From Isoetes taiwanensis (taxonomy: Eukaryota > Streptophyta > Lycopodiopsida > Isoetales > Isoetaceae), in the NCBI GenBank assembly GCA_021234155.1, contig JAJEKV010000111.1, positions 2,736,968 to 2,800,967 of the forward strand: a DNA stretch of 64,000 nucleotides, given 5' to 3'. This document shows positions 1 through 64,000 of this stretch, in pieces. Below the pieces are notes generated by a model that saw only the letters and a program-made list of their open reading frames with translations, was not told the DNA's origin and did not search any database. A program made the position numbers and the translations under genes. Position 1 is the first letter of the stretch, and each line of letters starts with the position of its first letter.

Positions 1-1020
1 AGAGGTGACAATGTAGATAGATTAGGTGATAATTAGAGTATATTATCGTATAGGCCCTTAGAATTTTGTAGCATTGGCGAACCCCCCCAAAAAAACACCC
101 CACCCCCACAAAACAGCAGGTGTTGCTTCTAACATATGGTGCTGTGGATTTTATGTAGCTATCTTTGCAGGTTGAGCTTGTTTATTTTATGTGCCCTATA
201 CCACTTGGATTGGTATCTGGCCATGCGCATGTACTTTGATACCTTCATCTTGCGCTATACTTTGCAAGTCCATCATTAAAAGGTATCTCATGCCTCCCGA
301 TTTTTGGACCCTACTTTCTTTGCACTCCCGATTATGCGCATGAGGTTACCAATCATCTCTGTTTTTTTGTTGTCTCGCATATATATCATATTTGAAATTG
401 GATAGTCCCAAAGCGATTTTGAAATCTTGAGAAAGATCCGTATATGTAGGCCTTTACTCTCTGAGCCATATGCTTTTTTGAGATAAAATGCTTTATCTTT
501 GCCTTCGTTTTTCTCATCTTTGTCCCTTGTCCTTTTTCAAATTCTCTAGGAAATGTGTCGCACGACCCCTTGCTTACCAGTTTTGAAACTGTATTGGTTG
601 CATGTATTCCCGAGCTTGCTACTACTTAACCGATTAATCTCCCCCCTTGGGTTAGGGTTAACAGGAAGAATCAAGTATAATTACTATAACTTACTATTGT
701 ATCAAACATTTTATAGATTTGCGCGAGCCAAACTTTATGTTTCCATATATCATAAATCTGAATTTTTTCAAAAATTTACAAAATTTGCCCTTGGTCTTAT
801 ACACTCAATAGGGCATTCTCAGGTGGGGTAATTCTAATAGGTGCAACAATTCTAGGTGGGGCACCATGTTTGAATGCAAGTAGATTTGCCATACTTATTG
901 CATGTGAACAAAGGTTTGATCACACCTCCATAAAGGTATAGTAATACGTTGTGAATATTCTGAGCTGCTGTTCTCGATTGGGATCGAAGAAGCCCCTAGA
1001 CTTGCCTTTTGTACTCTAAG
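1..1020. other. Intergenic, no gene seen
   Basis: AT-rich sequence with short C and A runs near 83-118. No ORF here resembles a known protein on either strand. Confidence 0.6.
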
Positions 1021-1029
1021 CTGCCTTTC

Positions 1030-1350
1030 TCATCCCTCAGACCTGCCCTTTTCACTCTGAGTTGTCTTTCTCGACTCGCAGGTAGACAAAGGCCCTCCGA
1101 CCCTCCTTTCTTGACCTAGGGTCGAGAAAGGCCTTCAGACCTGTCTTTTTCACTTTTAGTTGTCTTTCTTAACTCGCAAGTTGAGAAAGGCTCTTAGACC
1201 CATCTTTTTCACTCTGAGCTGCCTTTCTCGACTCGTGGGTCAAGAAAGGGAATCAGACGTGCCTTTTTCACTCTTAGTTGCTTTTCTCGACTCGCGGGTC
1301 GAGAAAGGACTTCAGACCTACCTTTTTCACTTTGAGTTGCCGGGTCGAGA
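1030..1350. repeat. 59-bp minisatellite with palindromic core
   Basis: The phrase CAGACCTG...TTTTTCACT recurs at 1038, 1097, 1136, 1195, 1254 and 1313. Spacing is 59 bp except for one truncated copy. Each unit carries an inverted repeat of the form TTTCTCGACTCG / CGGGTCGAGAAAGG, so each copy can fold into a hairpin. Copies differ by scattered substitutions. The short ORF across the array is a by-product of the repeat. Confidence 0.85.
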
Positions 1351-1959
1351 AAGGCAGTTCAGAGTGAAAACGGCATGTTTGATTGCCATTTTCAATCTAG
1401 GGTAAAGACCCTCAGACCTGCCCTTTTAAAAAATGGCCTTCAGAGCTGGTTCTTATTTTGTTTGTCTTGTCTATAGAAACACTTGGCTAACTTGATTTTG
1501 TCTTTTGCAATTTTTATCCCGACCAGATAGTACATGCTTGGGAGCAATGGAATGATTTATTCATTGAAGAAAGAAGGCGAGAAGAGGGTGGTGACATCGG
1601 TTGAACGGACCAGGGCATGGCCGGGAAGCACCTCCTTGTACAAATTTCTATCGTCTTCAGATTGCGCCTGTGGTTTGGATTAGGTTGGAGGATGCTCCAC
1701 ATGTTGTTCATCTTAGATGATCTGTGTATGATGAGGGTATAATCATTGTGATAATAGGGCCACCGTGGCCTCTTCGTCCACTGTATAGACATTGCAACGA
1801 ACTCATTTATAAATAATAATTCTTTCAAGACTAGCACTTTGTTAAAATTAAGTAAACAATTTCCTTTGTCTTTGTTGTATTTTTTCTTTTCTCAACCCGT
1901 CAACCGAGAAAAAAGTGGCAAAATATCTTCATGAAGGGACCGAACCTCATACTTTGGAT
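1351..1959. other. Intergenic, no gene seen
   Basis: Low-complexity AT-rich DNA between the minisatellite and the start of the retroelement relic. No recognisable coding or RNA feature. Confidence 0.5.
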
Positions 1960-2038
1960 TGTGACGACTATATGGGTATTCATATCATATAAATATTTTT
2001 CTCATATGTACAAAAGATGGTCATCACAGGATGCAAAA
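1960..2038 (+). repeat. 5' LTR fragment of the gypsy relic
   Basis: It matches the first ~80 bp of the 3' LTR at 4570 with a few substitutions. It ends in ATGCAAAA, and that same string opens the RNase H region, so the deletion junction lies in a short shared sequence. Confidence 0.75.
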
Positions 2039-2462
2039 TTTTCTTAGATTTGCCAAGTTCTATCGGTGCTTTATTCGGGATTATTCGAAAGTTGCCTTGA
2101 CATGCCTCATGGCAAGGGATATGCCATTTGAATGGAGTGTGGAAGCAGAAACTGCTTTCATTACCCTGAAGCATGCTTTGCTATCCAGTCTTGCTTATGC
2201 AGATCCTTCGCGCCCATATGTTGTGGAAGCAGATGCTTCTGATTTTGCTCTTGGCAGTATCATGTCACAGGAGGGGGATGACTATGAGCTACATCTGATC
2301 GCCTATTACTCATGGAAGTTCCAGGCTGCCAAAAATAACTATCCAATTTATGACAAGGAGTTGTTGGCTATAGTTGATTCTTTCGAGTGGAGACGTTTCC
2401 TGGAAGGATCTTCTCATAAGATCACAGTCTATATGGATCATCAAAATCTGAAATATTTTTAG
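2031..2462 (+). pseudogene. Ty3/gypsy RT end and RNase H domain (relic)
   Basis: The 143-aa frame begins with the RT thumb motif (FLRFAKFYRCFIRDYS) and continues into RNase H: VVEADASDFALG, then YPIYDKELLAIV, then YMDHQNLKYF. These are the usual DAS, E and D-H blocks of the Ty3/gypsy RNase H. The frame closes at a stop after KYF, where functional elements continue to the connection domain. No intact RT palm precedes it because of the upstream deletion. It is non-functional. Confidence 0.85.
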
Positions 2463-2699
2463 TCTACTTGAGTGCTCAACTGTCGTTGCATACTCAAGTA
2501 TTATCCCTCATCGATTTTGTGATCAAGTATCATCGTAGACCTCTCCAAAGGGAGGTATGTTGCCATATCTCGATGCTCCTACCTTGAGCCCAAGCCGGAT
2601 GATCCCGCATTTGATCAGCAATCACAGGTTATCATAGGGCCTGATCAGTTCTAGCTTATGGCCATTACTTTGTTCGAGAGGCCTCATGATGCAGCTTTG

Positions 2700-3968
2700 T
2701 TGGAGTCTATTCGGGCATCTCTGTTCTTCGATCTATTGACTGAAGATGTATTTTCACATCTTGGCTCAGTATCATCTTCCTGACAAATGTGATCAGACTA
2801 TGATCTTTTTGGAATTCGAGATGGATTTCTGTCCATGATGGACTCCTGTATGTTCCAAACAAGGGGGCGTCACCTTGTGGAACCTGTCAAAACCACGTGC
2901 ATCAATGGGAGGGGGCGATTTTTTACCCTTTTTCGTATGTATATTAGGGGTCATAGGGGTTTTGAGATGTTCTTCTAGTTGTAAAACCATACAGAAAGGG
3001 GTCAAATTTGCCTATCAGAAATACGTATACTAGGGGTTTTTCGGCTATCCTATGCACGCAGGTGGCATATCCCTTATAAAGAAGGTGGATCCCCCGGGGT
3101 TCCAAATGGTACTTCCCGACCTCAGGTTCTCCAGGCCTGTCATGACTTGCTTATGGCTGGACATTTTGGAGTAGCCAAGACTCTTGAACTGATTAGTCGA
3201 GAGCATTGGTGGTCTGGGCTTCGCACTCTGTCGAAGCTTTTATTTGATCTTGTGATATCTACTGTCGAGCGAAGGTTCCGAGACTTAGATTCTTCATGGT
3301 CTTCTTCAGCCATTGCCTGTTCCAGATGGATCTTGGAAGAGTATTTCTGTGGACTTTATTCTAGAACTGCCACTCTCTAGGAGGCATGATGCCATCATGG
3401 TCGTTGTCAATCGTTTCTCGAAGATGGCTCATTTTATTTCCCACGACGTCACCATCACCAATGAAGAAACAACTGATCTTTTCCTTCGTGAAGTAGCCAG
3501 GCCTTATGGACTGCCCAAATCGTGGACCCTAGTTCGTCGCAGGCTTTTGAAAGCAGGTTTTGGAGTTATTGCATGTTGACAGCTCATTGACATCCATTCA
3601 TCATTCACAAAGTAATGGACAAGCGGAGTGCACTAATCAGACTCTGGAACAATATTTGAAGTGTTTTATCAGTTCTCAGCAAGATGATTGGGTCGATTAT
3701 CTTCCATTAGCTGAGTCAATACATGCTCGTAAATCGTAGTGTCGAGTCTCGACTTGAGAACTCCATGCACTTTAATCGGATCTTTAGCATCATCTTCTTC
3801 GGGCACAGAAGTGCTATCCACATTATGCCAATTTACATCATCAGGAAGCTCATGCGTTTCATGTTTGTCTGGTTTCTTCATAGGGACCTCCCTAATTCAC
3901 GTCCCCTCAACAAGCTTGACTATCGTTGCCTTGGGTCCTTACCGGATCACGACCCAGATTAGCGATGT
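2700..3968 (+). pseudogene. Ty3/gypsy integrase (relic, interrupted by a MITE)
   Basis: Pieces in shifting frames read as an integrase. HLPDKC lies near 2770 and LYVPN at 2845. After the MITE, GTSRPQVLQACHDLLMAGHFG (zinc-binding H residues) begins near 3107, and VDFILELPLSRRHDAIMVVV at about 3345 holds the first catalytic Asp. NGQAECTNQTLEQYLK near 3610 holds the catalytic Glu. The second Asp region and the CxxC of the zinc finger are damaged. The tail near 3910 (RPLNKLDYRCLG) matches the integrase C-terminal domain. Confidence 0.75.
2860..3098 (+). mobile_element. hAT-like MITE, copy 1, inside the gypsy relic
   Basis: A 239-bp insertion splits the integrase sequence. It is flanked by a perfect 8-bp duplication GTTCCAAA at 2852-2859 and 3099-3106. 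Removing one copy rejoins LYVPN with GTSRP. The ends are imperfect terminal inverted repeats: CAAGGGGGCGTCACCTT at the left, and the reverse complement of the right end reads CCCGGGGGATCCACCTT. An 8-bp duplication with a CA(A)GGG-type end is typical of hAT transposons. It has no coding capacity. A second copy lies at 30339-30574. Confidence 0.8.
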
Positions 3969-4205
3969 GACAGTCTGCACAAGATTAGTCTAATATGAAT
4001 AAACAAGAACTAAAAATGGGAGAATGTAAAGTTTATAGATCTGAATTCAAGTTGTGTGATGAAATTTGTGTTATAGCAAAAGTGAAAAAAGTAAGAGAAT
4101 GTAAGTAAATGATGAAAGCACCTACCCGAAGAAGTGTAAAATGATATGCTGAAGAAGGAAACAACATGAAAAGAGGCATGGCCACTTGGCTGTAATAGGA
4201 TGCAT
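3969..4205. other. Unidentified insertion in the gypsy relic
   Basis: This AT-rich segment separates two parts of the integrase C-terminus that would otherwise be contiguous (LDYRCLG... and RLELPPVVRLHLVLHVSLLEPY). I saw no target duplication or terminal repeat. Confidence 0.4.
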
Positions 4206-4569
4206 CTATGGAGTCCGGCTCGAGCTCCCTCCTGTTGTTCGTCTCCATCTAGTATTGCATGTTTCTCTATTGGAGCCCTACAAGTTAATCCTTTCCCAAA
4301 TCGTGTTCTTCCGCCACCACTACTAGTGAAAATTGACGATCATGAGGAGTTCGAGGTTTGAGAGATTTTGCACTCCAAGTTTCTGCGTTGGCGATTGTAT
4401 TACTTCGTCGATTGGAAAGGTTACTCACCAAGTGATAGAACCTAAGGGCCTACCGAGAATCTGATGAATGTGTTTGATAAAATTGTGGAGTTTCACCGAT
4501 GTTACCTGGATAAGCAAAGTTCGAGCACCCCGGCTTCAAGAACTCCTTGTCGCGGTAGGAGGGAGATGA
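4206..4569 (+). pseudogene. Integrase C-terminus and chromodomain (relic)
   Basis: Conceptual translation gives LELPPVVRLHLVLHVSLLEPY, then DDHEEFEV, then EILHSKFLRWRLYYFVDWKGY followed by ENLMN. This is the standard Ty3/gypsy order of integrase tail then chromodomain. Stops after FEV and after SDRT show decay. It ends just before the polypurine tract and the 3' LTR. Confidence 0.8.
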
Positions 4570-4960
4570 TGTGACGATCATATGGGTATTCGTACCATAT
4601 GAATATTTTACTCATATGTCCAAAAGATGGTCTTCATACAGATGCAAAAAAAGTAGTCGCACAGGGCAGGGTTAGAACTTACAACCTTCTAGCTATGAGT
4701 CACACACCTTTACTAAATACACTGCCGATGCTTGCTGAAGACATTCCTACACATCTTCTTCATATGCAGGGATGTTCCAGGAGGTTCTAGAATATTTTAG
4801 AACCTACATGCATGCGCGACAATTGACATGATCTTGCCCATTGGAGTGGCACGATCATGATCGTTGGCCTAGATATATATATATATATAGAGGCACCTCT
4901 TTCTTGTCGAATCATTCTGGTTCAACACCAGTCTTGAGCCTTGTAAGCATGTCTCTCATA
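4570..4960 (+). repeat. 3' LTR of the gypsy relic (left part)
   Basis: It begins TGTGACGATC right after the purine tract and matches 1960-2038 over its first 80 bp. It contains a TA-dinucleotide run near 4872-4890 that could serve as a TATA element. The right boundary is uncertain because the 5' copy is too short to define it. Confidence 0.55.
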
Positions 4961-6494
4961 TTCTTGTCTGCCTTCGGGTCATTGTATTCTTGTTTCTTCA
5001 CCATATATCAAATATCTTGCCGATCTTGGCGTACTTCTTCTGCATTTCTTGCGTATTTTCCTTATTTTTGCCCGAATTCATGACACGCACGTCTTTTTCT
5101 CGTAAAATAAGAGGATTCTAGAAAAAATCGCTTGAGTCCAACTTTAATTATTTGGTGCTTACATGCAATAGTGACGAACATGAGCACTCCATTTTAGATT
5201 TATCTTGAAGCTCGTTCTCCCATTTCCATGGCAGATTAATTCTCCCCTAGATCTCAGAGCTATGGTCAGGCTTTGATCATGCCCAAAAGAGGTGTCTCTC
5301 CTTTTGTTTTGTCTAGAATATTGTTGCACATGCACATTGTCCCTGCTGCCCTCTCAAACAGCTGAGTCCAGACATGTTTGCTACCTAAACATGTCAAAGA
5401 GAGCGGAGAGCACTTTTGAGAGCCGCAAGATAGAAGCAAACACATGAGCACGCACCCAAAACTCGTTCCATTTCTGCATCCCACCTCCTTTAACAAGCTC
5501 TTCATGGTCCTGCTTGGATATTCAACTCCCGAGGCACCACTTAGATGAATCAAAGGCCAAATTCACCAAGAAAGGGATCTCTAGATAGCTTTAATGATGG
5601 CGAAGATGCAACAGAGCATCAAGCTCCTCCCAACGTCGTAGCTACTCTGGTGAAAACAAACAAGTCAAGCTCCTCCCAACGCCATAGCTACTCCAGTGAA
5701 GACAAACAAGTTCTGCATAGACGACCGGACGACAAAATAATGGATGGCAATAGAGCCCTACTCACGCCGTCTAATGCCGCTCCACATTCCAATTGGGTCA
5801 TCCAAATTGCACATTCGACGGCATAAAACAGAATATACAACTAACCAGCAGAAGTGTCGTAAACAGGGTTCAAAATTAGAAATCGCCATGACAGGTAAAA
5901 ACGCCTGCTTATATTTAAGGTTACGGGAAATACACAAATTTGCATATCCTTAGAAAATTATATAAAATGACCTGAAAAAACGTCGGTAATTTTTTTTATT
6001 ATCGAAAATTTTTTAAAATGGTCGGATTTTTCAGGGTCGAACGCCCCCAATCTCGAACCCTGGCCGTAAATATCAGACACGATGGTGTGGGAGCACATGA
6101 AACTTCCGCCTCAAATCTGAAGTGCATTTTCTTAAAGCTGCGTAGGCCAGAATGCTTATCTATGTTTTTCTAGCTATAGCGACCACAATTCTACAAACAA
6201 GACGACGTGGCCAAATCAAGGCTGTTCAATGTCATGGCATTGGCAACTATTTATGCTACTGAAAAAATATCTACACAGCAAAAATAATGCCGCCAATTTA
6301 CAATGTAGCCGCCCGCAAATAAAAAACAAACGGCATACAAACCAACGGCTCAGATGCGGCGATCGGGCGGCAGCCTTATCACAAGTGGATTACCCTGACG
6401 GATAAGAGCAAGCGATTATGCCGATGTAAGATCAGAACCGTCGAGGACATCTTGTTCAAATAGACGTGCCTCCAGAGTCTCGGAGCTTTTGGCT
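4961..6494. other. Intergenic / upstream of the BTB gene
   Basis: No protein-coding homology recognised. It contains a two-copy tandem duplication of 46 bp (CAAGCTCCTCCCAACG at 5620 and 5666). The last few hundred bases should include the promoter and 5' UTR of the BTB gene, but I could not pick out a TATA box with confidence. Confidence 0.5.
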
Positions 6495-8090
6495 ATGGCG
6501 ACGACGCAGCAACCACGCAGGAAAAGACAGAGGGGGATAAGCCGGAGCGCTTGTAGCGACAGTAGCCGTATTGCCCAGCTTATAGATCCTCATGATTCTC
6601 TGTTTCTTCAGGTGGGCGATGAAGATGTCGATGATCAGTCCAATTCTCATCGCCCCCATCGCTATTCCGGCCCCAAAGTACTCGATCATAATGGAGACGA
6701 TGATTCTGTTTCGGATGAAGACGCCCCATTTCAAGAAATTCAACAGCAGGCGGAGGATTTGGCCCCAGGGACCGGATTAGGGTTTTGGCGTTCTGGATTG
6801 AATGGATTTGGGGATGATAAAGACGGTGCGGATGTTGTTGTACATTTGGAAGAGGTTCCCGTTACAGATGTAGCTGCAACTGGTAGCGTTTGTGAAACAG
6901 AGGTATGTTCTGTTCAGGCTCCTTCTGAACATGCAATGAAGCATTCATGGCGATTGCATTCCCGTATTCTTGTTAGATCAAGGTATTTTGCAGCTTTGCT
7001 GTCAGAGAGATGGCAGGAGAAGGGAAATTTAGATGAAAACCTCTCGATTATCCATGTGACACTAAATGTCAGCCCATCTGTCCCAATTTCCAGTTACATT
7101 ACCACTCTTAGATTGTTGTACACTGGAGATTTTTCCGGTGTTATTGTCGATGTACCTACTGCCATAGCTATTCTTCCCGTGGCAGCAGAGCTTTTGTTTG
7201 ATGAGTGCATAACTGCATGTGTGAATTTTTTGGAGGCGGTTCCATGGACCAAGGAGCAAGAGAGGCAAGTTGTGAAGGTAATATCATATTTGCAGCTTGA
7301 AGAGGCTTCTGATCTCTTGGCTCGGGTTACTTCTGGTAAAGAAACTGCAGTAGAGGACATGCTGCATGAATTGGTTGATATAGCAACTCATAGGCACCAG
7401 AATGCAGTTTCAGTAAAGGCTTTTGTAGCAAAAATCTTAAGCAACCATTCTTCAAGACATACTGTCAAGTTGGTTCTTGATAAAGCATTTCAAAATAGCC
7501 TGAAGATGGTGAAAGATTCTGTTGAAGAGTATTCAAGTCCAAATGTGAGAGGCAGGTATGATGAGATTGAGGCTATGCAGCGGCATAATTTGCACACGGC
7601 CGTAGCAGCAGGGCGGCGATTGCTGTGGCTGGTAGAAAGAATGATCGAATTAAGGGTAGCTGGGACTGCAGTTTCAGAATGGAGTGAACAGAGTGCTTTT
7701 ACTGCCAACCTGCAGAAGACATTCAATGAAGATGTGTGGAGGAATAATGTTCCTAATTTACCATCAGTCTTACTTCGCTGCACTTGCCGCTTGGCTAATG
7801 CCATGGTGAGTGGCCATATCCTTGCATCAAGAGACGTGCGTAAAAAGCTAGTGAGGGATTGGCTTCCAGTTCTTGTAACTTCAAAAGAAAATGTGCCATC
7901 TTTGCATTCAAATAAGCAACTTCATCAAGATCTAGAAACTGTCTTCTTGCAGCTTATTTCAACCTTGCCAGTTCCTGATGCGCAGGAGCTGCTAAAGCAG
8001 TGCCTGAATTTTGCCTCTGCTAATGTTGATGATAGTTCTCAGCTTGCAATGGCATTTAGTACTTGGTTTAGAAGGGCAAGCAAGACATAG
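6495..8090 (+). CDS. BTB/POZ domain protein (At1g63850/At2g13690-like)
   Basis: Intronless 531-aa protein. Plant proteins of this family are thought to act as substrate adaptors for CUL3 ubiquitin ligases; the specific target is unknown. The N-terminal ~140 residues are low-complexity and acidic, with a basic start (TTQQPRRKRQRG) that may be a nuclear signal. A degenerate BTB fold follows, with the HSWRLHSRILVRSRYFAALLSERW block near residues 150-175 and TLRLLYTGDF near 205. The signature FLEAVPWTKEQE near 245 and the long helical C-terminal region ending in FSTWFRRA match the plant family. I start at the ATG at 6495; the frame can be extended two codons to a TTG, which is not a credible plant start. 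No frameshift or stop is seen, and it is probably functional. Confidence 0.88.
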   Translation: MATTQQPRRKRQRGISRSACSDSSRIAQLIDPHDSLFLQVGDEDVDDQSNSHRPHRYSGPKVLDHNGDDDSVSDEDAPFQEIQQQAEDLAPGTGLGFWRSGLNGFGDDKDGADVVVHLEEVPVTDVAATGSVCETEVCSVQAPSEHAMKHSWRLHSRILVRSRYFAALLSERWQEKGNLDENLSIIHVTLNVSPSVPISSYITTLRLLYTGDFSGVIVDVPTAIAILPVAAELLFDECITACVNFLEAVPWTKEQERQVVKVISYLQLEEASDLLARVTSGKETAVEDMLHELVDIATHRHQNAVSVKAFVAKILSNHSSRHTVKLVLDKAFQNSLKMVKDSVEEYSSPNVRGRYDEIEAMQRHNLHTAVAAGRRLLWLVERMIELRVAGTAVSEWSEQSAFTANLQKTFNEDVWRNNVPNLPSVLLRCTCRLANAMVSGHILASRDVRKKLVRDWLPVLVTSKENVPSLHSNKQLHQDLETVFLQLISTLPVPDAQELLKQCLNFASANVDDSSQLAMAFSTWFRRASKT

Positions 8091-8245
8091 AAGGTTTAGA
8101 AGGGCAAGCAAGACATAGAGGCAAAGTGTCTTTGGTGCTGTATATATTACTATGTATTTACGTTTCAATCCTGGCAGTTTCTCATGCTCAGGAGCTGCGA
8201 AAAGCAGTGTCTTGAGTTTTCCCTCTGCTACAGTTGCCAGCAAGG
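8067..8245 (+). repeat. Duplications of the BTB gene 3' end
   Basis: A 28-bp unit (GGTTTAGAAGGGCAAGCAAG...) that includes the stop codon is repeated head to tail at about 8066-8122. Further on, 8170-8240 is an imperfect copy of the coding segment near 7967-8028: CAGGAGCTGC...AAGCAGTG...GAATTTTGCCTCTGCTA in the gene, and CAGGAGCTGC...AAGCAGTG...GAGTTTTCCCTCTGCTA in the copy. The last exon has therefore been partly duplicated into its own 3' UTR. Confidence 0.75.
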
Positions 8246-9700
8246 TGAGTGTGGTGCTGTATATTATGTTGTACTTTAGCTTGTAAACTTGTTATATTGT
8301 AGACCTGTTACAATTTTTGTTGAATAGTTCTATTTATCTCAACTGTATAGAGGTATATACATGCCTCTCTCTTTTTGTCGAAAGAGGGTGGTTTATATTT
8401 TTTAATATGCATTGCCTGATTCAATACAGGGTTCATTGTGTTGGAAAGCGGTGCAAATTAGGCAACAGCACTCTCCTTCCATGGTTGTGATATGAAAACA
8501 AGATGATGATACAGTTGTCATTGGCAAAAGATGTATGACTTTTGGATCAGTAATGTATTATATGAGCTAATTACAACCTGAAGAATTGGTTTAAAATGTA
8601 AAATATGTTGACATGCAAGAGTGCAGGGTACTATAATTTCTGAGCTTATTCCATTGCAAAGTTCGGGCCACTAGTCAAAAGTATAATAATAAAAAATATA
8701 GGAGAGGAAAAATATTGAAAGAGTTGATTGATTTGGAGTTGACATATCTGGACCACTATTATTGTGGAATGATGCAAATGACACCAAGTACACAAATCGA
8801 AGGAGAAAAGCTCCTTTACCTCTTTGACAACCAGGGACACGTCTTCTCTTCTGAAAGCCTGGTAGATATTTAAGTAGCAGGGCCAAACCAAGCAAAACAG
8901 GTGTAGCCCATCTAGCTCTTTGGTAATTTGTGTCCTTATATAATATCTTAATCTTGTTATTATACTTTCTCGTGCAAAAGACATCTTATGTTCCTGTTCT
9001 GGACATGCGAAAATTAACTAACTCCCAAGTAATACTTTGCTAGTTGTTTTCAAAATTCTTTTCTGTTTTTATAACTTATGAGCCGGGAGTGGCAAGCAAA
9101 AGCAATGAGTTGGATGTCCCGCAGGGTTTGATCCCTGCAACTTAACATTCATAGCTAGTAAAAAGAACATTTTTTTTTTCCGCGCCCATCTAAATGATCC
9201 ATGCTTGTGATTTTCTGATTTTCTATCTCCCTCCATGTTTTGTGGTAGCTTCAATTCTTCTCATCCCCATTCGCCATAGCCCGTGCCACCTACTATTTTA
9301 TATTTGTACCACCTATATTTTATATTGTGGGGGGGGCATTATCAGTTCGCTTGGTGCCCTTCTAGTTGGGTTTTCCAGCTCGCGTATAGCCCTCCTAGCT
9401 GGTTTTTTGTTCTTACATCAGACTGCATGGGCCCATTCATTAATTGAATATTTTGATCTTGTGTTTATGTTATGTAGAATGGCATGGGGGAAGCCATTCT
9501 TGCTGCCCCATGACGAATCGGGCTCGCGTGTAGGGCGACTGATTCTATGGAGTCATGGGGCGCGAAGCTGACCCCATGCCATTTCTCGTCAAAGGTAAGA
9601 CCCGGGCCGGATTCTCTGGGTTCGGAGGGGCGATTTGCCATTCTTGACAAGAATGGTTCAAGAAGATGCAAGAACGGTGATCCACTTACCTTGACGGAAT
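8246..9700. other. Intergenic, no gene seen
   Basis: AT-rich DNA. Near 9110-9150, GTTGGATGTCCCGCAGGGTTTGATCCCTGCAAC includes a tRNA-like B-box sequence close to an A/T run, so a SINE remnant is possible but weak. No coding homology. Confidence 0.45.
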
Positions 9701-9702
9701 GA

Positions 9703-9960
9703 TAAATGTCTTTTATCCCATGTTGATGAATTATCTAAATCGTGACTCAAATCATAATGTTTATGGATTGATGAACGCCTTTTATCCCATGTTGATGAAT
9801 CATCCAAATCGTGCTTGAAATCATAATTTGCAGCATCGAGGCTAGGAATAGTGCACTAACAATGGTCAAGGAACAAGGAAATAGTGCTTTCAATCATAAT
9901 TTAACGCATGCAGAGGTAGGGAATCCTCCACTAACAATGGTCAAGGAGCAAGGAAATAAC
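9703..9960. repeat. Two adjacent short tandem duplications (68 and 75 bp)
   Basis: CTTTTATCCCATGTTGATGAA occurs at 9711 and 9779 with ~68 bp between starts. Immediately after, CACTAACAATGGTCAAGGA occurs at 9854 and 9929 (75 bp apart). Each is a two-copy tandem with minor differences. Confidence 0.85.
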
Positions 9961-10570
9961 AATAATCAAGTTAACAAAATCTATACACAAACATTTCACA
10001 AATTGAGTCGAAGAATCCATGCAATTAAAATGATACATTGTTTTCTACCATAGCTGCACATGGTTCTCGATAAAACAATGGAACAATTATTTACAATAAT
10101 CACTTCATTTTTCCACCTATCACATTGAGTAATTCCCATTCAATTGCTACAGAGAAATACTTGATCCCAAAGTTCTGGTATAATAAAAAAGTTTTTCCCT
10201 TTTGAAGATCCAATTATGTTTGAATAATTACCCAATTATTGCGCGTGCACCTATTTGTCTTGATATGATCTTGTGACTTTAATAAGAGGCAAGCTAAGAC
10301 AACATGGTAAGAATTGAAAAAAATAACAGTAATAATCCAATGCAAAATTACCTTTTGCTTTAGTGTGAGCACTCCAAAATCGGGATAACCACAATCGTCG
10401 GTTGTAGCGAGGGATTGTCTACTATGATGGGTTAGCCGAGGAAGATGGATACTCAATCTTAGAATGTTGACAGAATGCCAATCTTAGAAATCAAAAGCTA
10501 GAGAGTGGTTGCCTTCTAGAGTAAGAATGCATCTTCCAGAGCACAACATAGCAATAACATATCAAGATTT
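9961..10570. other. Intergenic, no gene seen
   Basis: AT-rich, without recognisable coding, RNA or repeat features. Confidence 0.5.
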
Positions 10571-10722
10571 GAATATGTAGCAAAATAACAGGGGTTCCAG
10601 GGGGATTTGATATGGATGTAAAAAATAACAATTCTTGAAACCATAAACCATAGATCCCTAAAACAATTGAATGGCTTGTTATAAAAAAAAATATATAGAT
10701 TTGAGATAAAAAATAATCACAT

Positions 10723-10793
10723 TAGCTCACTGGATATATTGGTTAAAGTAGTCTTATTAGGACATGGAGTTATTTTGGTAGAGGTTCGAGCCC
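10723..10793 (+). promoter_or_regulatory. Candidate RNA polymerase III internal promoter (A and B boxes)
   Basis: TAGCTCACTGG at 10723-10733 fits the tRNA A-box consensus and GGTTCGAGCCC at 10783-10793 fits the B-box consensus. They are 60 bp apart, a little longer than in a plain tRNA gene. The intervening sequence does not fold as an obvious tRNA, so this looks like a SINE-type promoter rather than a tRNA gene. Confidence 0.5.
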
Positions 10794-11260
10794 CCTTATT
10801 TCATATTCTAAAATCTTAGGCAAAGCCGTATAGAGGTTCGATATTCCCTCAAAGCCTTAGGCGAAAGCGTATTTCATATTTCAAAATCATAAGCCTCAAT
10901 CATAAATGACTATAAATGAGGTGTTCAGGAGGCCCCAACATGTCTGATGCGGATTGGTAGGATCGAAGCCGAATCCATGGACGAGTCGCGGTAGTCCTCA
11001 GTGCACCTCGTTTAGAATATGTAGCAAAATAACAGGGGTTCCAGGGGGATTTGGTATGGATGTAAAAAATAGCAATTCTTGAAACCATAAACCATATATC
11101 CCTAAAACAATTGAATGGCTTGTTATAAAAAAAAATATAGATTTGAGATAAAAAATAATCATATTAGCTCACTGGATATATTGGTTAAAGTAGCCTTATT
11201 AGAACATGGAGTTATTTTGGTAGAGGTTCGAGCCCCCATATTTCATATTCTAAAATCTTA

Positions 11261-11281
11261 GGAAGGAAGGAAGGAAGGAAG
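11261..11281. repeat. (GGAA)n microsatellite
   Basis: Five GGAA units sit within the second copy of the 440-bp repeat and are absent from the first copy. Confidence 0.9.
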
Positions 11282-11311
11282 TATATTTTATAGAGGTTCG
11301 ATATTCGACCC

Positions 11312-11640
11312 AAGTACAAAGAAAACAAAATACATTGCATATGGCACCGGATTAAAAACCCCGGGGAAAAACCGTTGCCATGATGACCCACAGATCAAAA
11401 GCTATCATTGGCGCAAAAAGATGCCTCCAACAAAAGCAGAACTTCAACAAAGCCCCGAGCGAAATGACCTCTTTTGCTAATATTTGGGACTCATAGCAGC
11501 TAAACCTCCAAACTGAAACCCGGGGCAAATGCGATGCGAGAGATCACAGGCGTGGAGTAATCGATCAAACCACTAGACCATAAGATGCCCGAAGCGGTAG
11601 AGTCCCAAAACCCCATAAAAGATCCTCGAAAACCCTCCAA
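11312..11640. other. Unidentified insertion in the 440-bp repeat
   Basis: Comparison of the two tandem copies shows extra DNA between TTCGATATT and GGCGAAAGC. The inserted sequence (CGACCCAAGTACAAAG...) has no coding homology and no clear terminal repeats. Confidence 0.5.
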
Positions 11641-11764
11641 GGCGAAAGCATATTTCAAAATCATAGGCCTCGTTCATAAATGACTATAAGCGAAATAGAG
11701 GTGCTTGATTTTAAGTCGTGGGCGACGAATCTTGGGTAGCTAATTGCACCTCATTTTAGAATAT

Positions 11765-14399
11765 ATAGTATTGATTTAAGAACACCATAGCAGCGACACC
11801 ATAGCAAGATTGAATGCGGCCAAGCGTCAATGTTTGCCAGAAGAGATTGTTAAACCAAAAAAACATGGCAAATGAATGAATAGATTCCGGCAAGGAAAAA
11901 TTAGGAAGGGACAAAAACAAAAATAAATGGAAGTAGGGTAGGCTTGAGGCAGAGGGGTGGAAATGAATATTCAAAGGCGATAGTGGTTTTTCTTTGTTAG
12001 ATGGAATGTGAAGGGGAAGAAAAAAAGGAGGATGAGAACGTAACATGTGCTTTGGAGCAGATAAGTTATAGTTCGCGTGTTGTGAAAGTAATATTTGTGG
12101 CAAGAGCGACATCAACCTGTCTAAGGTTAAATTGATATCAACAAGTTGCAGGAAATGTAAAATGGTTTATGGAGGTACGAAATAGAGCTATTTAGGTCAT
12201 TATGGAGGCAAAGATATCAAAAGCGTATTGTTGTAAAAAGAGCAGTAGTTTTGCATCTCTTATATCGACCTTCTAAAATGCTTTGGATATTGATCGCAGT
12301 GTTAACTTTGCACAACATTTTAGAGGATAAATTGCAATGCTAATTACGCATGGTTTCATTAGGATGTGGTTGTATGAATTGAATATATGCTTCTCCATAA
12401 TAATGCTACCGTTGTGAGCAAAGTAGATTGAATGTACCCTTATAGATTATGTTGTTAAATATTTTGGTTGCGTACATTTGTTCTGAATGGAGCTTAAAAA
12501 AGTTCTCAAATTATTTTTGTTTAAGCGTGAATTGAGAAGCTATTGCATTTCATCTATACAAATATGCTAATAGGCAGTGTTCTATTCTCATGAGATCCAT
12601 GTAAGCTACGTTGTCTCATGTTTACTGTCCCTTTTGACCCTTCTTTTAGTGCTAATGTTACTAAATCTTTTCGGCTGCTCGAAGGGACAACTCTTTGAGT
12701 GAAACAGGATTTGGAGTGTCCTACTGAGTATTCTAGTTGGATGGTGAGATTCAGAGTTTGAGAGTATTTGATGGAATTGGGTATTACAGTTTTAGGTATG
12801 TGGGAAGCTATTAGATGAATGTGCAAAAGTACCTTGCATATCGTTATTGAAGGCATCGCCAACACCAATATTAACATGACATGTCTACTAGGTTTAATTA
12901 TCCCTTCCACAATGGTGCTCCATTTGGATATGTATTATTATATAGTTTTGGATTGAGTTGTAGTGTTATGCCCAATTATGCAAAATTATTACTCAGACCA
13001 TTTTGTAATTATGTGACATGCATGTTGTTTGGGCTAATAGAATAATTTGATGTGGTTGGCATTAAAATTATATAGTTGCATGTTTTCCTAGTTCTAAGTG
13101 GTTGTGGTGCACCATGACATGATAGGCTAGGGCATGACGTAGCCTTGTCATTATGGTTGGGAATAATCACATGCTATTAAGATCTATTTCCCTTAAAACG
13201 AACAACAAGGCAATGTATGGAATTAACAGATTTAGGGGAGGGTGCCCTTCTTCCGCCCAACGCCCATTTTTTGCCCATTTTTTGCCCTTGCTTCGCCCAC
13301 CCTTTAACCCTTTTACGCCCACCTGTTTCCTCCATTTGGACCTCCGACGCTTGGCGACAAAGCAGATTTTGGCAACGGAGCAGTAGTTCCAGTAGGCTAT
13401 GAATCCAATGGAGCAGAGAGGAGCTCTCTTTGGCAAGGTTGCCATCAGGTTTGTTTTTCTTATAGAATCGCTTCATCACACCAGTTTTCTTGTGTACTCC
13501 TCCAGCGCACTGGTTATATATATCCTTGTTCTTTTTGTGTACCAGCTTCATCACACTGACTAGTTATTCTTGATCTATACTTGTACCACAACTGACTTGC
13601 TAAGCAGACCTCTGTCTTTTTTCTCTATCATCTCAACAATTCATCATTGATCTTTTGCTCAATGTAGGTACTTTGCCCTTGTTTATCCAGTCCTTTGTCC
13701 TTTTCATCTGTTCCCTCGACAATGCATCATGATCATTGGTATATCTGTTCAGATAAAAAATAAATATTGATCCTCATTGCTGTAGTCCAGTTCACAAACA
13801 TAAGTTGTCAACGTCCTCTACCCAAGAGTTTAGTACGAGATCTCATCACTTCTAACTTTGCTTTGAACGAAATTTAGCCTCTAGTGCAGAATAGAAGGTG
13901 ACGGTAATCCCTATAATTATGAGTTTATCAAGAATCCTGAGCTACTGCTTAATTTAATATCCTGATTCTTATACAAGCATCCTTATCAGAATATTTAATG
14001 ATTCTTTGAATTTTTATTTCTTTTTCAAACAAAAAAAAAAATCTCATAGCAAACCAAAATAAAATGTTTCAATTTTTCAAAATTTTCAAAAAGTTTTAAT
14101 TTTTTTTTTGTGGTTTCAGTATTTATACTCGAGGATGGTATCTACAGATAAAATATAAACAATAGAATGTTACTGGTAGAAAACAGACAGATTTAGTTTT
14201 GCAAAATAACTGTTTGGAATTGGATCCATTATGAAAACTTGTGTTTGCTTTATATATGCTTTACACATAATATATGCCAAAAGAGAACGAAATTGTACTT
14301 GCATAAGCAATACCTGAAAATAGATTTCTTTCATCACATAACTAAACAATGCAGAATTGATAAATAACACATATATCGCTCTCATTGTTCTTTTGTCGC
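11765..14399. other. Intergenic, no gene seen
   Basis: No recognisable protein on either strand. Overlapping ORFs near 13150-13550 come from a C-rich stretch with repeated GCCCATTTTTT and have no family resemblance. Confidence 0.5.
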
Positions 14400-15330
14400 A
14401 TGTTTTATTTTGTTTTTCTGAAGGTAAGTACTTTTTGTATTGATCAGATTCGAAGAATTACAATATAAAGATCCCTCATGGATCAGATACGAATTAAGTA
14501 TAAAGAATCCCTCGCGGATCTTAATCATATCTGTAGCTATAGTACTATAAAACTCTCTCAACCTCTTCTTCTATCTAACCAATGCTATAGATAGTGTCAA
14601 GATCTTCTTAGTTAAATAGAATACTATAGGAGTCAAATCTACATTTTCCACAAGTTGTAAACAAATCTTGAATGCTCCAAGAAACCTCTTGCAAATTTAG
14701 AAATGAAGAGAAAAGAGATGAAGGGTAATTTGAACAATCTCCCTACTGCTCAAAGAAACTAATATGCTTCGAACTATGATCCAATTCTGTAGTTTTATTA
14801 CCAAATCTGAGATTGAAAAGGAGATGCTGCATTGTCGGGAATTGCCAGTCAGCCAACCTGCAATAAGCTAGACACACAGCCCAGCCATCAAAACTCCTCT
14901 CTAAAGTTTGGCTCATGATATCTGGTCTTGATATGGAAGCATCTTCCTGGACACCATCAGATCCCTAGCTCGGCAATCTCAAACAATCTAACATTCTGTT
15001 TTAAGACTGTAAAATTGTGATCAAGAACTTACTCTGGCTCCTTCCAAGAAAACATCCCTAAATCTTTCCGCTAGCAAGAAAGAGCAATAGGACCCATCTA
15101 AGAAGACTGCCTAAGAAGGCCTGAAACTACTTTCTTTCTAAATTTTTGCTTAGATCTGCTCCATCTTATAAGCTCCACGCCATTTCGGTGTAATTTGCTT
15201 AAACAAAATCATCATTCTTTTGAAAAGACTGAGAGAAAAAGGCCACGTTAGTGGCTTACCAGCCCGAACCAGAAAGACCGCCTTGAAGCTGCTTTAGAAT
15301 CATAATCTGCAAATTCTCCTAGGAAAAGAC
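14400..15330 (-). mobile_element. Possible LINE 3' fragment (weak)
   Basis: Read on the minus strand, the left edge ends with ATTGTAATTCTTCGAATC followed by TGATCAATACAAAAAG. This resembles the 3' tails of plant LINEs as I remember them. The sequence to the right has only scattered codons in broken frames. No RT motif is visible, so this is a hint only. Confidence 0.25.
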
Positions 15331-15464
15331 CCTGGACATCGGCAAACCCCACTAGCACCAAATTGCAAATTTTGATCTGCAAGGATGGTTGTAGCAGTGC
15401 CGGTTAGAGGGGAAAGAGGGCGACCTCCTCCCCCTGTTGTTGCCCTAGCTGCAGGCGGATAGAA

Positions 15465-15492
15465 CTAGTTATGATGCTCGGCGTTGCCGAGC
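15465..15492 (-). mobile_element. Helitron 3' terminus (hairpin plus CTAG)
   Basis: On the minus strand the hairpin GCTCGGC-AAC-GCCGAGC (15476-15492) is followed seven bases later by CTAG and then T. That is the Helitron 3' end arrangement. Two ends of the same family, with an identical AAC loop, lie at 61752-61779 and 62434-62462. The 5' end would lie to the right and was not found. Confidence 0.6.
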
Positions 15493-17339
15493 TTAGTGAT
15501 AATTTAAAGAGGTGGTTGTTTAATACTAAAAAAAGATCTGGATCATAAAAGTCAGCATTTGAATAAGATGTAATGTTATGGGTTTCTTCGACATGTATTT
15601 GAACAGCATGATGTGTTTACGGTATCAAATAATTAAACGTACCATTGTACATTGAAGGGAGAGTGAGAAATGCTTTTACTTTCAATCCATATTCAATAAA
15701 TGCGGTTTAGCAATTCTTTCTCATAAAACAAATCAAATCCCCTGTAGTTTGGAAAGAATAAGTTCTTAGGAGTTCAGAAGCTTATATGCAATTGGGAAAG
15801 ATGTCACACAAGTAGACATAAATTTGAGAAAGAGGAATAATATAAATAGGTAGGAAATTTCGAGGATATATTATTTTGATTTTATGATGACATTTGAACG
15901 AAAGAGTTTTTTGGGAAATTGACAATTTGACCAATTAAGACTTGAATCTTGCATGTCCAGAGGAATCTACCATGCAAATGATTAGGGTGGGTATAATAAT
16001 GTTGTAGAATGAAAGATATTTTAAGCACTTTAAATGATACCTTGTTAGATGAAGTTCACTTCTTGAAATTGTTTTCCAATTTGTTGTTTAATAACGACAG
16101 ATAATGCTAACCAACAGTGGGAATTTACTTGCATTGGTGCCCTACATTTATAACTATTTCATGTTGGAGACAGCGAGTGAGAATACAATTGCATTTGGTG
16201 CCTTATATTTATAACAACCATTTCATAATGTGCAATGTGGAGAAATGGCTTTGAAATTTTGGACACACATGTGGATATTTGCTACTCCAAAAGCTCATCA
16301 TGTGGGTACCAAGAGAACCATCGTGATGGCTATTGCCCATTCATTTTTATTCTCACATGTTGCACATTTCTTAATGGGTTGAAAGGCCTTTGCGGATTGA
16401 AAGTCTCCAAAGGAAATGATAAAAGAAATTTGTACTTTAAAGAGGGTATCATGACTCATGACAATGCGAGCTGGTTGATTTCATGGATGGAAACAGGTAT
16501 TCTAATAACAAATTATAATAAAAGTTTGTGATAAAAGTAAAAACATGAATGTCCAAAAAAGGGCAATCATAACCTGCTAGATAATGTGATTGTTTGGATA
16601 AACTAAGACAGGACGCACAACTTAGAATTCAGTTATCCTTCATCCTAAACTACCTTCATCCTAAGCTACCCTACGTTGATTTGTTCAAACTCCAATGTCA
16701 AACACAACGCCTCAAAGCTCAATATCTTTATCTTATTTTATCTCGAAGCTCAAAGCCTCCAATGCATAACCATTATTTGAGCCACGAGAAAGACAATAAA
16801 GCATAGATAAGAGGAATATGAGACAAATGCAGCATCTCTAGACATAACAAAGATCCACCCCTAATGCATTTGCAACTTTCAAATGGAAAGTCTGCTTTGA
16901 TGTGGGAATCCCACTAGCGGGTCAGGGAGGCACATTATACATGAAAAAACTTCTTTCTAAACAGGATAATCTATGATAGCTTTACAATTATAATATAATA
17001 GACAGTGATAATTCATTCACAATCATCTTCGTTTACTTATGTTTGAAGGGCGGGAAATAACCCATCTGCAATGCCACATCTTGGAGAGGCCCGTCTCAAA
17101 AGATGCTAAAGTTTGAAAACCTATATAACATAAGACATATAAGAGCTTTTAATACTGAAAATTAGTTGCTATTTACATTAGAATAGAAAAAGTATGAAAA
17201 GCAGACAGTTTATTCTTGTGGTCAACTTCAGCCTTGAAATTTTTAAGTGATTACAGAGGTTGCATGCTCACTCACGTATTAACATAAGTCCTGTATTAAC
17301 ACAAATAACATGAACACCAATACCATGATGCTTGTCTAT
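15493..17339. other. Intergenic, no gene seen
   Basis: The longest frame (98 aa, 16235-16531 on +) has no recognisable family, a composition typical of random ORFs and no supporting splice context. Confidence 0.5.
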
Positions 17340-17715
17340 AGTAACATAACCTTGTCTACAACGGAAGCACAAATAATAACCATGGCATCAACTTATTCAT
17401 GACACCTTAAACATTCAGATGTTTTAAGCTACAAAGTAGAAGCATGTGGCATCAATCTAATGCTGACAACTTAACATTCAACTGCGCATCCTACATTTTG
17501 TGCTCACGCAGGAATAATAAACATGGCATTTGCTCGCACAGCTTCATGCCTTAGGATTAACTATTGCTTACACCAAATGTGCTAAGCTACAAAGTAGCAC
17601 GTGGCAACATCCTATTCCTGACACCTATACCATTCAACTGAGCATGCTGCATTTTCTTCACAAATGCACAAATAGTAAACATGGCATCTGCTCCTACAGC
17701 CTCACACCTTGTTGG
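17340..17715. repeat. Diverged tandem repeat, period about 150 bp, three copies
   Basis: AATAATAAACATGGCAT-like phrases occur near 17368, 17513 and 17670. TAAGCTACAAAGTAG occurs at 17425 and 17583. The copies are diverged and probably old. Confidence 0.65.
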
Positions 17716-20360
17716 GGATTAAATATTGCCTTTCTTTAATATTTATTATCATTTTAAGGAGACAAGGAATCGTACCTGGTTGATATTTATACCTGGTTGA
17801 GACTTATAGCATCCATAGGCTGCATAAGAGTTTAAAAGATGGTAGACAGGCAAATAGCTAGGCAGTAAAAGCATGCAGGGAGAGACTCTGCACAACAATT
17901 TCAATTCAGGGCAGACAGGAAATAGCTAGGCTACAAATAAGAAATAAATACCAAATTCCTTTTGCAAAATAAGAAATAGCTCATTTTACCACAGACGATT
18001 GCCATCATTCCACATTAGTAACTCAAATTCAACATCAAGGAGGAAGCTTGCCATAGCCAATACACTTTGCAAGAAGTATTAAAAATGACAGGATGTGTGC
18101 AGCATACAACATAACAATATATATAATCGGCTATGTTATGCATAATCTCTGTAAAACTATTACAGTAATGTAGAACTTAACTGAGATAAAAATATTCTAT
18201 AGTTATGGCACTGCTCCAGTGTGAACTTCTGCATATTACAAACATGTGCTACTTACCTTCCGTTAAGCACCGACGAATTGATTGAATGCCTCTTATTTTT
18301 TATTCTGTTATTGCCGACATAAAGGACGAAGCCTGCCATAGCCATATCCACTCCCTGCAAGAAACATTTAAGAAAACATCGCAAGTAACTCCGTTAAAGA
18401 AGTTAGGTATTTTAGGTAATTTACATAGTATCGCTAATCCTCTGTCTTCCCTCTGTTGGTTAACCCATGGTAGAGTTCCGGGTTCCCGGAGGCCAACTTA
18501 TCCGGTTCGATCAATTGGGCCCTTCTCCATGCCGGCCGGAACAACATACGTACATTGGGGCATAAGAATGTGCAAGAAATGAATAATATACTGATTCAGA
18601 GATACATGGTATGCGCGCGCGCCTGGGTTCCTAGTTATATCCGATCCTTTCAGTGAAGCCCCTCCAACAGATGGTCATACTTGTTCCTAATGATGGTCAT
18701 ACACCAATTACTCTGCAAGCGTAGTATCAACGTATGTAAACCTATAGAACCAGAAACAGAAGGATAAGAAAGTATAGCTCTATAACATAACCCTTGGATA
18801 CTACATAGTGATAAATCCATAAAGGAATTAAGGATTTTAACACACAATAAGGGGATACTAACAGATTAAAAAGAGGAAGGCACAAACATTGCCTGTAATC
18901 AATCAAACGGAGAAAACAACTGCACATGCAAATAGCTGAGATGCGTACCTCGTTGATGTTAATGGCTAGAATGGTGCAAATTCGAGCTGGATTCGAGCCA
19001 GAACAGGTTGTAAACATGGAAACTGCTTTTTTCCATTGTTCTGCCTGGGATTATACAACCACATGTCTTCATGAATAACATATAAAACATCAAATATAGT
19101 ACAAATCCCAAAACACACCAAAACAAAAAGTTTCAATTTTTTTTTTCCGATACAAAATGTGGCCATGACAATATCATCTCTTCAATATCTTCATAAAAGC
19201 TTACCGCACTACAATGATACGGGACAAAAAACCTGACCAGAATGATCAGCTAGACAGGAAGTGTGATTTGTTATCGTGCAAATCATATTTTAATCAGGAG
19301 TGAAACCCTACCAAATCCCCCTAGAAATTTGTTGTTTTGACCCAGAAAACTTAACCGAATATGAGCATATGTTAGTCATCAGAAAGATTCTAGAGAGAAC
19401 TTTCCAAGGCAATAAAAAAACACAAAATGGAGTTCGGATTCAAAAGTTATGATAAATGGCATATTACCATCAAATCTGCACTTTGCAAAAAGGTATCCAG
19501 AATGAAAACTACAAAAATCAGGTATCTTGATACGTCTAGGTTAAATCATATGCCAATGGAAAGCTCTCTACATAATCTTTCCAAGAGCCCAAGATCATCT
19601 GACCTCTATAGCTCACATTATGAGCACAGAAATAATGTTGACACTCTCTCTCTCTAGCACTTCTCTTGTTTATCTATTTTTTAGTGACTTACATATTACA
19701 TATAATGGTTTGGTAAAAACGAACCTCTCACGAAAATCTTGTTTTTGATTAAAACCTTCTTTTCCCAACCAAAAATTTGTAAAAAGCATTTGCAAATGTA
19801 ATGGATCTTGAGATGCAGAACACGCAATAAAAAATGTTTATTAATGAATAATGGCAAGGATACGATAGCATTTTGGAAGCATATAGCCATATTGTTGTGT
19901 GAATCAAGGTGAGACCATGTTTGGCCCAAAATGGCATACAGAGGATATGAGATAGAATTTAGGGATGGATAAATTCATGGGGTTGTGAGGATTTCTATCG
20001 TGCATAATTTGCAACCTCAACATCCAGAGCAAATGGCTTGGGAAAACGACAGACTTTTTGTTAGAGTGTTCTGGCCTAAAACTACTTCTATTCAAGTGGA
20101 AATTTAACTGCATTACGATATGGTTCAATATTTTGAATTAACTGAACTTAAAATAGACTTCATATGTATCTCTTATGCAAGACGGTTGGAAAAGAATAAG
20201 GAACATCATACCACTTCCTCTATATTTAGTGGATATTCACTTTGATAAAGAAATATTTGATGCTGCATAAATTTCTAAAAGCATCACATCCAACCATTGT
20301 TGCCGGGCATCAAGAAGTCATGGTTAGATGCCCATAGTACAATAATCTAAGTTGGTCTAG
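17716..20360. other. Intergenic, no gene seen
   Basis: AT-rich, non-coding as far as I can see. Near 18465-18530, TGGTAGAGTTCCGGG and CCGGTTCGATC resemble tRNA A and B boxes, so another SINE remnant is possible. A short GC alternation (GCGCGCGCGC) lies near 18613. Confidence 0.45.
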
Positions 20361-20399
20361 GAAGTTTGTGTTTCATCTTTTTATAAGAATGAAATTGAA

Positions 20400-20540
20400 G
20401 ATTGTGTTTCATTTCTAATGGTAACACACTAGGTCTAGCAACTATAGGTCTCGAGTTCGAGACAGACCAGAATCGCACTATGAACTGTTGGGTGTCAAAA
20501 ACCCGCAGACGCAATGTAAAGTAGTTGGGGGCAGGGCCCA
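20400..20540 (+). repeat. Possible tRNA-derived SINE remnant
   Basis: TGGTAACACACTAGGTC followed about 30 bp later by CGAGTTCGAGAC resembles an A-box/B-box pair in the order and spacing of tRNA-derived SINEs. No 3' tail or target duplication could be defined. Confidence 0.35.
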
Positions 20541-20619
20541 ACCAAGCAATGTAGTGTGGTGTGTGGTCACATGTCCAGTTGGATGCTGCCTAGTGGCGTG
20601 ACGTTAAAATACTATCTAT

Positions 20620-20759
20620 CTTATAAGAACGATAATCATAAATTATACAAACTAGAACTAAGAGGGGATACAAAGTAGAACTAAGAGGTCTTATAAGAAC
20701 GATAATCATAAATTATACAAACTAGAACTAAGAGGGGATACAAAGTAGAACTAAGAGGG
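20620..20759. repeat. Perfect 70-bp tandem duplication
   Basis: The string CTTATAAGAACGATAATCAT... is repeated without visible change, starting at 20620 and 20690. The identity suggests a recent duplication. Confidence 0.9.
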
Positions 20760-22152
20760 GAAGGCAACAGATGTCAACGATTTAGGTATTTGCTAAGAAA
20801 TCATCTTCCCATGAGATCCATCCTCTATGGTATCCTGATGATTGGAGCTTGTCCAATATGACCCATTAAATGAATCATCAGAATTCCATCCTCTGCATGG
20901 TGTGGCTGCTAGAACTTGAGAAGTTATTAATCAAATAGTACTAAAGAAATTATGAACTACAAAAGGGAGAGCCATCAAAAGTAGCATCCCAGATACCACA
21001 ATCGTGAGGGACACAATAATGCAACTGAGTCGGCTGGACAATCACCTAATGCAACAGATAACTATTAGCACAAAATTTTTGGCAATTTGATTGGCTCCAA
21101 GGCAAATATTCTAAGCAAGCCACTACCACATCATCGAGGGCACAAAATAAAGGATGGAAACTAAAATGTTCAATGACATCAATATCTAAGTTTCTTAAAA
21201 GAGAGAGCTGCAAAGTAACAAAAAAAAATGTGCTACCCCTAATGAAGTGGAACACTCGTTGAATCTATCAAAATCAGTCAAGATCATAACCAAATTTAGC
21301 ATAACTTTAGGCATATAGAATAGAATACATCGTTTGTCCATATAAAACGAGAATACACCAATGTGGGGCCACATATCAGTGGAACTAATTAGGAATAAGA
21401 CTAAGCCTTCATGTCTTCCATGAATAGCATAGAGCAGAATATTTATAGGCCATCGGTTTTCGAAATTTTAATTTTTGAGAGCAACCAAAGAGGATTGTGC
21501 ACAATTGCAGTTCCACAAGTACTGGCTGTCCCAAGATTGATTACTCCTCCATAATCGCCTTTAAAAGGTGCTTCTTAGTTCAGCTGGTGCGATGGTAGTA
21601 AAGCTGTACCCAAATCAATGTGGAATGCTCATCTCAGGACATAAATGACTAAATCACGTCAATATACATTTCAAACTTCTTGAATGCACATCAAATTACA
21701 ACAAACACCATATTTTAGTCTGGTTGGCTGTTGGTGCATGCACTGTCTCGCTGCTTTCACTGAATGCTTCAAAATTGCAGTGTCCACATTTAGCTTTTGA
21801 TTACTCTCAGTTCTAACTGTCGCATTTATCCACAGCAATTTGCATTAATGACCTCTGGCTTTTGCTGCTGGAACATATATTTTGTCTCAGGTCAGCACAG
21901 CTAGAAAGAGATTAGTTGTGATAACTAAAATCCTCAATTCCATTTTTCCATGGCAGATACATAATTTCCACATATAAACTCCTGTTAGCTAATTTCTAAT
22001 GACAAGTCAATTGTTAGTACATCAGCTATGATTAAAGCCTAACTGAGAAGAGCTATAACAGAGCAACCCATAATAGATAACAATTTGCTGACCAGCTGAG
22101 TGGCTTGCTTGGCCAGCTCAAAAAATTAATTTTGCATATGATCACTGAGACT
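20760..22152. other. Intergenic; 3' flank of the UBP5-like gene
   Basis: No independent gene seen. TAGTTCAGCTGGTGCG near 21575 looks like an isolated A box without a B box. The part next to 22152 should hold the 3' UTR of the minus-strand gene. Confidence 0.5.
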
Positions 22153-27568
<5,416 letters not shown>

Positions 27569-28560
27569 ATCGTCTCAAAGATATACCTATGAAGATATGG
27601 TTCTCCTTCACCTTTAAATTGCTGCAAAAACCTTTTTTTGATGGTAAATGACAAGCAAAAGTGTGTCCAAGGCTGCCTAAGTGACCTCCTGCGACGTTTT
27701 CCACTGTCAAATGCAGCATAAAGCCCATAAGGTTGAGTCATCCTACAGCAAAGAATGATACATGAGGGGAGGCATTCTTCTGAACCCCACACAGAACAGG
27801 AAAGAATAACCGGAATCTAAAAATGTCTCTGTACCAAGGATTTTTTTTTGCAGAACTTTCTTTCAAATCAAATCTAAAATTGTGGCTCTAATTATCATGT
27901 GTCTCACACTAGCCATGGAATAAGAATGCTCAGCCCATCTGTGAACTACTTCCATTCTTTAGCTCAATTTTGTTCTTGTTGTCTATTTAGCTTTAAAAAA
28001 ACTTCCACTGTCTAATGAGGCAGACTTAAAACAGCTCCAATAGCACGTGTTTCTCTGCCCACATTATCCAGCAAATTTCTATCTATTGGCATACTATTCA
28101 ACCCACAATGCCATTCTGCAACAAGCATTTACAACCAGCCAATCATATCAAAAAAGGAAACAAGACAGCCATAAAAACGATATTTATGAATACAAAGGCA
28201 AATTACTCCAGATCTAGGACCGTTAATCCACACGCAAGGAAGCCCACAAGGAGGAAAACAATGGGAAAAGAAAGAGTGAAGAGAATTAGGAGAATAGCAT
28301 GGGAAAGTCGAGAAAACAAAATAAGAAGGAAAAACCGAGTGCTATAGACCTACCAGTGCGGAAGAGATCGGGAAGAAAACCGTTTTCCCTCCGCATGAAT
28401 GCTAGGGTTTGAGGGAGAGGGCAATATGCAGGGGCACACACCTCGATCGTAAAACCGATCGAGCAGCAGCCGTAGCAGAAGCATAAAAAAAGAAACAAAA
28501 GGAGGGGAAGCTATGGAGAAATGCAAGGAAAGGGCACCGGAAAATAAAAGTTAATTAATT
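27569..28560 (-). promoter_or_regulatory. UBP5-like 5' UTR, leader intron and promoter region
   Basis: On the minus strand a donor (CTG|GTAGGT, at 28354/28353) and an acceptor (GCTGTAG|GATGAC, at 27743/27742) define a likely 611-nt leader intron. The non-coding first exon is then about 28354-28500 and a second 5' UTR exon ends at the start codon at 27568. No clear TATA box was found, so transcription may start in the CT-rich sequence near 28440-28520. Confidence 0.5.
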
Positions 28561-29361
28561 AAAAAAAAAAACAACAACAAAAATAGAACCCTGTATATTG
28601 GGATTCAAAATTAGTAATCAAAATAACATCCCTTTGGAGGACCTCTTGTTGGGCAGTTTGACATGATTACATTTTATCACTCTTCTTGAGTGATTCTAGT
28701 GAAGATATTGATGACCTAATAGTAATGATTTACCTCACAACTGATGCTTTAAGTATTTTCCCATCTCATTTCCTCTTATCATCACCATTTCAACTTCAAA
28801 CAACTTGCTAAAACGGCTTCGTACTATTTGATGGCTTTAGTCTGTCAGTGTTGTTGCAGTTCTTTTATACATGTTCATCTCTTGCAAGTACTTGTATTTA
28901 ATCCTTGCAACTTTGTGAAGTAACAAAAGCTATAGCAATTTCTATTGCTGACTCCTTCGTACATGTCTATTTAGTTGGCAAATATGCTTTGATTATTGTA
29001 CGACTCAATCATGTCTTATTCATTTTACTATTATAACTTGTAAAATGGTTTTTAGGAATGCAACCACCTTCTTTACTTGTCTTTCTAGGAGATAAGGAGG
29101 TGTTTTATCCGCAAAAGAATTGATACCTACTATGGTTGGATTCGTATGGTACAGTCAAAGAATTTGAATCGCAAGTATTGCTTTGCATCTTTAACGTTAA
29201 GACAGTGCTTTGTTCGAGTTGCAACTAATAAGCAAAAGTCCTTAGCTCAACTCTTCAATTGGGCAATGACTTGCATCCGTTGCCTAATATACATGTGATA
29301 TATCTAAACATATATAAACCAGTTTTTTTTTTTTGTCTGCCTACAAAAAAATTGTTATTTT
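28561..29361. other. Intergenic, no gene seen
   Basis: AT-rich, with an A run at about 28560-28573. No coding or RNA feature recognised. Confidence 0.5.
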
Positions 29362-30230
29362 CTACATATTCTAAATGAGGTGCACCTTGGACTACCACAA
29401 TCTTCGGATTCGTCGATCCTACGACTCAGATCGTATGTTGAGTCCTCTAGGCACCTCTCGTTTCGTTTATAGTCATTTATGATTGGAGGCGCCTATGATT
29501 TTGAAATATGAAATACGATTTTGCCTAAGGTTTTGAGGGGAATATTGAACCTCTATACGGCTTTGCCCAAGATTTTAGAATATGAAGTACGGGGGCTCGA
29601 ACCTCTACCAATATAATTCAATGTATAATATGACTACTTTAACCAACCAGTGAGTTAATGCGATTTTTTTTTATTTTGAATCTACGTTTTATTTTATTAC
29701 AACCCATTCAATTGTTTTAGGGATGTATGGTCTATGGTTTCAGAAATTATTATTTTTACATCCATATCAAATCCCCCTGGAACCCCTGTTATTTTGCTAC
29801 ATATTCTAAATGAGGTGCACGCTAGACTACCACAGTCGTCGGATTCGTAAATCCTACGACCCACATCGTATGTTGGCGCCTATCGTTTCGTTTATAGTCA
29901 TGAGGCACCTATGATTTTGAAATATATAATACAATTTCGCCTAAGGTTTTGAGGGAACATCGAACATCTAAATGTCTTTGCCTAAGATTTTAGAATATAA
30001 AATACGGGGGCTCGAACCTCTACCAAAATAATTCAATGTCCTAATAAGACTACTTTAACCAATGTACCCAGTGAGCTAATGAGATTATTTTTTATCTTTA
30101 ATCTATGTTTTTTTTATAACAACCCATTCAATTGTTTTAGGGATATATGGTCTATGGTTTCAGAAATTGTTATTTTTACATCCATATCAAATCCCCCTGA
30201 ACCCCCTATTATTTTCCTACATATTCTCCC
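29362..30230 (-). repeat. Inverted dimer of the ~440-bp repeat
   Basis: Reverse complement of the family at 10571-11764. Unit boundaries CTACATATTCTAAATGAGG fall at 29362 and 29797, and a third, truncated start is at 30217, giving 435- and 420-bp periods. The same A-box and B-box sequences are present in minus orientation. The two loci are therefore inverted relative to each other about 19 kb apart. Confidence 0.8.
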
Positions 30231-30338
30231 CTCTGTATTTAACTTTTTTATGAAATCCGCCGCCATGGTCTCGCTTGCGGTTTATTGACATGCCACGTTT
30301 TATTTTTTTTGCTCCATCTCCTGGCAAAACCCGACGCC

Positions 30339-30574
30339 CTCGGGGGATGCACTTATACAAAAGGGGGTATGCCATGTGCGTGCAGAGGGTGACCAAAAAC
30401 ACCCCCGTATATGGTTTTTTGAAAGGCAAATTTGACCCCTTCCATAGAAAATTTACTCCAAGTAGTGGTCAAAAACCCCCCTAACTCCGCCGTATATGTG
30501 TGGAAACGGGTCCAAAAAACCCCCTACAAGTCACTCGGGCACATTGTATGGCACCCAAAAGTGAACCCCCCTTG
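30339..30574 (-). mobile_element. hAT-like MITE, copy 2
   Basis: A 236-bp element flanked by a perfect 8-bp duplication CCGACGCC at 30331-30338 and 30575-30582. On the minus strand it begins CAAGGGGGGTTCAC and ends ATCCCCCGAG, matching the ends of copy 1 at 2860-3098. The internal phrase GGGGTCAAATTTGCCT is shared. Non-coding. Confidence 0.82.
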
Positions 30575-30582
30575 CCGACGCC

Positions 30583-33578
30583 TAGCTGTTGGCGATGGCG
30601 GGCAGCAGGGAGAAGCTTCCTCTGCTCTGTTCATGCTATGCTGCGAAATTGTTCATGCTATGCTATGTTGCAATAGGAGTTCTGGCGAGTTTTGAGATCT
30701 CAGGGTTGGTTCAATCTGGTGGCTCAAAAGGAAACTTGGCTCATAATAGAGGAATAGGGAAAACAATGGATTTGGGTGAGGGGAGACATTGCAGAGATGG
30801 AAAGCACAGATGTAACAAAGAAAAATGCCAATGGAGAGACACATCGCACATCTCCATCGTCCATGGCAAGGCAGGGAGGCCTCAAACTCCCCTATTTGAG
30901 AATAGCAAGCAGCAGCGGAACCTTGGCCGCCAGAATTGATTTTTTTTTTTAGAGACTGGCCTTGGGTATTTAATTTTCTTCTTGATAATCCATTTTTCTG
31001 CAGATCCAAACCGCATATTCATTTGTTGTAGACTGGTCTTTGGTAGCTATATTTCTATAGATTGATCATTATTTTTGCAGATCCAACATAATAAATGGCA
31101 GAATCGAAGGTCGATATGGCCTAATCTCACGAGACTCTGGAAAAAGGAGAGACCCTGAACAAATTCTATTAATTTATCCAATCTAACATGCACGACAAAA
31201 GCAAGCTTTGCAAATGCTGTTACTTTTCTTCTTATATGGTTTCTTTTGCAAGGTAAATACTTGCAATTTAGTGTGTTTCACCCAATCGCTTTGCATCTGC
31301 AATTTAGTGTATTTCACCCAACTGATTATGATTCTTGGTTCTGTGGAAGCAAAATTGTCGTGATTGTTTTTCAACTGTATCATAAATAGTTTTTTATTTC
31401 GACGAGGAGTTGGGAATAGGCATTGTACCCTGTAGCCCGCTTGGAAAAGCAATAGTGGAAGAACTTGCAGATGATGACTTCCGTAAAGTAAAGACATTTT
31501 TGCATTCTTTCTACCACATTATGTTTCTATGCTCTTATATTTTGCTTGGTCTAGATTCTATGTAATATTAACCAATGTACTCCACCTGATACTAAATGCC
31601 AAATACCTAGTTCCACACGCTAACATTCCTAACTATGCTTTTTTAAAGTTAGCATCTCATGTTGCCATGTCATCCTCCATTTGCCAACTCACCATGCCAA
31701 CTTGCCACTTCATCATATTTTTGCCCCATTTTGAGCTAAAAAGCCAAAAATTCATTTTGCAAAAAAGATTCTTCCATGTTATAGAGCATCAAAAAAGATT
31801 CCATTAGCAAAAAAGAATTTTCAAAAAAGACCTCATATTGACCTACATTTTAAGGTTCTTGGGAATCGTGCCAAGGTTCAAGAAATAAAAAAAAAAATCC
31901 CCCCCCCGGGCCAAGTCACTCATCCAAAAAGTTACTGCATGGAGTTTCTTTCAGTGCCGATGAGATACAACAGACTTTAAGCATAATACTCATGCATACA
32001 ATTCCATAAAAATCTTCTTCTAGAAATGGTGATACGGCTCTCATCCTAGTTTTATTAGAATGCATGCCTAATCATAGCTACATCATGACTTTGCATCATT
32101 CATCAACGTTTCTAGAGCTACATAAGTAAAAATGCAGTTGCAGTGGAGCATTACCAAGCATGCAAATATTACCGAGCATGCAATCATTGAGCACTCAAGA
32201 GAAATCGATCAGTTAGGCCTCACATGAGCAAAGTCTGGAACCTAGTATAAGTGAGGAAAAGAAAGTTGCAACAGAGGACAGTACCAAACAATTAAGAGGT
32301 TTGCACTTTAGGGAAGGAATATCAAAGAGTCATAAAGGCAATATTGGGTTGCCAAAGGAATTTTGAGTCTTTAGAATTTGCACGAATTGAAGTTGCAAGT
32401 TTATTGATTGAGGAAAATGTGCAGATGGATGGGGATCCTTTGGAACTCTGTGAAGCACCAACTCAAGATGCTATTCCAGTTTACAATTTCCATGAAGAGA
32501 AGAAAAATCAAAATATATGGCCCTCGATTTTGCACATTCTGAATGTGGGAGAGGAAGATTGAGAAAACGAAAAGTTCAGCGAAGCTTTTCTAAATCCAGT
32601 GGAGAAGAATCCAATCATGGCTGCCGGAAATGTGAACTTAGTTTCAGAAAAGATCAATAAGCAAAAGAGGAGATTCAAAGCAACCTACAGGAAGATGAGC
32701 ATTGCAACTCAGAGGAAATTAGGATTTTGGACGATTTAGTAGTTGAGAATGTCTCAGAGCAAAAGCCAAAGGTAGGACATTATGATAAAGAAGCATTGGA
32801 TGCTCTAGTTTCTAAATTGACCATCAACTACAAAAATGGAAATGCGCTTCAAAAGCAAACCTCATAGTGCAGAAGGATTGGATCGCATGAAACCCTGCAT
32901 ATTTTCTTCTCAAATTACAAGCAGATATTTTCAGCTTTCTGCTAGGAATTTCGATACACACTTACAACTGCTAAGAAGAAAAAAATCCCTTGAGGGTTTA
33001 GGATACTGCATGCATGACAGATTTCGTCGCTGGCAAGAAAGAGAACGTATCCAGCCTCCTTGATATATTGGTGTACAATCTGCAAAGAAATAGATGCCAA
33101 AAAAAATAGAAGTAAAAACATTAGAATTGTAGGTTTACAGGCCGCCGAAGAACAGACACCCATTGCATCTACCTCCGCCCAAAGCAAAGAGTGAAAGCTC
33201 CCCGAAAATAATAGGCTTAGCCGGAAAGAGCCGACATTGCCGAAGTTGCTTGGAAGATTTGGAATGAACTGACGTTGGCAAAGCGCCATAGGGGGAAGAA
33301 AATAACTAAATATTAAAACATATCTTAACCATTCATCTACCTAATTGCATCTAGGGTGCCACATGGTCCACATTGAAAGAAAAAAGAATAATTAATCCTT
33401 AAAACATATCTCAACCATTTCCCTATCTAAATTCCATCATGCGCTCTATATTTGAAGTTGATGACATACACTCAAAATAACTTTAGTATAAAGAAAGATA
33501 TTATAGATAACACAGTAACACATTCATAAGGTTATATATAAAAGAAATCCGTTCACGCATTCCTAGGATGGGTCATGA
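30583..33578. other. Intergenic, no identified gene
   Basis: Short frames at 30589-30939 (+), 32344-32562 (+) and 32836-33063 (+) have no recognisable family. The stretch 32344-32870 has somewhat coding-like composition in broken frames (for example DKEALDALVSKLTINYKNG near 32785) and could be the wreck of an unidentified gene. Confidence 0.4.
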
Positions 33579-33583
33579 GATAC

Positions 33584-35169
33584 TGTGACGCTCCCAGAAC
33601 GTATACGACGCCCGGCCGTATACATACGGGGACTTTCCCCTCCCATGACAACCATTTCGCCATGAGCAGGGCCCTCCGTCTAACTCGGGCCATCTATGGA
33701 AATATGCTCGAGTGAAGGACACAGAGGGGTCATTCGGCCCACGCCTTCAATGGGGCTCCTATGTCGCGGAAGCGTGAATACAAGGTCAGCATACAGCATA
33801 ATCATATCATAAATACCACCACGAAGGGTGGCACGTCCATCCAACTGCTAATAACAGAGAAGATACATTTAATACTAGGAAAACACCCCAAACCCATGGT
33901 TCTACCCCGACTCAGACTCCAGTGAGGATCGACTGACGGCTAGGTCTCAAGAGATCAGCAGACCGAATCTTGGCATGGCGTTGGCTGGCATAGAACATCG
34001 GCTAGTGTTGTCCACTCCATCCGCCCCTCACATTGCACACTGCGGATGAGTCGAATCATGCTATGGCACCACTATAGCCTTCCGGAGACGCAGAATCAAG
34101 GTATCACCCTTCAAGCCTACTCCAGGGTTCATGAAGCCCTGGTCCGATGAGGCAGGTCAGGGAAGTGTCCCCTTCCAGGATCATAGCGGTTCCATGGGTG
34201 AGCTAGAGAATACGTGCCGCATCGGTGACCCAGCATCCATGCGAGCTTACTCACTCTAAATCTACTCAAAGTACGGGGGTGCCCCATGCGGGTCACACCT
34301 CCGCACCTGGGGAGTGTCGGACCCATACCCGCCCCCTCGTGGCCCGGCTATTAGGCCTAGCCCACTGTAGGAGTCCTAGGAGCCTTGTATGTTCGTGCAA
34401 GACCCCACCCCCACTTCACCACTGCGTCCCTTCTCTGGTGCTAAGCAATTCCATAGCATCCACGATTTGATGGTCTCTTGTGCACAGGCCGCTTCTAATG
34501 GGAGTAGTACAGGGCTCTATCTAGGAGCATACTACAATACATGGGCTCAGAGGTCTCTACCCCCCCCCCTCAATCCCTGCTTTAAGGAAGCTAACAGAGA
34601 TACTTTCATAGATTCATCCATCCTTACTTAACAAACATAATCCCTAATTGAAATACAATCCCAAATATCAAAGAAGGGTTAATCCTAACAAAGATAACCA
34701 GAGAAGCCTAACTGAGGCACTACCCTAGAAGCTCAAGCTAGACTACCACTAACCCGAGTTTCTGCTAGAACCGTTATCATGGGCACTTCCATACTTTAGC
34801 AACCTGGGTGTTCAGCAACAGCTTGGGCGAGTTCAGCAACAGCTTTGGCGAGTTCAGCAACAGCTTGGGCGCTCACAGCTCCTCCTCCTGGCTCGATTTA
34901 GGGGTGAAATGGGGTAATGATCCACTTTGATGGCCCAAGTTAGCATTCCCATGCTGGCCAATCGAGTTTGGCCAAGTGGCACCTTCCTAAGTAATTCATT
35001 AACTTAATTAAACCAATTAGAGGTTAATTCCTTAATTATAGGTAATTAACCTTTAATAATCCCTTTTAGGTCAACCCCCTAGGTTAAAATACCCCATGGT
35101 GGCGTATCTTTACTGGGTGACGTGTCAGTATATTTATACGTATACCGTATAAATACTTGGAACGTCACA
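33584..35169 (-). repeat. 3' LTR (left copy)
   Basis: 1586 bp. Compared with the right copy it has three rather than two units of the 21-bp TTCAGCAACAGCTTGGGCGAG repeat near 34810. It also lacks a ~23-bp segment (ATTAATTTAGCATAGCTAAATTA) that the right copy has near 45720. Confidence 0.95.
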
Positions 35170-35183
35170 TTCTCCCCTCCTTA
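35170..35183 (-). other. Polypurine tract
   Basis: On the minus strand AAGGAGGGGAGAA lies immediately upstream of the 3' LTR, the expected primer for plus-strand synthesis. Confidence 0.85.
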
Positions 35184-35663
35184 GAAATAATGTTGTCCTC
35201 AGCATTAGGGTTAGTTACAACTATAAGAAACCATACCTAAAAGAAGGAAGGTAACTCCTTATTTCTGAAGGTAATAACATCAAAGTTTAAAACATATAAT
35301 AGTTTAAGCACCAAGGTGCATTTCACATACTTATGATAACAAGGTTTAAGGATCAAAGTCCGATATGAAGATCATAGTGACAAAAAAAATAACACATGTA
35401 GACAAAATAAAACTGGAGAAGTCGGGCCATCAGCAACCCTCTATACATGGGCAGGTCACGTACTGCTCACTGGCCTGCACATGTCAATACATCAGTATAT
35501 ATAGATAAGATAAATAGGTTGTGGTTGAAGGGACCACCCCCTGTAAGAAATAAAAAGAAAAACCTATCTACAAGGGAACCTATCATGCCTATGGTTCGCA
35601 ATTCATTGCGGCGTAAGGAATGGTCAAGTTCCCATTATAGCCGAGATGAACGCGGCCTATCAA
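35170..35663 (-). other. 3' untranslated region of the LTR element
   Basis: The interval between the pol stop and the polypurine tract/3' LTR. No coding homology. Confidence 0.6.
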
Positions 35664-38600
35664 CTACATGCTTTCCAAGCAATTCGCGGTCATGCCCACA
35701 TTGACAATACACCACGTCCTAGAGAACACGAAGGTGATCTCATCATCGGTAACTATTGTTAACCACGATGCATCTACCCCTCTACTGCATGATTCTCGGC
35801 GAATCAAGCCTTCAAGCTTACCGCCGGGAGCGGGGTTGATAGCATCGTTGATGGTGCGGCCCTGAGATTCCCGCATGAAGTCCGGATAGTGCTTCTCAAG
35901 GTCTATCTTCATCACCCACGTAGCATCCTCAACTGGCAAGTGTTTCCACTTAACCAAGTATTGCAACATTTGACTCCTTCTGGTCTGCTTATAGGCTCGA
36001 TCAAGAAGAGCTTCAGGCACTATATCTAGATGCTCTTCTGTCATTTCAAGAAGGGTGGGTGTATCCAAGATCTCCTCTGGATCTGGGGTGTGTTGTTTCA
36101 GAAGACCCACGTGAAAGACCTTGTGGATCTTCAAGCGGGGTGGCAAATCCAAGCGATATACCTGTTCTCCAACACGTTCAATGATTTTGAACGGCCCAGC
36201 CCATCTGGGTGCCAGCTTCTTGCAGTTGCCAATCTTAAGCTTCGCTTGTTTAACCTTAATCTTGAGCCAAACTGATTCGCCCACCTGGAAGACTCGTGGG
36301 GTTCTGTGCTTATCCGCGACACTCTTCTGACGACTGCGTGCAGCCAACAAGTAACCACGAACTTCCTCAACCAAAGCTTGCATTTCCAAGAGGAGTTGTT
36401 GAGAAACCTCCACCTTAGAAACGGGATTATGCCATGTGTCTGGAGTAAGGCACTGGTAACCATAATTTATCATGAAGGGAGACATTCTGGAAGACTCCTG
36501 TTTCATGCTATTATAGGCAAATTCAACCAAATAAATATAGTCAGCCCATTGTGATTGCTTACTCCACACATAACTTCGTAGCATATCTTCTATAATGCGA
36601 TTGGTACGCTCTGTCTGACCATCCTGAGGATGATATGCCGTACTCATAGCAAGCTTGGTTTGGATGGTGGCAAAGAAATCTTTCCAGAACGCACTTACGA
36701 ATTTGGGATCCCTGTCGGATACGATAACTCGTGGCATCCCATGCAATCTGAAGATCTCCTTTGTAAACAGCAGAGCGGTATCAAAGGCTGTATCCGTGGT
36801 ACGACATGGCAAGAAATGAGCCATTTTCGACAATTTGTCGACCACTACCATCAATGCATCATATCCACGAAGAGTACGTGGAAGGCCCACAATCAAATCC
36901 ATGGTTATGACTTCCCATTTGGCATTGGGCACATCTAGAGGTTGCAACTCTCCTGGGATCCTTAGTTGCTCAGCCTTGGTTTGCTGACATACCTGACACT
37001 GCTTAATATACCTGGCAATGTCCTTCTTCATAGAAGGCCAAAAATAACTGGAGCGGATTTTAAAGTAGGTTTTCATGAAACCTGCATGTCCAGCTATAGG
37101 GCTGTTGTGTGTGTCATGGAGAATGAGGTTACGCACTCCTGAAGTCTCGGGTACACACAACTTATCTTTGTGATATAACAAATTGCCCTCTTTCTTATAC
37201 GAACGGAAAGCTTCACGTTCTTTGTCTGTGCGTGCTTCCTTAGCCAAACTATCCCACACATCACGGAACTCTGGATCCGTGGCCAAGGTCTGCTCTATCT
37301 GTTTCCCGAACTCACTGGTGAGTGTGGAGATGGCGTTACAATAGGTTCGGGTTACCAAGGGATGGCGTGATAACGCATCCGCAACCACATTGTGTTTCCC
37401 AGGCTTATACATAATCTCAAAATCATACTCCTCGAGAAACTCCATCCATCTCCTTTGACGGAGGTTGAGATTCGGCTGGGTTGATAGATAACGGAGACTC
37501 TGATGATCTGTATCAAACTGAAATCTTATACCAAGAAGGTAGTGTCTCCATATACGCAGAGCGCGGACAACAGCCAACAACTCCTGATCATGGGTAGGGT
37601 ATCGCTGTTCAGTCTCATTCATTTTCTTTGAATCATAGGCAATAACCCTCCCTTCCTGCATTAGGACTGCCCCGGTAGCAATCTTACTGGCATCCGTTGC
37701 TACTAGTTTATCCTTTTCGGGGTCCGACAATGTGAGGACTGGTGCCGATGTTAAAGCATCCTTAAGCTTCTGAAAACTTCCCTGGACTTTTGCTTTCCAA
37801 TGCTCAATCCAATCCTTCACTTTCTCATGTTTTATAAGATCGGTAAGAGGTGCTGCAATCTTTGCGAAGTCCTTAACAAACTTACGGTAATATCCTGCCA
37901 ATCCCAAGAAGCTTCGGACCTCTGAAACATTACCTGGAATGGGCCAATCCTTGACTGCCTCTATCTTTGCTGGATCTGTAGCAATTCCTTCAGCGGAAAT
38001 GACATGGCCTAAATAGTCCACTTTGGGGGTGGCAAACTTGCACTTAGAAAACTTGGCAAAGAGCTGGTGACGTCTTAGTTTTTGTAGGGCCAAGCGAAGA
38101 TGTTTCTCATGCTCCTCCAAGGTCTAACTATAGATGAGAATGTCATCAAATAATATAACAACAAAATCATCCAAGTATTGACAGAAGACATCATTCATTA
38201 ACCGCATAAAAGTTGCGAGGGCATTAGTTAATCCAAAAGGCATAACGATAAACTCATAATGCCCGTATCGAGTGCGAAAAGCAGACTTATGGTGGATGTC
38301 CTCCTCTTTGATTCTGATTTGGTGATATTCGGAGCGTAAATCAATCTTTGAGAAGTACTTGGCCCCTTGCAACTGGTCCATAAGATCCTCTGCTCTAGGC
38401 AAAGCATAGCGATTCTTGATCGTATGCTTGTTGAGCTGCCGATAATCAATACACATCCTGAGGGAGCCATCTTTCTTCTTAACAAAAAGGATAGGAGCGC
38501 CAAAAGGCGAAACACTAGGTCGAATGAAGCCTAGGTTTAGTAACTCCAGAAGTTGCTTTTTAAGCTCTGCTAACTCAGGGGGACTCATACGGTACGGGGC

Positions 38601-39060
38601 CTTACTGGTAGGCTTAGTACCCGGTTCTAGAGCTATCTCACATTCTACTCCTCTGAATGGAGGTAGTTTCTGGATCTCGTCTGGAAAGAGATCGCTAAAT
38701 TATCTGAGAAGATCAGCAATGCCCTTTGGCAAGGCATCAACTACTTGATTTTGCTTAGCATCTGACTCAATGGAGGCAAGTCTGATGACACAAAGTAGCG
38801 TATCCTTGCGTATAGCCTTATTTAACTGCCTGATGGACATAGACTGCATAATGGGGTTTAAGGGATCACCTTTTATAGTTACTCGGGTTCCATTAGTTGC
38901 GTTGAAGGTAACCTCCGTTTTTCATGATCTATATTGGCCTTTTGCGGATGCCAAGAATTCCATGCCCACAATCGGATCATATTTGCCAATATCCATTAAC
39001 TTCGGCACCCAATGCAACCGGCACACTGGCGGTACATTTAAAGGTTAATCGGCTGACCAT
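35664..39060 (-). pseudogene. Pol polyprotein: RT, RNase H, integrase, chromodomain (two in-frame stops)
   Basis: From 38720 leftward the frame reads [23 protein letters not shown], then the RT blocks [19 protein letters not shown] and [11 protein letters not shown] (catalytic DD). RNase H shows [15 protein letters not shown] and [11 protein letters not shown]. Integrase shows the zinc-binding [13 protein letters not shown]...CQVCQQTK and the core [23 protein letters not shown] and [10 protein letters not shown] (D, D, E). The tail [16 protein letters not shown] is a chromodomain. In-frame stops at 38124-38126 (after ILIYS) and 38700-38702 interrupt it. The left 818-aa piece is fully open. 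Upstream of 39060 the protease is too decayed to define. Confidence 0.93.
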
Positions 39061-39256
39061 GAGTATGTCGACTTTACCAGCTGGCTAAAGTGGCGGGTTT
39101 GGTCGGGACCTCAAAGTCTCAAGCTGCAATACGGGCCATTCTAGGAGAAGCAAAATTATGTGTACTTCCGTATCCATAAGAATTTATGAAAGGCTTCTTG
39201 TCTACTTGACCTATAGTGGAAATACTTGGCCGGTGACTTTTCGGCATTGCCGGTTT

Positions 39257-40555
39257 CTATGGCTGCAAGGATATGGAACGCACCGTGAATGTACTCGGGA
39301 GCCTCCTCCTCGGCGGTGGTGTAGACTCGAGATCGTCCCAATCGAATTCGGCCATGGCCGGTGGGCGATCTGTGTGACATAAGGGCAATTCTACATGAAG
39401 TGCGGACGAGCATACACCGTAACATGCCTTATCTCTGCGGGCTGCTCTCGAGCCTCTTTGGGAATAGACGTAAGAGGTTCGAACTTCCCACCGACATTGT
39501 TTGGGTTTGTCGAGCATGTTGAAGGTGACTTTCTTTTCTGGCCGGTAGGAAGAGTTCTGCTGAGAGGGCCCAGGACTTGGTGAGCGGGCCTTGTAAGGTG
39601 TGTACGGATGGGGCTGAGAATAAGGGGCAGGACGCTGGTACTGGTTTCTTGGTGTGTCCTCTTCCAGGCTCAATGCCTTAACCTTGAGCCTCTGCAACTA
39701 ATTTCGGGTCTATGGCCTTAACCATTCGTTTAATTGATGGGGCCAACCCTTCAATATAGCCCTCCCCGCCCTCTTTTCATTCATACCTGGTACATACAGC
39801 CTCAAGCGCATGAATTCATCTGTGTAGGCCTGAACTGACATACCCTTCTACTCTAACCTATAAAAAGTCTGAATCTGCTGGCATTTGTGCGCACGGGGCA
39901 TGTAATGCGACTTAAAAGCTTTGGCAAACTTTTTGAACTTGCATCTGCTTCTGTCCAGATGCTTGGCTCTAGCATAGCCCTTCCACCAAATATGAGCGGC
40001 TCCGGTAAGGTTTGTGGTGGCAACTTTTCCTGTATCTTTCTCCGTCATGCCATAGGATTTCCCAAACTCCTTCATCTCGTCCAACCAGGATTCTGCATTC
40101 AACCCGCCTCTAGATTTCCCATCAAACTGGGCCAATTTCCTGTTTTTCCATATACTGGTTATGGCCGTATCAACCGTCTTACGGTACTCCTTGTCCCGGC
40201 GCTTTGCATGGTCACCAGATGACATAGACGACTCCGAGGACAGAGAAATGGCTGATGGTGAGGATGTGGCGCTATCCGCAGACGAGCTTCGACGACGTTT
40301 GGAATGGTGCCTCCTTTGTGCAGGTGCAGGGCCTGGTTCTGGTGCAGGTGGCTGCTATGGTGGTGGGCTTGGCGGTAATGGAGGTAACTCCGGTCCGTCC
40401 TCTTGCATATGGTGCGGTGGGTTGGCATTTAACACATAAGCCTGGAGCTCTACTAACTGCCGCTTCATCAACATGAGTTCTTGCTCAGGTGTTAGTCTGC
40501 TAGCATTCGAGAGTGTCTGCCATGAGACATTACGTGCACCGTCTATATTGACCAT
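39257..40555 (-). pseudogene. Gag-like protein (frames broken)
   Basis: The frame at 40225-39848 holds a retrotransposon gag core: RKLAQFDGKSRGGLNAESWL followed by VATTNLTGAAHIWWKGY. Upstream, at 40555-40355, lies LTPEQELMLMKRQLVELQAYV, a coiled-coil-like segment, followed by a proline-rich linker. Downstream, at 39697-39257, is a Pro/Ser/Arg-rich tail with a Cys/His cluster that could be a decayed zinc knuckle. The three pieces lie in different frames, so it cannot be translated whole. Confidence 0.75.
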
Positions 40556-40830
40556 AAGAAGGTATAAGGAGAATCATTGTGGTAACAAGTGTCACAAAGA
40601 AGATCATCTTAAGTAGTGCTAGGAAATAATAATAAAGACGGTAGACGAGAATAAAAGATCTTTATTGTAAATTCAAGTAGCAATTACATTGGAGATATAT
40701 CGTTAACAAAAGTTTAAGGTCATACAGTACAGAAGTAGTGATTACACACATATTTAGCCATAAGGCTGTACATTAGACAACTTCTAGTCAACACATACTT
40801 AGTCATAAAAGCAAACTGAAGAAATCAGAC

Positions 40831-41337
40831 CTAGGGCTGCGCAAAAGGGTACAGGATGGAGTAGCGAACGCTCTCCCGTACAGCCCTGACTACCTTGTAG
40901 CGAGCCCATGCTTGGATGATAACGTGCTGGTAGTCTAACATGGGGCTAATGATAAGGAGATTGAAGAGGCTTCTTAGCGCATAGAAGATCTGCCATAAGT
41001 GATCGTTTGCGTCGACAAAAGCTTTGTGCTTGGTCATATCCCAGTAATCCCAGGTACGACGAAGAGTCTGTTGTAGATGCTCAAAGGCACGTTCTCGGAG
41101 AATATTGACTATTTCCAGGCCTTTAGTTGAATCATAGGGTTCTCCCTGTTCCACGGGCTCCTCCGGTACGTAATCATCATCCCGATCCGGATACTCCCCA
41201 TAGCGTTGACCGTAGTCTTGGTCGGGAGGTCCTTGATCGTCCCTTCGTATGTCGTTGGTGATTCTTTCCTCGATTTCTTCGAGTTCATCGTCTGCAAGAC
41301 GGCAAGAATGAATACACAATATCGAACGATTTCGCAT
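40831..41337 (-). CDS. Retroelement pre-gag ORF, unknown function (168 aa)
   Basis: I do not recognise this protein. It has an acidic N-terminal half (ELEEIEERITNDIRRDDQGP) and a more hydrophobic, basic C-terminus ending near VRESVRYSILYPFAQP. It lies between gag and the histone-like ORF on the element's coding strand. It may be an exon or fragment of a larger pre-gag protein. Confidence 0.4.
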   Translation of the reverse strand: MRNRSILCIHSCRLADDELEEIEERITNDIRRDDQGPPDQDYGQRYGEYPDRDDDYVPEEPVEQGEPYDSTKGLEIVNILRERAFEHLQQTLRRTWDYWDMTKHKAFVDANDHLWQIFYALRSLFNLLIISPMLDYQHVIIQAWARYKVVRAVRESVRYSILYPFAQP

Positions 41338-41520
41338 ACTACAACTCTAAAAGAGAGATAACCAAGTATCGTAGGGAACAAGGTAATTGTGCTCAATGCT
41401 ACAAGAACCATTAGACATAAGAAAGTAGCACATATATTATATGATGGCTTAAAAGGAAAATTTGCCAATACAAGATTACAGCTATACGCGATACAAAAAT
41501 TTATAATTGTAAAACGATAT

Positions 41521-41976
41521 TTAAGAACTGGGTCCCTCATCTTCCTCCATAGGCTGAGGAGGTGGTGGTGGCGGCCGATGACGTAGCAGAGCAACTCCTG
41601 GATCAACAGTAACGGCCGCGCGAGAAGCGACTTCCGGAGGGTAGGCGACTGCTAGCGGAGCCGCCGCAAGGAGCTTCATACCCATCCAGGGTGCTATGTC
41701 CTGTCCTAAGGCTGCCAGGGCGAGATCCCGCCGCACCAACACGTAAGTAAGTGTGTGGTAGGATAGATTCTTGTGCCTCGCAAGAGTAGACAAGGCACGG
41801 AGACTCCACCATGAGGCTTCTGCTTCTGGGCCTAAATCACGTGCCACGAAGAAAACCTGTCCCTGCCTAAAAGTTGATAAGAAGAAGCGGGTGAGGGGAC
41901 TTCCAGACACTTTCCCATGGGCGGTAACTGAAGTGTCTACCTCCTTCTCTAGGTTCTTAGGAACCTCTTCCTCCAT
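41521..41976 (-). CDS. Retroelement pre-gag ORF, unknown function (151 aa)
   Basis: Unrecognised family. It reads RDLGPEAEASWWSLRALS then YHTLTYVLVRRDLALAALG and ends in a poly-proline stretch before MEEDEGPSS. The ORF at 52043-52273, inside the older relative, has a similar pattern (WEAVTLLIALTGF..., SPLAVVAAIAPE), which suggests conservation within this element family. Confidence 0.4.
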   Translation of the reverse strand: MEEEVPKNLEKEVDTSVTAHGKVSGSPLTRFFLSTFRQGQVFFVARDLGPEAEASWWSLRALSTLARHKNLSYHTLTYVLVRRDLALAALGQDIAPWMGMKLLAAAPLAVAYPPEVASRAAVTVDPGVALLRHRPPPPPPQPMEEDEGPSS

Positions 41977-42042
41977 ACGTTCTTCTTTCTCCTCCCTATA
42001 GTGGGCAGAATTATCATAAAGATCCTCGCCTTCCTCCTCTGA

Positions 42043-42504
42043 CTAAGAGGGAAGCTCGAGCATAAGTATGTTTGGGACTGAAGGTCCCACATCCGTGAAG
42101 GCTTCTGGAGGAGGTTGGTATGGAGGGTCTGGAAGCACGAGATCTCTAAGTCGGAGGAGTGTCTCAGCCGGCTCAATAGTCTGCTGGTGGAACTGGAGTA
42201 CCTGTTGTACCTCAGGAGGGAGGTCCACGGATGAAAAATCAATGAAGTCATCCATGCAATATTCGGCCAGTTCATAGAGAACCTGTGCTTTCTCCTTCCC
42301 TTTGACCCCGGCTACTACATGGTATGTCCACATGATGTCATCCAACAGAAGGAACTCCTGCCCCTCGTGGTATATAACTGGAACGACGTCCAACCCAGCT
42401 AAACGTCCACTTCGCTTGCGGCGTGGTGGCATCTCCTCTGCTATCTGCTTCCACCGGACGAAATCATCCATGTCAATCTGCTCGTCCTCTTCCTCATCTG
42501 ACAA
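42043..42504 (-). CDS. Retroelement pre-gag ORF, acidic start (153 aa)
   Basis: Unrecognised. It begins MSDEEEDEQIDMDDFVRWKQ, then a basic patch (PPRRKRSGRLAGLD), then YHEGQEFLLLDDIMWTYHV. It starts within about 25 bp of the end of the histone H3-like segment but in another frame, so it may be the continuation of that protein after a frameshift or a splice. Confidence 0.4.
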   Translation of the reverse strand: MSDEEEDEQIDMDDFVRWKQIAEEMPPRRKRSGRLAGLDVVPVIYHEGQEFLLLDDIMWTYHVVAGVKGKEKAQVLYELAEYCMDDFIDFSSVDLPPEVQQVLQFHQQTIEPAETLLRLRDLVLPDPPYQPPPEAFTDVGPSVPNILMLELPS

Positions 42505-42527
42505 TGCTAGGGAATTGCAAAAGCCTA

Positions 42528-43100
42528 GAAACGAAGGTCGGTCTTATATTCTTGGGCGATTTCCCGAACCAACCGCTGAAAAGGCACCTTCCTTATTAAG
42601 GGCTCCGTGGTCTTCTAATATTTCCTGATCTCCCGTAAAGCTACGGTGCCCGGTCGAAAACGGTGGGGTTTCCTCACAGGCTTCGGGGGCGGCCCCTTCT
42701 TCGGGGGAACCGTCTTAGCTCCAGTCACGGGATGGGGCTGTGAAGCATCCACCCGCTCCTGCCTCCGGGTCGAGCTTGTGTGCTTCCCAATACCGCCGAC
42801 AGTCTTCAGCTTTTCCCTATACTGGCTGCCAGATTTATGGGCTACAGCTTTCCTTCGCCTCTTGATGGGTGGCTTATCTGCCTGATTAGGTCCCTGTTGG
42901 TCTTGGGGTCCCTTATCGTGCTGCTCCTTTTGTCGATGCTCCTGCTGAGCCCTTTCCTGTTCTTTCTGGAATTGGCGGGCTCGTTCCATATCAGCTTCCA
43001 TCTGGGCAAACCTTCGGTTCGTAACCCTTCGAATCAGCTCAGCTTCATAGCGGTCGGATCGCCTGGCCATGTCGATCTGGACGGTCGTCAGGTAATCCAA
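42528..43100 (-). pseudogene. Retroelement ORF with coiled coil and histone H3-like segment
   Basis: The frame (ATG at 43100) starts with a charged coiled coil (QFQKEQERAQQEHRQKEQ), continues with a basic linker (IKRRRKAVAHKSGSQYREK), and then reads KPHRFRPGTVALREIRKY. After one TAG codon (42615-42617) it continues KTTEPLIRKV and PFQRLVREIAQEYKTDLRF. That is the alpha-N helix, alpha-1 helix and loop 1 of histone H3, close to canonical plant H3. A second TAG (42525-42527) stands where H3 has Gln; AFAIP follows and then the similarity stops. The H3 tail (ARTKQTARKS) and the C-terminal half of the histone fold are absent. The upstream frame through 43330 (EVPPYEWHEASQTFTWGE) joins this one without a break. 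The role is unknown. Confidence 0.85.
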
Positions 43101-43338
43101 ACTGATGTTTGGGATCTCTCCCCAGGTAAAGGTTTGTGAGGCTTCATGCCACTCATAGGGAGGAACCTCAAAAGCTTGGCAATTGATAATGGCCCACCCA
43201 TGGCCTAAGTACCTGTATTCCCGAGCCCGGGTTTCGGTGTCAGCCCTCTCGACTTCCCGACTGTCATCTTCTCGGGCCAGCGTCCGAATACGGGCGGACT
43301 CCGTCCGGATGGCTTCCTCCTCGGAGTGCTCCTCACAT

Positions 43339-43611
43339 TCAGGGGGGATAAAACTTGATCAACACCATAACCAGGTCAGGTTGCTCGACCATGGTGTACG
43401 GCAACTGTTGGAGGTTCAGCTTGATGAGAAATTGTTCAGAATAGTGAAATATGGGGTAGAGGATCCTAAGGTCGCTAGCAAATCGCTGCACCAACTCATT
43501 CAGGGGGATGTCGATCATATCACTATCAGTGGCCATGTACCGTGCGATTAAGGTGTATATTTCATGTATGTTGAGGCTAGTAGGGTCCACGGTAGTCTTG
43601 GTGTTGGCCAT
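43339..43611 (-). pseudogene. First pre-gag ORF, frameshifted from the histone-like ORF
   Basis: The 90-aa frame begins MANTKTTVDPTSLNIHEIYT and ends IKFYPP at a run of six C (minus strand). Shifting frame at that run continues PECEEHSEEEAIRTESARIR and joins the histone-like ORF. The natural product therefore probably starts here and runs about 360 residues. I do not recognise a domain in this part. Confidence 0.55.
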
Positions 43612-44240
43612 AGGTGTGCGCTGGCGATCAGGGAGGCGGTAGGGAAGGCGCTGGGGAGTAGGGATGGTCTGGGGAAAACAAGGCGCAAAGCGGGCGGCTA
43701 TGGCGGCTAGGGCGGCTATGGCAGACGCCGGAGAGAAACAAGGAAAGAACCCGTTTAACTTTTGAATTTCAAAATTTTCTTGTTAAAAACTTTTTATTTT
43801 TATTTTTTTTTAAATACGGCAGAAATTTATTATACGCGTAAATGTACGCGCAAATATACGAAGCGGCGCTGACCCGATTATACGCGATTATCTCCGGACT
43901 CTGGGACGTCCAAACCCTGTCAGCGCCGCCGTTGGGTTTGACCCCTTTGCTCGTTCCTCTTGTGCTAATTAACGACCCGTTTGGGGTATTTCGGGTACGC
44001 CAAATCTGTTGGAGCCATTTTCGCCTTCATCCGAGCTACCCATACACAGTTATGGCCCATCGAAACTTGGGTCCTCCAGTCACCCTAAACCTCTTAAAAC
44101 TTACAATTTATTACATCAACCTAGCACAGACCCAAACATCGAAAGGTTAAACAGTTCAACTAGCTTAAACTCCCACCTAACTACCGAACTAACGAGTTAG
44201 GGGTTTGGGTCAGTGCTATGATTTCGGGCTACAAAAATCA
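43612..44240 (-). other. 5' leader of the LTR element
   Basis: The interval between the primer binding site and the first pre-gag ORF. No coding homology; a T run lies near 43797-43812. Confidence 0.6.
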
Positions 44241-44254
44241 CGGCTCTGATACCA
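44241..44254 (-). other. Primer binding site, tRNA-iMet
   Basis: The minus strand reads TGGTATCAGAGCCG one base inside the 5' LTR, complementary to the 3' end of plant initiator methionine tRNA. Confidence 0.93.
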
Positions 44255-44255
44255 C

Positions 44256-45851
44256 TGTGACGCTCCCAGAACGTATACGACGCCCAGCCGTATACATACG
44301 GGGACTTTCCCCTCCCATGACAACCATCTCGCCATGAGCAGGGCCCTCCGTCTAACTCGGGCCATCTATGGAAAGATGCTCGAGTGAAGGACACAGAGGG
44401 GTCATTCGGCCCACGCCTTCAATGGGGCTCCTATGTCGCGGAAGCGTGAATACAAGGTCAGCATACAGCATGATCATATCATAAATACCACCACGAAGGG
44501 TGGCACATCCATCCAACTGCTAATAACAGAGAAGATACATTTAATACTAGGAAAACACCCCAAACCCATGGTTCTACCCCGGCTCAGACTCCAGTGAGGA
44601 TCGACTGACAGCTAGGTCTCAAGAGATCAGCAGACCGAATCTTGGCATGGCGTTGGCTGGCATAGAACATCGGCTATGGTTGTCCACTCCATCCGCCCCT
44701 CCTGTGCACACTTTGCAGATGAGTCGAATCATGCTATGGCACCACTATAGCCTTCCGGAGACGCAGAATCAAGGTATCACCCTTCAAGCCTACTCCAGGG
44801 TTCATGAAGCCCTGGTCCGATGAGGCAGGTCAGGGAAGTGTCCCCTTCCAAGATCACAGCGGTTCCATGGGTGAGCTAGAGAATACGTGCCGCATCAGCG
44901 ACCCCCCCATCCATACCCGACTTACTCACCCTAAATCTACTCAAAGTACAGGGTGCCTTATACGGGTCACACCTCTGCACCCAGGGAGTGTCGGACCCAT
45001 ACCCGCCCCCCCCACGTGATCGGCCATCGGGGCCTAGCCCACCTGTAGGAGTCCCATGAGCCTTGTATGTTCGTGCAAGACCCCACCCCCACTTCACCAC
45101 TTCGTCCCTTCTCTGGTGCTAAGCAATTCCATAACATCCACGACTCGGTGGTCTCTTGTGAACAGGCCGCTTCTAATGGGAATAGGACAGGGCTCTATCT
45201 AGGAGCATACTACAATACATGGGCTCATAGGTCTCTAACCCCCCCCCCTTTAATCCCCCTTTAAGGAAGCTAACAGAGATACTTTCATAGATTCATCCAT
45301 CCTTACTTAACAAACATAATCCCTAATTGAAATACAATCCCAAATATCAAAGAAGGGTTAATCCTAACAAAGATAACCAGAGAAGCCTAACTGAGGCACT
45401 ACCCTAGAAGCTCAAGCTAGACTACCACTAACCCGAGTTTCTGCTAGAACCGTTATCATGGGGCACTTCCATACTTCAGCAACCTGGGTGTTCAGCAACA
45501 GCTTGGGCGAGTTCAGCAACAGCTTGGGCGCTCATAGCTCCTCCTCCTGGCTCGATTTAGGGGTGAAATGGGGTAATGATCCACTTTGATGGCCCAAGTT
45601 AGCATTCCCATGCTGGCCAATCGAGTTTGGCCAAGTGGCACCTTCCTAAGTAATTAATTAACTTAATTAAACCAATTAGAGGTTAATTCCTTAATTATAG
45701 GTAATTAACCTTTAATAATTAATTTAGCATAGCTAAATTAATCCCTTTTAGGTCAACCCCCTAGGTTAAAATACCCCATGGTGGCGTATCTTTACTGGGT
45801 GACGTGTCAGTATATTTATACATATACCGTATAAATACTTGGAACGTCACA
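44256..45851 (-). repeat. 5' LTR (right copy)
   Basis: 1596 bp, near-identical to 33584-35169 apart from indels. In element orientation it starts TGTGACGTTCC and has TATAAATATA within about 40 bp of the start, next to TGACACGTCA. If that TATA is used, U3 is very short and most of the LTR is transcribed. Confidence 0.95.
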
Positions 45852-46429
45852 GATACAATCCAGTGGCTGAAGTGAAGTGGTATTCTCATTTAGCTTTTGA
45901 AAAACCTTGAATACAATTACCTAGAGTGGATGCAAAAGGATCAACGTTTAACAATATATTCTCCAAAGGAAAGACAATTCTCTAGAGCATTTAATTTGCC
46001 AAATTGTATATAAGTACAATGAGTATTGCCTGGAAGCCAAAAATTAGGTGTCCCCATCCAACATCTTGAGTTGAGTGTAAAATCCTGTCATGGAGCGAAA
46101 GGGACCCGAGTCTAGGTGCCCCTATGGACTGCAAACAATATAGACGACAAGAAGATTAGAGAAAGAAACCTGTAAAAAAAAACCCATTAGAAGTCAGACA
46201 GTCCATAGTAGTCGAAAAATGATGCCAAACAAGAAAAGATGAAATGCTTGGAAGTTGCAAGGCCACGCCGAGAGAACACTATGATCGACCAACTGAGAAA
46301 GAAAACTACATAACAGAATGATTGGTTGGTACCACCTCGGAGGCGACAATCTGATAAAGAGAAAAACACATGCACTGGGGGACCTTTGATCATACAAACG
46401 AAATCATCAAATAGAAGTGAAATGGAACC

Positions 46430-46640
46430 AACCTCACACAAATGACAGGGAGGAGGGTGAGAAGCTAGATAAGACAACAACAACTAGCAGAAAAAGCCCA
46501 AGAGAATGCCGATAGAAAACAAAGAGAAGAACGAGCTCTAAATAGGGAGATGAGATGATGCCCCCAAAATCCAAGGAATATCGATTCTATTGCATTGGCA
46601 ATGGAACCGTGGCATTCCCAGGATGGGTTCTGATATAAAA
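46430..46640 (-). repeat. Internal copy of the DIRS-element direct repeat
   Basis: It shares with 51785-51950 the phrases AGCTAG, ACTAGCAGAAAAA / ACCAACAGAAAAA, GAGATGATG, ATCCAAG(G/A)AATAT and GAACC(G/A)TGGCATT in the same order and orientation. It lies immediately downstream of the recombinase. Confidence 0.65.
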
Positions 46641-46659
46641 TCAAGGGGCCGATAGAAGA

Positions 46660-46870
46660 TGAATCTACCTCAAAGACCAACATGGCGAGACACAGTGAGA
46701 CGACCTTGGACGTCGAAAAGAATGTAGCATGAATAAGAGGAAGCAGAGCGCCAGCGCCCATGGGAGCGGACAATGTCAGAAGGGACGGAAGTAGCAGCAA
46801 CGGTAGCGGTGTCACCTCTACGACTTGCATGGGTGCCAAATCCTGAGGCTCCAGACCAATAAGACGCAGA
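46660..46870 (-). pseudogene. DIRS-type tyrosine recombinase, catalytic C-terminus
   Basis: In the minus-strand frame, WSGASGFGTHASRRGDTAT is followed by SDIVRSHGRWRS and SYSCYILFDVQGR. These supply the HxxR box (HASR), the H/W residue (HGRW) and the downstream Tyr of tyrosine recombinases, spaced as in DIRS elements. The N-terminal part of the recombinase, including the first catalytic Arg, is not recognisable. In functional elements the enzyme inserts a circular DNA intermediate without target duplication. Confidence 0.8.
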
Positions 46871-47999
46871 TACTCAAACCACCAGGAGCGGGCATCGGCA
46901 TATGACAGGGGGCATGTAGACGACAAGGAAGAGAGAGACAGATGACCACCTTTAGGCAGGTCAGAGGTGCGAAAGCAAATGACGGATAACAAACACTGCA
47001 GTAACATGACAGGGCAAAAGGGAAAAAATGTACGAGCTATAAGGGCCTCTTGATCAGCAATGGATTAGTCACACTTGGACCTACAGATATTCAACTGGAC
47101 ATAGTCAGGAAAAATAGAAAGATCGCACCAATTTAGATGCAATGTTTTAGAGATATGGAGAAAACCAACAAAGCATATGTGAAAAAACAAGCTTTCATAA
47201 GACTACGCCAATCGGCCTGTGAGGGGGCGAGTAATGAGATGATCTAGCAGACATGGGACGCAATCAAGTGTAAACGCACCCATGAAGAATTGTGGACACA
47301 AGGAATGGCCTGGTGGACCAAGGCAAAAAGGGGTGCAGAACAAGGAGACGAGAAGTTGACTAAGTTATGTAAAAAGGCAATCGCGATAGAAGCGATCCCT
47401 ATGGAGGTAGGACTGCAATGGACGGATACCAAAGAAGAGAAGAATGAATGCAGTAACATGCAAGGAGGGGGCAGGTAACATTGCAATCTGCTAAGAGTGG
47501 CACCAATGACGAAAATGTAGCCATGCGGGTGAATAATTAAGCAAGATAGAAGACGTACAGGAGTCGAGGACAGAAACCAAAGCCGAGGTAAAGAAGGACA
47601 AAGAGGGATTGTTGTAAAATCGCAAGATATCTGGAAAAAGGGGGAAAAAACAAAATAGTCAAAAGCAAAATAATAGAGTAATAACTCAACCATGGACAAC
47701 TTAGCCATTCCAAAACAACCAGCAGATGCAAAAAAAAACCACTAAACTATCAAACAAATAATGAACAAACATACGTCATTCGTTATAGAAACAAATGAAA
47801 TGAAAAAATATAAGAAGAAACAATTCATACAGCAGAAACTTACAACTTAAAGCGAATAAAGTTGCATGGCAGTGAAAGCCTACGATGCAAGAAGAGGGCG
47901 ATGGGAGTAAGGCATATGAGATTCGTGAAAGAAAACTGCATCCTGAACAAAAGGCTGCCAAGAAGAGGATCAACGGCAAGCAATGGCCAAGAAGGAACG

Positions 48000-48340
48000 G
48001 AAGGCAAAGAGAAAACAGGTAGCGTAAGACGGGTTATGCAAAGACAAGCTGATGCAAAACTTCGGGAATCAAGGAAAGCGGAGGAAAGCAATAGTTTATT
48101 GAAAAAATGCCAGCCATAGGAAAAGGCATCAAAAGTATTACAACGAGGGTAACAATCCTTAGTGTTGAAAAATGAAAGAAGGGCATTAGAAGGACTAGCA
48201 AATCGATCCACATAATGAGGGCCCCAATGCTCATCCAAGAGATGAAAAACAAAGGGAGATGGTGAAAATTCATCAAAGGCTTGGATCTTAAATAGATAAT
48301 CAGCCCACTAATTCTTCAAATCTGAAATCCATAACGAATC
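48000..48340 (-). pseudogene. DIRS-type RNase H and conserved VDRFAS region
   Basis: The frame reads NxWADYLFKIQAFDEFS, then HLLDEHWGPHYVDRFASPSN, then CYPRCNTFDAFSYGW. DIRS-group polyproteins typically have ADxLSK, WGPHxVDRFAS.xNA and DAFxxDW in this order, directly after RNase H. A stop replaces one residue at the start and the tail (PSWPLLAVDPLLGS) is partly intact. Confidence 0.75.
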
Positions 48341-48616
48341 CAACTGAATACGATACTAATACAAAAAAATTAGTACTTCTAGCAGCAAAAAATGAAGCAT
48401 AGGAATCATGAACTGCCATTTTGCAATAAGAAGAACACATTCTAGTTGTCCCCATGAGCTATTATATGAGAGTCAGTCAATAATGAAGCACATTGTTGCA
48501 AGATCTAAAAGAAGACAATTATGAAGCACATTGTCGCAAAAGAGAGCAAAGAGCTCACGCCATATGAAGGACTAGAGGTGAGCATCTCTTAAGAAGACAC
48601 TCGAGAAGGAGAGAAG

Positions 48617-48900
48617 CTAAAAACCAAGACATGTTGGCCACCCACCCCATCTCTCATTGCTGTCATCAAAACCCAAGGTAGACTTTACCACAGCGGACGG
48701 CCACAAAGGCACTCTATCGCACTTAAATATAATGGTATGCCAAAGCTGGACCTCATGTATCGCAAGAGGAGACAAAAGAAAGGGAATGTCCCATAGGTCG
48801 ACAATATGCAATTCAGAATGGACGCCACAAGACAAGGCATCACAAAGATGACCTAGGACTAAGCATAGAGATTGGATAAAGCCCAAGGAAATGGGCAATT
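48617..48900 (-). pseudogene. DIRS-type RNase H start
   Basis: LSPLAIHEVQLWHTII is followed by VKSTLGFDDSNERWGGW, matching the LSP..I.dL.wW...TDAS..GWGG pattern at the start of DIRS RNase H. The catalytic Asp context is altered (GFDDSNE). Confidence 0.65.
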
Positions 48901-49587
48901 AGATGAGAAGCAACATACTGGAAAGACAATAGAAAAAAGAGACCAAACCTGCTCCTTCTTAGCCCGAGAAATGCCAAAGCAACCCACATGAGCATCCACT
49001 ATGAAACCTAGGAAAATGGTGCGATAAGAGAGACGGAAATGACACATTTTCCATGCTAGGAGAAACCTGGCCTGCTACAAGTCAACAATGATGCGAATCT
49101 GGAGAGACGCCAGGAGTGGTTGGCACAAGAATAAGATATCATCGACATAAGGCATGCAACAAATCTACTGACCCCGCCAAAAGCGAACCAGTTGTCTAAC
49201 TAATTTGGTAAAGATAAAGGAGGCAGAGGCAAGACAAAATGGGAGGATATTAAAGGTGTAGAACTGACCTTCGAGATCAAGGCCCAGGAAAGTGTGGTGA
49301 GGGGGACAGATAGTGACATGATGATACCCTGACTTAAGATCGACATCAAAGAGAAAGATCATTAGGCAAACATAAATGTGAAAGTAGCTCAAGAGTCATA
49401 CCCGAAGGAGGGGATATTCAAGAAAAGGTTCAAACCGCACGTCTAGGATGAGATGGAATTTGTTTAGGCCTTTGGGGACGATACCCAATAGAGAACAAAT
49501 TATAGGATGGGAGGTGACAAGGGAAGTGGCACTCGTATGCAAGAGATTGGCAACAATAGAATGCACAAAATCAAGATGAGCAGACAA
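48859..49587 (-). pseudogene. DIRS-type reverse transcriptase
   Basis: GIVPKGLNKFHLILDVRF begins near 49490, then FDVDLKSGYHHVTICPPHH, LPFCLASASFIFTKLVR and, after one in-frame stop, MPYVDDILFL (YVDD catalytic motif at 49138-49149). FLGFIVDAHVGCFGISRAKK follows. The LKSGYHHV and FTKLVRxLVxxWR blocks separate it from Ty3/gypsy RTs and match the DIRS group. Stops and at least one frame change make it inactive. Confidence 0.82.
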
Positions 49588-49599
49588 AGAAGTGTGGTT

Positions 49600-51784
49600 C
49601 AGGGTAGAAAAGGCATTAGGCGATTGAGCATAAGACCAAGAAAAGATGGTTGAGCACCAGACCTGGATGAAGAAAACTAAGATTGAGGAGTGGCAGAGAA
49701 AGGAGAATCCGAGGAAGGAGCAATGGATCTCAAAGCAGGAGGGCGCCGATCATGATGCATCTGGCGAGCCAGCTTCACTTTCCTGGAGTCAACAGCAGAT
49801 AAGGCAGGACCCGCATGGTCATCAAAGTCTAAGGCGATATCAGAGCCGTCGTGATCAACGATAATAAAAAACTTCATCCTCTATAAAGTGGTTGCCTTAA
49901 CTTACTCGATAAATTTTGAAGAACTATATCAGGAACATGAGAAAACAAGACAGTTGATCGAGCATGTAGCTCCTAGAATCTGGCTTTGTAGCACAAAGAA
50001 ACTCATAATTGTGGTGCGATGACTCGTCTTAAAGTTGAGAACTGAATGAGATACACATTCTCGAAACTCCTGTTGAAGCACCTCGATCTGCTCATAAACA
50101 GAAGCGTCAGAAGTGAGTGAAGACTATAGGCTCTGTATCTCGCCATCTGTACCTAAAGAATCTGTAGCAACTGAGGCACCATATCCAAAGATGGAGAAGG
50201 GACTGCAAGACCTACAGTCATAAAGGAGTGTCTCAACCCCAAGAGGGACCTGCAGATCCTAGAGAAAAAACCAGGAGAGGTACCTAAGCAAAAGATACAT
50301 AAGAAACAATCCAAGATGGACCAGCCGATCCAAAATGATAAGCTATACCTGTGCATTTAACAGCAAAGATAACTGGGGCGACGGGGTCGACAGAGGCAAC
50401 AAAGGTATGCACAACAAGCACATCAGGTGCAATAGAGATTGCAGAGGTGCATGCATGTAGAACAGGCAGGGCGAATGGGGCAGAACTGACAATAACCCGC
50501 TTACCTTCCGAAGTCATCATAGGAAATCATGCAAGGGAAATCGTAATGCAACCATAAGAGAAAATATAAACCATAGGGATAAGTGTAAGAACATCTATAG
50601 GAACAAATCAAGGGTAAGCATCATCATGCCACCATAGGAGAAAACATAGCCACCATAATGCAAACATAGGAAAAAACTTGGAAAAACAATCATCGCAACC
50701 ATAGAGAAATATAAGAGCAACTATGCTGCAATCAACTGGAAATCTCAATGACCATAATGAAACCAGAGGGGAATGAACACCCATCATATTGCATCCAAAA
50801 AAAAAAAAAAATGCAACGGCAACACTAAATAGAACAAATGGCAAACTCCAAAAAGAATGGCAACACTGTATAGAACAATTGGGCCAAGCTAGGGCCACTA
50901 GGAAACTAGAAATGCGGCAACGTCAACAAAACGTGGGAATAAGGGAACCAAAAGTCCGATACCCCTCCCTCAAAGATGGCAACAGAGGCAAAAGCAGCAA
51001 TCAGAGAAAGATTCGAGAAGGGCGTAACGGCAGGGATTGATCACAAAGGCATTGGGCCAAACAAACCAGCGGAATCAAGAACGATGACTGGAAAAATTGA
51101 AGGAATCAGAATCAAAGGTGAAGGATCTGAGGAGTCCAAAAACCACAGAAAGGAAATAAACCAGAGAGGAATTGACATAGGAAACTGGAAAAGAACGAGC
51201 AAATGGAGGAGGATCGCAACCCAAGAAAAGGTTAAGGATCAACTACCCGCATGTTCAACTGAATGCCTGGCAAGGGACAACTGAAGTTATGCCATACATT
51301 GAGGCCATGAAAGGATAGGATTCTCGAAATCTGACAAAAGTCAAGTCCATGTTGTGTCTTACAGCTAATCGATCAGGCAGAAGGCAACACCGAGGCCGTT
51401 CTTGTCTATCACTAGGCTGCAGGTTGATCAAACATGTTGAAAATAAACAAAGGCCAGAAAGCAACAGTTGTAGGAAGGCAAAAAGCAACGATCCACCAAA
51501 AGCTATATGCCAAATCCAAGCCAATCCAAACATACAAAGCAAAAAGAAAAAAGGAAAACTAACTAATACGATGCCTGAAACCCCTGACTTTGTAACTGAG
51601 AATAGATGCACATCCAAAGCCACCAGCATAGCAAACCAGACAGCCGAAACAAATGAACTAATACATAAACAATCAAAACAATCAAGAACAAAACACTCAT
51701 ACCTTGTTTCTAGGTGTGGATGGGGTTGGAGGCGATGAAGATAAGCACAGACAAGTCGCGACCAACCGAAGATAACCTTTGGGT
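49600..51784 (-). other. Probable gag region of the DIRS-like element
   Basis: Several short minus-strand frames (50284-50520, 50608-50898 and 51255-51629, among others) have no recognisable similarity. Position relative to RT suggests a decayed gag. An A run lies at about 50798-50810. Confidence 0.35.
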
Positions 51785-51950
51785 GCGGATGAAATTCAAA
51801 GCGTGAAAGCTAGGTAGAAAAGATAGCAACCAACAGAAAAAATGGGCTATAAATATGGAAAAGAGATGATGGGGCGTCACCATCCAAGAAATATTGATTC
51901 GATTGCATAGAACCATGGCATTAGATTTCACTATCAAATAAAGAAAAGGC
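51785..51950 (-). repeat. Outer copy of the DIRS-element direct repeat
   Basis: Partner of 46430-46640. It marks the right-hand (5') end of the element. Confidence 0.65.
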
Positions 51951-54900
51951 ATTTTGGTCTTGAAGTATTGTTTGATGTCTTTGAACCTGAGACTTTTGCC
52001 GATATTACTAAGAGTGTTTCAGGTTGAACCTCCTTCTAAAGCTCAAGCTACTTGTGGGGTTAGAAGTTCTGGTGCTATAGCTGCCACTACTGCCAATGGT
52101 GAATCTTGTATGTGACCCCGTGCGAAATCTAAGAAATATAACACTACTTCTCTTTTAATTAGGATGATGTAATCAGTATTTGCTCTAATCTTGGCATGTT
52201 CTTCAAAGCCTGTTAATGCAATAAGTAAAGTGACAGCCTCCCATCTTGGAGTAAATTCCTTGTGGAAAACCATTCATTACCTGCCCTTGTGTGAGTACTG
52301 GAAGACAGTACCTGAGTGCCTTCATTCTTACCCCTTTCTTTGCTATTCTCATGACCCTTTCCATCTGCTACTTGGCCATGAATTTCAAGAGCTAGCAAAT
52401 CATTGTACTCTTTCTGCATTTAGGGAGCAATGTCAAGGTTGACATAGCCACCCTTTTCCATCCCTATCATAGTTTCAGAAGGATTTGGTCTCCTTCCAGG
52501 CTTGTATATGTGGGTCTGGATGGCTTGAAACTCTTTTTGGCATGGGTTGAAGTTGAAAGCTATGCCTAATGATATCATAGTCTTCATATCTGTCATTGTC
52601 TCCCATGTATAAGAACATTGCTTCGCTTCCTCCCGAGGAAATTTTCGTTGCCCGAAGTCGATGAAGTCGTCTGGTTGCGCTTCTGAGATTTAGGCCTAGG
52701 AGTTCATCAATTCGGAGTTCCTCTTCAAGACAGTAAGGAAGGTGGAAAATGGAAGATGTCATTGACAAAAAGTTACTATTTCTCTTCGATAAGCACTGGG
52801 GTTAGAGCTGTAATTCCCACCGGTCTTCAGTGGCTCTTCTTAATGTCCCCTCCGTGCTTCTATTTATCTATCAAATCTTTCTGCCAATCTATTTTCTTCA
52901 GGATCGTCCCAATCTTCTTCTTCTTCTTCATTATCCTCTTGAAGATGACATTGTCCTGATGATGTTATTTGGAGGAGATACTCGGCAATGTCGAGTTGAA
53001 TCATACGTCGTCTAACCCCCTTGTGTTCAAGGGTGCAAGATCCAATGGCTGTATAAAAATTTTCCTACCTTATTGATAGCCTTGAATTGCATGAATATGA
53101 CTAAGACTGCTTGTGAGGATATGTGCTTGTGGTATTGGACTTTGCAGGTCATGTAATCTGGCAAATTTCGTGTCCTATCCCATGTTTGGTTCTTGATTCT
53201 TGATTCTTGTGTTATTGCCAAGTACTACACTAATTGTTGTTAGATCAACCCATCTTCCACTTCTTGTTTAAAAGGTCACTTTTTGAGGTTGAAGTTGTTG
53301 ATTGTACTCGACAATGATGTCCCTATAGAATGGGGTTCTAGACAGGGTGGCATGCAGATCAAAGCTATGGTCAAAGACTTGATAGGCTACTTCAACTGGT
53401 ATCTCTCAAACGTGCTTGGAGTCGTTGTATCATTCAATGAAGTTGGTAGGCGCCATAGAGGTGGGGATAGGTGAAAAAGTAGCCATGCAAGACCATGAAG
53501 AGGCGAGTTCAAGGCTTGGTGAGGTGGAAAGTCAACTTAAGGTTTATATATATAGATAAGGAATTTCTAGATTTCCGTGCCAGATCTGTAACTTGGAAAA
53601 TCTAGCTTTTGGGAGTGATATGGTGCATAATTTGGACAATTTGACTTATGAAGTTGGCTATAAGCAAGGGAAAAAACTCAGGTTGGGAGTTTGTTAGGCG
53701 AGATTTGGTCTCAAGATGCAAAATCAGCCTGACTCGAGTCACTACCTCTGGGGGTCCGTCATATGTCATGCTCACCTCTTGGGAAGTCTCCACTAGCATT
53801 GGTGTTGCTCTAAAATCTGGCTTAAAATCTGGCATCACCTCCCGAAGTAACCTCTTGAATAGTGCTCTTCATATTAGGAGGTTGATGCAATGTTGGAAGT
53901 GTTGGATTACCCAAAAAGCCTGCTTGTGCCTCGAGATGGACCCATAGCGCCTTGGCTTTCTTGGTTCGTCAGATCGGAGAGGTTCTTGATATTTTGACCC
54001 ATCCACCTTTCACAAAGCTTGATATGATGATATACCAAGAATTGTATGCAATACACTGCCTTAGGTATTCACAATAAGCCGCCCGCTTCTTCTTGTAATC
54101 AATGTCCCTTTGTAGCTTGAAGGGTCTAGTCCCTTGATGTAGACGATTTCTTCGTCTTTGGCCATACTAGAAATGGTGGCCCCTCTGCTACTACCAGTTC
54201 CTCCACCTGCTCGGCTGCCTCCTGGCGTGGCTTCTGGGTGATCGTTGCCATGGATCGTCGATCTTTGTGGTTTTTCGTCTTGCGCTCTTGATTCTTGGCC
54301 TTCTCTTCGTCCTCCTCCTATACTTCTTTTTCCTTTGATCTTCCTCTTCTTTTGATATATCACCTCTTCATCCTCTCCTGGGCTCTTCCAGCTCGACATG
54401 GATTTTGCCAGTTTCAGATATTTAGGATAGGGTGGCATTAGGTTCTTCTCTCCATGTTTTTCTCAAGTCTTGTCCTAACGATCCATCTTCTCTTCTTGGT
54501 TTGGTTTCCTAATAGTTCTACTTGGGTTTTGAGGCCGATTATATTGATGTTTGGACCTAATCTCGTCCTTTATACTTCTCTTACCCTTCAATTTTCTCCT
54601 CCTCCTTGCCTCGTCCACCTCTAAATTTGATTATGTGACATTTTTATCCACCTCCTCATCATGAGCTACTGAAATGTCCTGGTGCTCAACATCTCCCTCT
54701 AACATGTGTTCCTCCTCCTTCTGCCGATTTTCACATTGCTTCTTTGCTGCAAGTTTCTTCTCCAAGATCTCTTTCCCTGTTGATTTTGCATGCATTAATA
54801 TGAGGTGCCTCAGGTCCAGTCTTGTAAGTTGTCTGCTTAGTGCTCACCATGTTAAACAATGACAAAAACTAAAGGGTTTTGGCTAGAAATCGACCTACAA

Positions 54901-55334
54901 CATAAAGTCTCAAAGGATGAGATTCGGATGAATTAGGGTTTTAATTTTGAGGGCTATTTTGTGCCACATGTGAGAGCCATCAATATCCACTTTTCATAAA
55001 TGTTAGGTTGTTTATGACTGGTGGTAAAAGTATCTTCAAAATTTATTAAATATCTTTTTTAAAATTTCCTATTTCCTTTATGCCCAATATTGGTCATTTG
55101 ACGCCTATGTTACTAGCAATTTCCTGCTCTATTGTTCACTCAAGGATGGGATTTAATGAGAAACTTGTGGTCAAATTCACTAGAACTTTCTTTACCGTCT
55201 AAGTTTATTTTTAACTTACTCAATAGTAGAAATTCTTTCTCACATCTCAAGGTCAACATTTGAGATTTTCGGCCAAAACTTTCTAATATGCCAGTGTCTG
55301 ATCTGGTCTACCATGATTATTACTCTAATACCAT
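51951..55334 (-). pseudogene. Internal region of an older relative of the 12-kb LTR element
   Basis: On the minus strand, inward from the LTR at 55335, a decayed primer site (TGGTATTAGAG) is followed by a basic, Gly-rich frame at 54438-54061 and acidic or basic short frames at 52768-52475, 52419-52213 and 52273-52043. The last resembles the 41976-41521 ORF of the intact element. No gag or pol is visible before the DIRS element begins at about 51950, so the element is truncated. The homology is by pattern and position and is not strong. Confidence 0.45.
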
Positions 55335-56809
55335 TGTGATACTTCCCCTACTTGTAGGATGCGCCCATCGAAAAGATAGAGGGAATTTCCCTCGCCGACT
55401 CCTCCTCATTGTCGAAAGGGCTCCCATCTAACTCAAATCACTCGGGATGGCCAGGTGACCAAGCAGAGGATATGGAGGTGTTATTCGGCTGATTCCTCTT
55501 CTAAACTACATATAGTGCAAAAGCACATTAAAACATTAGCACGTGGCAAACAATACAAATAACATAATATACCACCTTGAAAGGTGGTCCAGTTCATCCG
55601 CGTACAATCCATAGAATATGCAGATGCATCAAGTAAGGAGACTCATATCCAGGCTCGGACTCCAAGGGGTTTGACTATGGGGCAAGACCTCTAGACACTA
55701 GAAGACAGAACCATGGAAATGGATTTGGCTGGCATAGTATATCTCCTAGGGTTTTCCATTCCATCCACCCCTCCTATGCATAGCCTACTTGGAGACATGA
55801 TTCTAAAGGACTACTCCAGGTCGTATCCCCGATCCGATGTGGCAGGAATGAGACATAGCCCATCCAGATGGTAACATGCCACTACAAGGGAGCTAGAGGA
55901 CCATGATACATCACATCCTTACCTGACTTATCCCCACTGGGACGAAGCATCATCCAGGAGATGTCAGATCCATATTCAAACCAAACGCGGTGGTAGATTA
56001 TTAGGTTTAACACATAGCATGGAGCTCCAGTAGATAATACAGGCCAAGGCTTCAACCGCAACAGTCAAGCCTAGTCTCATTACTCGTCACCCTCAGCCAG
56101 ATGGACTCTTATGCACATGTCTCATTAATTGGGAATTAGGAAGTTTTAACTAGGAGCATCTCTCCTATAGCTTCTAGACAACAATCCATAAAACATCCAT
56201 AAGTTGAGATTAATACTCTTATCTTAACTTAATCACATACATCTAAGTTAGAGTTCATGAATTAGGGTTCCTGATACATAATTGGGCCCTTGTGTTCTAG
56301 GAAGATTCTAACGAAGATACAAGGTGCGACACCACTTGGAACTCCTTCCAAGTGGTTTACCTACTTAACAACTTGAAATACTTATTCCTTGGATACTCCA
56401 TTATCCTGTTGGGTTCTCGATCACTCATGAGTTGTGCTTGTTATAATTCTTGGATCAGTTGCAATTGCTGTTGCAAGCTTGACATTGCTTTTGAAGATGC
56501 TTCCTTGATTTGAGGTCGCCAATGGGGTTCAAGCAACATTTGGATTCAAAAATAAGGGGTGGCCCTAGGTTTTAGGCCTATTAGTAGGTTAGGATTTAGG
56601 GCAAAGCTAGCATTGGTCCAATTGGCACCAATGGGACAGTCCCACATGGCAAAGGTGATGTTCCTTACCTTTCTCGCATGGGCTAATTATTTAGGTTGCC
56701 TCCATGTTAGTCATCTTACCTCTGCTATGCTCTTGTACATGTCGATTATACGGTGACGTGACCATAAAATATACGTATTTCTAAATGTATATTATGCGGG
56801 AATGTCACA
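55335..56809 (-). repeat. Diverged LTR related to the 12-kb element
   Basis: It starts TGTGATACTTCCCC and ends AATGTCACA. Shared landmarks in the same order include GGGACTTTCCCC / GGGAATTTCCCTC, CTCCGTCTAACTC / CTCCCATCTAACTC and GTCATTCGGC / GTTATTCGGC. The right edge keeps the TGACGTG and TATA-like part of the promoter. It is 1475 bp, similar to the 1.59-kb LTRs, and is the 5' LTR of a minus-oriented relic. Confidence 0.75.
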
Positions 56810-57016
56810 TCTGTGGAGGCTAACAAGTAATCAAAATTCATTCTAATGAGATTATCCACACATTCCACTAAATAGTGTTCAAGAGATTCGTCTTGATATT
56901 TACAAAACTTGCGACATGACTCGATGAGGCAAGCATTTCAGCCATACATCATTCCATATTTGCTCTGAAACTTGCATATTCCATTTTGGGGGCAAAAGGA
57001 AGTGTCCCAGTAGCAT
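56810..57016. other. Intergenic, no gene seen
   Basis: Short spacer between the diverged LTR and the first tandem array. Confidence 0.5.
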
Positions 57017-57135
57017 GCAAACATCTATAACAAGATCTGACAAACAAACATCTACAGCTATAACAAGATCGGACAAACAAACATCTATAACAAGATCTGA
57101 CAAACAAGCATCTATAACAAGATCTAACAAACTTC
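57017..57135. repeat. Tandem repeat of about 27-33 bp, four copies
   Basis: CATCTATAACAAGATCTGACAAACAA occurs four times with small changes; one copy carries a 6-bp extension (CAGCTA). Confidence 0.85.
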
Positions 57136-57429
57136 TTTGGCTGTATAGAGGTGTGAAGGATCCCTGGGCACTGGTGCTGATTATGATTTACAGATGGGAG
57201 AGTTTTTGTTTGTAATGCCTTCCCAAATGTCGTTTGTCATTGCTTTTTAGACCACCCTTCCTAATATAAGGCAGTTACATTTTTTTGCTCGCCTCTAATA
57301 TCTTCCTTACAAATTAGGAGAGCATGACACGTTGCATTGAGGCATTTATGACATTAATTTCAGATTTGAGACATTTATGAGCATTTATGGCGGAGGAAGA
57401 TATGAGCATTACCATAGAATGACACGTTG

Positions 57430-57610
57430 CATTCATCGCATTTATGGCAGATTTGTGCACTTTGCATTTATTGCGGCCATTAATACACTTTGCATTTATT
57501 GTGGCCATTAATACCTTTTGCATTTATTGCGGCCATTAATACGCTTTGCATTTATTGCGAATTATCAAAGCACGACATGTGTGCACTTTGCATTTATTGC
57601 GGCCATTGGC
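57430..57610. repeat. Tandem repeat of about 30 bp, GCATTTATTGCGGCCATTAA
   Basis: The unit TTTGCATTTATTGCGGCCATTAATAC appears about five times between 57468 and 57605. A related GCATTTATG phrase occurs slightly upstream. Confidence 0.8.
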
Positions 57611-57779
57611 AAATTTGTTAGAAGATATCAATCCCAATATATATAGAATCTTAATGATATCCATTTTAGGATAATTATGGATATGAAATATATATCGAAT
57701 GATATTAATGATTACATGCGAGTTGTGATATAGGCACTTGGCATAAATATAGCCCTAGATTAGTCATGTGTGTCGATCA

Positions 57780-57895
57780 TCCAACAAAACTCCATCTTAT
57801 AAATAGAAGGCCTTCTTATTGTCTCGACGCATTGAGAGCACTTGAAGAGCTATTGTGGAGCTTCTCTTACGCTTCACTAATTGCATGCAAGGTAA
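57780..57895 (+). promoter_or_regulatory. Candidate pol II promoter and leader exon
   Basis: CATCTTATAAATAGAAGG near 57792 is a strong TATA box. About 30-90 bp downstream comes a leader ending in GCATGCAAG|GTAAAT, a good splice donor. This could drive the small ORF at 58062 or be the promoter of a decayed LTR. Confidence 0.4.
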
Positions 57896-58061
57896 ATATT
57901 CTCCCATTTTGTTACATTGCTAAAGCTTGGATTGTTTAATATGAAACTAGCATTTTTCTTTCATCCTTAATTTTGGCGTAATGCATATGTGGATTCTATC
58001 GTTGTGTGAAATCGTAGCGAACGTTTGAGTTGATTTGCAATTATATTTTGATTTCTGAGAG

Positions 58062-58280
58062 ATGGCACGGATGATAAAAAAAGACTACATTATTGAGCTA
58101 ATTCTAGATGATTTTTATGGATGGTGGATGAGCGCCTTTGGTAACTCACCAGCCTTTGTGTCGAGAGATGCTGTATTGGAGTTCCTTTTGGATTTATTTC
58201 GTAATTTATATTATTCGCAAAAATATCATTCTAGTGATGATGAGGCATCTTCAGTTCTGCAAATTGATAATTCTACTTGA
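58062..58280 (+). CDS. Hypothetical small protein (72 aa)
   Basis: I do not recognise this protein. It has hydrophobic and aromatic residues (ELILDDFYGWWMSAFGN) and an acidic serine-rich end (SSDDEASSVLQIDNST). A possible splice acceptor (TTTCTGAG) lies just upstream of the ATG and a TATA box plus donor lies about 170-260 bp further up. It may be a real small gene or a chance frame. Confidence 0.3.
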   Translation: MARMIKKDYIIELILDDFYGWWMSAFGNSPAFVSRDAVLEFLLDLFRNLYYSQKYHSSDDEASSVLQIDNST

Positions 58281-58888
58281 TGTTTGATGTCTGTGAACAC
58301 ATGAACCTTCAATAACAAAAAGTATTGACCAACTTTTTAAAAGACTAAGCTAAATATTGTACTTTGTAATTTCTAAATTAGAGTTAGAATGTAAGATCTT
58401 ACGAAGTTATTTCACATCAATCTAGAATCACTTGGCTATTGCAGAAGAGAATGTTGGACGTTAACTGGGGTCCAACTGCACGCCGCGATAAATTTTCTTC
58501 TATATCTTATATTATAATGTTATTGTGTAAGTGTTGGACCCAGCCCTAATTTGGGCGGCCCAGATTTGATGAAATCAATGGAAGAGATGATGCCACGTAA
58601 GATTCTAGGTTTTTTTTTTTTTTTGCTAGGGTTCGCGAGTTCCGGCATTTAGAAGAAACAAGAAGCCGATTCCGGCTATGTGGGTATTTAGAAGAAGGAA
58701 GAAGCAGCTTCTGGCTATAGAAGAAGCAAGACGTTGCCGCAAAAGAGCGCCTCTTCTACCTGTCGCTTTCCTGCCATGATCAGAGCTTCGACAACTAATG
58801 GAGATGAAGCTGTTCAGAGCCACAGATCCATGTTAGGGCTCCTCGCCGTTGTTGTGGCTGTCGATTCTACTATTCAATCTTCATCTGC
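58281..58888. other. Spacer with a T run and no identified gene
   Basis: A T run at 58610-58623 is followed by TGCTAGGGTT. A possible Helitron 5' end (ATATCTTATATTATAATG near 58500) was considered but is not supported. Confidence 0.4.
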
Positions 58889-58952
58889 CAGTATATGGCG
58901 AAGTATATTCCCAAGACTTCCAAGGTTTTGATGGTGGGATGTGGCAATGCCG
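58889..58952 (+). pseudogene. Methyltransferase exon fragment (METTL13-like)
   Basis: The frame reads QYMAKYIPKTSKVLMVGCGNA and then a splice donor, GCCG|GTGAGT. The KVLMVGCGNA block is SAM-binding motif I of the plant/animal METTL13-type methyltransferases. No neighbouring exon of that gene was found on either side, so this is an isolated fragment. Confidence 0.65.
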
Positions 58953-59165
58953 GTGAGTTTTGGGTATGGGACCTTCCTTTGAATTTGGGTTGATGAATGT
59001 GCAATCTGGGGATAGCAGGATGCATAGAGCATGGGCATGCGAAATTGGGTGTTTTGCAATGAATCAATGGCTGTTCAAGTAATCTTTTGCAGAAATAATT
59101 ATACAATATGCAGATAAAGCTTGTGACTGTGGAGGCTGTAACCTTTGTAGGGCTATCATGCAAAA

Positions 59166-59556
59166 TTGCTTAAAAAGTTCAGTCTTGCGTTAGTCAGGGA
59201 CAATTGTTGTAATTCTGTGGCAAGTATTATGCTGTTATCAGATGGGCAGGACACCCATGGCTGGCAAAATGGAACCGATTCTAAACATTCTGCAAATTCT
59301 TTCCAGCATGGTTTTGCCGGATTTATGGGACAAAGAAGAGACAAACACCCTATGCACACTTTTGGAATTGGAGCAGATCACAATCCTGCTATTATGCACT
59401 CCATAGCTGAGCAATCTGGCGGAACTTTTTCGTTTATTGAAGCCGCTACTATGGTGCAGGATGATTTTGCTAGATGCATCGGAGGACTGCTCAGTGTTTT
59501 GGCCCAAAATGTCAGGCTGGATTTTTCTTACAGAAGTACCATTTTTTATCATGGAT
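59166..59556 (+). pseudogene. VWA-domain fragment (WAV3-like RING E3 ligase family)
   Basis: The frame reads SVASIMLLSDGQDTHGWQ, then HPMHTFGIGADHNPAIMH, SGGTFSFIEAATMVQDDFAR and CIGGLLSVLAQNVRL. This is the second half of a von Willebrand A domain as in plant WAV3/WAVH-type ubiquitin ligases. The MIDAS start (DVSGSM), the RING finger and the C-terminal domain are not nearby. The first ~20 codons have lost similarity and a stop follows soon after VRLDF. Truncated, not functional. Confidence 0.8.
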
Positions 59557-59601
59557 AAAAGATAAGCTAAGCATAGCTTGGGCAATGCCATTGCGCTGGA
59601 T

Positions 59602-59799
59602 AATGAGCAGTGCATTATGGTGCTAAATTTCTACAAAACTTTAGGTTCTGGAGATGTAGATGGTGTAAGGGATCTTCTGGCCCAAGATTTGGAATGGTCC
59701 TTTCATGGTCCCCATTTCATTTTCCTTGCGAAATTACCTCAGGCTCCATTTATTGCATCTTCATTCACTCCAAAGGAGCAATTTGTGTACAGACTATGA
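59602..59799 (+). pseudogene. WUN1-like (NTF2/SnoaL fold) fragment
   Basis: The frame reads VLNFYKTLGSGDVDGVRDLL, AQDLEWSFHGPHFIFLAKL and FTPKEQFVYRL before a stop. Plant wound-induced protein 1-like proteins have the same order (Y.aL..GD...v..lLa.dLEWwFHGPp). The C-terminal beta strands are missing. It lies only about 50 bp after the unrelated VWA fragment, on the same strand. Confidence 0.7.
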
Positions 59800-61343
59800 T
59801 GTTCCACTCTGATCCTATACATACAGGTACTGCCCTTCTCATGGATTTATAAATTTACACAACTTAATTCCGTTTCCATAGTTCAAATGATCTTGCAGAG
59901 ATCCTTTATTCTCAACTCTATATTCAGGCATCTATACTCCAGCCAAAGCTGAATGAGAAATGCAGAAAAGGATTACAAAAAATGGTAGCTCCCACTTTTA
60001 ATACAGATCTATTAGGACATCAATACTGAACTTATTATATGGGAATCTGGCCACGAATAATAGAGTATTAGTGAAAGAATAAGATTTCTCTGCTCTTCTG
60101 TTATTGCAGTCTGCTTCTTTCTCTCTTGCTTATTGTAGAATATGCATTGTCACCATAAGTGGCATTTATCAAATGCATTACTAGGTGATCTATTTAAATT
60201 CTCCAAAAACATCTGACTCTAGATGTATCCTATCTATTTAGACTTCTCATTTGAAAGAGTTATTATGTAGCTTTCAGGATTATAACTGGAGCTTGCTGCA
60301 AAGGGATACACCACTTGAGAAATTTCATTCAATAATTGGCCTCTACCTTTCAAAAAATGCTTGATTGCTTATTGCATTTTGTTGTTTCATTTTTTCTGTA
60401 ATTGCATGGGTTTTGATCATTAACGGTTTTAGGCAGAAGGTTACAGGATCGCTTCATTTGGGTGCTTCATTGGGGTGCACTGATTGTCAGACGGTACAGG
60501 AAGCCTAAGGTTAAACCTACAAGACCTCCTTTGCTTCCCTGCTTGGCCGTCAGTGCATATCCGCCATCAACAAACTGGGTATGTCAGATTCGTACATCTC
60601 ATGGCATTAAGTGCTACTGTGCTCAGCTAAACCTGCGTTGCATGCAAATATTGATTGTACACGTTTGGTTGGAGCAATTATTGGGAGACACAAGACTGTT
60701 ATGAAATACATGTTAGAGGTGAATCCCACTTAGTTGTCTACTTCCAACAAGTTCATGTGACTAAAACCCATGCTTTGTTTCTATGGAAAAGAGCCAAGCT
60801 CCACGTATAGCTATAAAATTCTTCTCTTTAGTTTTTTATTGAACTTTTTAACATATCTGCAGATTGAGAAACATCATGTACATGTGCAATGATGTATTTG
60901 CAAAAGATTCTTCCTATTATTCTAGATGTAGGATGTCATTTTGTGATATCCCAGAAGGTAAAAACGTTTATATAGGCACAAGGTATGCTATTATTAAGCT
61001 CATGAAAAAGAAAGGAAAACATGAACACGACAAACAAAGTATTTTTAATGCTTTGCTGAGGAGAATGTAAGGCAGACGAAGCCTGAACTCTGTGGTTCCA
61101 ATAATAATATTATGTTTCATGTTTCACATGTATGATGGACATCATGCACTCGATTGGGTACCCAATTTATGTTATACCTAGGCACACATCTTAACACCTA
61201 AACGCATGTTTGCTAGATCGTTTCTCTTTCCTTTTCTCTTTCTTTTGCATGAGTAGAAGTTCCTTTTGGTCCCACATGGGTACCAATGATAATCTAGGTC
61301 CTTAGCCATATAAGAACGATGTTGAGCATGGACATAAACGTTG
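59800..61343. other. Non-coding or unrecognised DNA inside the putative Helitron
   Basis: Short frames at 60462-60704 (+) and 60864-61070 (+) have no family I recognise. They may be further decayed gene pieces. Confidence 0.35.
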
Positions 61344-61344
61344 T

Positions 61345-61440
61345 CTACATTCCTATTCTTTACAGGATCAATGTAAAAGTATTACAAAGCTTCTACATTC
61401 CTATTCTTTACAGGATCAATGTAAAAGTATTACAAAGCTT
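61345..61440. repeat. Perfect 48-bp tandem duplication
   Basis: CTACATTCCTATTCTTTACA... starts at 61345 and again at 61393, with no visible differences. Confidence 0.9.
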
Positions 61441-61751
61441 TTTTAAGAAGAAATGCTGCAAGGCGCAAGATAATTTTAAGATTATGAGGAGCCGCTATAA
61501 TTGAAGATGCTAGGCTATAAAACAAATTAACATTTTCAAGTTCTCAACTTACACTATCCCGGATTAATATGTACTCCAAATTAGGCCCAGCAACGCTCAC
61601 TTCCCTATTGTTTTGATATTGTTTACATAGTCCATGGAAAACGTTGTTAAAGCTTTGAAAAAAAAAATTATTATAATAAGAAGTTACAAAAGTTGGCTTA
61701 TTACTGCAAGCCCTTCTTATTGCGGCCAAAACATTTACAGGCCGAACTTAT

Positions 61752-61779
61752 GCCCAGCAACGCTGGGCACCATTACTAG
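61752..61779 (+). mobile_element. Helitron 3' terminus A
   Basis: The hairpin GCCCAGC-AAC-GCTGGGC (61752-61768) is followed by ACCATTA and CTAG (61776-61779) with T next. This is the Helitron 3' end signature. The gene fragments at 58.9-59.8 kb lie upstream in the same orientation. Confidence 0.7.
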
Positions 61780-61843
61780 TGATAATATTAAAGGCCTTGC
61801 CATGAGACAAGCAATAGGGAATCACTGTGACTTTTGTTTTTGT

Positions 61844-62010
61844 GAACTTGAATGTACAATGCAAGTATATTGCGAACTGTTGTTTGGGCATGAACTTGAA
61901 TTATATGGTTTTACTTTTTCTTTGCTGACGTTTTTTATGAACTTGAATGTACAATGCAAGTATATTGCGAAGGCGTGATCCTGAATTCTATGGTTTTACT
62001 TTTTCAATAT
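61844..62010. repeat. 95-bp tandem duplication
   Basis: GAACTTGAATGTACAATGCAAG starts at 61844 and 61939; each copy later contains ATGGTTTTACTTTTTC. Confidence 0.85.
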
Positions 62011-62433
62011 TGCAATTTTTGTTTGTTGCAATTGACCTTACAGTGCCCAAGCCTTAGATTTGATTTGCATGATTGCATTCATGCATGCCACATGTTCTCC
62101 ATTGCTTAGAGTGTATTGGACAAAGAGAATACAAGATTTCTATGTTTATGTATGACAGACACGTCCACAAAGAGCAAAAGGACAGCCATCCACCCACACC
62201 CGGTGATATTTGATATAGGTTTACATCATCGTCATTAGGTTGCAAAAGCCATCACAAACCACTACTGTAACAAGTTCAAGTATAAGCAAGAAGATCAAAT
62301 TGACATAAACCATTCTTCAAGCTTCTCTTAAAATCTTTTGCAATTTATTTTTCTCTTAACATCATAGCGAAGTATTGTGCAATATATAATAGGGGAAATA
62401 ATAGGGGTAATACTTACTTAAAACCGTACTTAT

Positions 62434-62462
62434 GCCCGGCAACGCCGGGCACCCGTTACTAG
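62434..62462 (+). mobile_element. Helitron 3' terminus B
   Basis: The hairpin GCCCGGC-AAC-GCCGGGC (62434-62450) is followed by ACCCGTTA and CTAG (62459-62462) with T next. The preceding ACTTAT is also shared with terminus A, so both belong to one family. Confidence 0.75.
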
Positions 62463-63208
62463 TATTTATTATATTCTTGCATATGATGTAGGTTAATATT
62501 GGAAATACGGCCTTGTTCTTTTTAAAATTGCCAAGTCAGCTTGGGACCTACTCAGTGCAAGAAAAGCTAGGGGACTAAAAACGAGTTTGATTAGTCGTCG
62601 GAATCGTTTGCCGTGGAACCCCCTAGTTTGGAGAACAAACTCAGGTTTTAAGCTACCAGAAGTGTCAGTTAGCATTTTGTTGTTAAGGCCAATGTTATCT
62701 GTGAAGTGGCTGCTTCGTTCAGGATTTCTGTCATTTATGAGTAGTAGCTTCACCGGCCTGCAAAGCATCTGAGGCAAAGGTATGAAAATGATATCAACTG
62801 CGTTATTCAGTTTAGTGTTCACGGTTTAGGTTAATAAACTTATATAATTTCCCAACTGGACCTGGGCAATGATACCTAAGTCTGATCTCCATTTCGAAAT
62901 ACGAAGAGCCAAGTATAATGGGCTTATTTGGTGCCAACTATTTCTTTTTACAAAGACTGCAATTTTAGATGACATCCATTTCTTAGAATTTATACATGGG
63001 CGTGTTAATCTCAAAATGAAAAAGCTAGGCCTCTTCTGTCTGTATGGAGATTGTCCATTCTGATACATGTCAGGTTATCATAGGAGTAAAGTGTGATGTG
63101 ATAATGGTAATGTATATGTTGAGATGAGATATTATCTAGAGATCAACACGTTGTCTTGTAGAAAGAATGCTGCAAGAAGTATTTTGAGGGGCATATATGT
63201 TATTACAG
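62463..63208. other. Spacer or intron upstream of the CCCH exons
   Basis: No coding similarity recognised on either strand. It may be an intron of the CCCH gene, since a splice acceptor follows at 63208. Confidence 0.4.
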
Positions 63209-63950
63209 GGGGTGAAATGTCTCACTCTCGGGACCTTTACAAGACAAAGCTATGTTCATTATACCAGCGGGGAGGTTGTCCTCGTCAAACCTGTTCATTT
63301 GCACATGGCGATGAAGAGCTACGCAGGTTTCCTAGTGGTGGTAATGTTTATTTTTCAGACATTTCTGTGCTTTTGATTATGTATTCTTGGACCATTATTC
63401 TTAACCACTTGCATTTGAAGGTCGACAAAATTATCGGGGGAGTGATTTACGCGAAAGGTTGGATCGCAGGCGATCTCCATTTAGAAGGCGTTCTCCCGCA
63501 AGAGATGGAGGCGGGAGGCAGGGGCGAAGATTTTCATCTCATGAACGAGGTTTCCTTCCATAGTCCATACTCAAGAACATAACGACGAGCAGATGAGAAT
63601 TTTTATAATGTCATCTCTTTTTTGGGTATAAGAGCAAAGTATCAGGAAATTCCTATTTTTTGGTGAAGCCCTTCTTTGAGAGCATATAATCATCACCCAA
63701 TGCATCTAAATAAATTTATGATTGCTCGCAAAGAGCATCCATATCACATTGAAGAGGTCTCAATTGGGTAGCTTTTATTCAATAATTTTCCCAACTTTAG
63801 CTGTTAATTCCAACGAAATCTCGGAGTATTTAGGAAATGAGAAGAACACCTTACTTTATTTCCTTGGACAGGCAATAGTCATTCTAGATCTCCAGCAAGG
63901 CATAAGACGAGCCGATCAGTCTCTTCACCAAGGTCACCATCACATAAAAG
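63209..63950 (+). pseudogene. CCCH zinc-finger protein exons (partial gene, possibly a pseudogene)
   Basis: Exon 63209-63340 encodes GEMSHSRDLYKTKLC, SLYQRGGCPRQTCSFAHGDE and LRRFPSGG, a C-x7-C-x4-C-x3-H zinc finger of the plant RNA-binding CCCH type. An 80-nt intron (GTAATG...TTGAAG) joins in phase to exon 63421 onward: RQNYRGSDLRERLDRRRSP, then RRRSPARDGGGR and SSHERGFLP, an Arg/Ser-rich region. A TAG follows at once, and the expected continuation (SPYSRT, HNDEQMRIF) is split across other frames to about 63655. A further exon at 63874-63950 (NSHSRSPARHKTSRSVSSP) is in good order with acceptor and donor. The gene continues beyond the window and its first exon is not seen. Either one lesion has occurred in exon 2 or the splice pattern differs from my reading. 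Confidence 0.6.
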
Positions 63951-64000
63951 GTACTAGGATTCTTATTATTTGCATTTATAGAATTAGGAAGTTTCTTTTC

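Follow-up and report, generated by a model that had tools for sequence, protein, structure and literature searches.

A histone H3 core in the first open reading frame of a chromodomain LTR retrotransposon family of the quillwort Isoetes taiwanensis

Introduction

Mobile elements that multiply H3-like sequences are known from fungi. hAT DNA transposons with H3-like genes have been described in Pyrenophora tritici-repentis, where 26 very similar, recently expanded H3-like copies were counted and transcripts were seen (PMC3538342), and in Pseudocercospora fijiensis and its kin, with 784 copies in P. fijiensis, about 90% of them truncated and inactivated by RIP (PMC6710886), as reported in the available excerpts of the two papers. 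Among plant retroelements, orchid Ty3/Gypsy elements of ~25 kb carry an ORF for an AlkB m6A demethylase, and no histone is among the domains named in the available excerpt (PMC9289625). CpBV-H4, an H4 of a bracovirus (wasp polydnavirus), joins the nucleosomes of the insect host, where its N-terminal tail brings about changes in expression (PMC5423620, excerpt). Giant viruses such as Melbournevirus and Medusavirus, which are DNA viruses, have several core histone genes in their genomes, as far as excerpted sources go.

Here we describe a family of chromodomain LTR retrotransposons of Isoetes taiwanensis, with thousands of candidate copies, which almost certainly encodes a full H3 core in its first ORF, under strong purifying selection. 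Like the fungal hAT transposons, it multiplies an H3-like sequence through a genome; unlike these DNA transposons, whose H3 appears from the excerpts to be a recent or decayed passenger, the quillwort element is an LTR retrotransposon with the H3 fused in frame to an element-specific part and kept under long-term purifying selection. Like the orchid elements, as excerpted, it has an additional ORF whose host-derived domain persists in several subfamilies; in the orchids this domain is an RNA demethylase. The likeness to CpBV-H4 lies in a parasite-encoded core histone, although the nucleosome role is experimental for CpBV-H4 and predicted for the quillwort element, and the histone, the parasite and the host all differ. 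Whereas giant viruses encode several core histones, the quillwort element has one H3 fused to an element-specific part. Its gag-pol layout, chromodomain at the integrase end and iMet-type primer site are those generally known from chromoviruses; unlike them, it has three additional ORFs upstream of gag, and H3 forms the end of the first.

No LTR retrotransposon carrying a histone was found in the literature among the matches listed, which were mostly open-access, with few subscription journals or preprints, in agreement with the preliminary description of this locus, which knew of no chromovirus with an H3 domain. Histones are not mentioned in the main text of two Isoetes genome papers.

Results

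The retrotransposon in the window

The window, by which we mean the whole stretch of 64,000 nucleotides that was analysed, contains a minus-strand LTR retrotransposon at 33582-45851, with its bounds taken from the LTR pair and the target duplication and its pol from domain calls. The features are listed in the direction of transcription.

33582..45851, minus strand: whole LTR retrotransposon copy, Ty3/gypsy type with chromodomain (LTR pair, target duplication, pol domains)
44256..45851, minus strand: 5' LTR, TGTGACG...CGTCACA, 1596 bp, with a flanking GATAC duplication (plus strand)
44243..44254, minus strand: primer binding site TGGTATCAGAGC
42513..43611, minus strand: ORF-A remnant, element-specific N-terminal part and start of H3, with one frameshift and two TAG
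42513..42671, minus strand: H3 core segment, residues 37-89, cut by a deletion
42508..42513, minus strand: deletion junction, ~0.75-0.8 kb lost compared with copies L023 and L021, H3 joined to mid ORF-B
41521..42508, minus strand: remnant of ORF-B with the N-terminus deleted and an in-frame stop; no domain recognised
40831..41291, minus strand: ORF-C, ~150 aa, acceptor-like TTGCAG in front
39257..40354, minus strand: gag, capsid and downstream part, frames broken
35664..38699, minus strand: pol, with RT, RNase H and integrase, one in-frame stop at 38124
35874..36020, minus strand: chromodomain at the integrase C-terminus (Pfam Chromo, 8.6e-8)
35170..35182, minus strand: purine tract preceding the 3' LTR
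33582..35169, minus strand: 3' LTR, 1588 bp

The RT-RNase H-integrase order and the C-terminal chromodomain are those of a Ty3/gypsy chromovirus, as are the TG...CA LTRs, the target duplication, the purine tract and the primer site TGGTATCAGAGC, which we take to be of the initiator-tRNA-Met type and which follows the LTR as an exact motif in 14 of the 20 long copies considered below. The preliminary description had called the element fully bounded, and its LTRs, the GATAC duplication, the primer site at 44243-44254 and the chromodomain pol were all located. Between the leader and gag, the window copy holds ~3.3 kb of extra coding remnants.

Elsewhere in the window, a repeat of ~0.25-0.7 kb occurs in more than one copy at each of 10568-11262 and 29353-30227, inverted between the two places and 83-96% alike, and a short piece at 55681-55780 is ~75-77% similar to part of the LTRs of the element.

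The damaged H3 of the window copy

The H3 core of the window copy starts with K37 at 42671 on the minus strand and reads KPHRFRPGTVALREIRKY, a TAG (42615-42617), ten readable residues, PFQRLVREIAQEYKTDLRF and a second TAG (42525-42527). Both stops are CAG in relatives, at the sites of Q55 and Q85, and both residues are Q in the aligned relatives, except for R at 55 in L024. The match to H3 first reported for this segment, 42 of the 47 readable residues, was reproduced in a recount against the host's own H3 (L004), in which 42 of 47 are identical. The H3 interval originally given, 42528..43100, stands only in part, as H3 occupies 42513-42671 and 42672-43611 is the element-specific N-terminal part, with the Met at 43611. 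Nor is this the single ORF that had been proposed: the two H3 halves are split by the in-frame stop, and a further frameshift lies near 43339-43358. Pfam made no H3 call on the broken ORF of the window copy by itself.

The H3 of the window copy is partial because of a deletion of ~0.8 kb in that copy. Window positions 42513 and 42508 align to positions 4837 and 5636 of L023, ~0.8 kb apart, and compared with L021 the deletion measures ~0.75 kb; lost with it were the last ~46 H3 residues, the spacer behind them and the beginning of ORF-B. The preliminary description had the fold stop at alpha-2 and spoke of a captured partial H3. Neither statement is supported, as the deletion at 42508-42513 removed the remainder and the relatives hold a complete core with the N-terminal tail replaced.

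H3-bearing copies across the genome

Among the 8705 first-look histone candidates that a Pfam PF00125 search of the 1.658 Gb assembly yielded, 150 were scored, and every one of these passed the cut-off. The best 15 of these 150 match from profile position 2; the eight of them that were cut out (L001-L008) have two core sequences among them and are ordinary H3 genes where fully read (L001, L004). The match of the remaining 135 begins only at profile positions 4-25, and their open frames measure 108-494 aa. We fetched 25 of these 135 non-canonical loci, 20 with long flanks and five short, and all 25 sit in this element. The H3 core is complete in 24 (20/20 long, 4/5 short), and L033 shows just its last residues because the fetched stretch begins there.

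In the 20 long copies, H3 ends stop-to-stop frames of 270-494 aa located before gag, with the natural H3 stop lost in L026, where the frame continues past it. A start motif is recognisable in 16 of the 20, giving 400-459 aa from Met, and is absent in L013, L017, L019 and L027. The order 5' LTR, H3, ORF-B, ORF-C, gag is present in 13 of these copies, all 20 of which were selected by their H3; the other seven miss one or more of 5' LTR, ORF-B, ORF-C and gag, never H3. Thus, no LTR was detected in L010 and L017, gag is missing from L014 and L028, ORF-C from L026, ORF-C and gag from L018, and ORF-B and ORF-C from L020. L018 (1-9501) is a short copy with both LTRs, in which ORF-A with its H3 is open and ORF-B is mostly present, and is possibly a non-autonomous form that retains the cassette discussed below. 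In L020, gag directly follows H3 (4690-6313, plus strand).

The H3 sample was mostly picked by H3 score, which favours good H3s. A sample independent of H3 was obtained with ORF-B as the query (7588 candidates, 91 scored, eight loci cut out); a second ORF-B type used as the query gave 7361 candidates, 91 scored, with no loci cut out. In this small sample of eight, seven of which are new (L039 is copy L021 again), H3 sequence lies upstream of ORF-B in every locus: complete in L039, L040, L043 and L044, partly lost or interrupted in L041, L045 and L046, and reduced to the last 21 residues in L042. Most of H3 is gone from the window copy and from L042, yet these insertions persist.

The H3 had been assigned to the element as a sequence in frame with element-specific sequence, and the same arrangement in other copies bears this out. 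A one-off insertion, the case that the preliminary description set against its own reading, is at odds with the presence of H3 in 20/20 long copies and 8/8 ORF-B-chosen loci. A processed H3 pseudogene nested in the element was likewise rejected: in each of the 20 long copies, H3 closes ORF-A, with ORF-B or gag downstream of it.

The ORF-A protein and its H3 core

We distinguish four H3/ORF-B types, E, N, P and R, labelled by the start of ORF-A, with R represented by one copy. In 14 aligned copies, ORF-A comprises an N-terminal part of ~300-360 residues, with a stretch of charged residues and a short basic motif that is conserved, followed by the H3 core from residue ~37 to the natural C-terminus. 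The canonical H3 tail with K4, K9 and K27, correctly noted as absent at the outset, is replaced in all 14, and position 36 is R, not K, in 12 of them. The N-terminal part has a median identity of 31% between types and found no relative in a protein collection that apparently contains no plants. ORF-A of L022 opens with MARTK, as H3 does (3665-3679), and HPATGG before the core in L015 and L022 resembles APATGG of the H3 tail; this could be chance, or ORF-A may represent an H3 whose tail took up a large insertion.

By profile, the relatives have a complete H3 core from alpha-N to alpha-C, and the window copy is truncated. Pfam H3 matches two intact relatives with E values of 4.6e-42 and 2.9e-41, and the best solved-structure relative of the L022 H3 is H3.3 (2.1e-51). 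The host residue is present in all 20 distinct element H3 sequences at 62 of the 97 core positions and never at 86, 87, 89, 105, 107 and 135. None of the 11 positions taken as the H3-H3' interface varies, compared with 35 of the 86 others (Fisher p 0.007). For the positions taken as DNA contacts, the difference is not significant (4/20 vary versus 31/77 others, p 0.12), and three of the four substitutions are by like residues. CENH3 is marked by a diverged core and a longer loop 1; this identity was rejected, as the cores are 97 residues long without insertion relative to host H3 and 85-92% identical between types, with ordinary host H3 as the reference.

Types, cassette exchange and origin

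Between types, H3 amino-acid identity is 0.854-0.915. At fourfold sites, H3 differs by 0.64-0.73 between types and 0.27-0.37 within them, and ORF-B by 0.68-0.79 and 0.18-0.25, respectively. No type split is seen in the capsid, which differs by 0.25-0.33 both within and between types (10 sequences), or in ORF-C (0.42-0.66, 15 sequences). H3 and ORF-B look like a cassette that has been swapped between elements with a common gag backbone, the capsid sample being small. The window copy is a mosaic: in a comparison with six copies, P-type L026/L027 come closest to it in LTR/leader and gag-pol (86-90%), and N-type L023 in ORF-A/ORF-B (74-76%). Recombination between H3/ORF-B and the backbone would be the simplest reading.

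In an unrooted protein tree of 27 distinct cores, a branch with support 100/98 separates the 20 element H3s from all other cores, which are host H3 and the sequences taken as Arabidopsis, human and yeast H3. A single capture of H3 is the simplest reading of this topology. The donor looks partly H3.3-like because the E and R types have H87 and L90, which we take to be plant H3.3 marks.

Selection and age

Calculated on stop-free frames only, in samples whose choice by H3 score and open frame favours good H3s, the H3 dN/dS within types is 0.033 at a median dS of 0.58 (24 pairs). Over rising dS bins, it is 0.084, 0.041, 0.027 and 0.034 (27 sequences; the bins take in 113 of 351 pairs, and the rest fall outside, presumably saturated). 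On the same footing, dN/dS is 0.025-0.028 for the capsid (7 sequences), 0.035-0.105 for ORF-C (15), 0.056-0.153 for the C-terminal part of ORF-B (20) and 0.065-0.18 for the middle part of ORF-A (17). The H3 values lie close to those of the capsid. Within types, the N-terminal part of ORF-A has a dN/dS of ~0.11 (20 usable of 24 pairs). Sampling bias alone cannot yield an H3 dN of 0.02-0.06 at dS of 0.4-1.8.

The LTR-LTR distance of the window copy is K2P 0.044, and the distances in L025, L026 and L018 are 0.021 (436 aligned bases only), 0.027 and 0.038; L021 and L014 have no 3' LTR within the fetched stretch. The distances of 0.021-0.044 in four copies indicate that H3-bearing elements moved fairly recently.

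ORF-B, ORF-C and the signals between ORFs

ORF-C of L021 is a predicted three-helix bundle. Compared with H2A, H2B and H4 in hhalign, ORF-B and ORF-C reach probabilities of at most 0.5%, in a test where the element H3 itself reaches just 2.4-3.3%.

The motif TTAGGGTTT, which we liken to a telo-box, precedes the ORF-B start in nine of the 12 copies scanned, in all four types (L010, L011, L015, L016, L022, L023, L024, L026 and L028); the A-B spacer of L025 has AGGGTTT, and those of L014 and L021 have none. TATA-like and AATAAA-like motifs occur in some A-B spacers and, together with TTAGGGTTT, suggest that ORF-B may have its own promoter. In many copies, ORF-C is preceded by a pyrimidine-rich stretch ending mostly in TTGCAG/ACGA or TTGCAG/AAGA (window 41292-41297), and gag by one ending mostly in ATATAG/ACGG. 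The conserved ORF-C and gag frames have no ATG at the start, and the sites before them look like 3' splice sites of the same phase.

Discussion

The element probably uses its conserved H3 to act on plant chromatin. We propose nucleosome deposition because the presumed four-helix interface, the core and the C-terminus are kept and the tail is replaced. ORF-A would be translated, its H3 would pair with host H4, as the intact core suggests, and host H3-H4 chaperones would deposit the protein in nucleosomes. In H3, the tail lysines K4, K9, K14, K18, K23 and K27 carry silencing marks; the variant nucleosomes would lack these lysines and show the element's own domain instead, and, with the tail replaced, could not bear the usual tail marks. 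The likeliest benefit, speculatively, would be the shielding of the element or of its target chromatin from H3K9/K27-type silencing, and element proteins might also be held at chromatin by tethering. On this nucleosome mechanism we are evenly divided. The best explanation as a whole, and a somewhat probable one judging from the sequences, is a selected, tail-replaced H3 core that makes variant nucleosomes.

We advance a fuller version tentatively. The tail-replaced H3 might enter host nucleosomes, block silencing marks and, jointly with the integrase chromodomain, direct or tether integration, which would make it the first nucleosome component known to be encoded by a retroelement. The H3/ORF-B types, at least four and deeply diverged, would then resemble compatibility or evasion types that are swapped on a shared gag backbone.

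An unlikely alternative, although one of appreciable weight, is that the H3 core offers host histone chaperones or importins a handle, without stable nucleosomes, by which the ORF-A protein with a gag/integrase complex would be carried to the nucleus or to replicating chromatin. If chaperones serve only as carriers, the surfaces for H4 and chaperones would be conserved just as much, and the long N-terminal part could act as an adaptor. However, a pure carrier would not need the H3-H3' tetramer interface, which is invariant at the positions taken for it; 16 of the 20 presumed DNA contacts are also invariant, a count not significant alone.

ORF-A could also pack or coat the element's own RNA or cDNA in the particle, like a viral histone. 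A basic linker is retained, as is most of the face presumed to bind DNA, and giant-virus histones organise viral DNA, as stated in excerpted sources. We consider this distinctly unlikely, as H3 by itself is not known to wrap DNA, and a weak profile test of ORF-B and ORF-C turned up no H4, H2A or H2B partner. A tail-less H3 that poisons or dilutes host H3, loosening chromatin generally during a transposition burst, would draw on the same sequence evidence as variant nucleosomes, including the missing tail lysines, but a poison has no need of the selected N-terminal part (dN/dS ~0.11), and we rate it very unlikely. That a single transduction brought in a host H3 which has simply been carried along since is hardly credible: plant LTR elements are known to transduce genes (PMC7264820, excerpt) and some copies, the window copy included, have decayed, but the H3 is under selection, in frame in four types and with dN/dS of 0.03-0.08 despite fourfold sites that are 64-73% different between types.

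In the annotation of the I. taiwanensis genome, any repeat that matched plant proteins in BLASTx was dropped from the repeat library, according to the available excerpt (PMC8566536). With such a filter, H3-bearing elements were possibly lost from the published repeat count.

Histone marks placed on the tail of H3 keep retroelements in check. If the variant-nucleosome reading is true, a selected tail-less H3 in an abundant element would target the mark-bearing protein itself, and the quillwort family would provide a test case for escape from chromatin silencing.
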